From NCBI RefSeq assembly GCF_900299525.1, contig NZ_OMKA01000020.1, positions 248,001 through 312,000 on the forward strand: a stretch of DNA of 64,000 nt, in the 5' to 3' direction. This document shows positions 1-64,000 of this stretch, piece by piece. The notes beneath the pieces were generated by a model that saw only the letters and a program-made list of their open reading frames with translations, searched no databases and had not been told where the DNA came from. The DNA is from Aquimarina sp. Aq78. Its GTDB lineage: Bacteria; Bacteroidota; Bacteroidia; Flavobacteriales; Flavobacteriaceae. The stretch's first letter is position 1. Every line of letters starts with the position of its first letter. Made by a program: the position numbers and the translations under genes.

Positions 1-226
1 TGTAAAAATTCATTGCCCATCAAATACTATTATCACTAGAGAGACAATAAGTACAATCGAATCCAAATTACCGCAGCAATATTTTATGCGAACCCATCGA
101 TCATATATTATTTCTATTTCGAGGATAGATTCATTTTCTAATGAAGAAATCATAGTTGGTAAGAAATCTATTCCTATCAGTAGAAATTACAAAGCTGAAG
201 TACTAGGGAGATTAGAGAGAATATAA
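1..226 (+). CDS. LytTR-family response regulator, C-terminal fragment (cut by window edge)
   Basis: An open frame enters from the left edge (first full codon at base 2) and stops at 224-226, giving 74 residues. It reads as the second half of a LytTR DNA-binding domain: the stretch FMRTHRSYIIS is the family's typical core, followed by the beta-strand pair around IIVGKKSIPISR and a final helix KAEVLGRL. LytTR proteins in Flavobacteria are mostly response regulators paired with 7TM or HisK_7TM-type kinases; whether a receiver domain precedes this one cannot be seen. The gene faces lpdA and is separated from it by a bidirectional terminator. Confidence 0.85.
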   Translation, partial: VKIHCPSNTIITRETISTIESKLPQQYFMRTHRSYIISISRIDSFSNEEIIVGKKSIPISRNYKAEVLGRLERI

Positions 227-230
227 AAAA

Positions 231-256
231 ACCACCTTACGTAAGGTGGTTTTTTA
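231..256. terminator. Bidirectional intrinsic terminator between LytTR gene and lpdA
   Basis: Positions 231-250 form a perfect 20-bp palindrome (ACCACCTTAC then its complement), preceded by a run of A and followed by a run of T. It can act as a U-tailed hairpin on either strand and sits between two converging genes. Confidence 0.9.
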
Positions 257-313
257 TATTTAGAAAATTATTTTAAACTTCCATTTTTTGTAGGAATTAC
301 ATTTTCTTATTTT

Positions 314-1720
314 TTACGCATGCAATGCTCTATTATCTGTAGCAGCAAGTGCAGCTTCCTTTACTGCTTCTGTAAACGTTGGGTGTGCATGAGACATACG
401 AGAAATATCCTCGGCAGATGCTCTAAACTCCATTGCAGTAACAGCTTCGGCAATAAGATCGGCACAACGTGCTCCTATCATATGTACGCCTAATACCTCA
501 TCTGTAGTCTCATCAGCAAGTATTTTCACAAAACCATCTAAATCCCCACTAGCACGTGATCTACCTAATGCTCTAAATGGGAATTGTCCTGATTTATATT
601 TGATACCTGCTTCTGTTAATTCTTCTTCTGTTTTACCTACTGCAGCTACTTCTGGCCAGGTATATACCACTCCTGGGATCAGATTATAATCAATATGTGG
701 TTTCTGTCCAGCCAAAGTCTCGGCTACAAAAACACCTTCTTCTTCTGCTTTATGTGCTAACATGGCTCCTTTTATAACATCACCTATTGCATAAATATTA
801 GAAGCACTCGTTTGTAAATGATCATTAACCTCAACTTGCCCTCTATCATTAAGTTTTACTCCTGCAGCTTCTGCATTTAATCCATCGGTATAAGGTTTAC
901 GACCAACAGATACCAAACAATAATCTCCTTTTAGTTCTACCGGGTTTCCTTTTTTATCGTCTGCAGTTACTGTTACCTCATCTCCAGAAACCGATACTCC
1001 TGTTACCTTATGAGAAGTATAAATTTTGGATTTCTGCTTTTTCATTACTTTTTGCAATTCCTTGGATAGCGCTTTATCCATTCCAGGAATAATTCGATCC
1101 ATATATTCTACTACAGAAACCTCTGCACCTAAACGGCGATATACTTGTCCTAATTCTAGTCCAATTACTCCACCACCAATAATAACCAGGTGTTTTGGTA
1201 CTTCTTTTAATTTAAGCGCTTCTGTAGATGTAATTACCCTCTTTTTATCAATTTTGATAAATGGTAATGTTGATGGTTTAGAACCTGTAGCAATAATCGT
1301 GTTTTTTGCTTCGATCGTTTCTACAGTGCCATCTGCTTTTGTAATATTTACATGTGTAGCATCTTTAAATGATCCTACGCCTTCAAAAACATCAATCTTA
1401 TTTTTTTTCATCAAAAAACTAACCCCATCACAAGTTTGATCTACCACACTTTGCTTACGGGCAATCATCTTTTCTAGATTGATCTTTACATCACCCGGAA
1501 TCTCAATCCCGTGATCTGCAAAATGCTTTACAGCATGCTCATAGTGATGAGAAGAATCTAACAATGCCTTACTAGGGATACACCCTACATTAAGACAAGT
1601 TCCTCCAAGTGTTGAATATTTTTCGATTATTGCGGTTTTCATTCCTAGTTGTGCGCATCGAATAGCGGCCACATATCCACCAGGTCCAGAGCCAATTACG
1701 GCTACATCATATGTACTCAT
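314..1720 (-). CDS. lpdA: Dihydrolipoyl dehydrogenase (E3)
   Basis: 468 residues, full length for E3, the FAD flavoprotein that reoxidises lipoamide in the 2-oxo acid dehydrogenase complexes and the glycine cleavage system. An N-terminal FAD-binding GSGPGG motif (residues 10-15) is followed by the redox-active GGTCLNVGC with Cys42 and Cys47. A second Rossmann fold for NAD carries GGGVIGLELG near residue 180, the second FAD contact is AIGDV near 314, and the C-terminal dimer domain ends with the catalytic HAHPTFTE (His-Glu pair). The start is supported by a TAnnTTTG promoter element about 38 bases upstream. No E1 or E2 gene lies in the window, so the partner complex is unknown. Confidence 0.96.
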   Translation of the reverse strand: MSTYDVAVIGSGPGGYVAAIRCAQLGMKTAIIEKYSTLGGTCLNVGCIPSKALLDSSHHYEHAVKHFADHGIEIPGDVKINLEKMIARKQSVVDQTCDGVSFLMKKNKIDVFEGVGSFKDATHVNITKADGTVETIEAKNTIIATGSKPSTLPFIKIDKKRVITSTEALKLKEVPKHLVIIGGGVIGLELGQVYRRLGAEVSVVEYMDRIIPGMDKALSKELQKVMKKQKSKIYTSHKVTGVSVSGDEVTVTADDKKGNPVELKGDYCLVSVGRKPYTDGLNAEAAGVKLNDRGQVEVNDHLQTSASNIYAIGDVIKGAMLAHKAEEEGVFVAETLAGQKPHIDYNLIPGVVYTWPEVAAVGKTEEELTEAGIKYKSGQFPFRALGRSRASGDLDGFVKILADETTDEVLGVHMIGARCADLIAEAVTAMEFRASAEDISRMSHAHPTFTEAVKEAALAATDNRALHA

Positions 1721-1757
1721 AATAGATTATTATGTTGTGCGTATTAATTATGAACAA

Positions 1758-1765
1758 CAAATGTA
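1758..1765 (-). promoter_or_regulatory. Candidate -7 element for lpdA
   Basis: On the minus strand the bases read TACATTTG, an exact match to the Bacteroidota -7 consensus TAnnTTTG. It is 37 bases upstream of the lpdA start. A clear -33 TTG at the right distance is not obvious. Confidence 0.5.
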
Positions 1766-1970
1766 CAAATGTTTTGCTTCTTACAGAAGCACTGATCTTG
1801 TCAAATTTTTATTATAAAGCAATATTAGGGCAATCAAAAAGTTATACTTTAAATAATGGAAAGAATAAATTAATGAAAGAATGAGATAATGAAGCCTTCA
1901 AAAAACAAAAATCTTTGCTAATTTGCAGCTTCGATACTTTATTTACTCTTAAAGACCTTTTTACATAATT

Positions 1971-3527
1971 ATGCGTTATCTATCCACTCTTTTTTTGCTT
2001 GCTGTTCTAGTTTTATGGAGCTCCTGCCGTAATGATTTTGAGTCAGGCCCCAGTACAGGAAATTTAAAATTCTCAACAGACACCCTATTTCTAGATACCA
2101 TTTTTACCAATATAGGCTCTAGTACATATAGCTTTAAAGTATATAATCATACCAATGATGATTTTACCATTCCTGCAATTGCGCTAGAACGCGGCGAAAA
2201 TTCTAACTACAGGCTTAATGTTGATGGTGTTCCCGGTAAATCCTTTGAGAATATTCAGGTTTTAGCCAAGGATAGTATTTTTGTTTTTGTAGAAACTACA
2301 ACCGACATTACTGACCAAACAGCAGATGTAGAGTTTTTGTATACAGATCGAGTGTTATTTGATACAGGAGGAAATCAACAAGATGTAGATCTTGTAACTC
2401 TAATAAAAGATGCAATACTTTTATTTCCTTCCCGCGATGCTATGACAGGCGAAACAGAAACTTTATTACTCGGCCTTGATGGTGAAAATAACGAAATTAG
2501 AATTGAAGGTTTCTTTCTCGAAGATGACCAGCTTAATTTCACTAACGAAAAACCATATGTAATCTATGGATATGCTGCTATACCTAGCGGAAAAACACTT
2601 ACTATAGATGCAGGTGCGAGAATACATTTTCATACCAACTCTGGTATTATAGCTGCAAACGGTGCCACCCTAACTGTAAATGGTGAATTAAGTACAGATC
2701 CAGAGCTTCTTGAAAATGAAGTAATCTTTGAAGGTGATCGTTTAGAACCTGGTTTTAGTGATATACCTGGGCAATGGGGAACTATCTGGCTTACTGCAGG
2801 AAGTACTGGTCACACTATAAATCATGCAACCATAAAAAATGCAACAGTAGGAGTACTTATGGACTCTAATGATGGAGGCACAGACCCAACGCTTACTATT
2901 AAGAATACACAGATCTATAATAGCTCTAATGTGGGGCTTTTGGCACGTACAGGCAATGTATTAGGAGAAAATCTGGTGATTAACAATGCTGGACAAGTAT
3001 CTCTTAATTGCTCACTAGGTGGAACATATAACTTTAATCACTGTACATTTGCAAATTATTCTAATATCGGAACTGGGTTTAGAGAACTTCCAACGGTATT
3101 GATTGATAATAATCTACGAGTAAATGAAACCGATGTGGTTGTCGCAGATCTACTTGAGGCGAATTTCACAAACTGTATTATTTATGGTAATCAGGATTTA
3201 GAATTAATATTTAGCAAAATTGATGGTACTGCATTCAATTATAATTTTAAGAACTGCTTGATTAGATTTAATGATCTCAGTAACAAATTTACAGACAACC
3301 CTTTATACGATTTCACCAATACAGCTTTGTTTGAAAATAGTATCTTAAATGAAGAGCCTGATTTCAAAACTCCACTTGAAAATATACTTAGTATTGGTGA
3401 AAATTCTGCCGCTAATGGTAAAGCCTCTACTCCTACATCAGGAACAGACATTACAGGAACCCTTCGTAGTACTGCTGCTCCCGATATAGGTGCATATGAG
3501 AGTACTGTCTTTGAAGAAGAAAATTAA
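1971..3527 (+). CDS. Lipoprotein with predicted right-handed beta-helix
   Basis: 518 residues. The N-terminal signal ends in a lipobox (LWSSC, Cys about residue 19), so the mature protein should be lipid-anchored. Residues about 30-125 look like an Ig-like or Hydin-type beta-sandwich (FSTDTLFLDTIFTNIGSS followed by YSFKVYNHT). From about 190 to the C-terminus the protein has the spaced Asn/Gly-rich repeats of a right-handed parallel beta-helix (for example GARIHFHTNSGIIAANGATL, and later turns such as TIKNTQIYNSSNVGLLA). It ends in PDIGAYE, typical of bacteroidetal beta-helix lipoproteins. Flavobacteria usually annotate this as hypothetical; polysaccharide binding or lyase-like folding is possible but no catalytic residues can be assigned. 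Confidence 0.75.
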   Translation: MRYLSTLFLLAVLVLWSSCRNDFESGPSTGNLKFSTDTLFLDTIFTNIGSSTYSFKVYNHTNDDFTIPAIALERGENSNYRLNVDGVPGKSFENIQVLAKDSIFVFVETTTDITDQTADVEFLYTDRVLFDTGGNQQDVDLVTLIKDAILLFPSRDAMTGETETLLLGLDGENNEIRIEGFFLEDDQLNFTNEKPYVIYGYAAIPSGKTLTIDAGARIHFHTNSGIIAANGATLTVNGELSTDPELLENEVIFEGDRLEPGFSDIPGQWGTIWLTAGSTGHTINHATIKNATVGVLMDSNDGGTDPTLTIKNTQIYNSSNVGLLARTGNVLGENLVINNAGQVSLNCSLGGTYNFNHCTFANYSNIGTGFRELPTVLIDNNLRVNETDVVVADLLEANFTNCIIYGNQDLELIFSKIDGTAFNYNFKNCLIRFNDLSNKFTDNPLYDFTNTALFENSILNEEPDFKTPLENILSIGENSAANGKASTPTSGTDITGTLRSTAAPDIGAYESTVFEEEN

Positions 3528-3621
3528 TGTACAATATTCTTAATTATTGCATATCAACATCCTAAATAGAAAGAGACCAAAAACCGTATTTCTACTTATA
3601 GGAAACAATTACAGTAAAGAT

Positions 3622-3629
3622 TAGATTTG
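3622..3629 (+). promoter_or_regulatory. Candidate -7 element for the CxxCH lipoprotein
   Basis: TAGATTTG matches TAnnTTTG exactly, 37 bases before the start at 3667. No convincing -33 TTG was found. Confidence 0.45.
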
Positions 3630-3666
3630 ATATAATAACCATATTACTAACTAATCCTTTACACAA

Positions 3667-5112
3667 ATGAAAACTAAATTTGCCAACCTTGCAAGTTCTT
3701 TATTAGTGGCTTGTCTTGTAATCTTCGTTATTGTTATTTCTTGTAAAACAGACACAAAGGAAAAAACGGACCAACAACCAGTTGCCTATGATGATGTTCA
3801 GGAAAAAAGTAAAGATTGTAATTGCGAACCTAACTGGTTTCCTCACACTCAAACACCTCCTCCAGAAGAAGGTAAAGGAAGTCCATTTGATACGACCAGT
3901 ACAACAAATTGTATTTTTCAGCAATGGTCCTGGCAAAAATTCTTGTGGTTAACCAAACCAGAAAACGGAAAAACTGTTTTCGAAAACAAGTTAATCCAGG
4001 TTAGTGATTTAATGATCCCTGTAGAACCTCAATCAGAATTATCTTTAGTTCTTAAAGATATAGAGCAAGCTGGTTCTGATGGAATTTTAAAAACCAATTC
4101 TCAATTTAACTCGAGTATTAGTAAATCTGATACTATTTACTATTCTATTCATATTGACGATACCTTAAAAGTTGCTGCCGATCATTTTAAAACAGCCATC
4201 CTGGATGGATCCATTCCACCAAATAATACCGAAACATTTCCTATAGGGTCATTAGAGTTAAAAGTTTCATGGGTAAAAACCAGTGCAATCCCAACAGATA
4301 AGCTCTCGACATATTACCAGACCAAAGCGGCTATTTATGAAAATGGTGCATATGTTAAAAGTGATGTTGCTTTACTAGGAATGCATGTAGTTGGTGTGGT
4401 CATAAACCATCCAGAATTTATATGGGCGACTTTTGAACATAATGATATGGCACCCTACTATGACTGGAGTACCAATATAGTATCTTCTACCGATGAAAAA
4501 TTATTATTTGGGAAAGGAAGTACTTCATCTTTAGATGCAATTACTTGGGACACTATTACAAAAGAACCTAAAGAACCTAATAAAGCATTTACACTTTTTG
4601 AATTTGGTGTTCCTAGAACACAGGGTAACGGTTTTATGGAAACCAGTCAAAAAGAACCAAAAAATTATGACAACATTACAACGATCAATTCCTGTGTTTC
4701 TTCAAAACTACAGGATGTTTGGAAAAATTATTTTTATAATGGAGGGATTTGGATCGACACCGATGGGCTATCCCCACAGAAACAAGCTGATACCATCCAA
4801 AAATTAGCTGGGAATATATCTCATGCTACAAAAGGATCTATTGCAAGAGGGTCTTTAAATCTTTCTAATCTTACTATGGAAACCTATACACAGACTTTCC
4901 AGAGTGATGTACATGATATTAATGTAAATAATCTGGTCAATTGCTTTGTCTGTCATAACTCAGAAAATTTTGACGAAGATAAAGCCAAATCACCATTATA
5001 CTTAAGTCATATATTTAATGCATATCTACAACATGGCACAGGAAAAACACATGATGAAATCAATGCATTAAAAATCAAAGAATTTAACGAACAGTTTATA
5101 AAAAAAGAGTAA
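3667..5112 (+). CDS. Lipoprotein with a single c-type haem-like motif
   Basis: 481 residues. A membrane-spanning signal ends in VIVISC (lipobox Cys about residue 26), so it is probably an envelope lipoprotein. Near the C-terminus NCFVCHN gives one CxxCH motif (Cys426, Cys429, His430), the covalent attachment site of c-type haem. The mid-region has GMHVVGVVINHPEFIWATFEH, similar as I recall to the 'HPEWIWATFEH' signature of uncharacterised proteobacterial cytochrome-like proteins. A Cys-Asn-Cys (CNCEP) and an isolated Cys near residue 82 are further possible metal or disulphide positions. The substrate is unknown and haem attachment is inferred from the motif only. It is monocistronic: its own promoter candidate precedes it and a strong terminator follows. 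Confidence 0.65.
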   Translation: MKTKFANLASSLLVACLVIFVIVISCKTDTKEKTDQQPVAYDDVQEKSKDCNCEPNWFPHTQTPPPEEGKGSPFDTTSTTNCIFQQWSWQKFLWLTKPENGKTVFENKLIQVSDLMIPVEPQSELSLVLKDIEQAGSDGILKTNSQFNSSISKSDTIYYSIHIDDTLKVAADHFKTAILDGSIPPNNTETFPIGSLELKVSWVKTSAIPTDKLSTYYQTKAAIYENGAYVKSDVALLGMHVVGVVINHPEFIWATFEHNDMAPYYDWSTNIVSSTDEKLLFGKGSTSSLDAITWDTITKEPKEPNKAFTLFEFGVPRTQGNGFMETSQKEPKNYDNITTINSCVSSKLQDVWKNYFYNGGIWIDTDGLSPQKQADTIQKLAGNISHATKGSIARGSLNLSNLTMETYTQTFQSDVHDINVNNLVNCFVCHNSENFDEDKAKSPLYLSHIFNAYLQHGTGKTHDEINALKIKEFNEQFIKKE

Positions 5113-5133
5113 TTCTCATATTCAATTCAATTC

Positions 5134-5176
5134 AAACTGCTCGTATTTTATCATAGGCAAATACGAGCAGTTTTCT
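5134..5176 (+). terminator. Intrinsic terminator after the CxxCH lipoprotein
   Basis: Perfect 15-bp stem (5134-5148 with 5159-5173; arm AAACTGCTCGTATTT) with a 10-base loop. The arm ends in TTT and is followed by TCTATTT. Confidence 0.9.
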
Positions 5177-5247
5177 ATTTCACTACATATCAAAATCGAC
5201 TCATCCCAAGAATTTTCAAAATTTAAACAATAAAGGCAACAAATCAT

Positions 5248-5255
5248 TACATTTG
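5248..5255 (+). promoter_or_regulatory. Candidate -7 element for the GNAT gene
   Basis: TACATTTG, exact TAnnTTTG match, 50 bases upstream of the start at 5306 and just after the preceding terminator. Confidence 0.45.
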
Positions 5256-5305
5256 AATACATTTATAAAAACGAAAACTTATAATCTATTTTTCAGTTTA
5301 CTACA

Positions 5306-5848
5306 ATGAATTCATATCTCTTTACTTCTCAACGATTAGGTTTCCGTAATTGGACCCTTGATGACTTAGAAACATTATTCGAAATCAATAATGATAATGA
5401 TGTAATGGAATTTTTTCCATTTAAACCATCAAAAGAAGATACCAGAGCATTTATTATTAGAATGCAGGAAATGTATGAAGAAAAAGGGTTTTGTTATTTT
5501 GCTGTTGATCTCCTGGATAATGCAGAACTTATAGGGTTTATAGGTTTATGTGAACAAAATTATTTAGAAAAATTAGGGCCTTTTGTAGATATTGGTTGGC
5601 GACTCAAGAAAAGTATCTGGAATAAAGGATATGCTACTGAGGGTGCTAAAGCTTGTTTAGATTTTGGTTTTAATACTATTAGTCTAGATAAAATTTACTC
5701 TACAGCGCCAGAAATAAATATAAAATCACAATTAATCATGAAAAAGATCGGGATGAGGCAAATCGAAACTTTTGAGCATCCTAAATTATTAGATGATAAG
5801 CGACTGAAAAACTGTGTGCTATATGAAAGAAAAGGGATACTAGAATAA
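5306..5848 (+). CDS. GNAT-family N-acetyltransferase (RimJ/RimL type)
   Basis: 180 residues, the usual length for RimJ/RimL-type acetyltransferases. RLGFRNWTLDDLETLFEI is the typical family opening. The acetyl-CoA region is seen in DIGWRLKKSIWNKGYATEGA (strand beta4 then the pyrophosphate loop, about residues 92-112), followed by ACLDFGF and a Leu-Asp-Lys-Ile strand and the late KIGM helix. Members acetylate ribosomal protein N-termini, antibiotics or small amines; the substrate cannot be told here. The NTF2-like gene follows after 16 bases and is probably co-transcribed. Confidence 0.88.
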   Translation: MNSYLFTSQRLGFRNWTLDDLETLFEINNDNDVMEFFPFKPSKEDTRAFIIRMQEMYEEKGFCYFAVDLLDNAELIGFIGLCEQNYLEKLGPFVDIGWRLKKSIWNKGYATEGAKACLDFGFNTISLDKIYSTAPEINIKSQLIMKKIGMRQIETFEHPKLLDDKRLKNCVLYERKGILE

Positions 5849-5864
5849 TTAAAAAACAATTATC

Positions 5865-6398
5865 ATGTCAAAATTTAAAATCATAACCGTAGCATTAATT
5901 ACCTTTCTGTTTTTTATTCATGTAGCCGTTGCACAAGAAGATGCTGTACATGAAAAAATCAATGCAGATATGTATGGTAACTTCTCTAAAGCATTCGAAA
6001 CTTTAGATTATGACTTATTTGCTTCTATACATAGCAAAGAAATGATTCGAATTTCGGGAAATGGTGGTAAAATTGAAAAAGCAAGTGTTTATTTAAAAGG
6101 GTATCAAAAACGATGGAGTGTTCCTTCAAAAAAACCTGCTCCAATTGATTTTAGATTATTTGAAAGAATCTATTCTGATTCGCTGGTTTCTGACAGAGGA
6201 ATTTATAGAGTTACCTATACTAACGACAATAATCAAACAAAATACTCCTATGGTCAGTTTCATGTTGTATTAAAAATGGAAGATGGAGATTGGAAAATAT
6301 GGATCGATTATGATTCTAACGAAAACAAAAGTATCAATAAAGATAGTTACGATACAGCTTTTTCTATTTCTGAATATAAAAAATACTGGAAACACTAA
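5865..6398 (+). CDS. Secreted NTF2-like (SnoaL/DUF4440-type) protein
   Basis: 177 residues with a cleavable-looking signal peptide (residues 1-23, ending AVAQ). The rest resembles an NTF2-like cone fold of the DUF4440 type: a helical start (INADMYGNFSKAFETLDYDLF), HSKEMIRISGNGG, and late strands ending in GDWKIWIDYDSNEN. Such domains bind small ligands or are catalytically inert, and no active site is evident. It lies 16 bases after the GNAT gene. The lspA promoter candidate begins only 19 bases after its stop, so the following operon is separately driven. Confidence 0.6.
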   Translation: MSKFKIITVALITFLFFIHVAVAQEDAVHEKINADMYGNFSKAFETLDYDLFASIHSKEMIRISGNGGKIEKASVYLKGYQKRWSVPSKKPAPIDFRLFERIYSDSLVSDRGIYRVTYTNDNNQTKYSYGQFHVVLKMEDGDWKIWIDYDSNENKSINKDSYDTAFSISEYKKYWKH

Positions 6399-6417
6399 GA
6401 TAGTCTGAAGTTTCTAT

Positions 6418-6425
6418 TACATTTG
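6418..6425 (+). promoter_or_regulatory. Candidate -7 element for lspA
   Basis: TACATTTG, exact TAnnTTTG match, 25 bases upstream of the lspA start. Confidence 0.45.
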
Positions 6426-6450
6426 AAAAACACGTATTGCAATTGTACAC

Positions 6451-6966
6451 ATGAAGATTACAAGAAAAATAAGAATCATACTCATTCTCTCTCTGGTTTT
6501 ACTAAATATTAGTTGTGATCAGATTTCAAAGAATGTTGTTCGTCAAGTGATTGATCCTTATGAGCGTATAGAAGTTTTTAAAGATAGTTTTGTATTGACT
6601 AAAGTCGAAAATACAGGAGCCGCTTATAGTTTGGGATCAGATTTAGCTCCGATCCTAAAAATACTTTTATTGCAAATTCTTCCAATTTTGGTTTTATTGC
6701 TATTATTAAGACAGATATTGATTAAAACAGATTATTCTAGAGAAACAATCATAGGTTTTGCTTTTATCATTGGTGGCGGAATTGGAAATCTTTTTGATCG
6801 CATTGTATATGGGTCGGTAACTGATTTTTTGATTTTGGATTTAGGAATCATAAAAACTGAAATATTTAACCTTGCTGATGTTTCTATTTTTTTAGGTTCA
6901 ATTTTAGTATTAATCACTACTTTTTTTAATAAAAAAGGAACTATTTTTAAAGAAAAAATTCATTAA
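6451..6966 (+). CDS. lspA: Lipoprotein signal peptidase (signal peptidase II)
   Basis: 171 residues. LspA is an inner-membrane aspartyl protease that removes the signal peptide from lipid-modified prolipoproteins. Four hydrophobic segments are visible (about 8-22, 66-90, 100-112, 140-160). The two catalytic aspartates are in the signature motifs GNLFDR (Asp116) and FNLADVSI (Asp143), with the conserved NTGAAYSL before them. The window encodes many lipobox proteins that would be its substrates. The stop is one base before the next start, so the AhpD-like gene is co-transcribed. Confidence 0.95.
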   Translation: MKITRKIRIILILSLVLLNISCDQISKNVVRQVIDPYERIEVFKDSFVLTKVENTGAAYSLGSDLAPILKILLLQILPILVLLLLLRQILIKTDYSRETIIGFAFIIGGGIGNLFDRIVYGSVTDFLILDLGIIKTEIFNLADVSIFLGSILVLITTFFNKKGTIFKEKIH

Positions 6967-6967
6967 A

Positions 6968-7573
6968 ATGAGTTGGATTAAAGAAATATCGTATACCGAT
7001 GCAACTGGTCAATTAAAGAAAATCTATGACCGTATTAAAGGCCCAGACAACAATGTAGACAATGTATTGTCTATACATAGCTTACGACCACATACTCTGG
7101 TTGGTCATATGGGCTTATACAAAAATGTATTACACAACTCTAACAACACATTACCAAAATGGTACCTAGAGACATTAGGCGTTTATGTAAGTAGCCTGAA
7201 TCAATGTAGTTATTGTGTAGATCATCACTCTATAGGATTAAAACGATTGTTGAATGATGACATCAAGTTTCAGGAAATTTTATCCTGTTTATCCAAAGAT
7301 GAATTGCAAAATCATTTTAAATATCAATATTTAGCAGGCCTTCAATACGCCAAGAAATTAACGCTATCACATCATACTATTACAGAATCCGATATTCACA
7401 ACCTTAGAGAACAAAAATTATCTGATGGTGAGATTCTGGAAATCAATCAGGTAGTAAGCTATTTTAATTATGTAAACAGAACTGTAGTTGGTTTAGGAGT
7501 TAATACAGATGGAGATATTATAGGGCTTTCGCCAAATGATAGTGATGACGCCAAGAACTGGAGTCATTCCTGA
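6968..7573 (+). CDS. AhpD-like peroxidase-related protein (carboxymuconolactone decarboxylase fold)
   Basis: 201 residues. The AhpD/CMD signature is NQCSYCVDHH: a redox CxxC (Cys80, Cys83) and a following His (86-87) on the helix after LETLGVYVSSL. The N-terminal half (KIYDRIKGPDNNVDNVL, then SLRPHTLVGHMGLYK) matches the 'peroxidase-related enzyme' subfamily. Members reduce peroxiredoxins or peroxides with a proton-relay Glu/His system; the physiological partner is unknown. It starts one base after the lspA stop. Its last 10 bases overlap the converging lipoprotein gene, and no terminator hairpin separates them. Confidence 0.85.
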   Translation: MSWIKEISYTDATGQLKKIYDRIKGPDNNVDNVLSIHSLRPHTLVGHMGLYKNVLHNSNNTLPKWYLETLGVYVSSLNQCSYCVDHHSIGLKRLLNDDIKFQEILSCLSKDELQNHFKYQYLAGLQYAKKLTLSHHTITESDIHNLREQKLSDGEILEINQVVSYFNYVNRTVVGLGVNTDGDIIGLSPNDSDDAKNWSHS

Positions 7574-8304
7574 ATATCATTAACAGTTTTATGATCATAA
7601 GAATTGGTAGTAGTATAGTGTTTCCATTTCTTTTGAAATACAGAATCATTTTTAGTGTATGGTTTTCCTGATTCATAATAAACAAACTCATCTCTTCCTG
7701 TTAGTTCGGGATCGTTGGATATCTTTTCATAAAAATTAGCATACTCTTCTTTTTCTTTTTGTAATGTTTTACGAAGAGAGATATAAACATTTGACTCTGA
7801 ATCTGACTTTCTCCAGATATCATATTCTGTCGCATTTGAAACATATCTAGTAGTACTCAATAAACTATCCTCAATTCTTATACTTATACCCTCTGTATGA
7901 TATATCCTTTTGTTTGAATAGTCTATATTTTTCATATAAAACCGATTCTTATTGTATGATAAAATCCCATGTTCTCCAACAGGAGTAAGTCCATGTACTT
8001 TTCTTACTACAATAAAACCAAAATCTTTATCCGAAATTCTTTTTATTAGCAATATAGCCTTATACACAGGATGATTATGTATTGTATCCCGAAAAAACGC
8101 ATACCCATCTATAAGATCATAACGTCCTTCTATACTTGGGGTTTCAATATTATTTATGGTGTCTTCCTTTTTTTCAGTACGCTCAACCTCCTGTTGTAAG
8201 TTTTCTTTTTTTACATTTTCTTCAGGTCGTTTGGATGTTAAATTACTACAACCAGATAATGTAAGTACTAAATAGAGTAAAATTTGGATATGGCGTATAT
8301 ACAT
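7564..8304 (-). CDS. Lipoprotein of unknown function
   Basis: 246 residues with a lipobox signal (TLSGC, Cys about residue 19) followed by a charged, Lys/Glu-rich linker (about 25-55). The globular part opens SIEGRYDLIDGYAFFRD and is rich in beta-strand-like and Tyr-containing segments. I do not recognise a family. It converges on the AhpD-like gene with a 10-base overlap and lies downstream of the glyA terminator, so it probably has its own promoter in 8305-8347, where I see no strong consensus. Confidence 0.6.
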   Translation of the reverse strand: MYIRHIQILLYLVLTLSGCSNLTSKRPEENVKKENLQQEVERTEKKEDTINNIETPSIEGRYDLIDGYAFFRDTIHNHPVYKAILLIKRISDKDFGFIVVRKVHGLTPVGEHGILSYNKNRFYMKNIDYSNKRIYHTEGISIRIEDSLLSTTRYVSNATEYDIWRKSDSESNVYISLRKTLQKEKEEYANFYEKISNDPELTGRDEFVYYESGKPYTKNDSVFQKKWKHYTTTNSYDHKTVNDIQE

Positions 8305-8347
8305 GATAATTCGGTAAGTAAAAGTTTTATAATAACAATATAAGCAA

Positions 8348-8382
8348 AAAGTGCACTGTCATATAGTATGGCAGTGCACTTT
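8348..8382 (-). terminator. Intrinsic terminator after glyA
   Basis: Perfect 11-bp stem (8348-8358 with 8372-8382; arm AAAGTGCACTG), extended by further near-pairs across a 13-base middle. On the minus strand the hairpin is followed by TTTTTGC. It ends glyA transcription. Confidence 0.85.
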
Positions 8383-8488
8383 CTTTTACTATTATATTTA
8401 AAACAAACTGGTTTAAATTTTTATGATTTTGCAGAGTATTTCAGTTTTAAGTGAATTAAAAAAATCTAAAAACCAATTTAATAAAGTT

Positions 8489-9763
8489 TTATCCTATAAA
8501 TAAAGGCTTATCTGCCATCATCGCATTTACATCATCTGCGATAGCATGAAGTTTTTCTTCGCTTTCAACATTTTGGATTACCTGATCGATCAATTCAACA
8601 ATGGCTACCATATCATTTTCTCTCAATCCACGAGTAGTAACTGCTGCTACTCCAATACGAATTCCCGATGTTACAAATGGAGATTTATCATCAAACGGTA
8701 CCATATTTTTATTTACAGTAATTTCTGCAACACCCAACGCTTCTTCTGCTTGTTTACCTGTTACTCCTTTATTTCGTAAATCGATAAGCATCATATGATT
8801 ATCGGTACCTCCAGAAATAACTTCATATCCTTTCTTCACAAATGCTTCGGCCATAACTGCTGCATTTTTCTTGACCTGTACGATATAATGCAAAAACTCA
8901 TCTGTTAGTGCTTCTCCAAATGCGATTGCTTTTGCTGCAATAATATGCTCTAATGGTCCTCCCTGATTACCAGGAAATACTGCACTGTCAAATAATGAGG
9001 ACATCATTCGTTTTTTTCCGCTTTTTAAGGTAATTCCGAAAGGATTTTCAAAATCTTCTCCCATTAAAATAAGACCTCCTCTTGGTCCTCGCAGTGTCTT
9101 ATGAGTTGTTGTAGTTACTACATGACAATGTGGTACAGGGTCCGAGATTATTCCCTTTGCAATCAATCCTGCAGGATGAGCAATATCTGCAAAAAGAATT
9201 GCTCCTACACTATCTGCAATCTCTCTAAATCTTTTATAATCAATTTCTCTTGAATAAGCAGATGCTCCAGCAATAATCAACTGTGGTTTTTCTGCGGTAG
9301 CAATTTCCTGAATTTTATCATAGTTTAATCTTCCTGTCTCCTTTTCTACTCCATAAAAAACAGGATTATATAATTTACCAGAAAAATTAACTGGTGAACC
9401 ATGAGTTAAATGTCCTCCATGAGAAAGATCAAAACCTAATATTTTATCGCCTGGTTTAAGACATGCATGATATACAGCTGTATTGGCTTGTGAACCAGAA
9501 TGAGGTTGCACATTAGCATATGCTGCACCAAACAATTCTTTAGCTCTATCAATAGCAATCTGCTCTATAACGTCTACTACAGCACATCCCCCATAATAAC
9601 GTTTACCGGGATATCCTTCGGCATATTTATTGGTTAGGACAGACCCGGCAGCTTCCATTACTTGTTCACTCACAAAGTTTTCTGAAGCAATAAGTTCTAA
9701 TCCGTTGATTTGACGTTCTTTTTCGTCCTGAATTAAATCAAAAATTTGTTCGTCGCGTTGCAT
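8489..9763 (-). CDS. glyA: Serine hydroxymethyltransferase
   Basis: 424 residues, the normal length. This PLP enzyme interconverts serine and glycine with tetrahydrofolate, the main source of one-carbon units. Visible motifs are the N-terminal [40 protein letters not shown], the Asp-Ile-Ala-His strand ([12 protein letters not shown]) and [15 protein letters not shown], whose Lys forms the Schiff base with PLP. The gene stands alone: a terminator lies downstream and a divergent promoter region upstream. The minus-strand sequence at 9790-9797 (TATTTTTA) is a one-mismatch -7 candidate. Confidence 0.97.
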
Positions 9764-10060
9764 GAATTCATTATTTATTAGTAAAGGCGTAAAAATAGGA
9801 AATCCATTCTTTAAATCGACCTAAATAGTCCCTAATAAATAAGAACGTCTTGTTCTTTTTATGAATTAATGTTTACACCTATACATCACTGATAATTTTG
9901 CATTAATACCTATCAAATATTACGAAGTAAAACGTTTCTTAGCTTCAAAAAATTTAACAAATAGGTATTCCCTCCTTGGTATTGTACTATTAATAACATA
10001 TCTTATCATTATTTTAATTATTTTTCACATAATTAAAAACTTTTAACCATCCGAAAATTA
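9764..10060. other. Non-coding divergent region between glyA and fahA
   Basis: About 340 bases separate the two divergent starts. No open frame of note is present. A short inverted repeat AAGAAC/GTTCTT lies at 9841-9857 (5-base spacer) and could be an operator or merely chance in AT-rich DNA. A weak glyA -7 candidate is at 9790-9797, and the fahA -7 candidate is at 10061-10068. Confidence 0.4.
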
Positions 10061-10068
10061 TATATTTG
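10061..10068 (+). promoter_or_regulatory. Candidate -7 element for fumarylacetoacetase
   Basis: TATATTTG, exact TAnnTTTG match, 37 bases upstream of the start. A TTT run about 20 bases further upstream (near 10041) is a possible -33. Confidence 0.5.
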
Positions 10069-10105
10069 ATCATAAAAATTACCAACAACATATAAAAGAA
10101 CTATA

Positions 10106-11386
10106 ATGCCCATAACTGCAAATTATCCAGATAGAAAGACATGGATTGAAACATTTCCTAATACCGATTTTCCTATACAAAATATTCCTTTTGGTGTATT
10201 TCTCACCCGAGATGATATTATTACTATAGGAACCAGAATTGGTGATACTGCTATTGACCTTGGAGCACTTCATCAACTTGGTTATTTTGAAGGAATCCCA
10301 TTAACAGATGATATTTTTTTACAGGATTCTTTAAATGATTTTATTTCTGATGGAAAAAAGACATGGAGATTGGTTCGTAATAGAATTGCTGAAATTTTTG
10401 ATGCCAAAAATAATTCCTTAAAAAATAATGAAAAACATAGACAAGAGGTTTTATTCTCTTTAGATGAAATCGAAATGCAATTACCCGTTAGCATTGGGGA
10501 TTATACTGATTTCTATAGCAGTATTGAGCATGCAACTAACGTAGGGAAAATGTTTAGAGATCCCGAAAACGCTTTGCTTCCTAATTGGTTACACATGCCT
10601 GTTGGATATCACGGTCGTAGTAGTTCGGTTATTCCTTCTGGTATTCCTGTACATCGCCCGCAAGGTCAAAAACTAACCAATGGTGCTAAGGATCCTATTT
10701 TTGGCCCTTCGAGATTAGTTGATTTTGAGCTTGAAATGGCTTTTATCACTACCGATGCTAATCAATTGGGAGAACCAATACCTATCGAAGAGGCAGAAGA
10801 TTATATATTCGGGATGGTATTGTTTAATGATTGGAGTGCCAGAGATATTCAAAAATGGGAATATGTTCCATTAGGTCCATTTTTAGGTAAAAACTTTGCT
10901 TCATCCATATCTCCGTGGATTGTAACTCTTGATGCTTTAGAGCCCTATAGAACAGATGGACCTAAACCAATAAAAAAACAACTACCTTATCTTCAATATA
11001 AAGGAAAGAAAAGTTTTGACATCAACTTAGAAGTTGCTATTCAACCAGAAAAAGCAACAGAAACTGTTGTTTCCAGAAGTAATTTTAAACATATGTACTG
11101 GACAATGGCGCAACAACTTACCCACCATACTGTAAATGGATGCCCAGTTAATTCTGGTGATCTTATGGGTAGTGGAACATTATCCGGACCAACACCAGAT
11201 TCGTACGGATCAATGTTAGAACTAAGCTGGCGTGGAGAAAAACCTTTACAACTTAATGAAGGGGGAAGTCGTAAATTTATTGACGATAATGATACGGTGA
11301 TTATGAGAGGATATTGCGAAAAAGATGGAGTTCGAATTGGATTTGGTGAAGTCTCTACTAAACTGCTTCCTGTGTTTAAAAAATAA
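10106..11386 (+). CDS. fahA: Fumarylacetoacetase
   Basis: 426 residues, typical length. It hydrolyses 4-fumarylacetoacetate to fumarate and acetoacetate, the last step of tyrosine and homogentisate breakdown. An N-terminal SH3-like domain (about 1-120) is followed by the FAH catalytic domain. Visible features are DFYSSIEHATNVG, the catalytic-His region MPVGYHGRSSSV, metal ligands in DFELEMAF and NDWSARDIQKWEYVPLGPFL, and the substrate-gripping GSGTLSGP. Other steps (HmgA, HppD) are not in the window. It is followed by a strong terminator and is therefore monocistronic. Confidence 0.95.
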   Translation: MPITANYPDRKTWIETFPNTDFPIQNIPFGVFLTRDDIITIGTRIGDTAIDLGALHQLGYFEGIPLTDDIFLQDSLNDFISDGKKTWRLVRNRIAEIFDAKNNSLKNNEKHRQEVLFSLDEIEMQLPVSIGDYTDFYSSIEHATNVGKMFRDPENALLPNWLHMPVGYHGRSSSVIPSGIPVHRPQGQKLTNGAKDPIFGPSRLVDFELEMAFITTDANQLGEPIPIEEAEDYIFGMVLFNDWSARDIQKWEYVPLGPFLGKNFASSISPWIVTLDALEPYRTDGPKPIKKQLPYLQYKGKKSFDINLEVAIQPEKATETVVSRSNFKHMYWTMAQQLTHHTVNGCPVNSGDLMGSGTLSGPTPDSYGSMLELSWRGEKPLQLNEGGSRKFIDDNDTVIMRGYCEKDGVRIGFGEVSTKLLPVFKK

Positions 11387-11407
11387 AGAAGTTACAAACC
11401 ATTATAT

Positions 11408-11439
11408 AACCTCGAAAAAATAACTTTCGAGGTTTTTTT
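11408..11439 (+). terminator. Intrinsic terminator after fumarylacetoacetase
   Basis: Perfect 10-bp stem (11408-11417 with 11425-11434; arm AACCTCGAAA), 7-base loop, then a T-run. Confidence 0.9.
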
Positions 11440-11493
11440 ATTATCTTTTGGCATCAAAGTTGTTTTCAATACCCAAATCAAAATATTATTGAT

Positions 11494-12681
11494 ATGAAAA
11501 AACTACTACTCCTACTACTTATAGCTACAATTATTTCTTCATGTAGCAGTGTTAAGAAAACCGAAAAGGCACTTAACACAGGAAATTATGATCAAGCGAT
11601 AAATATCGCTCTAAACAAGCTTAGGACAAATAAAGGAAAAAAAGGAAAGCAGCCGTATATCCTAATGCTCGAACAGGCATATGCAAAAGTTCTTGATCGA
11701 GACAATAATGCTATTGCATATCTAGAAAAAGAAGGAAACCCTGCTAATCTTGAACGAATTTACAACACATACTTATCCCTAAAAAATAGACAAGAACGTA
11801 TAAAACCATTGTTGCCGCTTTACCTTGTTGAAGAAGGTCGTAATGCTAACTTTACACTGCATAACTATGACCAAAAGATTATCAATACGAAAGATGAACT
11901 TTCTCAATACTTATTTAATAATGCCAAAGTTTTATTGACATCTGCTAAAAGAAAAACAGATTATAGAGCTGTATATGAAGATTTGAACTATCTAAACAAG
12001 ATCACTCCTAATTACAAAAATACCAGGGAGATGATTGATGAAGCTCATCAAAAAGGGACTGATTTTGTAAAAGTAACCATGAAAAATAGAACCGAAGTTA
12101 TTATCCCTAAGAGATTAGAAAGTGACTTACTCAATTTTGGCACATATGGCCTTAATGATCTATGGACAGTATATCACAGTCAACCTCAAAAATCTATTCC
12201 TTATGATTATGCCATGGAAGTAGAATTAAGAGAAATTAATATATCTCCAGAACAGATCAAGGAACGTCAACTACAAAAAGAAAAGTTAATTAAAGATGGT
12301 TGGGAATATCTACTGGATGAAAATGATGAAATCGTGGTTGATGATAAAGGTGAAAAAGTGAAAGTAGACAGAATGGTAAAAGTACATTGTGAGTATTATG
12401 AATTTACCCAGTTTAAAGCTACTAACGTTGTTGGTAATGTTCAATATAGAAACTTAAGAACAAGACAACTCTTAGATGCTTTTCCTATTGCAAGTGAGTA
12501 TATTTTTCAGCATATTTATGCAAACTACAATGGTGATAAACGAGCTTTGGAAAGTGGTTTATTAGGATATTTGGGTGTAAAATCTGTGCCATTTCCTTCT
12601 AATGAGCAGATGGTCTATGATTCTGGAGAAGATTTAAAAAACAAATTAAAGAATATCATTACTAATTATCGTTTTAAATAA
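11494..12681 (+). CDS. TPR-like lipoprotein of unknown function
   Basis: 395 residues. The lipoprotein signal ends ISSC (Cys about residue 17). The N-terminal third (KTEKALNTGNYDQAINIALNK, then repeated helical pairs to about 170) has the look of degenerate TPR helices. Residues about 180-395 form a separate domain with DFVKVTMKNRTEVIIP and a charged insert (KEKLIKDGWEYLLDENDE). The family is common in Flavobacteria without a known role; a scaffold in envelope protein complexes is a guess. It has its own terminator-isolated position and is followed by the Crp-family regulator after 70 bases. Confidence 0.6.
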   Translation: MKKLLLLLLIATIISSCSSVKKTEKALNTGNYDQAINIALNKLRTNKGKKGKQPYILMLEQAYAKVLDRDNNAIAYLEKEGNPANLERIYNTYLSLKNRQERIKPLLPLYLVEEGRNANFTLHNYDQKIINTKDELSQYLFNNAKVLLTSAKRKTDYRAVYEDLNYLNKITPNYKNTREMIDEAHQKGTDFVKVTMKNRTEVIIPKRLESDLLNFGTYGLNDLWTVYHSQPQKSIPYDYAMEVELREINISPEQIKERQLQKEKLIKDGWEYLLDENDEIVVDDKGEKVKVDRMVKVHCEYYEFTQFKATNVVGNVQYRNLRTRQLLDAFPIASEYIFQHIYANYNGDKRALESGLLGYLGVKSVPFPSNEQMVYDSGEDLKNKLKNIITNYRFK

Positions 12682-12702
12682 TACATTACGCTATACTTAT
12701 AA

Positions 12703-12731
12703 TAGTATTTGATCTTAATAGATCTGTACTA
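12703..12731 (+). promoter_or_regulatory. Nested inverted repeat upstream of the Crp-family gene
   Basis: Outer arms TAGTA/TACTA and inner arms GATCT/AGATC around TAAT, centred about 35 bases before the Crp-family start. It could be an autoregulatory site for that regulator. It does not match the classical FNR box (TTGAT-N4-ATCAA) on both sides. Evidence is the symmetry only. Confidence 0.3.
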
Positions 12732-12751
12732 TATAATAGAGAATTATTAGC

Positions 12752-13351
12752 ATGATCGATCACACAAGTTTACTTAATTCGGGGGCAATATTAAAAAAAT
12801 ATAAACGAGGAGAATTTCTTTTTCAAGAAGGCTCTATCGCTCGCTATTATTATCAGGTACACCAGGGAGAGATTAAAATGAACAATTATAATCAGGAAGG
12901 GAAAGAATATATCCAAGGTATTTTTACAAAAGAAAAAAGTTTTGGAGAACCTCCCTTATTTGCAGATTTTAAATATCCAGCTAATGCAGAAGCTATTGTA
13001 GATTCTGAAGTCTGGCAATTACCAAAAGAAAAATTCTTAAAGTTTTTAGAAGAAAATCCTCATATTCATCACAAATTTACCAGCACACTGGCTTTACGGC
13101 TATATTATAAAGCAATTATGGTTTCTGAAATATCTACTCAAGAGCCAGAACATCGCATTCTTAGGATTCTTGATTACTTCAAAAAAAATAGTGAACCTGG
13201 CATAACAGAATCAAAGATATACAAAGTAGAATTAACCAGACAACAACTTGCCGATCTAACTGGACTACGTGTAGAAACCGTTATACGTAGCATCAAAAAA
13301 CTAGAGCAAAAAGGAGAACTTTTTATTAAAGATAGAAAAGTATATCGGTAA
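12752..13351 (+). CDS. Crp/Fnr-family transcriptional regulator
   Basis: 199 residues: an N-terminal cyclic-nucleotide-binding beta-roll (about 10-120, with KRGEFLFQEGS and the GE(P)PLF loop), a long dimer helix, and a C-terminal winged helix-turn-helix (ELTRQQLADLTGLRVETVIR, about residues 159-178). There is no cysteine anywhere in the protein, so it cannot carry the [4Fe-4S] cluster of true Fnr; haem or nucleotide sensing remains possible. Downstream lie a small membrane protein and a truncated haemoglobin, a context that suggests an oxygen or nitric-oxide response, but its targets are not shown by the sequence. Confidence 0.88.
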   Translation: MIDHTSLLNSGAILKKYKRGEFLFQEGSIARYYYQVHQGEIKMNNYNQEGKEYIQGIFTKEKSFGEPPLFADFKYPANAEAIVDSEVWQLPKEKFLKFLEENPHIHHKFTSTLALRLYYKAIMVSEISTQEPEHRILRILDYFKKNSEPGITESKIYKVELTRQQLADLTGLRVETVIRSIKKLEQKGELFIKDRKVYR

Positions 13352-13409
13352 TTTTTACTCCCAACCTACTTTATGATCAGAATCATAAAACTATAGCCCT
13401 TCCTTGAAA

Positions 13410-13417
13410 TACCTTTG
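13410..13417 (+). promoter_or_regulatory. Candidate -7 element for the membrane protein/haemoglobin pair
   Basis: TACCTTTG, exact TAnnTTTG match, 22 bases before the start at 13440. It suggests the pair is transcribed separately from the Crp-family gene. Confidence 0.45.
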
Positions 13418-13439
13418 AATAACACTATAAATAATTGTT

Positions 13440-13721
13440 ATGTATTCAAAGTTATTAAAAGATTTTAAGGAAATGTATATGGCATATATACCATTAATGA
13501 TCATTCTTTCTAGTTGTTTAGGATCTGTTGCAGCAATGTACATTCTTATGCAAGATAGGTCTATTTCACAAGTCGTTCAATTATCCCTTTGTGTAATCGT
13601 TTGCATGGCATTTAATGCATCTATTCTAGCTCAAATGAAAGCTAAATTCGTATTCAACCTATTAATTGCAAGTATAATAATCAACAGTTTTTTGGTATTA
13701 CTTAACATCACATTTTATTAA
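13440..13721 (+). CDS. Small membrane protein, three transmembrane helices
   Basis: 93 residues. Hydrophobic segments at about 14-36, 44-62 and 70-91 suggest three membrane helices. I do not recognise a family. It has its own promoter candidate and is followed 40 bases later by the truncated haemoglobin. Its position between a Crp-family regulator and a haemoglobin suggests a role in respiration or nitrogen-oxide handling, but this is guilt by association only. An internal start at Met12 or Met14 (KEMYMAYIP) is possible. Confidence 0.6.
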   Translation: MYSKLLKDFKEMYMAYIPLMIILSSCLGSVAAMYILMQDRSISQVVQLSLCVIVCMAFNASILAQMKAKFVFNLLIASIIINSFLVLLNITFY

Positions 13722-13761
13722 TAGGAATATAAGATATCTTACCACAAAAAAGCAAGCAAAA

Positions 13762-14175
13762 GTGATTCAAAAAAATGATATCAGAAATAGAAATGATGTG
13801 ACAATGCTGGTTTCTATATTTTATAAAAAAATAAGAAAAGAAGAGAGTTTAGGCCCTATTTTTAATCATATGATAAAAGATTGGGATAAACATTTAGATA
13901 GATTAACCAATTTTTGGGAAACTAACCTCTTATTTGTTTCAAAATTTAAAGGAAACCCTATTGAAGTCCATAAACGAGTAGATCAAACGTTTAACCACAA
14001 TATTACAAATGTACATTTTGGAATATGGTTGCAACTATGGATTACTACAATAGATAGCCTTTTTGAAGGTGAACTCGCTACTTTGGCTAAAAACCGCGCC
14101 AGAAAAATGAGCACAACATTATTCGTGAAAATGTTTCAAGACAGACCTTCTCAAAAAATAATCCCTAACAAATAA
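13762..14175 (+). CDS. Group III truncated haemoglobin
   Basis: 137 residues from a GTG start (the next in-frame ATG, at 13804, would remove part of the A/B helices). The 2-on-2 globin pattern is visible: SIFYKKI with the B10 Tyr (Tyr21), PIFNHMI, the E-helix region TNFWETNLLF, then GNPIEVHKR with the likely proximal haem ligand (His70), and HFGIWLQLW of helix G. The sequence signature fits group III. Such proteins are linked to oxygen or NO chemistry at low oxygen. It follows the small membrane protein by 40 bases. It converges on ytxJ, with stop codons two bases apart and no terminator between. Confidence 0.85.
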   Translation: MIQKNDIRNRNDVTMLVSIFYKKIRKEESLGPIFNHMIKDWDKHLDRLTNFWETNLLFVSKFKGNPIEVHKRVDQTFNHNITNVHFGIWLQLWITTIDSLFEGELATLAKNRARKMSTTLFVKMFQDRPSQKIIPNK

Positions 14176-14176
14176 T

Positions 14177-14572
14177 TTACACAAATTGATGTAATACCTG
14201 AGGTGTAATTGCACTATGCGAAGAATGATGTACCATAACACCATTTCTAATAACAATAAATTGTGGTGATTCATGAAATACCTGAAATTTTGCAGCTACT
14301 TCTGCAGACACATCACGATGATTCAATAAATCAAGATAATACAAATCAATTTGATCTTCTGTAATATCAAAACTGCTTTCAAAATTACGGATCACCATTC
14401 CACTAATACCACAACGAGTCGAATGCTTAAAAATAGCCTGCGTTTTAGTCTTTGATGCTTCTGCTATTTCCTCTAATTGCGAAATAGAATTGAGCACTTG
14501 CCAAGGTAAAGCTTGTTTTTCCTGTTTAGGTTCTTTCTCTTCTGATCCAAATAATTTACCAAATATTCCCAT
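14177..14572 (-). CDS. ytxJ: Monothiol bacilliredoxin, YtxJ family
   Basis: 131 residues with a thioredoxin-like fold. The active site is TRCGISGM with a single Cys54, as expected for the YtxJ (DUF2847) family, which removes bacillithiol from S-bacillithiolated proteins. The cis-Pro region is FHESPQFIVIRNGV. A charged N-terminal tail (GSEEKEPKQEKQ) precedes the domain. Presence implies the organism makes bacillithiol, though the biosynthetic bsh genes are not in this window. It lies tail-to-tail with the haemoglobin gene, and the clpB upstream region starts behind it. Confidence 0.88.
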   Translation of the reverse strand: MGIFGKLFGSEEKEPKQEKQALPWQVLNSISQLEEIAEASKTKTQAIFKHSTRCGISGMVIRNFESSFDITEDQIDLYYLDLLNHRDVSAEVAAKFQVFHESPQFIVIRNGVMVHHSSHSAITPQVLHQFV

Positions 14573-14773
14573 TTTTTTCCTTAATTCAAATTATCACAAA
14601 CATAGTCAAATGATTTTTAAAATTGACTATAATCATATATTGGTCGTTACAAAATTCGTAACTTTACATTAAGCCAAAAAGTCAGTAAAATCAAGCAACA
14701 ACAAGACATTTTGACACATTATCGAAGTAGGAATATTATTTGATCCTCTACTAGAAACTCAAAATAAGAGACT

Positions 14774-17374
14774 ATGAATTTTAATAATTTCACTATAAAA
14801 TCACAGGAAGCCATACAACAAGCTCAACAGCTTGCACAAGGCTTTGGACATCAACAAATAGAAAACGAACACATTTTTAAAGCTATTTTTAATGTAGATG
14901 AAAATGTGCTTCCGTTTTTGCTAAAAAAGTTAAATGTAAACATTAATCTTTTACAACAAGTTCTTGATAGTACACTAGAAAGTTTTCCTAAAGTTTCTGG
15001 CGGAGAGTTACAATTATCAAGAGAAGCAGGAAAATCACTAAATGAAGCAAGCATTATTGCTAAAAAGATGAATGACGAATATGTTTCTATTGAACATCTG
15101 GTGATTGCTATCTTTAAATCTAAAAGCAAGATTGCACAAATCCTAAAAGATCAGGGAGTAACAGAAAAACATCTAACTGAAGCTATTAATGAGATCAGAA
15201 AAGGCGAACGAGTAACATCACAAAGTGCAGAAGAAACCTATCAGGCCTTAAATAAATATGCCAAAAATCTTAATGAAATGGCAGAGAACGGAAAATTAGA
15301 TCCCGTTATAGGTCGGGATGAAGAAATCCGAAGGATATTACAAATCCTTTCTCGTCGTACCAAAAACAATCCAATGCTAGTCGGTGAGCCTGGCGTGGGT
15401 AAAACTGCTATTGCCGAAGGGTTAGCTCATCGAATTATCGCCGGAGACATCCCCGAAAACCTTAAGAACAAACAAATTTTTTCTTTGGATATGGGAGCTT
15501 TAATTGCTGGTGCCAAATTTAAAGGCGAATTTGAAGAACGCCTTAAATCTGTGGTAAAAGAAGTAACTTCTAGTGATGGAGATATTGTATTATTTATCGA
15601 TGAAATCCACACTCTTGTAGGTGCAGGCGGTGGCCAAGGCGCTATGGATGCTGCAAATATCCTAAAACCAGCTTTGGCAAGAGGAGAACTTCGCGCAATT
15701 GGAGCCACAACTTTGGATGAATATCAAAAGTATTTTGAAAAAGATAAAGCCCTAGAAAGACGTTTCCAAAAAGTTACAGTAGATGAACCAGACACAGAGA
15801 GTGCAATATCAATTCTTAGAGGAATTAAAGAAAAATACGAAACACATCATAAAGTACGTATAAAAGATGAGGCTATAATCGCTGCGGTAGAATTATCTCA
15901 ACGTTATATCACAAATAGATTTTTGCCCGATAAGGCTATTGATTTAATGGATGAAGCTGCCTCTAAACTGCGAATGGAAATTAATTCTAAGCCTGAAGAA
16001 CTCGATGTTCTCGACAGAAAGATTATGCAACTTGAAATCGAGATCGAAGCTATAAAGCGTGAAGATGACGAAACCAAGCTAAAAGTACTTAATGCAGATC
16101 TTGCAAACCTTAAAGAAGAACGTAATGAGATTTTCTCAAAATGGCAAAGCGAAAAAGAAGTTGTAGATGCTATTCAAAATGCAAAAACAGATATTGAAGA
16201 ATATAAGCTTGAAGCAGAACGCGCAGAGAGAAATGGAGATTATGGAAAAGTCGCCGAATTGCGCTACGGAAAAATAAAGGAAGCTCAAGAAAGATTGGAT
16301 GAATTGCAAAAACAGTTAAATGAACAGCAAAGTAAATCTTCGCTTATTAAGGAAGAAGTTACTAATGATGATATTGCAGAAGTAATAGCAAAATGGACAG
16401 GAATACCAGTAACCAAAATGCTACAAAGTGAACGCGAAAAATTATTGGTGCTTGAAGAAGAATTACAGAAACGTGTAGTTGGACAAATTGAAGCTATACA
16501 AGCTGTTAGTGATGCTGTACGAAGAAGTCGAGCAGGTTTACAAGATCAAAAAAAACCAATAGGTTCATTCTTATTTCTGGGAACTACAGGGGTTGGTAAA
16601 ACAGAATTAGCAAAAGCACTGGCAGAATACCTGTTTAATGATGAAACGGCTATGACCCGAATAGATATGAGTGAATATCAGGAACGCCATGCGGTAAGCA
16701 GATTGATGGGTGCACCTCCTGGATATGTAGGATATGACGAGGGAGGACAATTAACCGAAGCTGTTCGAAGAAAACCATATTCTGTAGTATTACTCGATGA
16801 AATAGAAAAAGCACATCCAGATACGTTTAATGTATTATTACAGGTGTTAGACGAAGGTAGGTTAACAGATAATAAGGGTAGAGTTGCAGATTTTAGAAAT
16901 ACTATCATTATCATGACCAGTAATATGGGGAGCCACATCATACAAGAAAAACTTGAGACTATCAAAGATATGGATACTGCTATGGAGGCAGCTAAGGTAG
17001 ATGTATTAGGGATATTAAAACAATCTGTTCGTCCAGAGTTTTTAAATAGAATAGATGATATCATTATGTTTTCTCCGCTTACCAAAGCCAATATAAATGA
17101 AATTGTAAGGCTTCAGTTAAAGCACGTTTCTAAAATGCTGGCTGAGCAACACATAACTTTGGATGCTACAGAGCAAGCTATAACCTATCTTTCTGAAAGA
17201 GGTTTTCAACCAGAATTTGGAGCTAGACCAGTGAAACGCACTATCCAAAAAGAAGTTTTAAATACACTATCTAAAGAAATTCTAGCAGGAAAAATCTCTA
17301 CAGAGAGTGTAATTTTACTCGATGAATTTGATAGTAATCTAGTATTCAGAAATCAGGAAAATTTGGTTTCTTAA
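14774..17374 (+). CDS. clpB: ATP-dependent disaggregase ClpB
   Basis: 866 residues, full length. It is a hexameric AAA+ unfoldase that rescues aggregated proteins together with DnaK. The order is: Clp N domain (about 1-150), first AAA module with Walker A GEPGVGKT (about 204) and Walker B LFIDEIHTL, the long coiled-coil middle domain (about 400-525, rich in Lys/Glu), second AAA module with Walker A GTTGVGKT (about 603) and YVGYDEGGQL pore loop, and the C-terminal D2-small domain (GFQPEFGARPVKRTIQ). A -35/-10-like heat-shock signal is not evident; TAACTTTA near 14656 is a weak -7 candidate. A strong hairpin terminator follows. Confidence 0.97.
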   Translation: MNFNNFTIKSQEAIQQAQQLAQGFGHQQIENEHIFKAIFNVDENVLPFLLKKLNVNINLLQQVLDSTLESFPKVSGGELQLSREAGKSLNEASIIAKKMNDEYVSIEHLVIAIFKSKSKIAQILKDQGVTEKHLTEAINEIRKGERVTSQSAEETYQALNKYAKNLNEMAENGKLDPVIGRDEEIRRILQILSRRTKNNPMLVGEPGVGKTAIAEGLAHRIIAGDIPENLKNKQIFSLDMGALIAGAKFKGEFEERLKSVVKEVTSSDGDIVLFIDEIHTLVGAGGGQGAMDAANILKPALARGELRAIGATTLDEYQKYFEKDKALERRFQKVTVDEPDTESAISILRGIKEKYETHHKVRIKDEAIIAAVELSQRYITNRFLPDKAIDLMDEAASKLRMEINSKPEELDVLDRKIMQLEIEIEAIKREDDETKLKVLNADLANLKEERNEIFSKWQSEKEVVDAIQNAKTDIEEYKLEAERAERNGDYGKVAELRYGKIKEAQERLDELQKQLNEQQSKSSLIKEEVTNDDIAEVIAKWTGIPVTKMLQSEREKLLVLEEELQKRVVGQIEAIQAVSDAVRRSRAGLQDQKKPIGSFLFLGTTGVGKTELAKALAEYLFNDETAMTRIDMSEYQERHAVSRLMGAPPGYVGYDEGGQLTEAVRRKPYSVVLLDEIEKAHPDTFNVLLQVLDEGRLTDNKGRVADFRNTIIIMTSNMGSHIIQEKLETIKDMDTAMEAAKVDVLGILKQSVRPEFLNRIDDIIMFSPLTKANINEIVRLQLKHVSKMLAEQHITLDATEQAITYLSERGFQPEFGARPVKRTIQKEVLNTLSKEILAGKISTESVILLDEFDSNLVFRNQENLVS

Positions 17375-17405
17375 TCAATCTACAACAGTAATTACATGTA
17401 AAAAC

Positions 17406-17439
17406 AGAGCTATTGGTCTAGAAATAAACCAATAGCTCT
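17406..17439 (+). terminator. Intrinsic terminator after clpB
   Basis: Perfect 12-bp stem (17406-17417 with 17428-17439; arm AGAGCTATTGGT), 10-base loop. The T-run is short (AATAGTTTT). Confidence 0.75.
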
Positions 17440-17587
17440 AATAGTTTTAAACAAAAAATCAACAATGCTATATTTTGTCGAGTAGCATATATTACGGTTT
17501 TACCGTAGATATTAACAAAATTATTCCTACAATAGTTAATAACTAAATAAGGAAAAAAACAAGGTTTTTGAGTACATTGCTCTCTCA

Positions 17588-18235
17588 ATGAGACCAACCA
17601 TATTACTTGCACTTCTTCTAATTTCACACATCTCCCTGGGCCAAAACAAAAAGGGGGCCTTATCTGATATTAGAAATAAATACCAGTTAATCCGAGAATT
17701 AGTAGATACCAATACACTTAGACAGCATCATACCGATTATTCTTGCGATGAATCAACAGAAAAAGGATCACTTACCTTTTACTATAATGGCACAGAATTA
17801 AAGCATATTATCCACACCTACACTCAGGGACATGTAAAGTATAGAGATGAATTTTATGTTTGGGATAATCAACTGTTTTTTCAATATGCAATCCATAAAG
17901 TTTGGTATAAAGACTATGAAAGAAGTCGTTCTGGTAAACGTCGACTAGCAAATGTTGTATTAACACTCGAAGAACGTTTTTACTTTAAAGATAGAAATGT
18001 TATAAAATGTCAATTCAAAGATTTTGAAAACAGGAGTAGTCGTTCAAAAAAAATCAAAACTAACAACATTAGAAACATAAATGTGGGCTGTGATCAGGCA
18101 CAGGTTGCTCTTGAAAAGTTTGATCTTTTACTCGATTTCCAAAAAATGAAAATCGAAGATGCCTGCAACCTTCCTAAAAGTATTACCAATACAGAACCTC
18201 TAGATCATATTTACGGCAATATCGGTCAAAATTAA
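17588..18235 (+). CDS. Secreted protein of unknown function
   Basis: 215 residues with a signal peptide (residues 1-18, ending SLGQ). The mature part has a repeated pattern of short antiparallel strands with Tyr and charged residues (GSLTFYYNGTELKHIIHTYT, then FYVWDNQLFFQY, KVWYKDYER, and ERFYFKDRNVIKC). Two Cys residues near 53 and 169 could form a disulphide. I do not recognise a family; similar short secreted beta-proteins of Flavobacteria are annotated hypothetical. It stands alone between the clpB terminator and the tetR gene. Confidence 0.6.
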   Translation: MRPTILLALLLISHISLGQNKKGALSDIRNKYQLIRELVDTNTLRQHHTDYSCDESTEKGSLTFYYNGTELKHIIHTYTQGHVKYRDEFYVWDNQLFFQYAIHKVWYKDYERSRSGKRRLANVVLTLEERFYFKDRNVIKCQFKDFENRSSRSKKIKTNNIRNINVGCDQAQVALEKFDLLLDFQKMKIEDACNLPKSITNTEPLDHIYGNIGQN

Positions 18236-18301
18236 AAACCCGTATTTTTATTAAGCTCTCTTCAAAGTATGTTAAAATAAAACATTTGTTGCATTAAAAA
18301 A

Positions 18302-18317
18302 TATACCACTTGGTATT
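18302..18317. promoter_or_regulatory. Predicted TetR operator, copy 1 (upstream of tetR)
   Basis: The core ATACCA-CT-TGGTAT is a perfect inverted repeat with a 2-base centre, lying 35 bases before the tetR-family start. The same core occurs upstream of the thioesterase gene at 18972-18987. Two copies in front of two adjacent genes, one of them a TetR repressor, is the usual layout of an autoregulated TetR unit. Confidence 0.75.
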
Positions 18318-18351
18318 TTTTTAGTATATTCGATCTATATTTCAATAAAAT

Positions 18352-18948
18352 ATGCTCACCAAAGCCGAACAAACAACAGAGTTTATAATACAAACCGTAG
18401 CTCCTATTTTTAACAAAAATGGATATGCCGCTACAAGTTTGAGTGATATCACTAAGGCTACCGGACTTACCAAAGGTGCTATTTATGGTAATTTTAAAAA
18501 TAAAGAAGAACTTGCTATCGCCGCTTTTAAAATGACCGAAGGAAATATGATTGGCCGAATAGCGGATCATCAATCTTTAAGTAAATCACCTATTGAAAAA
18601 TTATTTTTAGTTACCGATTTTTATCGGAACTATTACAATTTCACTCAAGAGCTAGGTGGTTGCCCTGTACTCAATATGGGAGTAGATGCAAAATATCAGG
18701 TTCCTGTTCTTTTTAAACATGTAAAATCTGCAATCACCAAAATTCAGAACAATGTTGCTAAACTTATTGATGCCGGGAAAGAATGCAAAGAAATAAAAGA
18801 AGAGGTAGACTCAATGCTATACGCAAAACGATTATATAGCATGATAACCGGAGCTATTTTTATGACCCATACTATGGAAGACAATAGCTATTTATTAGAA
18901 ACTATGGATCAGATAGACACTATGATTCATAAAAAACTTAAACGATAA
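18352..18948 (+). CDS. TetR/AcrR-family transcriptional repressor
   Basis: 198 residues. The N-terminal DNA-binding domain carries the classic TetR helix-turn-helix (ATSLSDITKATGLTKGAIYG then NFKNKEELA, about residues 26-55). The C-terminal ligand domain (about 60-198) has the NemR/AcrR-type CPVLNMGVDAKYQVPVL, with a Cys at about 104. The likely operator is the palindrome at 18302-18317, repeated in front of the next gene, so it probably represses itself and the thioesterase. The effector is unknown; an acyl-CoA, lipid or electrophile would fit a thioesterase partner. Confidence 0.9.
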   Translation: MLTKAEQTTEFIIQTVAPIFNKNGYAATSLSDITKATGLTKGAIYGNFKNKEELAIAAFKMTEGNMIGRIADHQSLSKSPIEKLFLVTDFYRNYYNFTQELGGCPVLNMGVDAKYQVPVLFKHVKSAITKIQNNVAKLIDAGKECKEIKEEVDSMLYAKRLYSMITGAIFMTHTMEDNSYLLETMDQIDTMIHKKLKR

Positions 18949-18971
18949 TTATCATTTTTTTTAACTATAAA

Positions 18972-18987
18972 TATACCAATTGGTATA
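18972..18987. promoter_or_regulatory. Predicted TetR operator, copy 2 (upstream of the thioesterase gene)
   Basis: TATACCAATTGGTATA is a perfect 16-base palindrome, 16 bases before the next start. It differs from the upstream copy at only two positions. Confidence 0.8.
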
Positions 18988-19002
18988 AAAACAAATTAAA
19001 TC

Positions 19003-19485
19003 ATGACATTAACCAAAATACCAGAAAGCAAAGCAAAAATAAGGTTTCAGGATTGCGATCCTTTTAATCACCTTAATAATGCTGCATACATTAACTATAT
19101 GATCAATGCAAGAGAAGATCAGATTGACCAATACTACAATCTTGACATTTTTAAACTTGCAAAAACCAAAGGCATAAGCTGGGTGGTAGGCACAAACCAG
19201 ATTGCGTATTTAAAACCTGCCTTACTTATGGAGAATGTGGTTATTGATTCTCAACTTATACGATATACAGAAAATCAATTACATGTAGAAATCAGAATGT
19301 GGAACCATGATAAAACCGAGCTTAAAGCTGTACTATGGAGTTCCTTTGTGCATTTTAATTTACTACAACAAAAACGTTGGAATCACGATCAACAACTCTT
19401 AGAGTTATTTCAAAACATAATTGAACCTATACCTACTAACAGTTTTGAGGAAAGAATTTCACAATTAAAACCACAAAAAGTGTAA
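19003..19485 (+). CDS. Acyl-CoA thioesterase (4HBT, hot-dog fold)
   Basis: 160 residues. The 4-hydroxybenzoyl-CoA thioesterase signature is RFQDCDPFNHLNNAAYINYM (about residues 14-33), with the catalytic Asp in QDCDPFNHLNN; the hot-dog helix and strands follow (IDSQLIRYTENQLHVEIRMW, then LKAVLWSSFVHFN). Such enzymes hydrolyse aromatic or fatty acyl-CoAs. It sits directly behind the predicted TetR operator and is presumably controlled by the upstream repressor. The operator-to-start distance (16 bases) would place the operator at or downstream of the transcription start. Confidence 0.88.
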   Translation: MTLTKIPESKAKIRFQDCDPFNHLNNAAYINYMINAREDQIDQYYNLDIFKLAKTKGISWVVGTNQIAYLKPALLMENVVIDSQLIRYTENQLHVEIRMWNHDKTELKAVLWSSFVHFNLLQQKRWNHDQQLLELFQNIIEPIPTNSFEERISQLKPQKV

Positions 19486-19540
19486 CATTTCCATTTTTTA
19501 TTCGTCTTAATATAGAACGTAACCATTTAAAACTGGCCAC

Positions 19541-19666
19541 ATGAAATCTTCTGGCGATTTAGGCTCTTCTAATAAAAGAAGAAGCTCGTATATTTATATA
19601 GGATTTTTTATCATTGCTATTCTATCAATGGGTATCGTTATTTGGCAAATGGGAATGTTAGAATAA
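19541..19666 (+). CDS. 41-residue single-span membrane protein
   Basis: A short frame from ATG at 19541 encodes 41 residues: a polar, Arg-rich N-terminus (SSNKRRSSY) followed by one hydrophobic segment (about 20-37: GFFIIAILSMGIVIWQ). The basic-then-hydrophobic layout and the strong terminator directly after the stop support it as a real small gene. Short single-span proteins of this kind are frequent in Flavobacteria but poorly annotated. Function unknown. Confidence 0.5.
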   Translation: MKSSGDLGSSNKRRSSYIYIGFFIIAILSMGIVIWQMGMLE

Positions 19667-19670
19667 TATA

Positions 19671-19724
19671 ATCAGGTATAAAAAAGCTAATATTATTTTT
19701 ATAATAGCTATTTTTATACCTGAT
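19671..19724 (+). terminator. Long terminator hairpin after the 41-residue gene
   Basis: Arms ATCAGGTATAAAAA (19671-19684) and ATTTTTATACCTGAT (19710-19724), with an inner AGCTA/TAGCT pair and an AT-rich loop, form a long, nearly complete stem. T-rich sequence follows. Confidence 0.75.
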
Positions 19725-19830
19725 ATTATTTAGTTTTATGTTATGAATTGTGCATAATTAAGAATTTCAACACCTCTAAAATAATTATTATACAATCCTA
19801 CCTGACCTCTAAAACAATAAACACACACAG

Positions 19831-20343
19831 ATGAAACCTATACTCGTTTTACTTATTTTTCTTTCTTCTTGGGTAAGTTCTTGCCAAAGTAATGTATCAC
19901 CGCAAGAAGTAACCACTACATATTTCTTAGTTAGACACGCCGAAAAAGATCTTAGTGATCCAGATAATCGAAATCCAGAGCTTACAGAAGCAGGAAAAAT
20001 ACGATCAGAAAACTGGGCAAAAATGCTTGCTGATACTCCAGTAGATATGGTATACACAACAGACTATATCAGAACTAGAAAAACAGCAGAGCCAATTGCC
20101 AAAAGTAAAAATTTAGAACTGGTTTTATATAATCCCAGGAATTTAAACGACACCGAATTTCAAGAAAAAACCAAGGGAAAAACTGTTGTGGTTGTTGGTC
20201 ATAGTAATACAACACCCACCTTTGTCAATAAAATTATTGGTAAAGAAAAGTATAGCTCAATAGACGAAAAGATCTATGGTAAACTATTCATTATAAAAGT
20301 TACTGGTGATATTATTACCGATACTGTACTTACTATAAATTAA
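19831..20343 (+). CDS. Histidine phosphatase superfamily lipoprotein
   Basis: 170 residues. The N-terminal signal ends WVSSC (Cys18), consistent with a lipoprotein. The phosphoglycerate-mutase-like fold shows the catalytic RHAEK (Arg35-His36), TDYIRTRKTAEPIA in the middle and the second catalytic His in VVVVGHSNTTP. The short, single-domain form is like SixA or secreted bacteroidetal phosphatases. It would act on phosphohistidine or small phosphate esters in the periplasm; the substrate is unknown. Its last four bases overlap the stop of the converging gene. Confidence 0.85.
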   Translation: MKPILVLLIFLSSWVSSCQSNVSPQEVTTTYFLVRHAEKDLSDPDNRNPELTEAGKIRSENWAKMLADTPVDMVYTTDYIRTRKTAEPIAKSKNLELVLYNPRNLNDTEFQEKTKGKTVVVVGHSNTTPTFVNKIIGKEKYSSIDEKIYGKLFIIKVTGDIITDTVLTIN

Positions 20344-21089
20344 CAACAATCTCTTTCAATATAAACATAGATATCCTCTAGTTCTATTTTTGAAAGTAAT
20401 TTCAATTGTTTCTTTTCAAATAATTTGTCAAGATTATGTAGTGGCGTAGTAAGATCATCTGTTTTATAATTTTTATAATCCACAAAACGTATTCCATTTA
20501 CATTTCTAGGATTATATGCTTCTCTAAACCGTATTCCTCCTCCATTTACGGCATACTTATATGCTAGGTAATCTACAGTAAAGTTCTCCTTATGTATCCA
20601 ATACATAAACTCATCTTCAAAATCAGTTCCGCCGCCTTCTTGCTCAAAAGTTACTTTAACTTTATAATATAAAACTCCATTAATAACCGATTCACCAACC
20701 AGTTCTTTCTGCACAGCCGGTGCATTGAGTCCATACGGAAGGCTGGCAAAGTAATGTACAGAATTCACTCCATCACTTATTTTTGTAACTAAAGAATCTG
20801 CAATTTTTACAGGGCAATTCTCTATAGTTCTTTTCAAACCAGAATTGCTTATCACATCATGAGTTAATCCTTTAGGGCTTTTTACAAACCTCTCTAATGC
20901 ATACACTCCTTCTCCTCTTTTACTTCGATATTGTTTATCTCTAAAAACGAAATGTATAATTGCCTTATCATATTTTTCTCCTCCCGCATTTTCTATCACT
21001 TTATCTACTATTTCCTGAGCAGAAAACTGAGCGGAAATGGGTGTGGCAAAAGAAAAAACAAATACTAATATTATAAAATAATGTCGCAT
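20340..21089 (-). CDS. Secreted protein, possibly DUF6503-like
   Basis: 249 residues with a signal peptide (residues 1-20, ending ISAQ). The opening SAQEIVDKVIENAGGEKYDKA and the later long beta-meander (VRFRDKQY-type strands, DEFMYWIHKENFTVDYLAY) resemble the LolA/outer-membrane lipoprotein sorting fold and the flavobacterial DUF6503 family as I recall it; the assignment is tentative. A large Cys-poor beta sheet with little charge clustering suggests lipid or hydrophobic ligand binding. It converges with the histidine phosphatase gene (4-base overlap). Confidence 0.55.
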   Translation of the reverse strand: MRHYFIILVFVFSFATPISAQFSAQEIVDKVIENAGGEKYDKAIIHFVFRDKQYRSKRGEGVYALERFVKSPKGLTHDVISNSGLKRTIENCPVKIADSLVTKISDGVNSVHYFASLPYGLNAPAVQKELVGESVINGVLYYKVKVTFEQEGGGTDFEDEFMYWIHKENFTVDYLAYKYAVNGGGIRFREAYNPRNVNGIRFVDYKNYKTDDLTTPLHNLDKLFEKKQLKLLSKIELEDIYVYIERDCC

Positions 21090-21319
21090 AAAAATTGCTT
21101 TAAAAACTAAATTAATCTTTCTCTTTTCAATAATTGTAACATTTTTGTTAAACTAAATAACAAGTACAACCAATTATTTTTTTAGACGAAAATCCAGTTT
21201 TATACTTACCGATACATAACAATTTTAATATTTGTTCTGATATGAATTGAAGATTGTTTTCTTTTTAATTAAAAAAAAGATAATTATTTTGCAGTCCCTA
21301 ACTCCAAAATAAGAATACT

Positions 21320-21676
21320 ATGAAATATATAGCCCTACTTTTAATTTGTTTTACCGTTCAGTGTGGCTTAGCCCAAGATGCCAGTACATATGAGAACGTA
21401 ATAAAGATTTTTCAAGAAGATTTTAATGCACAGAACATAGATGCTATTTTTAACATGTACACTTCAGAAATGCAAGAAAGCATGACAAAAGAAGGTGTTT
21501 CTAGTTTTATCAATGGTTGTTATGGACAATTTGGTAGCATAAAAAATATAACTTTTGTTGAAACAGCTGAAGGAGTTTATAGCTATAAAGTAAAATTTGA
21601 TAAAACAATTTTGGCTATGGACCTGCAACTAAGTGCAAATGGTAAGATTTCAACTATACAATTTCAAGAACTATAA
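21320..21676 (+). CDS. Secreted DUF3887-like (NTF2-like) protein
   Basis: 118 residues with a signal peptide (1-18, ending GLAQ). The compact cone-like sequence (VIKIFQEDFNAQNIDAIFNM, then SKEGVSSFINGCYGQFG-type helix and alternating strands to the C-terminus) fits DUF3887, the NTF2-like domain found alone or in front of other domains. No catalytic residues are apparent. It precedes smpB with its own small hairpin between them. Confidence 0.6.
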   Translation: MKYIALLLICFTVQCGLAQDASTYENVIKIFQEDFNAQNIDAIFNMYTSEMQESMTKEGVSSFINGCYGQFGSIKNITFVETAEGVYSYKVKFDKTILAMDLQLSANGKISTIQFQEL

Positions 21677-21705
21677 AAAGTATTTAAAATATTCGTTTTT
21701 TGTAT

Positions 21706-21729
21706 AAAGCTTTCTTTCAGGAAAGCTTT
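21706..21729 (+). terminator. Possible weak terminator or leader hairpin before smpB
   Basis: Perfect 9-bp stem AAAGCTTTC (21706-21714) with GAAAGCTTT (21721-21729), 6-base loop. The -7 element candidate for smpB begins two bases later, so it may be a terminator for the preceding gene or an element of the smpB promoter. Confidence 0.4.
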
Positions 21730-21730
21730 G

Positions 21731-21738
21731 TACTTTTG
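21731..21738 (+). promoter_or_regulatory. Candidate -7 element for smpB
   Basis: TACTTTTG, exact TAnnTTTG match, 33 bases before the start at 21772. Confidence 0.5.
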
Positions 21739-21771
21739 TAGGCATTTACAAAGTATTTCGAATACCCAGAT

Positions 21772-22230
21772 ATGAATCCAAACAAAATCAACATATTAAA
21801 CCGTAAGGCCAAATTTGAATATGAGTTCCTAGACAAATATACCGCAGGAATTAAACTCGTTGGCACAGAAATAAAGGCTATCAGAGAAGGAAAAGCAAAT
21901 ATTGCTGAGAGTTTCTGTGAGTTTAATAACAATGAATTATTTGTTATTAATATGCATATCGAAGAATATTCTCATGCCACTTATTTTAATCACAGTCCCA
22001 AAAGTGAACGGAAATTGTTACTCAATAAAAAAGAATTAAAAAAGCTTGAAAAAGAAGTAAAAAACTCTGGATTAACCATTATACCTACCAAATTATTCAT
22101 AAATGATCGTGGGTTAGCAAAGCTTAATATTGTTCTTGCACGTGGTAAAAAGATGTATGATAAACGAGAAACAATTAAAGACAGGGATAATAAAAGGAAT
22201 CTTGATCGTATTAAAAAGGATTATAGATAA
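21772..22230 (+). CDS. smpB: SsrA-binding protein SmpB
   Basis: 152 residues, the usual length. SmpB binds tmRNA (SsrA) and brings it to ribosomes stalled on broken messages. Family hallmarks are NRKAKFEYEFLDKYTAGIKL, GTEIKAIREGKANIAESF, the beta-barrel and the basic C-terminal tail KRETIKDRDNKRNLDRIKKD that enters the mRNA channel. It lies tail-to-tail with pcm. The tmRNA gene is not in the window. Confidence 0.97.
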   Translation: MNPNKINILNRKAKFEYEFLDKYTAGIKLVGTEIKAIREGKANIAESFCEFNNNELFVINMHIEEYSHATYFNHSPKSERKLLLNKKELKKLEKEVKNSGLTIIPTKLFINDRGLAKLNIVLARGKKMYDKRETIKDRDNKRNLDRIKKDYR

Positions 22231-22264
22231 AGTAATTACCCCTCCTAACCTCGTGATTTAACTT

Positions 22265-22906
22265 TCAATTCTTATCCTCTAATAAAGGAACAAATCTAAA
22301 TTCTCCAAATTCTCGTTTTTCAAACTCTGTTTCGCTTTTACGAATAAAAAGTGTCATTATTTGCACATCCTCTCCCACAGGAATCACTAAACGACCATTA
22401 ATTTGTAATTGCCCTAATAATGGCTTAGGAACAAAAGGAGCACCTGCTGTTACTATAATTCCATTGTATGGTGCATGCTCTGTCAAACCTTTATATCCAT
22501 CTCCAAACGACAAATGTTTTGGTCTATACCCTAGTTTAGATAAAAACAATTTTGTTTTTTTAAATAGTTCTTTTTGGCGCTCGATACTATATACTTTTAC
22601 TCCGAGTTCACATAAAACTGCAGTTTGGTATCCAGAACCAGTGCCAATCTCTAACACCTTATCTCCTTTTTTTATTTCTAACAATTCAGTTTGAAAAGCC
22701 ACAGTATAGGGCTGAGAAATGGTTTGATCTGCTGCAATGGGAAAAGCTTTATCCTGATATGCATGATCTTCAAAACCAGAATCCATAAACAAATGTCTGG
22801 GTATCTTTGCAATGGCAGACAACACAGCTTTATTTTTGATTCCTTTTTTAATCAATACATCTACTAATTGTTTTCTTTTTCCGGCATGTCTAAGAGTATC
22901 TTTCAC
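22265..22906 (-). CDS. pcm: Protein-L-isoaspartate O-methyltransferase
   Basis: 213 residues, typical length. It methylates isoaspartyl residues in aged proteins using S-adenosylmethionine to start their repair. Visible features are IPRHLFMDSGFEDHAYQDKA, the substrate/SAM region IAADQTISQPYTVAFQTELL, the SAM-binding VLEIGTGSGYQTAVL (about residue 80) and the second-motif FGDGYKGL and PYNGIIVTAGAP. It is tail-to-tail with smpB. The Gfo/Idh gene lies divergently upstream. Confidence 0.95.
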   Translation of the reverse strand: MKDTLRHAGKRKQLVDVLIKKGIKNKAVLSAIAKIPRHLFMDSGFEDHAYQDKAFPIAADQTISQPYTVAFQTELLEIKKGDKVLEIGTGSGYQTAVLCELGVKVYSIERQKELFKKTKLFLSKLGYRPKHLSFGDGYKGLTEHAPYNGIIVTAGAPFVPKPLLGQLQINGRLVIPVGEDVQIMTLFIRKSETEFEKREFGEFRFVPLLEDKN

Positions 22907-23032
22907 TATTCTAAGGGTTATTTAGCAGGCTAAAATTACATAAAGATTTTAAAGATTTGCAAACTATTTCTTTCTTCGAACTAAATTTTTGCATTTTAGA
23001 TATAATTAGGATTTAAAATTTATAAATAATAC

Positions 23033-23040
23033 TATTTTTG
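23033..23040 (+). promoter_or_regulatory. Candidate -7 element for the Gfo/Idh gene
   Basis: TATTTTTG, exact TAnnTTTG match, 17 bases before the start at 23058. The implied transcript would have a very short leader (about 10 bases). Confidence 0.5.
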
Positions 23041-23057
23041 TGTAAAATCAATATATT

Positions 23058-24023
23058 ATGCTCAAAGCCGGAGTACTCGGTGCGGGACACCTTGGTAAAA
23101 TCCATTTACGTCTTCTACAACAATCAGAAAATTATGACCTTATAGGTTTCTACGATGCTAGCGAAACTCAAGCTAAATCTATTGTAGAAGAATTTGGGTA
23201 TCAACTTTTTAATTCTGTTGAAGAATTAATTGATGCTGTAGATGTAGTAGATATTGTCACCCCAACTTTCGCTCATTTTGATGTAGCTAAACAAGCAATA
23301 AAAGCAGGCAAACACGTCTTTATAGAAAAACCTATTACCAATACTGTAGCAGAAGCCCAACAACTTATTGATTTGGCTAATGCACACAATGTAAAAGGAC
23401 AAGTAGGACATGTAGAACGTTTTAATCCTGCATATACTGCTGTAGCTAGCAAGATTGACAGCCCAATGTTTATAGAATCACATAGATTAGCAGAATTTAA
23501 TCCCAGGGGCACAGATGTTCCTGTAGTTCTTGATCTTATGATTCATGATATAGATGCAATCCTAAGTGTAGTACACTCAGAAGTTAAACACATCAGTGCC
23601 AGCGGAGTATCTGTAATTAGTGAAACTCCCGATATCGCAAATGCCCGAATAGAATTTGAAAATGGTTGTGTAGCCAATCTTACTGCCAGTAGAATTTCTC
23701 TTAAGAATATGCGGAAATCCAGGTTTTTTCAACGTGATGCATACATCTCGGTCGATTTCTTTGAGAAAAAATGTGAGGTTGTAAAAATGAAAGATGCTCC
23801 TCAAAATCCAGATGATTTTGCTATGATATTGCAAAATGCTGAGGGCATAAAAAAACAAATCTATTTTGATAACCCTAATGTCCCCTCTAATAATGCAATA
23901 TTAGATGAGTTAGATACTTTTGCAGAAGCTATAAAAAATGACACTACACCTATTGTATCATTAGAGCAAGGTAAAAAAGCATTAGAAGTTGCATTAAAAA
24001 TCATTGATTGTTTCGCACATTAA
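23058..24023 (+). CDS. Gfo/Idh/MocA-family NAD(P)-dependent oxidoreductase
   Basis: 321 residues. The N-terminal Rossmann fold shows GAGHLGKIHLRLL (about residues 7-19) and IVTPTFAHFDVAKQAI. EKPIT near residue 94 is the family's conserved active-site loop, with the later VGHVERFNPAY and DLMIHDIDAIL supplying a catalytic Asp/His pair. Members reduce or oxidise sugars, inositols or other diols; flavobacterial homologues of this short type have no defined substrate. The next gene (3-hydroxybutyryl-CoA dehydrogenase) follows closely and may be co-transcribed. Confidence 0.9.
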   Translation: MLKAGVLGAGHLGKIHLRLLQQSENYDLIGFYDASETQAKSIVEEFGYQLFNSVEELIDAVDVVDIVTPTFAHFDVAKQAIKAGKHVFIEKPITNTVAEAQQLIDLANAHNVKGQVGHVERFNPAYTAVASKIDSPMFIESHRLAEFNPRGTDVPVVLDLMIHDIDAILSVVHSEVKHISASGVSVISETPDIANARIEFENGCVANLTASRISLKNMRKSRFFQRDAYISVDFFEKKCEVVKMKDAPQNPDDFAMILQNAEGIKKQIYFDNPNVPSNNAILDELDTFAEAIKNDTTPIVSLEQGKKALEVALKIIDCFAH

Positions 24024-24063
24024 AAACAAAATTTACAGATTTACACTAAATAAAAAAATACAT

Positions 24064-24951
24064 ATGAAAAACATTGCAGTAATCGGTGCAGGAACTATGG
24101 GGAATGGTATTGCACATACTTTTGCTCAAAAAGGCTTTAAAGTACAGCTTATTGATATTTCTCAACAATCTTTGGATAAAGGCTTAGCTACAATCACAAA
24201 GAATTTAGACAGAATGATTGCTAAGGAAAAAATATCTGAAACCGATAAGGGAGCTACACTTGCCAATATCTCCACTTATACAGATATCAAAGAAGGAGTA
24301 GAATATGCTGGTCTTGTAGTTGAGGCAGCTACCGAAAATGTAGATTTAAAATTAAAAATTTTCAGAGAACTTAGTGAAGCATGTCCAGAAGATACAATTT
24401 TAGCTTCTAATACTTCATCAATATCGATTACACAAATTGCTGCTGTAACTAATCGTCCAGAAATGGTTATTGGTATGCATTTCATGAATCCGGTACCTAT
24501 TATGAAATTAGTGGAAATTATTAGAGGATACAACACCTCTGATGAAGTGACTTCTACTATTATGGAAATGTCTAAAACACTAGGTAAAGTTCCTGTAGAA
24601 GTTAATGATTATCCTGGATTTGTAGCAAATCGTATCCTGATGCCGATGATTAACGAATCAATAGAAACTTTATACAATGGTGTGGCGGGAGTATCAGAGA
24701 TTGATACCGTTATGAAACTAGGAATGGCACATCCTATGGGACCATTACAATTGGCAGATTTTATTGGTCTTGATGTTTGCCTTTCTATTCTTAATGTAAT
24801 GTATGAAGGCTTCAAAAATCCAAAATACGCTCCTTGCCCATTATTAGTTAATATGGTTATGGCTGGTAAACTCGGAGTAAAAAGTGGAGAAGGATTCTAT
24901 GATTATTCTGAAAACAGAAAAGCAGAAAACGTATCCAAACAGTTCATATAG
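24064..24951 (+). CDS. 3-Hydroxybutyryl-CoA dehydrogenase
   Basis: 295 residues from ATG at 24064. The open frame extends 20 codons further upstream, overlapping the previous gene, but MKNIAVIGAGTMGNGIA is the true family start, with GAGTMG of the NAD-binding Rossmann fold. Other signatures are SNTSSISITQIA, GMHFMNPVPIMKLVE with the catalytic His, VNDYPGFVANRILMPMINE, and MGPLQLADFIGLDV. It catalyses oxidation of 3-hydroxyacyl-CoA to acetoacetyl-CoA in beta-oxidation or butyrate-type pathways. No other fatty acid oxidation genes are adjacent. Confidence 0.94.
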   Translation: MKNIAVIGAGTMGNGIAHTFAQKGFKVQLIDISQQSLDKGLATITKNLDRMIAKEKISETDKGATLANISTYTDIKEGVEYAGLVVEAATENVDLKLKIFRELSEACPEDTILASNTSSISITQIAAVTNRPEMVIGMHFMNPVPIMKLVEIIRGYNTSDEVTSTIMEMSKTLGKVPVEVNDYPGFVANRILMPMINESIETLYNGVAGVSEIDTVMKLGMAHPMGPLQLADFIGLDVCLSILNVMYEGFKNPKYAPCPLLVNMVMAGKLGVKSGEGFYDYSENRKAENVSKQFI

Positions 24952-24984
24952 TTAGTAGTTTAGTGTTTACTTCCTGATTTTACG

Positions 24985-25581
24985 ATGAACAAAACCCTGA
25001 TATTGATTATAGTTTTGACTTTGATTTCCTGTAAAAACAGAAATGAGACATTTAGCTTTGCTATAGACAAAAATCAAGACCCTTATCAGATCTATATTTC
25101 TCTGTTTAAGGAAAATCCAAAATTTATCGCTTCTGATTTTGATTATCCAATAGGCAAACCAAATGCTGAAGGTTATTATAATGCCCAAAAATTTAGAGAA
25201 AACAATCACTTAGGTGATGATTGGAATGGTGTTGGAGGGGGCAATACAGACTTGGGAGATCCTATATATGCTATTGCAAATGGGTATGTTTCTTTTGCTA
25301 AGGATATTAAAGGAGGTTGGGGCAATGTTATAAGAGTAATACATAAATACAAAGGAAAATATTATGAATCTGTATATGCACATTGCGATTCAATACGTGT
25401 AAAAGAAGGAGATTTTGTAAAAAAAGGTGCTTTAATAGCAACTATAGGTAATGCAAATGGTATATATTTGGCTCACTTGCATTTAGAAATCAGAGATGAT
25501 ATTTTTATGGATATTGGTGGTGGATATGCAAATGACAAATCTGGATACCTGGATCCTACAGAATTTATAAATAAAAATTAA
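24985..25581 (+). CDS. M23-family metallopeptidase lipoprotein (LytM domain)
   Basis: 198 residues. The signal ends LTLISC (lipobox Cys about 12). The LytM/M23 domain carries the zinc-binding HLGDDW (HxxxD) near residue 75, an AHC segment in VYAHCDSIRV, and HLHLEI near 168 with the final HxH ligands. The core IYAIANGYVSFAKDIKGGWG is typical of lysostaphin-type cell-wall endopeptidases. It would cleave peptidoglycan cross-links, probably in envelope growth. Its stop overlaps the next gene's start by one base (TAATG), so the two are translationally coupled. Confidence 0.88.
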   Translation: MNKTLILIIVLTLISCKNRNETFSFAIDKNQDPYQIYISLFKENPKFIASDFDYPIGKPNAEGYYNAQKFRENNHLGDDWNGVGGGNTDLGDPIYAIANGYVSFAKDIKGGWGNVIRVIHKYKGKYYESVYAHCDSIRVKEGDFVKKGALIATIGNANGIYLAHLHLEIRDDIFMDIGGGYANDKSGYLDPTEFINKN

Positions 25582-26819
25582 TGGCAAAAATTCATCCGTT
25601 TAAGGCTGTACGACCAACAAGGGATAAAGTAAATCTGGTTGCTTCCAGATCATATCAAAGTTACACTTCTTTTGAGCGAGATTCTCGAATGGATTATAAC
25701 CCCTACTCCTTTCTACATATTGTAAATCCAGGATATAAATACCATAAAGAAATATCAGGAGAAGAGCGCTATAAATTAGTTCGAAATCGATACCTGGAGT
25801 TTAAAGAAGATGAAATTTTCATGCAAGAGGATAGCTCTTGTTATTACATTTACAAAATTGTAAATCGTGAACAAGAATCCTTTTGCGGTATAATAGCTGC
25901 CGCAAGTGCAGAGGATTACCATAATGATATTATCAAAAAACACGAAGATACACTTCAACATCGTGAAAGTACTTTTAAGGAGTATCTAAAAACAGTAGGT
26001 TTTAATGCAGAACCTGTATTGCTCACCTATCCTGATAATGATTCTATTTCAAAAATTATTTCAGAAACTGTTGGAGCAAGAGCAGAATATGAATTTACGA
26101 CTACAAATCGTGACACTCATTATCTTTGGAAAATAGAGGATCAAAAATCTATTCATGAGATGCAAGAAGCCTTTTCTTCTATTGAAACCATATACATAGC
26201 AGATGGGCATCATCGTTCTGCATCATCCTATCTACTATCGCAGGATTTAAAAGAAAATAACCCTGAGCATAGTGGTGATGAAGCTTATAATTTCTTTATG
26301 AGCTATTTGATTCCTGAATCTGATTTAAAAATTTATGAATTTAATCGATTAGTAAAAGATCTCAACGGCTTATCTAAAGAAGAATTTCTGATCAAACTTG
26401 ACGAGTGGTTTCGTATTGAAAATAGAGGGCATGAGGTATACAGACCTTCAAAACCTCATCATTTTAGCATGTATATTGATGATGAGTTCTATTCGTTATA
26501 TCTTAGAAAAACAACTTATGAATTTACAGATGCTCTAGAAGAATTAGACGCACAGATTTTATATAAAACGGTATTAAAGCCTATTTTAGGTATTGAAGAT
26601 TTGCGCACAGATACACGTATCGAATACTCCCATGGCAAAAATGGAATTGTACTGGTAAAAAGCGAGGTTGATAATGGAGAATATAAAGTAGGATTTGGGC
26701 TTTTTCCTGCATCTGTAGAGCAAGTCAAAAAAATTGCAGACCAAGGGTTAAAAATGCCTCCAAAAAGCACATATATAGAGCCAAAATTAAGAAGTGGGAT
26801 CACTATTTATGAGTTTTAA
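25581..26819 (+). CDS. DUF1015-family protein
   Basis: 412 residues, typical length for DUF1015. Family landmarks are the start IHPFKAVRPTRDKVNLVAS, NPYSFLHIVNP, and the conserved ADGHHRSASSYL (about 206-217). The function is not established; proposed roles involve hydroxyacid or nucleotide-like kinase activity (HipA-like), with no decisive evidence. It is coupled to the M23 peptidase by a TAATG overlap. A symmetric terminator shared with the converging jacalin-like gene follows the stop. Confidence 0.88.
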   Translation: MAKIHPFKAVRPTRDKVNLVASRSYQSYTSFERDSRMDYNPYSFLHIVNPGYKYHKEISGEERYKLVRNRYLEFKEDEIFMQEDSSCYYIYKIVNREQESFCGIIAAASAEDYHNDIIKKHEDTLQHRESTFKEYLKTVGFNAEPVLLTYPDNDSISKIISETVGARAEYEFTTTNRDTHYLWKIEDQKSIHEMQEAFSSIETIYIADGHHRSASSYLLSQDLKENNPEHSGDEAYNFFMSYLIPESDLKIYEFNRLVKDLNGLSKEEFLIKLDEWFRIENRGHEVYRPSKPHHFSMYIDDEFYSLYLRKTTYEFTDALEELDAQILYKTVLKPILGIEDLRTDTRIEYSHGKNGIVLVKSEVDNGEYKVGFGLFPASVEQVKKIADQGLKMPPKSTYIEPKLRSGITIYEF

Positions 26820-26849
26820 CATTAACTATCATTTTTATTTATAAACAAT

Positions 26850-26886
26850 AAAGGATGCTTGAAATTCAAGCATCCTTTGTCTTTTT
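26850..26886. terminator. Terminator between DUF1015 and the jacalin-like gene
   Basis: Arms AAAGGATGCTTGAA (26850-26863) and TTCAAGCATCCTTT (26865-26878) with a single central A make a near-perfect 14-bp stem; a T-run follows on the plus strand. It lies between convergent genes. Confidence 0.88.
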
Positions 26887-26927
26887 TTCAATACACTTTG
26901 GTTTTAAGAGAATTGAACATCTATACT

Positions 26928-27560
26928 TTATAGGGTATGTACATAAAACCCAATTCTATCAATTTCTGATCCCGAACGACCAAAGAAACCTAATATTTGA
27001 AATCCACTAGGTGGAATTGCAGCATTAAAGTAACTACCTCCATTACCACCATGGGTAAATGTTTTCTTATTTGTATAGATGGTTAACCTATCCAAACGAC
27101 TTCCACTTCTTCCTGCAATTCTTCTAATATATTCAGTATTATCAAAAAAGTGCAAATAAAAAGAACCTCCATTTCCTCCTCTGCTCATACCCGTGTAAAT
27201 AGTACCTGATGGAGAAATGTAATACACAACTAACTTATCTACCCTAGAACCTGTTCTCATGGCAATTGCATGAATTCTTGTACCACTAGGAGGGTTTACG
27301 CTAAAAGCTCCTCCTCCTCCTCCTCCGAAAGGACCGACAGGATACGAGTAAGCCTTACTACTATTTTCTGTAGCATTTTCGATAGGAATAGCATTTTTAA
27401 GTTCTTCAGGAAAACTATTCCATTCTACCAATTGTGAGTTGGTATCATCATAACTAGGTACTTCTTGGGTATTTTCTACACCTTCTTTTATCTCATCTTT
27501 CTGACATGAGATCATAAAACTGAACAGTGTTAATACCGTTAAAAAAATCAATTTTTTCAT
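26928..27560 (-). CDS. Lipoprotein with a jacalin-like lectin domain
   Basis: 210 residues. The signal ends FMISC (lipobox Cys about 19), then an acidic linker (about 25-70). The C-terminal ~135 residues form a jacalin-type beta-prism: three similar segments, each with a Gly-rich loop (GPFGGGGGGAFSV, RGGNGGSFYLHF, HGGNGGSYFNAA) and a strand-turn-strand motif (MRTGSRVDKLVVY, AGRSGSRLDRLTIY, FGRSGSEIDRIGFY). The GRSGS-x-[IL]-D pattern is the hallmark of jacalin lectins, so the protein probably binds carbohydrate at the cell surface. The internal repeats are unusually alike. The gene is monocistronic and convergent with DUF1015. Confidence 0.82.
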   Translation of the reverse strand: MKKLIFLTVLTLFSFMISCQKDEIKEGVENTQEVPSYDDTNSQLVEWNSFPEELKNAIPIENATENSSKAYSYPVGPFGGGGGGAFSVNPPSGTRIHAIAMRTGSRVDKLVVYYISPSGTIYTGMSRGGNGGSFYLHFFDNTEYIRRIAGRSGSRLDRLTIYTNKKTFTHGGNGGSYFNAAIPPSGFQILGFFGRSGSEIDRIGFYVHTL

Positions 27561-27685
27561 AAAAATTTAAATTTAAATTGGTTAATAAAAAATAATTAAT
27601 TATTGCTATTAATTTCGTTATTAAAAGCACATTAAGATACGGTCATTGTCAAAAATCATAATATTAATTAACATATATATGGGAC
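27561..27685. other. Non-coding region between the jacalin-like and yggS-type genes
   Basis: The divergent gap of about 320 bases contains no credible ORF. Its right half holds two yggS-side promoter candidates (see 27686-27714 and 27865-27872). For the jacalin-like gene I see no clear minus-strand consensus; the stretch next to its start is almost pure A/T with alternating TTTAAA runs. Confidence 0.4.
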
Positions 27686-27714
27686 TTGTACGATTTAAAC
27701 TACGGATACTTTTG
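27686..27714 (+). promoter_or_regulatory. Promoter candidate P1 upstream of the yggS-type gene
   Basis: TTG (27686-27688), 18 bases, then TACTTTTG (27707-27714): a full match to the TTG-N17-23-TAnnTTTG architecture. It would give a leader of about 160 bases. Confidence 0.6.
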
Positions 27715-27864
27715 ACACCTGTAAAAATTAGAAATACACATCTAAATATTTACCTTTTATCCAAGAAACCAGTGACTAATTATTTAGCATAAAAAAGATA
27801 GAGGTTAGCTTTTGATTTGTAAATAAATAACCAATAATCGATAACAATAAAAAATGATTTTAGA

Positions 27865-27872
27865 TATCTTTG
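27865..27872 (+). promoter_or_regulatory. Promoter candidate P2 of the yggS-type gene (nearly leaderless)
   Basis: TATCTTTG, exact TAnnTTTG match; the ATG follows after six bases. Since Bacteroidota transcripts start about 5-7 bases after this element, the message would have essentially no 5' leader. Confidence 0.5.
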
Positions 27873-27878
27873 CAAACT

Positions 27879-28541
27879 ATGAATGATATCGAACAAAACC
27901 TTCGTGAGATAAAAACATCAATTCCTGAAGGAGTTACTCTGGTAGCAGTATCCAAAACCAAACCCATTTCTGATCTAATGAATGCCTATGAAGCTGGTCA
28001 AAGAATTTTTGGTGAAAATAAGATCCAGGAAATGACCGAAAAGTGGGAAACTATGCCAAAAGATATCAGTTGGCATATGATTGGACATGTACAAACTAAT
28101 AAAGTTAAATACATGGCTGCCTTTGTAGATCTCATTCATGCAGTAGATAGCTATAAGTTACTTAAAGAGATCGACAAACAAGGAAAAAAACATAATAGAA
28201 CTATTAACTGCCTATTGCAGATCAAAATTGCTAAAGAAGAAAGTAAATTTGGTTTATCAGAACAGGATGCTATCACCTTATTAAATACCGAGGAAGTTAA
28301 GAACTTGACCAATGTTAATATTCAAGGACTTATGGGCATGGCAACTTTTACAAATGATGAGCAACAAATACATGATGAATTTAAAACGATTGCATCTTTT
28401 TCTGAAGAAATGAAAACAAAATATCCACAATTAAAAACCCTATCGATTGGTATGAGTGGAGATTACAAAATGGCTATTAACTGTGGGAGTACTATGGTTA
28501 GGATAGGAAGTTCTATTTTTGGAGCTAGAAATTACCAATAG
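27879..28541 (+). CDS. YggS-family PLP homeostasis protein
   Basis: 220 residues from ATG at 27879. The frame can be opened three codons earlier with a TTG, but ATG fits the family better. It is a single alanine-racemase-like barrel; Lys26 in VAVSKTKP binds PLP. Other signatures are FGENKIQE, WHMIGHVQTNKVKY, GLMGMATF and the late GMSGDYKMAI. It controls the free PLP pool and affects amino and keto acid metabolism. It is the only gene of its transcription unit that I can see; the promoters P1 and P2 precede it. Confidence 0.93.
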   Translation: MNDIEQNLREIKTSIPEGVTLVAVSKTKPISDLMNAYEAGQRIFGENKIQEMTEKWETMPKDISWHMIGHVQTNKVKYMAAFVDLIHAVDSYKLLKEIDKQGKKHNRTINCLLQIKIAKEESKFGLSEQDAITLLNTEEVKNLTNVNIQGLMGMATFTNDEQQIHDEFKTIASFSEEMKTKYPQLKTLSIGMSGDYKMAINCGSTMVRIGSSIFGARNYQ

Positions 28542-28652
28542 TAAATGATCTTTTATCATTAACACTTGATTTACCGAATTGATAAATAAAATAAAAAAAC
28601 AATAATGCCCCTTATTAAACTAATCTCGAAAAAATAAAGATTACCGAATTAT

Positions 28653-30026
28653 ATGTATGCAATTTTAGATATTGAAACAACTGGAGGAAAATATAATGAA
28701 GAAGGAATTACTGAAATTGCTATTTATAAATTTGACGGACATGATGTTGTGGATCAATTCATAAGCCTTGTTAATCCTGAACGTCCTATACAACCATTTG
28801 TAGCTAATCTTACTGGGATAAATAATCAAATGCTTCGCAATGCTCCGAAGTTTTATGAAGTAGCTAAAAGAATTGTTGAAATTACTACCGACTGTATTAT
28901 CGTTGCACATAACTCTAGTTTTGATTACCGAATTTTAAGAACCGAATTCTCGAGATTAGGATTCGAATTCAAACGACAGTCTTTATGTACTGTAGAGCTT
29001 TCTAAAAAATTAATCCCGGATCAACAATCATATAGTTTAGGTAAGCTTGTTCGCGGACTTGGAATCCCTCTTTCTGATAGACACCGAGCCAATGGCGATG
29101 CTCTTGCTACAGTAAAACTATTTAAACTCCTACTCACAAAAGATATAGAGAAAAAAATAATCACAGAAACCGTTCGAACAGAAACTAAGCGACAAGTTGA
29201 TGACAAACTTCTTAGATTGATTGAAGCTGCCCCTTCGGCAACAGGAGTATATTACATGCATCGCGAAGATGGGACTATTATATATATAGGTAAAAGTAAA
29301 AATATAAAAAAACGCCTCAATCAACATTTCACAAACGATAATAGGAAATCTAAAAAAATACAGGAAGAAGTTGTTAGTGTTACGCATGAGAATACAGGAA
29401 GTGAGCTTTTAGCATTGCTAAAAGAAAGTGAAGAGATAAAACGCAACAAACCCAAATACAATAGAGCGCTGCGTAAAACGAAATTTGATCAGGCTTTATA
29501 CCAATTCACAGATGATAACGGGTATATAAATTTCAAAGTTCAAAAAGCAGATCATCGCAAAATAAGCATCACTACTTTTTCTAACAGACAACAAGCCAAG
29601 ACCTATATGCATCGGTGGACAGAAGAGTATAGTTTATGCCAAAAATTAATGGGTTTGGATAATGGAAAAAATAACTGTTTTAACTACACTATAAAGCAGT
29701 GTAATGGCGCTTGTATTTATAATGAATCTGCAGAAGAATATAATATTAGGGCACAAAAACTTATTTTTAATACTTCTTTTCAAAGTCAGGATATGATTAT
29801 TGTCGATCGAGGAAGAGATATTGACGAACAAAGTGTAATATTGGTTGAAGAAGGAAAATTTAAAGGTATAGGATATTTCAATCTAAACCATCAGATCAAC
29901 AATATAGAGATTTTACGCTCTATTATTACTCCAATGACTCATAATAGAGATGCCCAACACATTATCCAAAGTTATGTACGTACACATAAAAGACTGAAGA
30001 TTATTAAACTACAAAAAAATGTATAG
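28653..30026 (+). CDS. DnaQ-like 3'-5' exonuclease fused to a GIY-YIG (UvrC/Cho-type) nuclease
   Basis: 457 residues. The first ~170 residues are a DEDDh exonuclease: LDIETTGGKYNEEG (Asp-x-Glu), AHNSSFDYRIL, and HRANGDALATVKL with the catalytic His-Asp. A GIY-YIG domain follows (about 195-275: ATGVYYMHREDGTIIYIGKS, then TGSELLALLKESEEIKRNKP), resembling UvrC N-terminal and Cho. The rest (about 280-457) is uncharacterised, with FNYTIKQCNGACIYNES giving a cysteine pair. Bacteroidota commonly encode this fusion in place of a separate Cho; it is presumed to act in nucleotide excision repair or exonucleolytic processing. Its last eight bases overlap the next gene. Confidence 0.88.
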   Translation: MYAILDIETTGGKYNEEGITEIAIYKFDGHDVVDQFISLVNPERPIQPFVANLTGINNQMLRNAPKFYEVAKRIVEITTDCIIVAHNSSFDYRILRTEFSRLGFEFKRQSLCTVELSKKLIPDQQSYSLGKLVRGLGIPLSDRHRANGDALATVKLFKLLLTKDIEKKIITETVRTETKRQVDDKLLRLIEAAPSATGVYYMHREDGTIIYIGKSKNIKKRLNQHFTNDNRKSKKIQEEVVSVTHENTGSELLALLKESEEIKRNKPKYNRALRKTKFDQALYQFTDDNGYINFKVQKADHRKISITTFSNRQQAKTYMHRWTEEYSLCQKLMGLDNGKNNCFNYTIKQCNGACIYNESAEEYNIRAQKLIFNTSFQSQDMIIVDRGRDIDEQSVILVEEGKFKGIGYFNLNHQINNIEILRSIITPMTHNRDAQHIIQSYVRTHKRLKIIKLQKNV

Positions 30027-31989
30027 ATTCCTATTCTTTATATTCTTAACTACCTTCTCTTTTCTAATAAGTGCTCAAGAAGCTTACAATACTAAAAATA
30101 TGGTTGTAAGCATGATTGATATACAAAGTAAAACATATAAAAAAGATAGTACAGCTAATGCTTTTTTTATCTATGAAAAAGGTTTTAGCAGAGTTGAAAA
30201 TGGAGGAGGTTATAATTTGTTAACAGATCATGAAGCAAAGATTAAAATATTAAACGAACAAGGGTATGATCACGCTACAGTAAAAGTTCTTTTATACAGA
30301 AATAAAAAGCACAAAGAATCTTTCAATAGTCTTGTTGCTTATACTTATAACCTGGAACAAGGTAAAGTTATTAAGACTAAAGTAGAAAAAAATCAAATTT
30401 ATTATGAAGAACATGATCAAAACTTCACTTCTGTAAAGTTTACATTTTCTAACATAAAACCAGGATCTGTACTTACTTATAAATATCAAATAGAATCCCC
30501 TTTTATGTACAAGTTTAATGGATGGGAATTTCAAGACGATATACCAAAAATGCATAGTGAGTTTATAGCTGATCTACCAGGCAACTATATTTACAACATA
30601 AAACTCGTGGGAACTCTAAAATTAAGTACCAAAGAGTCTACTATCAAAAAAAGATGTCTTCAAGCGCCAGGTTTAGGATCTGCAGATTGTTCTCATAACA
30701 TATATATCATGAAAGACATTCCTGCTTTCAAAGAAGAAAAATATATGACCGCAAAGAGTAATTATTTTTCTCGTATTGAGTATGAATTGAAAGAGTTTAA
30801 AGGATTTGATGGAGTCAATAAAAAATATACCGAAACTTGGAAAAATGTTGATAATAAATTAAAAAAAGAAGCTACAATTGGAGTGCAACTCAAAAAATTA
30901 TCCGCTACCAAAAATCTTCTTCCCGATTCTATACAGTCGCTGCCTAAAGATATAGCTACAGCAAAAATAATCTACCGCTATATTTCGAATAATTATAAGT
31001 GGAACAAGAAAAAAAGAATTTTTAATGACGGTAATATTAATAAAGTAATTAAAGACAAGGTAGGTAATGTTTCTGATATTAATATACTTCTTCATAATGT
31101 ATTAAAGCAGCAACAATTTATGGTGCACCCTGTATTGTTATCCACTAGAGATAATGGCTATGCAACAAAAATTCATCCAGTAATTTCTGATTTTAATTAT
31201 CTTATTGTACAATTATCCTTAGACGGAAAAACATATCTATTGGATGCTACCGAAAAAGCACTAACATTTGGTGAAGTTCCTTTTCGTTGTTTAAACCAAT
31301 ATGGTAGATTACTAGATTTTAAAAATGGTAGCTCCTGGATTAATATAGAACCAAAGAAACATTCTATTCACTTTTTTAAGGAAGATTTAATACTAAATGA
31401 AGAGCTAGAATTAAGCGGTAAAGCAAAGCATGTTTATTCTGGGTATCATGCTTACTTTAAAAGAAAAGAACTAAATTATTCTAGTAATGAGAAGTTTCTA
31501 AACAATATTAAAAATCAAAATCAAGAAATCACAATTTCTGATGCACACATCAATAATCAAAATAGCTTTGAAAAAGCTATTGAGGTAGAATTTAATTTTA
31601 CAAGAAATGTTTCAGAGATAGATGATATTTTTTATATTAAACCTTTTACTAAAGCATTTTTTGAAAAAAATCCATTTAAGCTTAATCAAAGAACATATCC
31701 TGTAGATTTTGGTTATAAAGATTCTTATAGCTATCTCGTCTCAATTGAAATTCCAAAAAATTATGATTTCATTGATATCCCTAAAAATTTGGCATATACA
31801 CTCCCTAATGAATTAGCGCAAGTAGCGATTAATTTTCAGAAGAATGGTAACAAGCTCATTATTAATCATAGAATTACATTTAATTCCTCTTATTACCCAA
31901 CAGAATATTACGCGACGTTAAAAGAGTTTTTCAATCATATAATAAGTATAGAAAACGACTCTCTTATAGCTGTCGGGAGAGTACATTAG
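30019..31989 (+). CDS. DUF3857 transglutaminase-like secreted protein
   Basis: 656 residues with an N-terminal signal peptide (1-18, ending ISAQ). The N-terminal DUF3857 region (about 25-280) begins QEAYNTKNMVVSMIDIQSKT. The central part has a transglutaminase-like core (about 300-420, with KIIYRYISNNYKWN, then LLHNVLKQQQF). The usual catalytic Cys is not clear: residue order around NVSDINILLHNVL replaces it, so the enzyme may be inactive. The C-terminal DUF3858-like beta part ends in RITFNSSYYP. It overlaps the exonuclease/GIY-YIG gene by eight bases, so translation is coupled though the proteins act in different compartments. Confidence 0.82.
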   Translation: MYRFLFFIFLTTFSFLISAQEAYNTKNMVVSMIDIQSKTYKKDSTANAFFIYEKGFSRVENGGGYNLLTDHEAKIKILNEQGYDHATVKVLLYRNKKHKESFNSLVAYTYNLEQGKVIKTKVEKNQIYYEEHDQNFTSVKFTFSNIKPGSVLTYKYQIESPFMYKFNGWEFQDDIPKMHSEFIADLPGNYIYNIKLVGTLKLSTKESTIKKRCLQAPGLGSADCSHNIYIMKDIPAFKEEKYMTAKSNYFSRIEYELKEFKGFDGVNKKYTETWKNVDNKLKKEATIGVQLKKLSATKNLLPDSIQSLPKDIATAKIIYRYISNNYKWNKKKRIFNDGNINKVIKDKVGNVSDINILLHNVLKQQQFMVHPVLLSTRDNGYATKIHPVISDFNYLIVQLSLDGKTYLLDATEKALTFGEVPFRCLNQYGRLLDFKNGSSWINIEPKKHSIHFFKEDLILNEELELSGKAKHVYSGYHAYFKRKELNYSSNEKFLNNIKNQNQEITISDAHINNQNSFEKAIEVEFNFTRNVSEIDDIFYIKPFTKAFFEKNPFKLNQRTYPVDFGYKDSYSYLVSIEIPKNYDFIDIPKNLAYTLPNELAQVAINFQKNGNKLIINHRITFNSSYYPTEYYATLKEFFNHIISIENDSLIAVGRVH

Positions 31990-32022
31990 TTTTTTTAGTA
32001 TTTTTATTCAAAATCAAGAAGT

Positions 32023-32862
32023 TTGAACAATAACTCATCTCATAAGAACTGGAAAAGTCAATTACATGATATCATTTATGAAGCCGATACTCCAATAGGA
32101 AAGTTATTTGATGTAATTCTACTTATCCTAATCGTATTGAGTATCATCTTTGTGATGCTTGAAAGCGTAAAAGGCTTATCTGTTGAAACATATACATTAT
32201 TATATTATGCAGAATGGGTCATCACGATATTTTTTACTTTTGAATATATCGCCCGCATTGTTTCTATAAAAAAATCAGCTTCGTATATTTTTAGTTTTTA
32301 TGGGATCATTGATCTTTTATCTACTTTACCATTATACCTATCATTTTTTATCACAGGCACCAGCGCACTACTAGCTGTTAGAGCATTAAGGTTACTTCGG
32401 GTTTTTAGAATTTTAAAAATCTCTAGATATATTGGTGAATCAAACAGATTAGCACAAGCTATAAAAGATAGCAGAGCCAAAATACTGGTATTTCTGTTTG
32501 CTGTATTAGTGTTATGTATAATTATGGGTACGGTAATGTACATTATAGAGGGAGAGGAAAGTGGTTTTAAAAGTATCCCAATAAGCGTATATTGGTGTAT
32601 TGTCACTCTAACAACGGTTGGTTATGGTGATATTGCTCCAGTTACTCCATTAGGGCAATTTATTGCAGCCATTATTATGATTATGGGTTATGGTATTATC
32701 GCTGTTCCTACAGGTATTGTAAGTGCCGAATATACACATCACCAAACCAGTAAGGTTCATCTAAACACTCAATCCTGCAGTCATTGTAGTGAGAATGAGC
32801 ATCGCGATAACGCTAAATTCTGCCATAAATGCGGAGAAGATTTACACAAAGACAATGAATAA
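32023..32862 (+). CDS. Voltage-gated-type K+ channel with a C-terminal zinc ribbon
   Basis: 279 residues from a TTG start. Six membrane segments can be followed: S1 near 30-50, S4 carrying Arg at every third position (RALRLLRVFRILKIS), S5 near 150-170, and S6 near 205-230. The pore signature is TLTTVGYGD, the potassium selectivity filter, between S5 and S6. The C-terminal tail contains two CxxC pairs (CSHC, then CHKC, about residues 245-270), a zinc ribbon. This tail is unusual for bacterial channels and could sense metal or bind a partner. It overlaps miaA by eight bases. Confidence 0.9.
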   Translation: MNNNSSHKNWKSQLHDIIYEADTPIGKLFDVILLILIVLSIIFVMLESVKGLSVETYTLLYYAEWVITIFFTFEYIARIVSIKKSASYIFSFYGIIDLLSTLPLYLSFFITGTSALLAVRALRLLRVFRILKISRYIGESNRLAQAIKDSRAKILVFLFAVLVLCIIMGTVMYIIEGEESGFKSIPISVYWCIVTLTTVGYGDIAPVTPLGQFIAAIIMIMGYGIIAVPTGIVSAEYTHHQTSKVHLNTQSCSHCSENEHRDNAKFCHKCGEDLHKDNE

Positions 32863-33760
32863 AAATCTAATTGTGGTTGTCGGACCAACTGCTATAGGTA
32901 AGACCAGTTTAAGCATTGAGCTTGCAAAACATTTTAATTGTGAAATTGTTTCTGCAGACAGCAGACAGTTTTACAAAGAAATGAGCATTGGTACTGCAGC
33001 CCCTTCGCTTGACGAATTAGAACAAGCTAAGCATCATTTTATTCAACACATAAGTATCAAAAATGAATACAGTGTAGGTGATTATGAAAAAGATGCCTTA
33101 GATAAACTTCGTGAATTATTTAAAAATAACGACTACGCTATTCTTGTTGGAGGTTCTGGACTATATATCGATGCAGTAACCAGGGGATTGGATCTTTTTC
33201 CTGAAATAGACATCAAGATTAGACAAGAACTTCAAGAAGAATATAACAACAAAGGAATTGAAAATTTACAGCAACAATTAAAAATTTTAGATCCATTGTA
33301 TTATGAAAAGGTAGATTTAAACAATACCCATAGAGTTATGAGAGCTCTAGAAGTATGTATTGGTAGTGGGGCACCTTATTCATCATTTCTTACTAAACCA
33401 CGAAAGAAACGACCTTTTAATACGATTAAAATTGGAATTACTGCAGAAAGGCAAACTATTTATGACAGAATAAATCAACGTGTAGAACTAATGGCTGAAG
33501 CAGGCCTAATAGATGAAGTAAAAAGCTTATACCCTTATAAGTCATTAAATGCATTAAACACTGTAGGATATAAAGAAATATTTAAATACCTGGATAAAGA
33601 ATGGGATTTAGATTTTGCACTTTCTGAAATCAAAAAAAACACCAGGCGTTTTGCAAAAAGGCAACTTACATGGTTTAAGAAGGATTTAGAAATTAGTTGG
33701 TATGACTATAAAGAAGATATCAACTCTGTTATAACATATATAAAAAAAAGTTCACTATGA
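32855..33760 (+). CDS. miaA: tRNA dimethylallyltransferase
   Basis: 301 residues from ATG at 32855; the open frame starts 22 codons earlier inside the channel gene but MNKNLIVVVGPTAIGKTSLS is the family start. MiaA transfers a dimethylallyl group to A37 of tRNAs that read codons beginning with U. Walker A is GPTAIGKT; SADSRQFYKEM is the DSRQ motif, followed by QHISIKNEYSVGDYE, NNTHRVMRALEV and LVGGSGLYIDAV. Its start overlaps the channel stop. Its own stop lies inside the stem of the terminator hairpin at 33749-33784. Confidence 0.95.
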   Translation: MNKNLIVVVGPTAIGKTSLSIELAKHFNCEIVSADSRQFYKEMSIGTAAPSLDELEQAKHHFIQHISIKNEYSVGDYEKDALDKLRELFKNNDYAILVGGSGLYIDAVTRGLDLFPEIDIKIRQELQEEYNNKGIENLQQQLKILDPLYYEKVDLNNTHRVMRALEVCIGSGAPYSSFLTKPRKKRPFNTIKIGITAERQTIYDRINQRVELMAEAGLIDEVKSLYPYKSLNALNTVGYKEIFKYLDKEWDLDFALSEIKKNTRRFAKRQLTWFKKDLEISWYDYKEDINSVITYIKKSSL

Positions 33761-33784
33761 TAAATAAATTACACATAGTGAACT
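33749..33784 (-). terminator. Terminator shared by the response regulator and miaA
   Basis: Perfect 11-bp stem (33749-33759 with 33774-33784; arm AGTTCACTATG) with a 14-base loop. On the minus strand the stem is followed by a run of eight T, so it mainly serves the response regulator gene; the left arm includes most of the last two miaA codons. Confidence 0.85.
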
Positions 33785-33811
33785 CTTAAAAGTTAGTTAC
33801 CGTTACTATTC

Positions 33812-34525
33812 CTACGATTCTTCGTTTCTTACAACTAGTCTAAACCCTTCTCCATGAATATTAAGAATTTCGACGTTTTCGTCTTTCTTTAAATATTTTC
33901 TAAGTTTAGCTATGTATACATCCATACTACGAGAGGTAAAATAATTATCATCTCTCCATATTTTTGTTAACGCTAATTCTCTAGGCATTAAATCATTAAG
34001 ATGTAATGCTAGCAAACGAAGTAATTCATTCTCTTTTGGAGAAAGTTTAATTGGATCTTCTTCCTTATATGTTAAAAAGCGAAGTTTCGAATTAAGGTGA
34101 AAGCCTCCAACGTTAAACTCGAACTGTTTACTATCTGCAACAGACTCTGTACTTTTACGCTGCATAATAGCTTGTATTTTCATCAACAATACCTCACTAT
34201 CAAAAGGCTTATTAAGATAATCATCTGCTCCTACTTTGTACCCTTTTAACACATCTTCTTTCATTGCTTTTGCAGTTAAAAAGATGATAGGTATTTCTTC
34301 ATTTTTTTCTCTAATCTCTTTTGCTAATGTAAATCCATCTTTATAAGGCATCATGACATCAAGAATACACATATCATAATCATCCTTTTTGAATTTTTCG
34401 AAGCCTTCCATACCATTTTTAGCATGCACAACATCATAATCATTCATTACTAGATAATCCTTTAATACTGTTCCGAAGTTTGGATCATCTTCTACAAGCA
34501 AAATCTTTTTGTTTTCTGTTTCCAT
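33812..34525 (-). CDS. OmpR/PhoB-family response regulator (RprY-like)
   Basis: 237 residues. The receiver domain (about 7-122) has the phospho-acceptor Asp56 in CILDVMMPYKDGF, the acidic pair Glu12/Asp13-Asp14, and conserved Thr/Lys switch residues (FLTAKA, LNKPF). The C-terminal winged helix (about 145-235) has the OmpR-type NELLRLLALHLNDLMPREL then SMDVYIAKLRKYL. It lies three bases after its histidine kinase, so the pair is co-transcribed. The Bacteroides relative RprX/RprY is a reasonable comparison, but target genes are unknown. Confidence 0.94.
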   Translation of the reverse strand: METENKKILLVEDDPNFGTVLKDYLVMNDYDVVHAKNGMEGFEKFKKDDYDMCILDVMMPYKDGFTLAKEIREKNEEIPIIFLTAKAMKEDVLKGYKVGADDYLNKPFDSEVLLMKIQAIMQRKSTESVADSKQFEFNVGGFHLNSKLRFLTYKEEDPIKLSPKENELLRLLALHLNDLMPRELALTKIWRDDNYFTSRSMDVYIAKLRKYLKKDENVEILNIHGEGFRLVVRNEES

Positions 34526-34528
34526 ATT

Positions 34529-36094
34529 TTAAGATATTAACGGTAATTTAATTATAAACGTGGAGCCTTTTCCCCTTTCACTCTCCACCCATATCTGACC
34601 ATGATGATCATCTATAATTCTCTTTACGTATGTTAGTCCCAATCCGTGTCCTTTTACATTATGAAGATCTCCGGTATGTTCTCTAAAGAACTTTTCAAAA
34701 ATCTTTTTCTGTGCTACTTTACTCATTCCAATTCCTTGATCACGAACTTTAAGAACAATACTATTTTTTACATTTTCTGTATATACGTCTATTTTAGGTT
34801 CATCTTCTGAATATTTTATGGCATTATCCAAAATATTCACAATTACATTAGTCAAATGACTATCATTGGCTAATACTGTTGTTTTAAGTGCGCCTAAATG
34901 CATTTTCACATACCCTTCTCTATTTTCTACAATCAGAGATACATGGGTAATCGCATCTTCAATAATATCATGCAATTCTTGCCTTTCTTTTTTAATATTA
35001 AGTTCATTTTTCTCTAACTGAGATATTCTTAATACATTTTCTACCTGGGCATGCATTCTTTTATTCTCTTCACGTATCATACTCATATAACGCTGCACTT
35101 TCTCTGGATCCCCTCCTATTTTTGGGTTCTTTATAGAATCTAATGCCAAATTAATAGTGGCAATTGGAGTCTTAAGCTCATGCGTCATATTATTAATAAA
35201 ATCTGTTTTAATTTGTGATATCTGTCGTTGCTGCATCAATTGTGATAAAGCACTGGAATATGCAACTACAATAATTAACGTAAATATTATAGACAATATG
35301 GCCATTCCTTTGATGGAAGAAAGTACATATTGTTTTTTTCCAGTAAAATTAACATATAACTGATACTCACTTACTCCTTCATCATTTACAAAAAGTGGTA
35401 TTGCATATGTTGTTGGATAATCCAAACTAAAATCATCTGAACGTACTTTGGTAGCTAAAGCATTACTGTATATAGCATATTCAAAGTCTACTTTTATATC
35501 TCTCTCTTCCAGTTCTTTCCTCAACAGATAATCTATTTCTCTTTTTTGAACTCTTCTATGTATTGGTATAAAACTGGCAATTTCTCCTATTACTATTTCA
35601 TAATCCATTCTCTGGAGATCTGTTAACCCCCGTATTCTCTCTAGTTTGGATTTAGAATTTTGCTTTACAAAATCACTTTTTTCATCTTGTATAGCAGAAT
35701 CGGCATTACGATTTAGAATATTCTTTAATCGAACCGTATCAATATTTAAATTTATAAAAGACGAAAACAACTTATAATCTTCTTCTAAAATACCATCTGT
35801 ATGGGTAAACGACTTTGTCGTATTATCAATACTAATATTCAAAAGCTGACGTATAGTTTTGTTATCAGGTTCTTCTATGCTATCCAGAATCTCTTGTAAT
35901 GGAAAAAACATTTCTTCAAACTCTCTGTATTGAATTCTATTAGATACAGATATCAGTATTTGTTTCGCATTAAAGGAAAACTGTTCCTCATTATTCTCTA
36001 CAGTGTTGTTAATCCAATATCCCTGAACAAAAATAATCCCAATTAACGATAAACTCATCAGGATTATCAGCAACACGAATAACCTTTTATTCAT
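34529..36094 (-). CDS. Sensor histidine kinase (RprX-like)
   Basis: 521 residues. The first membrane helix is about 7-28, a large extracytoplasmic sensor region (about 29-260) follows, and the second helix is about 265-285. There is no obvious HAMP. The dimerisation/phospho-acceptor helix contains FINNMTHELKTPIATI (His about 302). The ATPase has the N box (NVIVNILDNAIKYSE), G1 (VRDQGIGMS), F box and G2 (GHGLGLTYVK). It is the first gene of a two-gene operon with the response regulator. The -7 element TACTTTTG ends only four bases before its ATG, which implies a leaderless message. Confidence 0.95.
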   Translation of the reverse strand: MNKRLFVLLIILMSLSLIGIIFVQGYWINNTVENNEEQFSFNAKQILISVSNRIQYREFEEMFFPLQEILDSIEEPDNKTIRQLLNISIDNTTKSFTHTDGILEEDYKLFSSFINLNIDTVRLKNILNRNADSAIQDEKSDFVKQNSKSKLERIRGLTDLQRMDYEIVIGEIASFIPIHRRVQKREIDYLLRKELEERDIKVDFEYAIYSNALATKVRSDDFSLDYPTTYAIPLFVNDEGVSEYQLYVNFTGKKQYVLSSIKGMAILSIIFTLIIVVAYSSALSQLMQQRQISQIKTDFINNMTHELKTPIATINLALDSIKNPKIGGDPEKVQRYMSMIREENKRMHAQVENVLRISQLEKNELNIKKERQELHDIIEDAITHVSLIVENREGYVKMHLGALKTTVLANDSHLTNVIVNILDNAIKYSEDEPKIDVYTENVKNSIVLKVRDQGIGMSKVAQKKIFEKFFREHTGDLHNVKGHGLGLTYVKRIIDDHHGQIWVESERGKGSTFIIKLPLIS

Positions 36095-36098
36095 AAAT

Positions 36099-36106
36099 CA
36101 AAAGTA
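36099..36106 (-). promoter_or_regulatory. Leaderless promoter candidate of the histidine kinase operon
   Basis: Minus strand reads TACTTTTG, an exact TAnnTTTG match, four bases ahead of the ATG. Transcription would start at or beside the first codon. Confidence 0.5.
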
Positions 36107-36178
36107 AGACTTTAACATTTAGCTACTTTAGGGTTTAACCAAATGTTAACAAAATGAAAGATTCGGATTACAAACGTT

Positions 36179-36757
36179 TTATAGAGATATTTCTTCATGA
36201 ACCTTATGTACTTGATTTTCAGTATCTTTTATGTTTTTATTATATATTACAAAATCGGCTAATGGGATTTTTCGAGTGTCTTCCCACTGGTTATTCATCC
36301 TAGAAAGTATATCTTCTTTGGTCGTTTTGTCTCTTTTTAGGACTCGTTGAATTCTTGTTTCTATTGGTGCTGATACAAGAATTGTATAATCACACTGTTT
36401 GTAGCCTTCATTCTCAAAAAGTATAGCTGCTTCTTTTACTACGTAGTTTCCTTTTTGATTACTTTTCCAACAATCAAAATGGCTTGCCACAGCAGGGTGA
36501 ACAATTGCATTTAACTGAAGTAGTTTTGAGGAGTCATTAAAAACCACATTTGCAATATAAGGTCTGTTTAATTCTCTGTTTACATAGGAATCATTTCCTA
36601 ATAACGCGATAATTTGTTTTTTTACTGATTCATCTTCATTCATAAGTTTTTTAGCTTCGACATCAGCAATATAAACTGCAACTCCTAGTTGTTCAAACAT
36701 TTTAGCTACTGTAGATTTTCCGCTACCTATCCCACCTGTTAGACCTACTACCTTCAT
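36179..36757 (-). CDS. coaE: Dephospho-CoA kinase
   Basis: 192 residues. It phosphorylates dephospho-CoA, the last step in coenzyme A synthesis. The P-loop is GLTGGIGSGKST, followed by VYIADVEAKKLM and the CoA-binding VVKEAAILFENEGY and LVSAPIETRIQRVLKRD signatures. It is the last gene of a GT2-YbbR-CoaE transcription unit (8 bases after YbbR). CoaBC, which makes phosphopantetheine, is elsewhere in this window (49.6-50.9 kb). Confidence 0.95.
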   Translation of the reverse strand: MKVVGLTGGIGSGKSTVAKMFEQLGVAVYIADVEAKKLMNEDESVKKQIIALLGNDSYVNRELNRPYIANVVFNDSSKLLQLNAIVHPAVASHFDCWKSNQKGNYVVKEAAILFENEGYKQCDYTILVSAPIETRIQRVLKRDKTTKEDILSRMNNQWEDTRKIPLADFVIYNKNIKDTENQVHKVHEEISL

Positions 36758-36765
36758 ACTTCAAC

Positions 36766-37725
36766 TTATTTCAAAACTACAAACTGAACTTGTTTCATCT
36801 GCAAACGCACATCATGGATATAATCTGGTTTGTTTACTAGTTCTAAAGTTAAAAACAAACTTTCTTCGGATGCTTTAGCATAATCGGCTACTACCATAAA
36901 ATCTCTTGGACTTATTTCATTATACTTATCTAATCCAACTCTGTATACGACAGAAATTTCTTTAGGAAAAATTTTAATTTCTGCACCTTCAGGTATATTA
37001 TTTAATGTTATAGGTATTTTTTGATCTCCCTCTGTGAATTTACTCACCAAAACGTTAGCTTCTACTTGTGCTGGAGCAACTTTAATGGTAGATGGTAATT
37101 CTTCAGTACTTATATCTAATTTTGAAGTGTAGTTAACATTTAGCCCTTCTAAATTTAGATTTTCTGTTGTTATATATTGTATAGTATCTATAACTTGTGA
37201 AGGACCACTAATTGTTATAGAATCGGGAGAGACTACTAATCCCTTATCACTACCATATCCAATAGCATACTGAATCTTCTCTGCTATTTTAACAGGGATT
37301 TTTTTTTCTAGATTTTGATCCAGTTTTAATCGTAATGTATCTTTTTGCACGGATAAAACTCTTCCTTTAAAGTCTAATTTATTTTTTAATACCGAAGATT
37401 CTTTATCAACACGAAAATAATATTGATCTTCGCTATTAATAACTGCATCTTCTACATTAAATTGTAATGTTGGCCTGCTCCAATTATGATTCATCAATCT
37501 AAAACCATTTCCGTTAAGGACCATTCTTAATGTTTGATCACTCTGATCGTTAAAGATTTTGTCTTGTGGTATATTGGTATATTGTATTGCTACCTCTACT
37601 TCTTGGGTATAATTTTTAGAGAATTGTATAAATAGCCACAAGATTGAAGTGAATATTAGAAAAAACAAAAAGGTTTTTACATTACTCCTTTTTAAAGAAA
37701 ATCTATTCTTTTTTCTATCTGACAT
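36766..37725 (-). CDS. YbbR-domain membrane protein
   Basis: 319 residues with one N-terminal membrane helix (about 17-35: TFLFFLIFTSILWLFIQFSK). The rest lies outside the membrane with two or more YbbR-like beta domains (for example KKIPVKIAEKIQYAIGYGS, and VVSPDSITISGPSQVIDTI with the family's 'PSxIxISGP' pattern). YbbR proteins regulate DacA-type cyclases in Firmicutes; in Bacteroidetes the role is not settled. Here it sits between a glycosyltransferase and coaE, spaced 5 and 8 bases from them, and is surely co-transcribed. Confidence 0.82.
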   Translation of the reverse strand: MSDRKKNRFSLKRSNVKTFLFFLIFTSILWLFIQFSKNYTQEVEVAIQYTNIPQDKIFNDQSDQTLRMVLNGNGFRLMNHNWSRPTLQFNVEDAVINSEDQYYFRVDKESSVLKNKLDFKGRVLSVQKDTLRLKLDQNLEKKIPVKIAEKIQYAIGYGSDKGLVVSPDSITISGPSQVIDTIQYITTENLNLEGLNVNYTSKLDISTEELPSTIKVAPAQVEANVLVSKFTEGDQKIPITLNNIPEGAEIKIFPKEISVVYRVGLDKYNEISPRDFMVVADYAKASEESLFLTLELVNKPDYIHDVRLQMKQVQFVVLK

Positions 37726-37730
37726 ACAAA

Positions 37731-38735
37731 TTACTTTGAAAAAAACAATTTCTTAAATTGCTTTTCGGGTACTTTTTTCAATAGATGAATATAATAATAA
37801 GATTTTAGGAATCCCTTTCCGTATCCATAAAATTGTATCAAAACTGCCAAAATAGACTGTATACCTATAGATACATTCTTATATTCTAGAGTAGCACCTA
37901 GAAAAATAATCCCTAAATATATTCCTAAAATAGCAATAAAATACCACCATCCCAAAAGTGCGGTTACAACAGAGAACACAATATATATTAAGAATAAAGT
38001 AGGAAACCAATACGTAAGTTTGGCAGTATCTGGGTGCCATCGATTTAAAATAGGACGTACTAATCCAAATTTATTAACCTGGATATAAAATTTTTCCCAG
38101 GAAATTCTTCTTTTATGAAACACCTTAGCGTCAGGAATTAATGTAGTGTCATATCCTAATTTCCATAATCTTATAGTAAGATCCGGATCTTCTCCGGGAT
38201 GTATATTTCCGAAACCACCCGAAGCCTCAAAAGCTTCTTTTGACAATCCCATATTAAAACTACGGGGTTGAAATTTGCCTAATGTATTTTTACGCCCTCT
38301 GATACCGCCAGTAGTTAAATATGATGTCATACTATAGCTTATCGCTTTCTGAAGATTAGAAAAGCTTTGATGAGCATCATCAGGGCCTCCGTAGCAATGT
38401 ACAAAAGTATCAGATAAAAAACTTTCAGCTTTAGACAAATACTCTTTGGGCAATAACACATCACTATCAAGAATAACGAAGTAATTACCTCTTGCCTTAC
38501 GCATACCATAGTTACGTGAATCTCCCGGACCTGTATTCGATTTCTGGTAATAACTTATAGATAATCTATCTGTAAAAGCTTCTATAACCTCCTTAGAGGT
38601 GTCAGACGATCCATCTTCTACAATTACAATCTCATATGGCTTGGTATAATCCATAGCCACCATGCTATCCAGCAGCTCTTTAATCTCATTTGGCCTGTTA
38701 TATACTGGCACAATAAAAGAGAAATGTATTTCCAT
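37731..38735 (-). CDS. Family 2 glycosyltransferase (membrane-anchored)
   Basis: 334 residues from ATG at 38735; an upstream in-frame start at 38777 is rejected because it lies inside a terminator and in front of the promoter. The GT-A domain begins MEIHFSFIVPVYNRPNEI, with the nucleotide-sugar DxD in VILDSDVLLP and the GEDPDLTIRLW (ED acceptor). Hydrophobic segments at about 245-265 and 270-290 anchor it in the membrane. It probably builds an envelope or surface glycan; substrate unknown. It is the first gene of the unit with YbbR and CoaE. Confidence 0.88.
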   Translation of the reverse strand: MEIHFSFIVPVYNRPNEIKELLDSMVAMDYTKPYEIVIVEDGSSDTSKEVIEAFTDRLSISYYQKSNTGPGDSRNYGMRKARGNYFVILDSDVLLPKEYLSKAESFLSDTFVHCYGGPDDAHQSFSNLQKAISYSMTSYLTTGGIRGRKNTLGKFQPRSFNMGLSKEAFEASGGFGNIHPGEDPDLTIRLWKLGYDTTLIPDAKVFHKRRISWEKFYIQVNKFGLVRPILNRWHPDTAKLTYWFPTLFLIYIVFSVVTALLGWWYFIAILGIYLGIIFLGATLEYKNVSIGIQSILAVLIQFYGYGKGFLKSYYYIHLLKKVPEKQFKKLFFSK

Positions 38736-38739
38736 ATTA

Positions 38740-38747
38740 CAAAGGTA
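38740..38747 (-). promoter_or_regulatory. Leaderless promoter candidate of the GT2-YbbR-CoaE unit
   Basis: Minus strand reads TACCTTTG, an exact TAnnTTTG match, four bases ahead of the ATG at 38735. It fixes the start of the glycosyltransferase. Confidence 0.6.
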
Positions 38748-38761
38748 AGTGGTATAAATAA

Positions 38762-38793
38762 AAAATCCCATTACCAATTAAGAATGGGATTTT
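38762..38793 (-). terminator. Intrinsic terminator after fabI
   Basis: Perfect 11-bp stem (38762-38772 with 38783-38793; arm AAAATCCCATT), 10-base loop, and a T-run on the minus strand. It separates fabI from the next minus-strand unit. Confidence 0.88.
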
Positions 38794-38828
38794 GCACTAA
38801 TTTATAGTAGTTTTTTTAAAAAAAATCT

Positions 38829-39647
38829 TTATTCTTCTCCTACAAATTTATCCATCACCAACTGACTTACTCCCATATTAGAAAAGCCTCCGTCGTGATA
38901 TAAATTCTGAAGTGTTACTTTTTTGGTCAGATCAGAGAATAGTGTAATTGTATAATCGGCACACTCTGCTGCTGTAGCATTACCTAGAGGTGACATTTTA
39001 TCTGCATATTCAATAAATCCATCAAATCCTTTCACTCCTTTTCCTGCTGTTGTTGGGGTTGGAGACTGAGAAATTGTATTTACTCGTACTTTACTATCTC
39101 TACCAAAGAAATATCCAAAACTACGAGCGATAGACTCTAAATACGCTTTGTTATCTGCCATGTCATTATAGTCAGGAAACACTCGCTGTGCTGCCATATA
39201 TGTCAAACCAACTATGCTTCCCCAATCATTCATTGCCTTTTTCTTATATAGGGTTTGCATTGTTTTATGAAAAGAAAGTGCAGATACGTCTAATCCCTTT
39301 TGTGTCCAGTCATAGTTCTGATCTGTATAATGACGTCCTTTACGCACATTTATCGACATCCCTATAGAATGTAAAACAAAATCAAGTTTACCTCCCAAAA
39401 TTTCTGTTGCCTTATCCACAAGATTTTCTAAATCCTCTAATGAAGTAGCATCTGCAGGTATAACTTGAGTATTAGTTTTTTCTGCAAGAGTATTTATAGC
39501 ACCCATTCGCATTGCGACAGGAGCATTGGTTAGAACAAAACTTCCTCCTTCTTCATAAACACGCTCAGCGGTTTTCCATGCGATTGAATTTTCGTCAAGT
39601 GCCCCAAAAATAATTCCTCTTTTACCTTTTAATAAATTGTATGACAT
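38829..39647 (-). CDS. fabI: Enoyl-[acyl-carrier-protein] reductase (NADH)
   Basis: 272 residues. It reduces trans-2-enoyl-ACP in the last step of each fatty acid elongation cycle. This is the SDR-type FabI: the divergent Rossmann start GKRGIIFGALDENSIAWKTA (residues about 8-27), the catalytic Tyr-Met-Ala-Ala and Lys (LTYMAAQRVFPDYNDMADNK), and the NTISQSPTPTTA loop with the triclosan-contact region. A one-mismatch -7 element (TATCTTTA, 39682-39689 minus strand) precedes it. Followed by a strong terminator, it is monocistronic. Confidence 0.95.
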   Translation of the reverse strand: MSYNLLKGKRGIIFGALDENSIAWKTAERVYEEGGSFVLTNAPVAMRMGAINTLAEKTNTQVIPADATSLEDLENLVDKATEILGGKLDFVLHSIGMSINVRKGRHYTDQNYDWTQKGLDVSALSFHKTMQTLYKKKAMNDWGSIVGLTYMAAQRVFPDYNDMADNKAYLESIARSFGYFFGRDSKVRVNTISQSPTPTTAGKGVKGFDGFIEYADKMSPLGNATAAECADYTITLFSDLTKKVTLQNLYHDGGFSNMGVSQLVMDKFVGEE

Positions 39648-39689
39648 TTAATTATAAATTAAAGTATGATTATACGAGTGGTAAAGATA

Positions 39690-39952
39690 ATAAAACGCCC
39701 CAAACCACAACTAATCGAAATAGAATTTAGTTAAGTATCTGAAAAAAATATTTAAACGATGCACGACTATATAATGTTAATCAAGCTTCATAACACTACA
39801 TGATAATTTGATATACTTTTTATTTAAAGTTATAATGCTTCTACCTCTTCATGAAACAGTAACCTATGATTGTGATAGCTTATGAATAAAATTGGAAGTC
39901 TAAAAAATCGACTTTTAAAATCTGACAAAAATTAAAAATTAATCTATTATTA
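39690..39952. other. Non-coding AT-rich region upstream of the surface-protein locus
   Basis: Left part of the ~790-base gap between fabI (minus) and the 970-residue protein gene (plus). No open frame of note and no repeat that I can see. It shows only AT-rich sequence with scattered ATG/stop codons. The structured part of the gap begins at 39953. Confidence 0.4.
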
Positions 39953-39953
39953 G

Positions 39954-39984
39954 TTGATTTTTATCAACATATACCTTATATTTG
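39954..39984 (+). promoter_or_regulatory. Strong promoter candidate for the T9SS surface-protein operon
   Basis: TTG (39954-39956), 20 bases, then TATATTTG (39977-39984) fits TTG-N17-23-TAnnTTTG in full. GTTGAT-TTTT-ATCAAC (39953-39968) is a palindrome over the -33 region, a possible operator. Transcription from here would leave a 5' leader of about 450 bases before 40440. Confidence 0.6.
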
Positions 39985-40075
39985 ATATATAATTTTATTG
40001 AGTATTGTTTTCAAAATATCATTAATTTGGTATGTAAGATTATGTACAAAATAAACCTCCCCATAATGTATATTA

Positions 40076-40119
40076 TTTCCCCCCCTTAGAAAAATATACG
40101 ATTTCATTCCCCCCTTAGA
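40076..40119 (+). repeat. Tandem C-tract motif pair in the leader
   Basis: TTTCCCCCCCTTAGA (40076-40090) and TTCCCCCCTTAGA (40107-40119): a run of 7 and 6 C followed by TTAGA, 29 bases apart. Striking in such AT-rich sequence. The two G4 tracts downstream at 40401-40404 and 40433-40436 (four bases before the start codon) could pair with them. Confidence 0.55.
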
Positions 40120-40125
40120 GTATTT

Positions 40126-40153
40126 GAAATAATTATAGAATTATTTCTATAAT
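40126..40153 (+). promoter_or_regulatory. Two mutually exclusive hairpins in the leader
   Basis: GAAATAATT (40126-40134) pairs with AATTATTTC (40139-40147) across 4 bases; the overlapping ATTATAGAA (40132-40140) pairs with TTCTATAAT (40145-40153), also across 4 bases. Both stems have 9 perfect pairs and cannot form together, like a simple RNA switch or a dyad-rich protein site. Confidence 0.5.
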
Positions 40154-40188
40154 AGAATGTTTAATTAAACAAAGATGATGTGCCTATT

Positions 40189-40215
40189 ATTAATAAAAAC
40201 AATGTTTTTATTAAT
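40189..40215 (+). repeat. Perfect 12-bp inverted repeat in the leader
   Basis: ATTAATAAAAAC (40189-40200), 3-base loop, GTTTTTATTAAT (40204-40215). It is too AT-rich and lacks a proper T-tail for a typical terminator, but would be a stable extra stem in the leader RNA. Confidence 0.55.
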
Positions 40216-40439
40216 ATCAGCAGATAATTAATTCTTAGTGATATAAAATGTTCAATTTATGTATTGGAATAATTCTTTATATAACAAAATTAATCATTAT
40301 TAAGAATATTACGTTATGAAAAAAAAATACCAAACCATTTATTGTCAATGTCTTATGTTTTTATTTTTTAAATTTTAAATTTTAAAACACTAAAAAATTA
40401 GGGGCTTTTTTCTTTGAATACATTAATAAAACGGGGCAT

Positions 40440-43352
40440 ATGAAAATTATTACGTTAACTCTCTTGCATAAGAGGCTCACCCCTCTTATTTGTCTTTTTG
40501 CACTACTATTCTCATCAACTTATGTTTACGGGCATTACTCTCATGAACACAAGTACACCTCTTTGATCCCAAAGGACACTACTACAACTAAAACTGAATA
40601 TAATCCATTAAGTCTTACTATACTTAAAATACAGGATGCCACAATCACCGGAATATGTTGTGATGGCAAGGCTAAGGCTGTCGCATCTGGCGGAAAACCT
40701 GGCTACACATACCAACGGAGTGCTTCTGCTAATAATCAAACCACAGCAACAGCAAGTCTTCTTACTGATCGTACACACAGTGTTACAGTAACCGATGCTA
40801 ATGGAACTCAAGTAACCCAAAGCATCATCATTAAATGCCTTAATACTTGCGATATTAAAGCTACAAATACTATAACCAATGTATCTTGTAACGGCGATGC
40901 CACGGGATCTATTGATCTAACGGTGGAGAACGGTACTCCTCCATTTATTTTTGCATGGAGTAATGGTTCTTCTGATGAAGATTTAACTAATGTAATAGCC
41001 GGAACATATTCAGTAACAGTTACCGATGCTACAAATTGCACTACTACTAGTTCAGCCACAATTACCGAGCCCAGTAAAGCCATATCTGCTTCTATTACCA
41101 AACTAACCCATATTAGTTGTAAAGGTTCAGGGCTAATTAACATCGAAGGAGCTGGTGGAGTACCACCTTATTCATATTCTATCGATAATGGAGTTAATTA
41201 CCAAACTAGTGAAACATTTTCAGATCTCGCTCAAGGAAATTACACAATAAAGATACGTGATGCTAATGGTTGCATTTCTATAGTCTGCACAGCAATTTTA
41301 TATAATTGTACCGATGCCGTAACAGACATTAATAACACTTTTATTAATACACCCGTTTCTGGTAATGTATTAACCAACGATGAAGATCTCGAAGGAGATA
41401 TACAGACGGTAACTACCACTACTGTAACTACTACAGAAGGGGTTATTGTTGGTATAGCCCCTAATACGGGAATCTACACTTATACACCTCCTACTGGATT
41501 TACAGGAGAAGACTCTTTCGAATATACTATTTGTGACAATGGCACTCCGATTGCTTGTGACACTGCTACTGTATACATTGAAGTACTTCCAATTGGAGAT
41601 CCTAAAAACGAAGCACCAATTGCAAATCCAGATACTGCAATTACCGAAATAAACACTCCAGTAAATGGTAATGTATTAGTTAATGATTTTGATCCCGATG
41701 GTGATCCCATTATAGTAACAACAACTACAGTAACCACCACAGAAGGAGTTATTGTAGCTATAGATCCCAATACAGGAGCATATAACTATACGCCTCCTAC
41801 CGATTTTACCGGTGATGACACTTTTGAATATACCATCTGTGATAACGGTAATCCTGCTTTATGTGATACTACTATTGTTATAATTACCGTTATAAAAAAC
41901 CAGAACAATAGTACTTTTGCTAATGATGATGCATATTTTACCGCATGCGAAAATATTCAAGGGAATGTGCTGGATAATGATTTTGATCCCGAAGGAGATA
42001 CACAAACCATAAATATAATTCCGGTAGATGATGTAGATAACGGAATCCTTACCCTTAATATTAATGGTTCCTTTACTTACATTCCTAATTCTGGGTACAC
42101 CGGTACAGATAGTTTTATTTATACAGTATGTGACAATGGCTCTCCAACTGTTGCTTGTGATCAAGCCACTGTATACATTACCATCTCGGCCACCACACCT
42201 CCCGACGTAACTAATTGTAATGTAGCAGATGAAACAATCGAATGTAATGGAACAAATAATGAAACCATAGCTAACATCTGGAATGCTGATAATATTGCAG
42301 AATTAGAATCCTGTGTTTCTGACAGTTGTAATACAGATTTTACTGATCAAATAAGTTCAAATTATGATTTTAATAATTTGGTAAGTTCTTGTGGTTTAGG
42401 CGGAACTATAGAAGTTATATACACTATTACAGATAAAAATGGAGACATAACCACTCTTACAGCAACTCTTACACTGTATGATTCTACACCTCCAGATCTA
42501 ACAAGCTGTACAATTACTGATTTAACTTTAGCGTGTTCTACAACTAATATTGAAGAAATTGCTAGTCAATGGAATAATAATAATATTGCAACGCTAGAAA
42601 CTTGTGCAACTGATAATTGTAACGTGAGCGCAGCCGCATTAGTAACTTCGGATTACAACTTTGATAATATAACAGATGGAGCTCTGGTAGTAGAATACAA
42701 CATTACAGATGATTGTAACAACACAACTACACTACAAGCAAAAATAACATTCGAAAACAATTCTGTAATCGCAAACGACACCAGCTTATGTGCTCTTGAT
42801 GAAATAGAATCACAAGTTTTTGATTTATTCGACCTATTAGAAGGCGATTATAGTACCAATGGAATCTGGGAAGTTACCTCTGGAAATGCATCTGTAATTG
42901 ATGATCACTTTTTTGATCCATTAAGCATAGAGTTATTAGACAAAGATGCTTCTGAAGAGATTGCATTTAGTTACACAGAAAACAACTTAGCCTGTCCAAT
43001 ATATCTCGAAACAACAATAGAAGTACATAATAGGTGTGCAGTATTCTCTTGTGGAGAAGATACTATCAAAATTTCAAAAGTAATTACACCAAATGGAGAT
43101 TCGTACAATGAATATTTTGCAGTGAATGGTGTAGAAAATTGTGGTTACGTTGTAGATGTTAAAATTATTAATCGTTGGGGGGCAATTATATACAAATCAA
43201 GTGATTATCAAAATGATTGGAATGGCACAGCACACCAATCATCTTTAGGATCAGCAAATCAAGTACCTAGTGGTACATATTATTGTATTGTAACTATAAA
43301 CAATAGTGGTTTAAAACCATTTAGCACCCCGTTATATATTGGTACAAAATAA
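40440..43352 (+). CDS. T9SS-exported surface repeat protein (SprB-type and cadherin-like repeats)
   Basis: 970 residues. A signal peptide (about 1-31) is followed by three SprB-like repeats (about 63-130, 146-210, 219-280; for example VSCNGDATGSIDLTVENG and YSVTVTDATNC). Three tandem Ig/cadherin-like repeats come next (about 290-383, 394-484, 492-583), each with GNVL-x-ND-D-D and TGDDTFEYTICDNG-type ends. A disulphide-rich region (about 590-770) follows, then a CHU_C-type T9SS sorting domain (about 873-970: KVITPNGDSYNEYF, INRWGAIIYKSSD, then SGTYYC). It should be exported by the Por secretion system and held at the surface, perhaps as an adhesin. It is the first gene of a PorP/OmpA operon. 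Confidence 0.9.
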   Translation: MKIITLTLLHKRLTPLICLFALLFSSTYVYGHYSHEHKYTSLIPKDTTTTKTEYNPLSLTILKIQDATITGICCDGKAKAVASGGKPGYTYQRSASANNQTTATASLLTDRTHSVTVTDANGTQVTQSIIIKCLNTCDIKATNTITNVSCNGDATGSIDLTVENGTPPFIFAWSNGSSDEDLTNVIAGTYSVTVTDATNCTTTSSATITEPSKAISASITKLTHISCKGSGLINIEGAGGVPPYSYSIDNGVNYQTSETFSDLAQGNYTIKIRDANGCISIVCTAILYNCTDAVTDINNTFINTPVSGNVLTNDEDLEGDIQTVTTTTVTTTEGVIVGIAPNTGIYTYTPPTGFTGEDSFEYTICDNGTPIACDTATVYIEVLPIGDPKNEAPIANPDTAITEINTPVNGNVLVNDFDPDGDPIIVTTTTVTTTEGVIVAIDPNTGAYNYTPPTDFTGDDTFEYTICDNGNPALCDTTIVIITVIKNQNNSTFANDDAYFTACENIQGNVLDNDFDPEGDTQTINIIPVDDVDNGILTLNINGSFTYIPNSGYTGTDSFIYTVCDNGSPTVACDQATVYITISATTPPDVTNCNVADETIECNGTNNETIANIWNADNIAELESCVSDSCNTDFTDQISSNYDFNNLVSSCGLGGTIEVIYTITDKNGDITTLTATLTLYDSTPPDLTSCTITDLTLACSTTNIEEIASQWNNNNIATLETCATDNCNVSAAALVTSDYNFDNITDGALVVEYNITDDCNNTTTLQAKITFENNSVIANDTSLCALDEIESQVFDLFDLLEGDYSTNGIWEVTSGNASVIDDHFFDPLSIELLDKDASEEIAFSYTENNLACPIYLETTIEVHNRCAVFSCGEDTIKISKVITPNGDSYNEYFAVNGVENCGYVVDVKIINRWGAIIYKSSDYQNDWNGTAHQSSLGSANQVPSGTYYCIVTINNSGLKPFSTPLYIGTK

Positions 43353-43363
43353 AAAAAGAATTA

Positions 43364-44305
43364 ATGGGCATCGCAAAAAATAAAATAGCAGTACTATTAA
43401 TACTATGCATTGGTTTTATCGGATATGCACAGCAATTACCGCAGTTTACGCAGTATATGTTTAATACCATATCCATAAACCCAGCCTACGCAGGTAGCAG
43501 AGAGACATTAAGTATTGTAGGTTTACACAGGAGTCAATGGACAGGAATACAAGGAGGTCCTCAAACTCAGACACTATCTGCCCATTCTCCCTTACGAAAC
43601 GAAAAAATAGGAGTTGGATTATCCGTAATACGTGATACTCCTGGTTTTGAAAACTACTTATATATTTATGGTGATTTCTCGTATTCTATTAATATTACAG
43701 ATAATTCGAAATTAGCTTTTGGGTTTAAAGGCGGGGTTACTAATTACAATCTAGATCAGGAATTTTTAAATGATCCTGAAGTAACTGGGGATCCTTTCTT
43801 CGGAAATTATTCTAATCGATGGAATCCTAATATTGGAGTAGGGTTATATCTCCATTCAGACAGATGGTACTTTGGACTATCATCACCAAGAATACTAAAC
43901 ACAGACAATAATCGTACTACCGAAACGTCTACGGTAGAGTATGTAGCACTAGAACGCGTTAGTTATTATTTTACAGGCGGGTATGTATTTGACCTCTCTA
44001 CAAACACAAAATTAAAACCATCGGCTCTTTTTAAAGCAACTAATGGCGCACCAATTTCTGTTGATTTAAATGCGAACCTTCTGTTTTATGAAAAATTTTG
44101 GCTCGGAGGCTCATACAGATACAATGAACATACTGCTTCTATAGGAGCCTTAGCTGATTTTCAAGTGACAAAACAAATTAGAATTGGCTATGCCTACGAA
44201 CATTTTATTTCAGATATACGACCATATATAGGTGGTACTCACGAAATTTTACTGATGTATGAATTGTTTAATGAAAAGCGTGTTAGATCTCCCAGGTACT
44301 TTTAA
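43364..44305 (+). CDS. PorP/SprF-family type IX secretion outer-membrane protein
   Basis: 313 residues with a signal peptide (1-22, ending GYAQ). The PorP/SprF beta-barrel opens QQLPQFTQYMFNTISINPAY and AGSRETLSIVGLHRSQWTG, with later strand repeats (GVGLSVIRDTPG, FSYSINITDNSKLAFGFKGG) and GLSSPRIL; this N-terminal phrase is the family signature. SprF assists secretion of SprB-type proteins. The gene starts 11 bases after the repeat protein and overlaps the upstream reading region of the OmpA gene by stop-near-start, so the three form one operon. Confidence 0.94.
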   Translation: MGIAKNKIAVLLILCIGFIGYAQQLPQFTQYMFNTISINPAYAGSRETLSIVGLHRSQWTGIQGGPQTQTLSAHSPLRNEKIGVGLSVIRDTPGFENYLYIYGDFSYSINITDNSKLAFGFKGGVTNYNLDQEFLNDPEVTGDPFFGNYSNRWNPNIGVGLYLHSDRWYFGLSSPRILNTDNNRTTETSTVEYVALERVSYYFTGGYVFDLSTNTKLKPSALFKATNGAPISVDLNANLLFYEKFWLGGSYRYNEHTASIGALADFQVTKQIRIGYAYEHFISDIRPYIGGTHEILLMYELFNEKRVRSPRYF

Positions 44306-44315
44306 TACCATATTT

Positions 44316-46265
44316 ATGAAAAATATAATATTTCTAATTTTAGCATTTCTGTTTAGCACTTTTATTCATGCTCAAAAAGTAAAGGTAGCAGATAAATATT
44401 TTAGAGATTTCGCATATTTAAAAGCCATAGAATTATATAAAGAAGCATTAAAAAAAGAAGATAGCAGCAAACATATTCTATCCAGAATAGGAGATTGTTA
44501 TTATAACAATTCTAACTCAGAGCAAGCATATTTTTGGTACAACAAAGCTGTTAACAAATACGACAAAATACATCCTCAATATATTTATAAGTACATACAA
44601 ACCTTACGAAGTTTAGGTAAATACAATGAAGCTAATCAGTGGCTTAAAAAGTTTAAAACACTTCAACAAAATGGTAAGCACACTAAAGATTTTGAAAGTA
44701 TAAGTCTCGAAAAGTTTCAAGAATTATCTACTCCAAAAGATATTCATGTTCGGGTAATAAACTTAAACTCCAATAGTAAATATTCTGATTTTGGTGGGTA
44801 TGAACAAAATGGGAATTTATATTTTTCATCTTCTAGAGCAGATGAAAATACTAAAGGCAAAAAGAAAATTTACAAATGGAATGGAGAACCTTATTTAAAT
44901 ATTTATCAATCTATAATTGATCGAATTGATTCGACCATTGTAGTAAAGGACATTGCTCCCATTTCTTCAGACAAAGTAAATTTAAAAAACGAACACGAAG
45001 GGACATTAACAATCACTAATGATGGTAAGACACTCTATTTTACCAGAAACAACATTAACAAAAGAAAGAAAACATCTTATGATAAAGAAGGTAATTCTAA
45101 TCTAAAACTGTATAGAGCTAGGCTTAAAGGTAATCAATGGACAGCTGTAGAAGAATTACCATTTAATGATAAAACTTTCTCTACAGGACACCCAACATTA
45201 AGTCCAGACGAAAAGACCTTATATTTTGTATCAGATAGAAAAGGAGGATATGGTAAATCAGACATATATAAAGTTGCTATTAATGATGATGGTTCTTTTG
45301 GAACTGTAAAAAATTTAGGTGATAAAATTAATACCGAAGGCCGGGAAGTATTTCCTTTTGTAGCAAAAGACTCTACATTATATTTCTCATCAGACAGTCA
45401 TATAAACCTTGGGTTTTTAGATATTTATAAATCCAACATACTTAAAAAAAGAGTTGATGAGGATATAAAGATTAAGAACCTTGGAGCTCCTTATAATAGT
45501 GGTTATGATGATTTTGCTTTCTTCTTAAACCCAGATGGTGATTCTGGATATTTCTCTTCTAATAGAACTGGAGGTAAGGGAAGTGATGATATATATACAT
45601 TTGACAAGTATGAATGTAAACAAGTTTTAACCGGCGTAACATACGATAAACTCACCCTAGAATCACTTGCTGATGTTACAGTAAAAATTATTGATGAAAC
45701 TGGTAAAATTATTAGCACTACTCTATCTGACAACAACGGCAAATACATTTTTGAAGAAATATCATGTGGAAAAACATATTCTATCTTAGCTACCAAAGCA
45801 AATTACAGGCCTGATTCAAAACAGTTCTCAACAACTACAACTAATGGAAGTGAGGTCAAATTAGATTTATATTTAACCCCACTAATTATAAAAAAAGAAA
45901 TTGTAGTAAATCCTATTTTCTTTGATTTTGACAAATATAATATTCGTGCAGATGCAGCATATGAATTAGAGAATATTGTTAATGTAATGCGAGAAAATTC
46001 TAAAATGATTATCAAGATTGAATCTCATACAGATAGTCGTGGTAGTAAGAAGTACAACATGAAACTTTCTCAAAAACGTGCTAACGCTACCAGAGGTTAT
46101 ATTTTATCCAGAGGAATTGCTGCAGAAAGAATTCCGAGCGCTATAGGCTATGGTGAATCCCAATTATTAAACCAGTGCGGTATTAGCAACAAACCTCCCT
46201 GCACCGAAAAAGATCATGATGAAAATAGACGTTCAGCTTTTTTAATACTCAATGACTATCAATAA
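44316..46265 (+). CDS. OmpA-family protein with TPR and PD40 (Tol-like) repeats
   Basis: 649 residues from ATG at 44316; the frame runs 19 codons further up but the signal peptide MKNIIFLILAFLFSTF starts here. The order is: signal peptide (1-19), TPR-like helices (about 25-130), PD40/WD40-like beta-propeller blades (about 145-445; for example GHPTLSPDEKTLYFVSDRKG), a CarboxypepD-type Ig domain (about 455-525), and a C-terminal OmpA peptidoglycan-binding domain (about 535-649, FFDFDKYNIRADAAYEL and ESHTDSRGSKKYN). This architecture is the usual companion of PorP/SprF and anchors the complex to the cell wall. Confidence 0.93.
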   Translation: MKNIIFLILAFLFSTFIHAQKVKVADKYFRDFAYLKAIELYKEALKKEDSSKHILSRIGDCYYNNSNSEQAYFWYNKAVNKYDKIHPQYIYKYIQTLRSLGKYNEANQWLKKFKTLQQNGKHTKDFESISLEKFQELSTPKDIHVRVINLNSNSKYSDFGGYEQNGNLYFSSSRADENTKGKKKIYKWNGEPYLNIYQSIIDRIDSTIVVKDIAPISSDKVNLKNEHEGTLTITNDGKTLYFTRNNINKRKKTSYDKEGNSNLKLYRARLKGNQWTAVEELPFNDKTFSTGHPTLSPDEKTLYFVSDRKGGYGKSDIYKVAINDDGSFGTVKNLGDKINTEGREVFPFVAKDSTLYFSSDSHINLGFLDIYKSNILKKRVDEDIKIKNLGAPYNSGYDDFAFFLNPDGDSGYFSSNRTGGKGSDDIYTFDKYECKQVLTGVTYDKLTLESLADVTVKIIDETGKIISTTLSDNNGKYIFEEISCGKTYSILATKANYRPDSKQFSTTTTNGSEVKLDLYLTPLIIKKEIVVNPIFFDFDKYNIRADAAYELENIVNVMRENSKMIIKIESHTDSRGSKKYNMKLSQKRANATRGYILSRGIAAERIPSAIGYGESQLLNQCGISNKPPCTEKDHDENRRSAFLILNDYQ

Positions 46266-46275
46266 TTAGAAGACA

Positions 46276-46770
46276 CTATCTTTTAATAAAAATATTAGTA
46301 CAATACATCACTTCATCTTCATTTTGTTCTATAGAAATATCAAAATCTGTAAAATCACCTTCTATAGTACTTCTATGGCTATCACTTTTTATCCATGCAT
46401 TAACAATAGATTCTGCAGAGGAATAACCATACCCTACATTTTCGGCTACTTTGCTTGCTCCTGTATTAGTAACAAGATATGATTTACGCTCATAAAAATA
46501 ATCGTGAGATATGTTATTTTGCTTAATCATATAATCCGTATGACTATATGCTTGTGATTTTATAACATCTAAAGGCTCAAGAGTGTTTAAACCCTTAGAA
46601 ACTCTATAATTATTTATAAGATCCAAAATTTCAATTTCTATTGATTTTACTTCGGGGACAATAAATTCTTTATTAGAAGAACCTAAATCTTCTTCAACAT
46701 TTTCTGCAGAACACGAATACAACAATATTGCCATACAAGCAATATAGATTACTTTAATAGGTGATTTCAT
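46276..46770 (-). CDS. CAP-domain (SCP/PR1-like) lipoprotein
   Basis: 164 residues from ATG at 46770. The open frame runs 11 codons upstream through a G+C-rich leader, but MKSPIKVIYIACMAILLYSC is the real lipobox signal (Cys about 20). The CAP domain (about 48-164) shows ILDLINNYRVSKGLNTLEPL, YSHTDYMIKQNNISHDYF and ENVGYGYSSAESIVNAWIKS, with the His/Glu/His cavity of the SCP family. Bacterial CAP proteins are mostly uncharacterised secreted or surface proteins. It converges on the OmpA gene (10 bases between stops). Confidence 0.86.
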   Translation of the reverse strand: MKSPIKVIYIACMAILLYSCSAENVEEDLGSSNKEFIVPEVKSIEIEILDLINNYRVSKGLNTLEPLDVIKSQAYSHTDYMIKQNNISHDYFYERKSYLVTNTGASKVAENVGYGYSSAESIVNAWIKSDSHRSTIEGDFTDFDISIEQNEDEVMYCTNIFIKR

Positions 46771-46991
46771 AATTTGGGGGCGTAGGCTTGGGGCTACCGG
46801 CACAAACTACAAAATAAAAGAAAACAACCTGAGCTTAAAATGTTAAAATCGATAAAAAACACCCTTTAAACGGCTTATATTGCAAATAATCGATAAAATA
46901 CACAACATCAGCACCTTAAGACTTGTTTTTTAGTATTAGATCAAAGCACACAACAATCTACTTATTGATGGTAGACTCACTACTTTTCTAT

Positions 46992-48656
46992 CTAATTTAA
47001 GGCTGAATCTAACAAGGATTTTGCATGGGTTAGTGCCGAATCAGAAATATTTTTACCACCTATCATTTCGGCAATTTCCTTAATTCGTTCCTCCTCACTT
47101 AACAATTTAAGCTGAGTAATGGTAGTATTTTGTATATCTTCTTTATAAACTTTATAATGGTTTTGACCATTAGCAGCAATTTGTGGCAAGTGTGTAATGC
47201 TAAAAACTTGTAGGTTTTTACTCATATTCATCATTAAATCTGCCATTTTATGAGCAACTTCACCTGATACACCAGTATCTATTTCATCAAAAATTATTGT
47301 AGGTAATTGCGTATATCTTGATAGAATAGATTTAATAGCGATCATAATTCTTGATAGTTCTCCTCCGGAAGCTACTTTTTTAAGTTCCCCAAAAGCGCCT
47401 CCTTTATTGGCAGAGAATAAAAATGTTAGCACTTCTTTTCCATTAGAAAAATACTTATCCTGTAGTTCTAAAGAGGCTTGAAATGCAGCATTTGGCATCC
47501 CTAACGCTTTAAGAATATCTTCTAGCTCCTTTATCAGTAAAGGAAGTGCCTTATTTCGTTTCTTATGAATCTTTTCTGCAACCTCATCTAATTGAGATTG
47601 AATAGTGATTATTTCTTTTTTAAGCCTCTCTATATCTTCGGAAAGAGATTCTGTTTTAGAAACTTTTTCTCGCAGCGTATCTGTTATTACAATCAATTCT
47701 TTTATATCTGATACCGCATGTTTTACTTGCAAATTATGTAATAATTGCAAACGCTGGCTAATTTGCTCTAGTCGTCCGGGATCTGCCTCTAGTTTTTCTA
47801 ATTCATCAAGTAAAGAACTGCTTATATCATCCAACTCTATATAAACACTTTGGATTCTCTGAGAAAGTTCTTGCAAAGACCCAGAATACGATTCTATCTT
47901 AGAAAGGTTATTCTTAATTGTATTTAATTGATCAGATGCCCCAACTTCTTCTGAAGACATTATAGAAACAGATCCTGATAATCGTTCCTGAATTTCTTCT
48001 ATGTTATTAAGTTGATCGTATTGCTCTTCTAGTTCTTGAAGTTCTCCAGGTTTAAGCTTTGCCTCTTCTAATTCATTCAAAAGAAAAGCATTGTAGTCAT
48101 ATTCTTTTGTGAAATTTTCTTGATCAGTAATAAGAACACCTATTTCTTTTTCTTTCTCTTTTAAGAGCTCAAGACCTCTTCTATAAGATTTTATTTCGCG
48201 ATCTGCATTAGCCAATGCATCTAACACCTCAAACTGAAAGTCATTTGTAGTTACTTCTAATGTTTGATGTTGACTATGAATATCTATTAATCTACCTCCC
48301 AGAGATACTAGTGACTGCAAGGTGACCGGAGTGTCATTTATAAAGGCTCTGGATTTACCCGATGGTAGAATCTCTCGTCTAATTATAGTTTGATCTTCAT
48401 AATCCAGTGCTGCTTCTTCAAAAAAAGAATTAAGCCCATATTTTTTTACATCAAAAACTCCTTCTATGACACATTTTTGAGAGTTATCTTTAACACTGCT
48501 AAGATCAGCTCTTTTTCCTAATAACAGTCCCAAAGCACCAAGCAATAAAGATTTACCCGCTCCAGTTTCTCCTGTAATCGTTATTAAACCAGAATCAAAA
48601 GCTACTTGTAGCTCTTCTATTAAGGCGAAGTTTTTTATAGAAAGACCTCTTAGCAA
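46992..48656 (-). CDS. recN: DNA repair protein RecN
   Basis: 554 residues, normal length. This SMC-like ATPase acts in recombinational repair of double-strand breaks. N-terminal Walker A is TGETGAGKSLLLGAL (about 28-42). The coiled-coil arms fill the middle (about 150-400) and the C-terminal part has the signature KVASGGELSRIMIAIKS, the Walker B TIIFDEIDTGVSG and the ITHLPQIAA D-loop/His switch. It follows porD after 107 bases; a one-mismatch -7 candidate (TATCTTTA, 48690-48697 minus strand) suggests a separate promoter. Confidence 0.96.
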   Translation of the reverse strand: MLRGLSIKNFALIEELQVAFDSGLITITGETGAGKSLLLGALGLLLGKRADLSSVKDNSQKCVIEGVFDVKKYGLNSFFEEAALDYEDQTIIRREILPSGKSRAFINDTPVTLQSLVSLGGRLIDIHSQHQTLEVTTNDFQFEVLDALANADREIKSYRRGLELLKEKEKEIGVLITDQENFTKEYDYNAFLLNELEEAKLKPGELQELEEQYDQLNNIEEIQERLSGSVSIMSSEEVGASDQLNTIKNNLSKIESYSGSLQELSQRIQSVYIELDDISSSLLDELEKLEADPGRLEQISQRLQLLHNLQVKHAVSDIKELIVITDTLREKVSKTESLSEDIERLKKEIITIQSQLDEVAEKIHKKRNKALPLLIKELEDILKALGMPNAAFQASLELQDKYFSNGKEVLTFLFSANKGGAFGELKKVASGGELSRIMIAIKSILSRYTQLPTIIFDEIDTGVSGEVAHKMADLMMNMSKNLQVFSITHLPQIAANGQNHYKVYKEDIQNTTITQLKLLSEEERIKEIAEMIGGKNISDSALTHAKSLLDSALN

Positions 48657-48763
48657 AGGATAGAAAAGTTTTTGTTGTTTTTAAAAAAGTAAAGATACCA
48701 TTTACAATAATTAAAAATAGTATTTAAATTTTTAATTATACTCATTTCAAAATAAAGTATTTT

Positions 48764-49648
48764 TTAAAACTTTATAGTTTTCCAGTTTTCTGAATAGGTA
48801 GGTGCTACTTTATTAAGTATCTCAACGGTTTCAGCAATATTAACTGAAGGTCCTCCAGAAAGAACACTTGAAATCTCATCAGCTTTAGCATCAAAAAACA
48901 CTCTCATTATATAAGAATTAGGTCTGGTATTATGCATTTCCTCAAGCGATTTCATAGATTCAGTAATCGTTTCTTTTCCTTTTTTTATATTATTATACAT
49001 AACATCTAGTCCTTCTCTATGATAGGTATACATTGTTTTCCTATACCCTTCATATGTTCCTGAAAGAAGATCATCATTAAGCCTAAATCTATTAGGATTT
49101 TGTTCTCTGGCCCACCCAAGCGTGTTACTACCTTGTGCATTACCAACAATATTTTTAGCTTCCTGATAATAGCTGGTTCCGCTATTTAGCTCAAAAGTAT
49201 CTGCATCTACACCTAAAATAGTATATAAATAAAATGCAACCACAGAGATTAAATTCGACTCAAAGTTATTTGGATTATAATTTAGAGGTTGAAATTCTAA
49301 GTAGTTAAAATTAAACTGCTTATCATTTATATTAAAGATTGTAGTATTATAACTAGATCCGTATACTGGACGGGACGCCTGCACTTGCACAGTAGCAGAA
49401 AAAACATCGTTATCGTAACTACTTATAGTAATAAAAAAACTACAATTAATTCTTTCTTCTGTCCGATAATCTACAGAAGTCCATTTTGAGTTATTAATAA
49501 ATTCAGTTAATGAACGCTCTAAGGTTTTAAAGACTTGTAAATTGGGATTACCCGTTTGCTCTGCATTAACAGCTACAGTAGCATTAAATTCCTGAGCATT
49601 AACTCCTAAGCTAACTATAAATACGATAACAAGCAACAACCTATTCAT
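48764..49648 (-). CDS. porD: PorD-family protein (DUF4835)
   Basis: 294 residues with a signal peptide (1-18, ending GVNAQ). The mature part starts EFNATVAVNAEQTGNPNLQV and continues with FKTLERSLTEFINNSKWTS and later QASRPVYGSSYNTTIFNIND, the pattern of DUF4835, annotated as the type IX secretion component PorD family. Its role in the secretion machine is not defined. Its start overlaps the end of coaBC by eight bases, so it is translationally coupled, a gene order typical of Flavobacteria. Confidence 0.88.
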   Translation of the reverse strand: MNRLLLVIVFIVSLGVNAQEFNATVAVNAEQTGNPNLQVFKTLERSLTEFINNSKWTSVDYRTEERINCSFFITISSYDNDVFSATVQVQASRPVYGSSYNTTIFNINDKQFNFNYLEFQPLNYNPNNFESNLISVVAFYLYTILGVDADTFELNSGTSYYQEAKNIVGNAQGSNTLGWAREQNPNRFRLNDDLLSGTYEGYRKTMYTYHREGLDVMYNNIKKGKETITESMKSLEEMHNTRPNSYIMRVFFDAKADEISSVLSGGPSVNIAETVEILNKVAPTYSENWKTIKF

Positions 49649-50852
49649 TGTTCAATGTATTAATTTCATTAAATATATCTTCTGCGACTTCTGACTTTGT
49701 TTTTAAGTCAAACGCTTTAATCTCCAATTTATGATTAATCAATGTTACTTTATTCGTTTGTCCTTTAAAACCAGCTCCTTTATCATTAAGAGAGTTAAGA
49801 ACAATTAAATCTAAGTTCTTGTTTTTCAATTTATTCTTGGCATTCTCCTCTTCATTTTCTGTCTCTAAAGCAAATCCTACAAGAAATTGATTTTTCTTCT
49901 CTGCTCCCATCCATTTAAGGATATCATTTGTTCGCTCTAATTTAATAGAAAATTCTGTATCTGCCTTTTTTATTTTTTGATCTGATATGTTTTTAGGCCT
50001 ATAATCTGCAACTGCTGCAGATGCAATTGCAATATCACAATCACTGTATACAGAAACCACAGCTTCATACATATCTTTAGCGCTAATTACATTCACCACA
50101 TGAATAAGAGTATGATTAATTTTAAGAGCAGACGGTCCTAGAACAAGAGTTACTTGTGCTCCTAAATTAGCTGCTGTTTTGGCAAGTTCGATACCCATTC
50201 TACCACTAGAGTGATTACCTATAAACCTTACCGGATCTATTGCTTCATATGTAGGGCCCGCAGTGATCAGAACCCGTTTACCTTTTAACGGAAGTTTATC
50301 TAAAATATCTTTTTCTACAAATTCAATAATTGTAGAAGGCTCTGTCATACGTCCCTGACCGATCAAACCGCTTGCCAATTCTCCTGACTCTGCAGGGATC
50401 ATGATATTACCAAACTCTTGTAATGTTTTAAACGTTTGATGAGTAGAAGGATGATTATACATATCCAAATCCATTGCTGGAGCAAAATAAACAGGGCATT
50501 TTGCAGATAAATAGGTTGCTAACAGCAAATTATCACTATTTCCTGTTGCCATTTTGGATAATGTATTAGCAGTAGCTGGTGCTATGATCATAAAATCTGC
50601 CCATAGCCCTAAATCCACATGGTTATTCCAAACTGCATTCTCATCTTCATCATCAAAGAAAGAGGAATGAACAGGATTTTTAGATAGTGTAGATAAGGTA
50701 AGCGGAGTTACAAAATCCTTAGCAGCAGGTGTCATTATTACTTTTACCTCTGCTCCTGATTTAATAAATAAGCGCACTAAGCTTGCTGCCTTATATGCAG
50801 CAATACCAGCGGTGACACCAATTAAAATCTTTTTACCGCTTATTATAGACAT
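49641..50852 (-). CDS. coaBC: Bifunctional phosphopantothenoylcysteine decarboxylase/ligase
   Basis: 403 residues. The N-terminal CoaC flavoprotein half (about 1-190) has GKKILIGVTAGIAAYKAASL, the NNHVDLGLWADFMIIAPATA active-site region with the catalytic His, and the CoaC-type cysteine/substrate loop near GQGRMTEPSTI. The C-terminal CoaB half (about 190-403) has VLITAGPTYEAIDPVRFIGN, SSGRMGIELAK, and the KxKK-rich KIKKADTEFSIKLERTNDIL. It makes 4'-phosphopantetheine for CoA. It is 4 bases after rpoZ. Confidence 0.95.
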   Translation of the reverse strand: MSIISGKKILIGVTAGIAAYKAASLVRLFIKSGAEVKVIMTPAAKDFVTPLTLSTLSKNPVHSSFFDDEDENAVWNNHVDLGLWADFMIIAPATANTLSKMATGNSDNLLLATYLSAKCPVYFAPAMDLDMYNHPSTHQTFKTLQEFGNIMIPAESGELASGLIGQGRMTEPSTIIEFVEKDILDKLPLKGKRVLITAGPTYEAIDPVRFIGNHSSGRMGIELAKTAANLGAQVTLVLGPSALKINHTLIHVVNVISAKDMYEAVVSVYSDCDIAIASAAVADYRPKNISDQKIKKADTEFSIKLERTNDILKWMGAEKKNQFLVGFALETENEEENAKNKLKNKNLDLIVLNSLNDKGAGFKGQTNKVTLINHKLEIKAFDLKTKSEVAEDIFNEINTLNNE

Positions 50853-50856
50853 AAGT

Positions 50857-51189
50857 TTATAGAGACTCTGTGTCTACTTTTGTATTTCTGTGATAAATCT
50901 TACCTTCTAACCATTCTTGTACTGCTAAAGCATGTGGTTTTGGTAATCTTTCATAGAATTTAGAAACTTCAATTTGTTCTTTATTCTCAAAAATCTCTTC
51001 TAAGCTATCATTATATGTAGCAAACTCATCTAATTTTTCAAGAAGTTCTTTCTTGATATCGGTATTGATTTGAGTTGCTCTTTTTGATATTATCGAAATT
51101 GCCTCATAGATATTATCCGTTGGCTGATCGATACGATTTTTATCAATAGTAGTTGTGTTTACCGGCGCATTACTTTTTTTCAAATCCAT
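50857..51189 (-). CDS. rpoZ: DNA-directed RNA polymerase omega subunit (bacteroidetal type)
   Basis: 110 residues. The N-terminal PTDNIYEAISIISKRATQINTDIKKELLEKL is the bacteroidetal omega helix pair. The second half (FENKEQIEVSKFYERLPKPH and AVQEWLEGKIYHR) is the extended form found in this phylum. It stabilises the beta' subunit during RNA polymerase assembly. It lies 15 bases after bamD and 4 bases before coaBC, in the conserved bamD-rpoZ-coaBC order. Confidence 0.88.
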   Translation of the reverse strand: MDLKKSNAPVNTTTIDKNRIDQPTDNIYEAISIISKRATQINTDIKKELLEKLDEFATYNDSLEEIFENKEQIEVSKFYERLPKPHALAVQEWLEGKIYHRNTKVDTESL

Positions 51190-51204
51190 CTTCTACTTTA
51201 TTTT

Positions 51205-51999
51205 CTATTTATATTGTTCTAATCTTGTCTTTATATCTTCTCCTAATTCTTCTGCTTTTTCTAAATACTCCCCTTCTGTCTTATAATATTTTTTATAACT
51301 ATTATAATACCCTTGAGCAGTTTCTAAACGTTCTCTTACCAAACTTTCATAACTACCAATTGCTAAAAGATATTCTGACTCTAATTTGTAATATAATACT
51401 TTTTCTCTATAAGGAGATCCTGGATGATCTATAAGGTAGTTATCAAAAGCCGAAATAGCTACTTTATAATTCTCTCTATGATGATATCGTTTAGCAACTT
51501 CATATGCTTTTCTTTCTTTCTTATCTCTAAGTTCTGCAACTAACTTATTTGCTTCTTTTAAATTTTCACTTTCGGGATACGCATTAATATATGCCTGAAG
51601 TTTTTCGAGTGCTTTATCTGTATCTTCCTGATCCAAACTATATCTTGGAGATAAATCATAATAGCTTTTAGCTCCTTTATAAAATGCTTCTTCTCTTTTT
51701 TGGCTCTTTGGGTAAGATTTAGTGAATCTTTCAAATTGGTATCCTGCAAGATAATAATCTTCTAACTGATAATATGTATCTGCATAATAGAACATTATTC
51801 TTTCTGCTTGCGGCTTACCTCTATATTGGGGTACAACCTGTTCAAAAAGCTTTAAGGCCTTTTTATACTTCCCTTCTTTGTACAAGCTCTCTGCGGCTTT
51901 ATATTTAGCGGCTAAATCTTCGCCTCTTAGTACCTTTTGGTATTCACTACAAGATCCTAAAAATAATACACAAACAAGTAAATACAATAATCTCTTCAT
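51205..51999 (-). CDS. bamD: Outer-membrane protein assembly factor BamD
   Basis: 264 residues. Lipobox signal LFLGSC (Cys17). The mature protein consists of five TPR-like repeats (for example LYKEGKYKKALKLFEQVVPQ, then AERIMFYYADTYYQL and YLAGYQFERFTKSYP), exactly the BamD/ComL/YfiO fold. It works with BamA in outer-membrane protein insertion. A full promoter candidate lies at 52019-52048. It opens the bamD-rpoZ-coaBC-porD run. Confidence 0.94.
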   Translation of the reverse strand: MKRLLYLLVCVLFLGSCSEYQKVLRGEDLAAKYKAAESLYKEGKYKKALKLFEQVVPQYRGKPQAERIMFYYADTYYQLEDYYLAGYQFERFTKSYPKSQKREEAFYKGAKSYYDLSPRYSLDQEDTDKALEKLQAYINAYPESENLKEANKLVAELRDKKERKAYEVAKRYHHRENYKVAISAFDNYLIDHPGSPYREKVLYYKLESEYLLAIGSYESLVRERLETAQGYYNSYKKYYKTEGEYLEKAEELGEDIKTRLEQYK

Positions 52000-52018
52000 A
52001 TCTTAAAAAAACATCTGG

Positions 52019-52048
52019 CAAAAGTATATATTTCTGCCGTATTACAAA
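52019..52048 (-). promoter_or_regulatory. Promoter candidate of the bamD-rpoZ-coaBC-porD unit
   Basis: On the minus strand TTTG (52045-52048), 18 bases, then TACTTTTG (52019-52026) matches the TTG-N17-23-TAnnTTTG architecture. The start codon follows 19 bases later. Confidence 0.7.
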
Positions 52049-52229
52049 AACTTTAATTCATCTATTCACCTGTCATTCTCTATTGTTCTATAATTAAGCA
52101 GGTAGAATTGGCTAATAAACATTTCTGTTTATATCATTTTATTGATTTTAGCTCATTTCAATAACTATATAATTAGAGGTATGTTGCAGAATTAAACTGT
52201 ATTTAACACTCTATACTATTTTCACAAAA

Positions 52230-53159
52230 TTAGGTGGAGCTATGTGGTAAGGTTTTATCCAGATTATTATGATCTAAAATTGTATACCCATCATCATCAT
52301 AATAAAATGCCGGAATAAATTTTTGATCTTGTTTTAAATTCTTTAATACATAAGAATGAACCTGGTGAACTTCTTGTGCAAAAGACTCATCATAATAACT
52401 AGCTAATATCAAAATTTCTCCGTTTAATTTTTGCAACTGCTCTTTACTAAATTCTTTTAACGGGCTCAATTCATCTATTGGATGTACAATAGTCCAGGTT
52501 GTAGGCAGATATGTAATCGAATTTCTTTCTAGTTTTAGGTTGTAAAAATTATTGACATATTTTTCACCTTTACTTTCCTGAGATAAAGAGAGTGTGGCTT
52601 CTATTTTAGGTCGAATCATTACATTAGCACTTCTACTCATTAATCTAAACATAATACAATCTACCCCATTATGTTTTCTAAATACCATACTGCTACTAAA
52701 TCTAATATTTGCTCTTGGTCTGGAAAACCTACCATACAACAATCCTGTGATAAATGAAAAACTTAACAACCCTATAAGTGCTTCAAAAGAAGAAATAACA
52801 CCAAAAACTAGTCCTTTTGGCGCCATTGCTCCATACCCCACAGTCGTAATAGTCTGAGCCGAAAAAAAGAAGGCATTGAGAAAATCTTTAAAAACACTTC
52901 CTGTAGGTTCTGTGATATTTGATATTCCTAAAAACGTATAGATAATAGCAAATAATGCATTAACCAAAGTATATCCCAATACTACCCATAAGAAGAATTT
53001 GGTCCAGCTAATACTGATTAAGTAATTATAACTCTCGGATAAAGAACTTGGTCTATTGATGTGTTTTATATTAAAAGAACCATCAGAATTGATAAATCGT
53101 TTAGCATGTTTATTAGAGGACTTACCTATACCTGGGTCTTTTATTTTTTTAGCCATCAC
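52230..53159 (-). CDS. Inward-rectifier-type K+ channel (Kir/KirBac)
   Basis: 309 residues. Two membrane helices (about 50-75 and 118-140) flank a pore with TITTVGYGAMAP, a GYG selectivity filter. The second half (about 150-300) is an immunoglobulin-like cytoplasmic IRK domain: RPRANIRFSSSMVFRKHNG, FRLMSRSANVMIRPK and the late YLPTTWTIVHPIDELSPL. That layout is characteristic of prokaryotic KirBac channels. It follows dapA by 17 bases. The coupling to lysine synthesis is probably only operonic. Confidence 0.92.
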   Translation of the reverse strand: MMAKKIKDPGIGKSSNKHAKRFINSDGSFNIKHINRPSSLSESYNYLISISWTKFFLWVVLGYTLVNALFAIIYTFLGISNITEPTGSVFKDFLNAFFFSAQTITTVGYGAMAPKGLVFGVISSFEALIGLLSFSFITGLLYGRFSRPRANIRFSSSMVFRKHNGVDCIMFRLMSRSANVMIRPKIEATLSLSQESKGEKYVNNFYNLKLERNSITYLPTTWTIVHPIDELSPLKEFSKEQLQKLNGEILILASYYDESFAQEVHQVHSYVLKNLKQDQKFIPAFYYDDDGYTILDHNNLDKTLPHSST

Positions 53160-53176
53160 TTCATTTTTGAAAACGA

Positions 53177-54049
53177 TTAATCCTCAACAAACTCTTCTAT
53201 TCTTTTTGCCAAATTATCTGAAACGGGTATTAATGGTAAGCGAAGATTGTCATCACATACCCCTTTTACTTTCAGGATATTTTTTACACCGGCAGGATTT
53301 CCTTCTTCAAAAGCATAACCTATAGCTGGTAATAGTGCATAAAGTTTCTCAAATGCCTTTTTTGTTTCTCCTGATAACCCTAATCGTATCATTTCTGAAA
53401 ACGATGCCGGAAATCCTTGACCAACCACACTTATTACTCCATCTCCGCCTGCTACCACAGCTGGTAATGCCAATGTATCATCACCAGAAATCACAAGAAA
53501 ATCAGATGGTTTGTTTTTAATAATCTGTAAAACCTGTGTAAAATCCCCCACTGCTTCTTTAATCCCTATTATTTTATCTAATTGAGCAAGGCGTAAGGTT
53601 GTTTCTGCTGTCATATTAGTTGCTGTTCTAGATGGAACATTATACAATATAACAGGTAAAATCGTAATATCGTTTATAGCTTTATAATGCCTATAAATAC
53701 CTTCTTGACTAGGTCTGTTATACATAGGAACAACAGAAAGAACAGCATCAAAATCAGATGAATTGATTTCTTTAATCTCATCAAGAACAGCTGATGTATT
53801 ATTTCCTCCTACTCCAATTACCAAAGGGAGTCTTTTATTATTTATCGCTACGATATGTGCTGTTAAACTCTTCTTTTCTTCTTTAGAGAGCGTAGCTGAC
53901 TCTGCAGTAGTTCCTAATACAACTAAATATTCTACGTTTCCTTCTATACAAAAATTAACTAATGATGTAACACCATCATAATCTATCGATCCATCTTTAT
54001 TAAAAGGAGTAGCTAATGCTATACCTGTTCCTCTTAGAAAATCACTCAT
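53177..54049 (-). CDS. dapA: 4-Hydroxy-tetrahydrodipicolinate synthase
   Basis: 290 residues, normal length. It condenses pyruvate with aspartate semialdehyde for lysine and peptidoglycan (meso-diaminopimelate) synthesis. Landmarks are GTGIALATPFNKDGSIDYDG, the TTAESATLS loop, PVILYNVPSRTATNM with the catalytic Tyr, the Schiff-base Lys in IIGIKEAVGDF, and GDDTLALPAVVAGGDGVIS. It begins one base after DUF6913-like gene's stop, and the Kir gene follows. Confidence 0.96.
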   Translation of the reverse strand: MSDFLRGTGIALATPFNKDGSIDYDGVTSLVNFCIEGNVEYLVVLGTTAESATLSKEEKKSLTAHIVAINNKRLPLVIGVGGNNTSAVLDEIKEINSSDFDAVLSVVPMYNRPSQEGIYRHYKAINDITILPVILYNVPSRTATNMTAETTLRLAQLDKIIGIKEAVGDFTQVLQIIKNKPSDFLVISGDDTLALPAVVAGGDGVISVVGQGFPASFSEMIRLGLSGETKKAFEKLYALLPAIGYAFEEGNPAGVKNILKVKGVCDDNLRLPLIPVSDNLAKRIEEFVED

Positions 54050-54050
54050 A

Positions 54051-54575
54051 CTATATAATCTGTAAAATTTTTAAATATTTTTCAAGCTCTGATATAAAAA
54101 GATTGGTATCATTTGTTGAAGCTCCAATAATCAAATCGTTAATTCGATTATCTACCTCTGCAAAACCAACTTTAAATTTAGCTTTAGAAGCTGCTGCTAC
54201 ATAGTTTAACTCTACAGTATTTTTTTCATAAAAATTGATCAAAACATCAAAATCCTTATCTACAAAATCTTGTAAAGATTTACTCTTTATTGCACCATTT
54301 ACCCCAAAACTCTTATCATTATAATAAGCTGCATCCTTATCATCTATAATTTCTTTCTGATCTTCTTTATAGCCTATTACTTTAAGTTCTTCTGATTTTA
54401 CACCTAATTCATTAGCAAGTTTCAACAATGAAACGATATTAATAGATTGAGTTGCATCAATAAGAACTGCAAGTGTTTTTAAATTAGAAATGTTTTGAGA
54501 TCTAGCTTCTCTTTCCCCGAGATATGCTTCGACACTTTTCTTTATTGCATTCCTTTTAAGACCTTTTAAAATCAT
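54051..54575 (-). CDS. Conserved flavobacterial protein (possibly DUF6913)
   Basis: 174 residues, no signal peptide. The opening KGLKRNAIKKSVEAYLGE is basic and amphipathic, followed by a doubly-wound-looking alternating strand/helix pattern (TLAVLIDATQSINIVSLLKL, VKSEELKVIGYKEDQKEIID, DFDVLINFYEKNTVELNYVA). It resembles a Rossmann-like fold without clear catalytic residues. I believe it is the DUF6913 family, often beside dapA. It is one base from dapA, so co-expression is nearly certain. Function unknown. Confidence 0.65.
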   Translation of the reverse strand: MILKGLKRNAIKKSVEAYLGEREARSQNISNLKTLAVLIDATQSINIVSLLKLANELGVKSEELKVIGYKEDQKEIIDDKDAAYYNDKSFGVNGAIKSKSLQDFVDKDFDVLINFYEKNTVELNYVAAASKAKFKVGFAEVDNRINDLIIGASTNDTNLFISELEKYLKILQII

Positions 54576-54597
54576 TTATTAAAAAATTAATAAGCCA

Positions 54598-54605
54598 CAA
54601 ATGTA
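54598..54605 (-). promoter_or_regulatory. Promoter candidate of the DUF6913-like/dapA/Kir unit
   Basis: Minus strand reads TACATTTG, an exact TAnnTTTG match, 22 bases before the ATG. Confidence 0.5.
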
Positions 54606-54692
54606 GCCATTTTACAAATTAAAATCATCTGGTATACTTCGAGAAAAAACAAAAACTTCACAATTAACACAACTTAATGATTTTTGTTAAAT

Positions 54693-55397
54693 CTATAAAT
54701 ATTTGTCGTCTAAACGTTTCTTTTTAACAAGTTTTGTTTCCACAAAAAAAATAGTAAAAAAGTATATCCCTGCTATTTCTACAATATTGATCAATGTAGT
54801 AAATAACCTACTATAAAAATACAATTCATTTATTGCAAGAAATGCATCTACAAATAAGGTACAGCACGAAGCTATAAAAAGATAAATTGATTTCTCATAT
54901 CGATTAGCAACATAAATAAAAAAACAAACTGTAACAAATAAAAGAAGACTTACTATTATCAATAGTACTGATTCTACAGAATTTATAATTTTTGGCAAAA
55001 CTAACCCCGTAATAGAAAAAATAAGATACCCAATCAAAAGTATACTAACTATTGCTTGAGGTGACATCAATTTATTTAGTCTTATTTCTTGTATTGATAT
55101 GAAGTTTTTTAGCAAAAGTAAGCACAAGCCATAGAACAAGGCAATTAGTATTGCAATAGTGGAAAAATATTTTACAAAGTCTAAATACACAAAAACATCG
55201 GTTACCGCAATTACAAGCATACTTAATGGAAACAAAAGATTAGTTTTTTTTACAAATCTTTGATACAAGAAGATTAATGATATAGGAACAATTGGTTTCA
55301 CATATATCAACACCCATTTATCAAAAAAAATAGCTACACATATAACGATTAAAAAAGTAAAATAGGTAAGTAAATATGTAATGTTTATTTTTTTCAA
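54693..55397 (-). CDS. YhhN-like integral membrane protein, paralogue 3 of 3
   Basis: 234 residues, about seven to eight hydrophobic helices. Relatedness to the YhhN/TMEM86 family is seen in YVKPIVPISLIFLYQRF (KP-x-x-P motif), the second-helix Asp in AVTDVFVYLDF, and the C-terminal RYEKSIYLFIASCCTLFVDA. Family members include lysoplasmalogenase, but activity cannot be inferred here. It shares the RxxKSxxxFxxxxxxxxxxD segment with the two neighbouring genes, so the three arose by tandem duplication. Of the three it keeps the Asp motif moderately and has the least similar C-terminal half. Confidence 0.65.
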   Translation of the reverse strand: MKKINITYLLTYFTFLIVICVAIFFDKWVLIYVKPIVPISLIFLYQRFVKKTNLLFPLSMLVIAVTDVFVYLDFVKYFSTIAILIALFYGLCLLLLKNFISIQEIRLNKLMSPQAIVSILLIGYLIFSITGLVLPKIINSVESVLLIIVSLLLFVTVCFFIYVANRYEKSIYLFIASCCTLFVDAFLAINELYFYSRLFTTLINIVEIAGIYFFTIFFVETKLVKKKRLDDKYL

Positions 55398-55487
55398 GGA
55401 GTTTTTAAAAGATTACAAGATTCATATATAGTATTAATTTAAGTAATATGCATTTCTGTTTTAACAGCTAATTCTTCGTTATTAAGA

Positions 55488-56183
55488 TCAAAAACCTTCA
55501 AACTCTTCAGATTTAAGAACTAATGATTTAGTTATCATATAGTGTACTAAAAAAACAAGAGCAAGCGGACTACATATTAACATAAGTACATTAAGCTCTT
55601 TAGACCGTAGATAAAATCTATCGATTAAGAACATAAAGTCGCTAAATGCAAAATTCAACATGGATAAAAAGAACCATAACGATTTTTCTGATCGAATGTT
55701 TATATAATGCATCGCTCCTACAATTAGTAAAACATAAACTAATAATAAATAGAGAAACCCTAATACTTGCATTTCTCCCATAGGGTCTTTAAGCTCCAGA
55801 TAAGCCATAAAAAATATAACTGTAAACAGAGAACTACCCAATACTAGCGTAAAGACATCTCTGCTACTATATACGAATGACTTATGATTATAATACAAGA
55901 AAAAAAACAACAAGATATAGACGACTATATGCGCCTCTATCTGAAATTTTACAACATCATCTATAGCATAAAACACACCTAACTCTTTTATAACAAAAAC
56001 CAAAAGAACAATAACTTTAAATATTCTTATTCGTTTAGAATCTACAAAATAAAGAGCGGTTATTAATACTACAAGAATTAAACTAGTGTATGTGTTTAAT
56101 AAATCATTTTGAAACACAAACCCTAATACTTGTATAATAATTAAAAAAGAAATTAAAAGCTTTAGTAGTTTTCCTCCATTCAT
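55488..56183 (-). CDS. YhhN-like integral membrane protein, paralogue 2 of 3
   Basis: 231 residues, mostly hydrophobic, with seven or more helices. The C-terminal block HYINIRSEKSLWFFLSMLN, DFMFLIDRFYLRSKELN is clearly homologous to the next paralogue (HYVNVRSTKSLWFLIAILN, DSCFALNKFYVSSLEFE). The N-terminal KP motif of YhhN proteins is not present, and the place of the second-helix Asp reads VIKELGVFYAIDD, so it may have lost enzymatic residues. It lies between the other two copies. Confidence 0.6.
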   Translation of the reverse strand: MNGGKLLKLLISFLIIIQVLGFVFQNDLLNTYTSLILVVLITALYFVDSKRIRIFKVIVLLVFVIKELGVFYAIDDVVKFQIEAHIVVYILLFFFLYYNHKSFVYSSRDVFTLVLGSSLFTVIFFMAYLELKDPMGEMQVLGFLYLLLVYVLLIVGAMHYINIRSEKSLWFFLSMLNFAFSDFMFLIDRFYLRSKELNVLMLICSPLALVFLVHYMITKSLVLKSEEFEGF

Positions 56184-56315
56184 TAATTTTAATTTGCATC
56201 CGAAAAAAAATCAACACAATTCTCTATAGGACACTTTGTTACACAATTATATAATTTTTCCCTTACACAAGATACTAAATTTTGAGATAACTTAAAATAG
56301 CCTCGAAATCCTTCC

Positions 56316-58999
<2,684 letters not shown>

Positions 59000-59128
59000 T
59001 TATATGTCTTGTTTTAATGGTCAGACAGAATACCTACCGTGTATTGGCAGATTTAATGATTAAGACTTATTCTTTATTGTTTTTAATACTTTTTAAAATC
59101 GTTTCATTCTCATTCAATTACCATGATA

Positions 59129-59719
59129 TCATGTTCTTTCTGGCTTTAACCATTTTGGCACTTGTACCGGCTTGAAGGTTCTCATTTTTTCTAATAACCT
59201 ATCTATATCATCATCAACAAGAAGCAATTCATAGTTTTCCATTTTTAAAAACCCTCTTCGTACCATGTTTTCTAACAAAGCTAACAGATCATTATAAAAC
59301 CCTGCGGTGTTTAAAAGTCCAATTGGTTTTTGATGCAAACCTAACTGAGACCATGTTATAATTTCAAACAATTCTTCTAATGTTCCGAATCCTCCAGGTA
59401 ATGTAATAAAGCCATCGCTAAGCTCCTGCATTTTCATCTTTCGTTCGTGCATATTAGCAGTAGTAATCAGCTCATACAATCCTTGATGCACTACTTCTTT
59501 TCGTTTTAGAAATTCTGGAATCACCCCTATCACTTTTCCTTTTTGCTGCATCACTCCCTGAGCAACCTTGCCCATTATCCCAATTTTTGCAGCACCATAA
59601 ACCAGCGTGATTTTTTGCTGGGCTAGTTTTTCTCCTAATAAAAATGCTTCGGCAATAACCCTGGTATCGTTTCCTTCACTGCTTCCACAAAATACACAAA
59701 TTGAATTCAGATTATTCAT
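59129..59719 (-). CDS. LOG-family protein (TIGR00730, cytokinin riboside monophosphate phosphoribohydrolase type)
   Basis: 196 residues. The Rossmann-like fold begins NSICVFCGSSEGNDTRV, and the signature PGGFGTLEELFEIITWSQLG (about 113-132) with the PGGxGTxxE catalytic motif is diagnostic. Members hydrolyse nucleoside 5'-monophosphates (AMP, cytokinin nucleotides) to base and ribose 5-phosphate. The bacterial function is purine salvage or unknown. The prmC gene lies 15 bases upstream in the same direction. Confidence 0.92.
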   Translation of the reverse strand: MNNLNSICVFCGSSEGNDTRVIAEAFLLGEKLAQQKITLVYGAAKIGIMGKVAQGVMQQKGKVIGVIPEFLKRKEVVHQGLYELITTANMHERKMKMQELSDGFITLPGGFGTLEELFEIITWSQLGLHQKPIGLLNTAGFYNDLLALLENMVRRGFLKMENYELLLVDDDIDRLLEKMRTFKPVQVPKWLKPERT

Positions 59720-59734
59720 ATCAACAGGTTTTTT

Positions 59735-60586
59735 TTAATTTAAACAAGCTCTTATCATACGTTCATTATCATATAAATCCTTACGTACCTCTACAGATTT
59801 AAATCCTTTACTCTCGATCATATTTTTGGTTTCTACACCCAAGTACTGATTAATTTCAAAATACAAACCACCATTTTCTTTTAATTTTTCTTTAGCCAAA
59901 TCTGTAATCTTTTTATAAAAGAGCAAAGGCTCATTATCAGAAACAAATAGCGCTCGTTGTGGTTCATTATCCAATACATTAGATCTCATTTCTTTCTTCT
60001 CTAATTCACGTACATAAGGCGGATTAGAAACTATGATATCAAAATCTTGAAATAGTTCTTTAACCTCTAGAATATCTGCTTTAATAAATGTTATATCTGC
60101 TTGATTTTTCTTTGCATTGTCTCTTGCAACTTGTATAGCCTGTTCTGATATGTCCATTGCATACACTTTGGCTTCAGGTATTTTTTTTGCTAAAGAAATA
60201 GCTATACAACCACTTCCTGTCCCAATATCCAATATTGTTATTGATTGTTTATCCTTTTTTTGATCTTCTATAATCCAATCCACCAACTCTTCTGTTTCTG
60301 GCCTTGGAATTAGCACATTTTCATTGACCATAAATGGTATTCCGTAAAAATAAGTTTTTCCAATTATATATTGAATAGGTTCTTGTTTTTCGAGTCGTCT
60401 TCTGGCTTTATCAAAATTTGCTTTTTCCTCAATGGTAAGTATTTTATCCAGATGCATAGCAACATCTACTCTTTTAAACCCTAAAATCTCTTCAGAAAGT
60501 ATATAAAAAAAAGATAGTATTTCTTCAGAATCATAGATTCTGGATAACGAATTTGTAAAATTAGCCCTAAGGTCTTTTATCTTCAA
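59735..60586 (-). CDS. prmC: Peptide chain release factor N(5)-glutamine methyltransferase
   Basis: 283 residues from a TTG start (minus strand; no earlier ATG in frame fits the family length). PrmC methylates the GGQ glutamine of release factors RF1 and RF2. Features are an N-terminal helical domain (1-75), RPETEELVDWIIEDQ, SAM-binding ILDIGTGSGCIAISLA (about 118-133) and the catalytic NPPY in IIVSNPPYVRELEKKEM. It follows the GNAT gene by 18 bases and precedes the LOG-family gene, so the three are likely one unit. Confidence 0.94.
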   Translation of the reverse strand: MKIKDLRANFTNSLSRIYDSEEILSFFYILSEEILGFKRVDVAMHLDKILTIEEKANFDKARRRLEKQEPIQYIIGKTYFYGIPFMVNENVLIPRPETEELVDWIIEDQKKDKQSITILDIGTGSGCIAISLAKKIPEAKVYAMDISEQAIQVARDNAKKNQADITFIKADILEVKELFQDFDIIVSNPPYVRELEKKEMRSNVLDNEPQRALFVSDNEPLLFYKKITDLAKEKLKENGGLYFEINQYLGVETKNMIESKGFKSVEVRKDLYDNERMIRACLN

Positions 60587-60604
60587 TTTGAAGTTTATTT
60601 TAGA

Positions 60605-61093
60605 TTATAAATCTTTTATCATCCATGCCTGACAACTATAATGCCCGGTATCCCCAATCGGCTCTTTCAAAGGAATAAAGCCTACTTTTTTATATAGTTT
60701 TCTGGCTGATTCCATATAAGGCATGGTTTCCAAATAACATTTGGCATATCCTTGTTCTTTTGCAAAATCAAGACATCTATTTATCATCTTATACCCAACT
60801 CCTTTGCCTCTTGCTTGTGGTAAGAAATACATTTTTTGCAGCTCGCAAATATCACCAACAACCTCTCCTTCTAATGGAGCAATACCGGCACCACCAATAA
60901 TTTTACCCTCTTCTTCGACCACATAATACTGCATTCTTGAATAGTCGTATGTTTCATACATACTATCTAAAGATTCATCTTCATAAGCAGTACCAACCTT
61001 AGGCACCCCCATTTCTATTAAAACTTCTCGTATTACTGAGGCAATTACTTTATTATCTTTTAACTGTATTGCTCGTATTTTTATATCACTCAT
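60605..61093 (-). CDS. GNAT-family N-acetyltransferase
   Basis: 162 residues. The family core is seen in MYFLPQARGKGVGYKMINRC (about 87-106), with the pyrophosphate-binding RGKGVG loop, and LETMPYMESARKLYKKVGF near the C-terminus. Substrate unknown. It is the first gene of the minus-strand unit that continues into prmC. The promoter is presumably in 61094-61130, where the minus strand shows no exact TAnnTTTG match. Confidence 0.9.
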   Translation of the reverse strand: MSDIKIRAIQLKDNKVIASVIREVLIEMGVPKVGTAYEDESLDSMYETYDYSRMQYYVVEEEGKIIGGAGIAPLEGEVVGDICELQKMYFLPQARGKGVGYKMINRCLDFAKEQGYAKCYLETMPYMESARKLYKKVGFIPLKEPIGDTGHYSCQAWMIKDL

Positions 61094-61107
61094 TATATTT
61101 AAAATAC

Positions 61108-61115
61108 TATTTTTG
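61108..61115 (+). promoter_or_regulatory. Candidate -7 element for the LEA2/ribD unit
   Basis: TATTTTTG, exact TAnnTTTG match on the plus strand within the divergent gap. The LEA2 start is 106 bases further, so the leader would be long; moderate evidence only. Confidence 0.35.
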
Positions 61116-61221
61116 TCGTATCACAAAAACGTGAACCAGAAGATTCTTCTGATCTTCGTTTGAATAAAAAATTAGCTTCTAAAAAGGTATTGAAATATAC
61201 GTTAAATCTAACAAGGAATCA

Positions 61222-61683
61222 ATGAATAAGTTTTTATTATTATCAACATTGCTTATAGGTATTACCAGTTGTTCTATTTCTAAAAAACCTAAATTCAAAT
61301 ACGTCAACAATATTGAGGTTAAAAATGTCAGTATGCGCAATATAACGCTCAAAGCAGATGCTGTTTTCAATAATCCAAATAACATAAAAGGAAAACTTTC
61401 GATAGACAGCATACACATTTTTGTTGATAACATTGATGTCGGAGCACTCTCTTCGCAAGAGTTTGATGTTCCTTCAAAAAATGAATTCGCCATTCCGCTA
61501 GAAGGAACTTTTTCACTTTCTAAAGTCTATAAAAAAAACAAAAACAGTATACTTGGCAGTGTACTAAAAGTAATCCAAAGTGATTCGCTTGATATACAAT
61601 ATAAAGGAGTAATTCGATATCATTTCGGAAATTTCTCTTATCCATACACAATTGACAAACAACAAAAGGTAAGACTAAAATAA
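61222..61683 (+). CDS. LEA2-type (WHy/DUF) lipoprotein
   Basis: 153 residues. Lipobox signal GITSC (Cys about 17). The mature part has the LEA type 2 fold: VKNVSMRNITLKADAVFNNP, NNIKGKLSIDSIHIFVDN and a repeat strand pattern ending DIQYKGVIRYHFG. LEA2 proteins occur as periplasmic or surface lipoproteins; function unknown, perhaps protection against desiccation or osmotic stress. It precedes ribD by two bases. Confidence 0.7.
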   Translation: MNKFLLLSTLLIGITSCSISKKPKFKYVNNIEVKNVSMRNITLKADAVFNNPNNIKGKLSIDSIHIFVDNIDVGALSSQEFDVPSKNEFAIPLEGTFSLSKVYKKNKNSILGSVLKVIQSDSLDIQYKGVIRYHFGNFSYPYTIDKQQKVRLK

Positions 61684-61685
61684 AA

Positions 61686-62732
61686 GTGACAATACACAAA
61701 AAATATATAAAACGATGTATCCAGTTAGCCAAAAACGGACTGGGAACGACCTACCCAAATCCTTTGGTGGGTAGTGTAATTGTGCATAACGACAGTATCA
61801 TTGGTGAAGGATGGCATTATCAATCCGGAAAACCTCATGCCGAAGTAAATGCCATTGCTTCTGTAAAAAACCATTCCCTCTTAAAAGATGCCACAATCTA
61901 TGTTAGTCTAGAACCCTGTAGCCATTTTGGAAAAACACCTCCTTGCAGTGACCTTATTATTGAAAAAGGAATAAGAAAGGTCGTTATTGGTACAATAGAT
62001 ACTTTTGCAAAAGTATCAGGCGCTGGAATTCAAAGGTTAATGAATGCTGGTTGTGATGTAACTGTTGGAGTTCTAGAAAATGAATGCTTAGCATTAAACA
62101 AAAGATTTTTTACTTTTCACAATAAAAAAAGACCATATATAATCCTAAAATGGGCAGAAACTACAGATGGTTATATTGCACCGGTTTCTACCAAAAAAAG
62201 AGAGCCTGTCTGGATTACAAATACATATTCCAGACAAATTGTGCACAAATGGCGAGCAGAAGAACAATCTATTTTGATAGGAAGCCAAACTGTTATTAAA
62301 GACAACCCTAAACTTACTATCAGAGATTGGGCTGGTCAACATCATCCTACTAGAGTCGTCATTAACAGATCAGGGAAAATCCCTAAAGATTCTGCCGTAC
62401 TGGATCAATCAGTAAAGACCATAGTGATTACTTCAGAAAAATCAAAAAAAGACAATAGCAATACTCTTATTTACGAAGTTGTCGATTCACAAGAGAATCT
62501 TACCAAAGAAATATGTGACATTCTCTATAAACACAGCATCCAATCAGTGATCATAGAAGGAGGTTCTTATACATTACAATCCTTTATTGATAAAAATCTC
62601 TGGGATGAGGCGAGGGTTTTTGAAGGAAATACTACTTTTGGAACCGGAATAAAAGCCCCCACACATAAAGGAAATCTAATTTCTGAACAAAAAATCATGA
62701 CAGACACCCTAAAGATATATCAAAATGATTAA
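61686..62732 (+). CDS. ribD: Bifunctional riboflavin biosynthesis protein RibD
   Basis: 348 residues from a GTG start two bases after the LEA2 stop. The N-terminal deaminase (about 1-150) carries HAEVNAI (zinc His and catalytic Glu) and PCSHFGKTPPCSDLI (two zinc Cys). The C-terminal reductase (about 155-348) has RPYIILKWAETTDGYIA, NDNP-type and VIIEGGSYTLQSF substrate motifs. It converts the pyrimidine product of GTP cyclohydrolase II toward riboflavin. The end overlaps the HAD gene by eight bases. No riboswitch is evident upstream. Confidence 0.95.
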   Translation: MTIHKKYIKRCIQLAKNGLGTTYPNPLVGSVIVHNDSIIGEGWHYQSGKPHAEVNAIASVKNHSLLKDATIYVSLEPCSHFGKTPPCSDLIIEKGIRKVVIGTIDTFAKVSGAGIQRLMNAGCDVTVGVLENECLALNKRFFTFHNKKRPYIILKWAETTDGYIAPVSTKKREPVWITNTYSRQIVHKWRAEEQSILIGSQTVIKDNPKLTIRDWAGQHHPTRVVINRSGKIPKDSAVLDQSVKTIVITSEKSKKDNSNTLIYEVVDSQENLTKEICDILYKHSIQSVIIEGGSYTLQSFIDKNLWDEARVFEGNTTFGTGIKAPTHKGNLISEQKIMTDTLKIYQND

Positions 62733-63333
62733 AACTATAATTTTTGATTTTGGAGACGTCTTTATCAATTTAGACAAACCCGCAACAGAAAGAGAATTAT
62801 ACAATCTTAAAAATGAAAAGCTCACTACAGAGATACGAGAGCTTAATATTTTATATGAAGCAGGCAAGATTACTACAAAAGAGCTTATAGAAAGCTTTCA
62901 GAAGTTTATTCCTGAAGCTTCAGAGAAGCAACTTACTAATGCCTGGAATGCTCTTTTACTGGATTTCCCTAAACATCGCCTAGAATTCATTCAAAAACTA
63001 GCTTCAGAACAACGTTATAAACTGATCTTACTTAGTAATAACAATGAATTACACATTAATTGGATCAAAAAACATATTAGCTTTTTCCCTGCTTTCAAAT
63101 CATGCTTTGATGCTTTTTACCTCTCTCATGAAATCAATTTACGAAAGCCAGAACCTTATATTTTTGAATTTGTTCTGAAACAACATCAATTAAACCCAAG
63201 CGAAACCCTTTTTATTGATGACACAAAGGACAATACAGACACTGCTGCTGCACTGGGAATGCATATCTGGAACAACAATCCTGTAACCGAAGATGTTACA
63301 GATTTATTTACCATAAAATCTGATTTATTTTGA
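62725..63333 (+). CDS. HAD-superfamily hydrolase
   Basis: 202 residues. Motif I is IIFDFGDVFINLD (Asp-x-x-Asp), motif II has ILLSNNNE, motif III KPEPYIFEFVLK, and motif IV TLFIDDTKDNTDTAAALG (Asp pair). The YihX/epoxide hydrolase-like layout suggests a sugar or nucleotide phosphatase; the substrate is unknown, though a FMN or pyrimidine phosphatase would fit the overlap with ribD, since the dephosphorylation step of riboflavin synthesis lacks a dedicated enzyme in many bacteria. Overlaps ribD by eight bases and the next gene by four. Confidence 0.87.
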   Translation: MIKTIIFDFGDVFINLDKPATERELYNLKNEKLTTEIRELNILYEAGKITTKELIESFQKFIPEASEKQLTNAWNALLLDFPKHRLEFIQKLASEQRYKLILLSNNNELHINWIKKHISFFPAFKSCFDAFYLSHEINLRKPEPYIFEFVLKQHQLNPSETLFIDDTKDNTDTAAALGMHIWNNNPVTEDVTDLFTIKSDLF

Positions 63334-64000
63334 TCTATTTAATTTTAAGTGTCTTAGCGTCTACTCTGATTTTTATCATCTTTAAATTGTTTTCTAAATA
63401 CCAGGTAGACACACTACAGGCAATTGTTGTAAACTATGTTGTAGCTTCTATTTCAGGAATTATAGCATACTCAGAACCAATAGATTTACCTTCTGTATCT
63501 GGAAAAGAATGGTTTTATGGAGCAATGATTTTGGGTGTAATATTCATATCTGTATTTAACCTAATGGCAATTACTACTCAAAAAAACGGCCTATCTGTAG
63601 CTGCAGTAGCGACCAAAATGAGCTTAGTAATCCCCATCATATTCGGAATTATAGTATACCAAGAGAGTACGGGCATAGTAAAAGTCATAGGTATTCTAAT
63701 TGCACTTATAGCAGTTTATCTTACCTCAGTTAAAACCACCGGAGGAATCCCTTTAACAAAAAAGAATCTAATCTTTCCGTTACTGGTTTTTATAGGAAGT
63801 GGGGTTATTGATACTAGTATTAAGTTTTTAGAAACACATTATGTAGCTAAAAATGATATCCCAGTTTTTTCTGCTACTATTTTTGGATTTGCCGCAATTG
63901 TTGGAATTATTACATTAGCATTTAAAGCAATAACCGGAACATTAAAAATTGCATTTAAAAATATTATCGCAGGGATTATATTAGGAGTTCCTAATTATTT
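63330..64000 (+). CDS. EamA-family (DMT) transporter, 5' part (cut by window edge)
   Basis: Starts with TTG at 63330, overlapping the HAD stop by four bases, and stays open to the window end (about 223 residues seen). It is strongly hydrophobic: LIYLILSVLASTLIFIIFKL, then AIVVNYVVASISGIIAY, GAMILGVIFISVFNLMAI, MSLVIPIIFGIIVYQEST and VKVIGILIALIAVYLTS. This is the EamA/DMT arrangement of two five-helix repeats. The substrate is unknown. The overlap with ribD-HAD suggests an operon, perhaps flavin- or metabolite-linked. Confidence 0.85.
   Translation, partial: MIYLILSVLASTLIFIIFKLFSKYQVDTLQAIVVNYVVASISGIIAYSEPIDLPSVSGKEWFYGAMILGVIFISVFNLMAITTQKNGLSVAAVATKMSLVIPIIFGIIVYQESTGIVKVIGILIALIAVYLTSVKTTGGIPLTKKNLIFPLLVFIGSGVIDTSIKFLETHYVAKNDIPVFSATIFGFAAIVGIITLAFKAITGTLKIAFKNIIAGIILGVPNY

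Follow-up and report, generated by a model that had tools for sequence, protein, structure and literature searches.

In flavobacteria T9SS adhesins function in attachment and in movement over surfaces, and to our knowledge post-transcriptional control of their messages has been little explored. In Bacteroidota, ordinary Shine-Dalgarno sequences are disregarded by the ribosome, which raises the question of how translation at the start codon can be regulated. Flavobacterium ribosomes make no use of such pairing (PMC9976891). The rpsU gene of F. johnsoniae, autoregulated by ribosomes lacking bS21, carries a G-containing element just before its start codon, as does the locus described here, but rpsU requires an extended Shine-Dalgarno sequence (PMC9976891), whereas here GGGG stands alone 3 nt from the ATG, with no extended complement to the 16S 3' tail before the ATG on inspection by eye. 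C-rich hairpin loops of S. aureus RNAIII and of related UCCC RNAs can dock on G-rich start-codon sequence (PMC2837412). RNAIII is, however, an RNA of its own that targets Shine-Dalgarno sequences in trans, whereas here C-loops and G-tract belong to a single predicted messenger, and the phylum is one whose ribosomes disregard ordinary Shine-Dalgarno sequences. In F. psychrophilum 64 structured 5' regions are listed, some lacking an Rfam match, but the genes named in the section on 5' cis-regulatory RNAs (pheA, hisG, alaS and others) include no adhesin-PorP operon (PMC9723704). The same paper describes remFG-sprCDBF, an adhesin and SprF operon with studied control, for which two promoters, of sigma-54 (SM4) and SM5 type, were tested (PMC9723704), whereas the present locus combines a TAnnTTTG promoter with a long leader.

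The locus resides in a 64,000-nt stretch of the Aquimarina sp. Aq78 genome, the whole of which was analyzed and is called the window below. Rfam 15, which we take to include Flavo-1, gave no match at gathering score in the window and none at E ≤5 in 39648-40500, and a riboswitch or known leader family was discarded on this ground. The RNA switch of the original prediction found no Rfam family, nor any sign of a small-molecule switch, in a region whose transcription is presumed. No description of an Aquimarina leader RNA was found in the literature, in a search partly obscured by unrelated papers, and the plasmid collection gave no match.

Promoter and predicted leader of the adhesin operon

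As originally proposed, a promoter, about 450 nt of AT-rich non-coding DNA with C-tract repeats, and a T9SS surface-protein operon follow one another (Table 1). The promoter is the single strict TTG-N17-23-TAnnTTTG match within the intergenic region, and such matches are found upstream of 4 of the 57 window genes of at least 150 aa (a mechanical ORF pick at that cut-off). The leader is assumed to start 6 nt past the -7 box, a position taken from the promoter and unmapped. Its 449 nt include 50 C and 45 G, lack any ORF reaching 80 aa, and feature three C-tracts (40059-40114) and two G-tracts. The median 5' UTR given for F. psychrophilum in PMC9723704 is 24 nt. Among 5000 dinucleotide-preserving shuffles of the leader, 9.8% had at least three C4 runs, 0.2% at least two G4 runs, and none both together. 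GGG within 12 nt of the ATG is found in one of the 57 window genes, the adhesin gene.

Table 1. Positions of the features at the adhesin locus (window numbering)
Feature	Position	Strand	Remarks
Promoter	39954-39984	+	-33 TTG 39954-39956; -7 TATATTTG 39977-39984; spacer 20
Predicted 5' leader RNA	39991-40439	+	about 449 nt
HP1 (ATTATG/CATAAT)	40039-40067	+	C-tract 1 (40059-40062) in loop, last C paired
HP2	40068-40099	+	C-tract 2 (40079-40085) in loop; best-supported hairpin
HP3 (ATTTCA/TGAAAT)	40101-40130	+	C-tract 3 (40109-40114) in loop; weak
HP4 (TTATAGAA TTAT TTCTATAA)	40133-40152	+	from local folds and covariation counts
Perfect inverted repeat, 14 bp	40188-40216		arms 40188-40201 and 40203-40216, 1 nt apart
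G-tract 1	40401-40404	+	GGGG at -39; GGG or longer in 11/16 regions
G-tract 2	40433-40436	+	GGGG at -7, 3 nt from ATG; GGG or longer at -5 to -8 in 15/16 regions
T9SS adhesin gene	40440-43352	+	970 aa; SprB repeat, Big_9, cadherin-like, CHU_C
PorP/SprF gene	43364-44305	+	domain match
OmpA-like gene with PD40 repeats	44259-46265	+	domain match

A later start near 40410, the observation which the original prediction had named as speaking against a leader, was rejected, as the TTTG found there reads TTAG in the other seven of the eight closest sequences. No second strict -33/-7 match lies inside the leader. A sigma-70-type (E. coli) match, 11/12, at 40124-40153 belongs to a class occurring at chance level (46 matches vs. 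52.6 expected from shuffles of 36000-46000). A simple consensus scan listed no terminator-like site in the leader, the stretch after HP4 included; the scan thus gives no sign of an independent transcript with a terminator of its own, as in RNAIII. A terminator-like hairpin resides inside the adhesin gene, at 40468-40489.

Conservation within Aquimarina

Sixteen Aquimarina intergenic regions of the same locus were compared, the window's own included. Fifteen of them retain the strict promoter; in L028 the leader start was placed by hand at a near-match to the -7 box. Leaders measure 388-449 nt in 12 regions and 218-282 nt in four. Among the eight closest sequences leader identity is 0.87 with 5% gaps, against 0.77 and 17% gaps in the spacer preceding the promoter, and conservation extends to the ATG. 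All 16 regions have at least one C-tract (4-7 C) starting less than 150 nt from the predicted transcription start, 12 have at least three, and the tracts are spaced mostly 19-31 nt, start to start. The C-tracts keep their position with respect to the promoter, the last G-tract with respect to the start codon. L018 keeps four C-tracts and misses G-tract 2. Promoter and tract cluster travel with the operon: among six further Aquimarina fabI loci, the five that lack the adhesin show neither a strict promoter match nor a tract cluster in the stretch scanned, and both are present in L025, the remaining one.

The order promoter, conserved non-coding leader, gene, typical of a 5' cis-regulatory leader, thus emerges from sequence comparison, which supports a conserved, partly structured regulatory leader. 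Alignment A2 and model R1 were built from twelve leaders (L023, L025, L028 and L070, divergent or short, were omitted; L028 joined later through the covariance model). At E ≤1 the covariance model found a single match in each of 15 genomes, out of 66 searched in the genus. Twelve of these are strong (E ≤1.5e-8) and reside at the adhesin locus, as does a weaker match in G035 (E 0.68); two others are weak (E 0.18 and 0.63). The divergent leaders L023, L025 and L070 (genomes G050, G011 and G028) are missed by the model. No strong second copy of the leader was found in any genome searched, and a regulon was rejected, as the 66 genomes give no strong match beyond the adhesin locus.

Homologous-operon regions were extended for 17 of 68 loci from other genera, and 15 were usable, L206 and L207 being set aside because of an unreliable operon start. 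The arrangement was not found in these 15 regions, which have 0-2 C-tracts and no strict promoter; GGG precedes the ATG in one (L209), which has no C-tract. The leader, as defined by promoter, length and C- and G-tracts, may tentatively be regarded as specific to the genus Aquimarina. In Lutibacter L136, among loci read at up to 6 kb, two C-tracts follow a strict promoter, with no G-tract.

Local hairpins around the C-tracts

Pairing of the flanks exceeds that of shuffled flanks at p ≤0.05 for 10 of 41 C-tracts (mean z -1.24), against 4.7% of 192 other leader positions (mean z -0.13); three of the 44 tracts, in L023, L025 and L070, lie within 10 nt of the leader start and were skipped. HP2 is the best instance of a C-rich motif presented by a hairpin loop in the manner of RNAIII: local folding places C-tract 2 in such a loop in 11 of 12 leaders. 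HP1 was found in local folds of 5 of 12 leaders (L009-L013), with moderate covariation, and HP3 in those of L009-L014, with little.

Double-sided changes were counted in the unfitted alignment A3, where they affect 7 pairs vs. 2.9 in shuffles (3 of 500 reach 7) and 9 cells vs. 3.1. Alignment A4, fitted and hence leaning towards the model, gave 9 pairs vs. 3.6 (1 of 500 reach 9) and 13 cells vs. 3.9; close kinship of the sequences inflates all such counts. Further pair types do not exceed shuffles (194/500). G-U pairs occur within stems at three pairs (UG:4, UG:4, GU:4). Covariation, a mark of structured cis-regulatory leaders, is thus moderate, and the stems, whose conservation among relatives had been suggested as a check, are kept at least partly.

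Folding of the whole leader (-75.7 kcal/mol, z -1.68, 5 of 100 shuffles equally good) is marginally above chance. The structured regulatory leader of the original prediction is supported by conservation of promoter, length and tracts and by some hairpin covariation, and is weak as to overall folding, which like the inverted repeat is of lesser importance. The competing hairpins it mentioned are possible, 40134-40151 and 40262-40279 pairing at 83% vs. the local 40133-40152. This downstream pairing of HP4 was nonetheless rejected across relatives: 88% of cells pair, and covariation is not above shuffles (95/500). Also rejected was a hairpin around G-tract 1 formed by an A-run and a U-run, with p ≤0.05 at one of 12 sites (L014, 0.04).

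A possible contact between C-loops and G-tracts

Comparison of relatives shows conservation of the promoter, the leader, the C-tracts, the G-tract and one hairpin or more; from these we infer transcription, a C-G contact, a translational effect and any signal. The reading preferred, though held with less than even confidence, is a cis-acting leader whose C-loops would pair with the G-tracts and lower adhesin translation. Transcription would start immediately past the conserved promoter, and the first 150 nt or so would fold into small hairpins presenting C-runs in their loops. One G-run of the messenger would adjoin the start codon and a second would frequently be present about 38 nt upstream, the surroundings of both being AU-rich and otherwise weakly structured. 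In long leaders C-loops and G-tracts would pair across some 300 nt, masking the start codon and reducing translation of the adhesin and of the genes behind it, until some condition or factor tips the balance. The leader may thus be a built-in brake or switch on adhesin amount; if so, it would provide a regulated start codon in a phylum without ordinary Shine-Dalgarno pairing, and a start-adjacent G-tract with matching C-loops on one predicted RNA makes a directly testable case. A narrower version, a self-targeting translational switch in which up to three C-loops compete for one or two G-tracts, with graded or tract-length-tuned repression, is rather doubtful.

In ensemble folding, G-tract 2 pairs with a C-tract at ≥0.5 in 10 of the 15 leaders having it, and counting either G-tract the number is 12 of 16 leaders; pairing of G-tract 2 with a C-tract is not favoured in L010, L014, L015, L017 and L070. 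Pairing with a G-rich start, as in RNAIII, is therefore often predicted, yet little above shuffles in which the tracts are fixed: in eight leaders these retain means of 0.52-0.98, with 1-13 out of 25 at least matching the real leader. Since pairing stays high when the rest is shuffled, the surrounding sequence adds little, and a strengthening role of the flanks was rejected. No compensatory changes were found for the contact, both sides being constant. RNAalifold pairs C1 with G2 and C3 with G1 in the 12 leaders, C1 with G1 in the closest eight, leaving out G2; partners thus differ by set. Flavobacterium ribosomes dispense with ordinary Shine-Dalgarno pairing, and recognition by the ribosome is therefore an improbable reason for the conservation of the G-tract.

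A somewhat unlikely alternative is that the C-loops serve as docking sites for a factor acting in trans, either a G-rich small RNA or a protein that binds RNA, which would control stability or translation of the operon. It agrees with the location of C-tracts in local hairpin loops, with their persistence in L018, and with their being kept in L028, L023, L025 and L070 while the surroundings change and a stem can be drawn by eye; in a stem test of these distant leaders the tract at position 57 of L028 was alone below 0.05 (p 0.017), followed by position 32 of L025 (p 0.053). This leaves the G-tract beside the ATG in 15 of 16 regions unexplained.

It is improbable that the region acts as DNA, as a long operator past the promoter, where a transcription factor would recognise the repeated C-tracts and inverted repeats. 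The spacing of the C-tracts would fit, as would the perfect 29-nt palindrome of the window copy, predicted as a 12-bp repeat, present, and 14 bp long. The perfect form is common only to L010, the nearest relative, and was rejected as key element. Conservation up to the ATG in the closest eight, stems using G-U pairs as RNA would, and the anchoring of the last G-tract to the start codon and of the C-tracts to the promoter also speak against an operator.

Quite improbable is a gating of read-through into the adhesin gene by a translated upstream ORF (40316-40378) or by premature termination, whether intrinsic or caused by Rho acting on the C-tracts. RNA rich in C and poor in G is a good substrate for Rho. 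The ATG of the ORF, located between -99 and -124, and the A-run behind it are unchanged in all 12 aligned leaders, and in ten the frame spans 20-21 codons, but by eye its peptide is unconserved, with frame shifts in L017 and L018 against the others and a stop after 5 codons in L019; a conserved leader peptide or leader-peptide attenuator was rejected, as peptides differ and frames shift between relatives. The fold of the intragenic hairpin is similar in seven of the closest eight, window included, but it is missing in L015, the same form is not kept outside the close group, and the leader has no terminator-like site listed. A separate small RNA driven by the promoter, with the adhesin start site nearer the ATG, is highly improbable: its C-rich loops would resemble the S. 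aureus regulatory RNAs of PMC2837412 and the chance-level E. coli-type match could serve the adhesin, but a terminator-like site after HP4 and a second strict promoter are both missing, and conservation carries on to the ATG.

The C-loops of the cis-acting leader might also act in trans on another GGGGC-ATG gene of the genome. In the Aq78 genome the HP2 loop pattern, at up to 2 mismatches, has 19 sites vs. 28 in the control, with no sign of further copies, and GGGG-ATGAAA is not enriched (45 sites vs. 42 for the reversed control). The triple C-tract pattern has 10 matches there, one being the adhesin leader. Among 30 GGGG-ATGAAA loci read, only L220 resembles another true gene start, judged by ORF.

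Locus, promoter and predicted conserved leader

The intergenic region under study measures 792 bp, and separates fabI from a T9SS adhesin gene in a genome of 5.97 Mb. The locus is also present in close relatives within Aquimarina, namely A. macrocephali, A. megaterium, A. atlantica, A. longa, A. sediminis and A. algiphila. The full promoter match of the original prediction was confirmed, and its strict form is conserved, being retained in 13 of 14 orthologous intergenic regions and in the more distant loci L025 and L070. It is absent only in L028, the locus of genome G035, where the leader start was set by hand at a near-match.

Features of the intergenic region and its flanks (window coordinates)
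Feature	Position	Remarks
fabI	38829-39647	minus strand
fabI-adjacent segment	39648-39751	104 nt
Bacteroidota-type promoter	39954-39984	TTG-N20-TATATTTG
Predicted leader	39991-40439	plus strand, start assumed from promoter
Hairpins HP1, HP2, HP3, HP4	40039-40067, 40068-40099, 40101-40130, 40133-40152	C-tracts 1-3 in HP1-HP3 loops
C-tracts 1, 2, 3	40059-40062, 40079-40085, 40109-40114	
Perfect inverted repeat	40188-40216	14 bp
Upstream ORF	40316-40378	20 codons
G-tracts 1, 2	40401-40404, 40433-40436	-39 and -7 from ATG
T9SS adhesin gene	40440-43352	970 aa; then PorP/SprF, then OmpA-like protein gene
Terminator-like hairpin	40468-40489	within signal-peptide codons, then T-rich stretch

Leaders are 388–449 nt long in 12 of the 16 Aquimarina loci compared, and 218–282 nt in the remaining four. 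The closest eight show a mean leader identity of 0.872; gaps make up 4.8%, and 56% of columns are invariant. The corresponding values for the spacer upstream of the promoter are 0.768, 16.8% and 24%. Constraint on the region appears to extend as far as the ATG. Very probably the region is transcribed as some type of conserved leader. Such a length would be unusual in F. psychrophilum, since the 5' UTR has there a median of 24 nt and a mean of 65 (PMC9723704).

The segment adjacent to fabI shows the highest conservation within the intergenic region (identity 0.951, closest eight), and is probably the fabI promoter and leader on the minus strand. Of the upstream ORF, the ATG and an A-run are retained across 12 aligned leaders, but the reading frame and the encoded peptide vary.

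Homopolymeric tracts and local hairpins

Of the 449 nt of the leader, 50 are C and 45 are G. Its striking feature, partly recognized in the original prediction, is the presence of three C-tracts and two G-tracts. None of 5000 dinucleotide shuffles reached the observed numbers of C-tracts and G-tracts jointly, at least three C-tracts alone occurring in 9.8%. Runs of C4 or longer start within the first 150 nt of all 16 leaders (at least three in 12, two in three, one in one), GGG or longer starts 5–8 nt before the ATG in 15, L018 being the exception, and a second G-tract resides at -36 to -39 in 11. Among the 57 window genes of at least 150 aa, only the adhesin gene has GGG at most 12 nt from the ATG. 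GGGG near ATGAAA is not enriched genome-wide (45 sites vs. 42 for a control pattern); of 30 such loci read, one besides the adhesin, L220 (G000:C16 near 467700), resembles a real gene start. The gene, starting MKKITLVIMMMVCIIATAQTTISGKVVDDG, has GGGGC directly 5' of the ATG and no C4 runs in the upstream 500 nt; judged by eye, its product looks like a TonB-dependent receptor.

The whole leader folds only slightly better than shuffles (z -1.68). Single-sequence folds of the C-tract region form the complete HP1–HP4 row in 5 of 12 leaders (L009–L013) and HP2–HP4 in L014; the other six differ. In 11 of 12 folds, C-tract 2 falls in the loop of a hairpin; the exception is L016, which lost the tract. 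By eye, in the model-fitted alignment, the HP2 stem is still possible there (L016:1888-2000), with a UUAG loop instead. Compared with shuffled versions, C-tract flanks pair better (p ≤0.05) for 10 of the 41 tracts, with a mean z of -1.24 over all tracts; tract 2 contributes most of the effect. Elsewhere in the leaders, 4.7% of 192 positions reach this level (mean z -0.13).

In the plain alignment, pairing holds for 85.4% of cells, and sliding the partner lowers pairing to 42–59%. Pairs changed on both sides are 7 vs. 2.9 in shuffles (3/500 reach it), the closest eight not being independent; further pair types are not above shuffles (194/500). The model-fitted alignment, which is biased toward structure and includes the same non-independent eight, gives 9 pairs vs. 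3.6 (1/500) and 13 cells vs. 3.9 (0/500). Among the hairpins, support is strongest for HP2 and HP4, and weakest for HP3. The anticipated inverted repeat exists, as a perfect 14-bp repeat, but in this form is common only to the window and L010; RNAalifold retains a shorter hairpin there in the closest eight, with one covarying pair.

Distribution of the leader

When 66 genomes of the genus were searched with a covariance model built on the C-hairpin module, 12 gave a strong match and G035 a weak one (E 0.02 in a separate search), in each case a single copy at the studied locus. Two further matches had E 0.18 and 0.63, and the model misses L023, L025 and L070, whose leaders are shorter and divergent. 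Six further Aquimarina fabI loci were examined. Five have a minus-strand ORF in place of the adhesin, and the scanned stretch holds no strict promoter; L025, the sixth, combines the adhesin with the promoter, three C-tracts and a GGGG ahead of the ATG. In Winogradskyella and other genera, 17 regions with homologous adhesin-PorP operons were fetched, and the arrangement is absent in all 15 with a placeable operon start. Rfam holds nothing similar, and no Aquimarina leader RNA was found in the partial literature set searched. Because of the single copy per genome, the lack of promoter at adhesin-less fabI loci and the lack of the arrangement in other genera, the leader looks specific to the adhesin operon in Aquimarina, rather than a widespread RNA family. 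In Lutibacter citreus (L136:1703-1830), C6 and C4 tracts shortly follow the strict promoter of the homologous operon, with no G-tract before the ATG.

Possible pairing of C-loops and G-tracts

Run on 12 leaders together and given no hint, RNAalifold joined C-tract 1 to G-tract 2, and C-tract 3 to G-tract 1; for the closest eight, it paired C-tract 1 with G-tract 1, leaving G-tract 2 without a C-tract partner. In ensemble folds (probability ≥0.5), G-tract 2 pairs with a C-tract in 10 of the 15 leaders having it, and either G-tract in 12 of 16. Keeping the tracts fixed and shuffling the rest gave similar pairing in eight leaders (means 0.52–0.98, observed value reached by 1–13 of 25 shuffles), so the contact is possible because the tracts exist. 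Its evolutionary support is the conservation of both partners; no compensatory change between C-tracts and G-tracts was seen among the leaders compared, and no stable hairpin was found around G-tract 1.

We tentatively favour, as a model much less likely than the conserved leader itself, a cis contact acting as a brake: the 5'-proximal C-loops would pair with the G-tract abutting the start codon, and lower translation initiation. Since the anti-Shine-Dalgarno tail is sequestered in the ribosomes of Flavobacterium (PMC9976891), a G-tract 5 to 8 nt before the ATG is difficult to interpret as a signal for the ribosome. The main rival is binding of the C-loops to a trans partner; near in chemistry is S. 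aureus RNAIII, whose C-rich loops act in trans to mask the start regions of its targets (PMC2837412). Under the cis contact, blocked initiation could, speculatively, also let the intragenic terminator-like hairpin end transcription. An AUAAGAG/CUCUUAU fold like this hairpin, absent in that form beyond the closest eight, is found in seven of these, window included.
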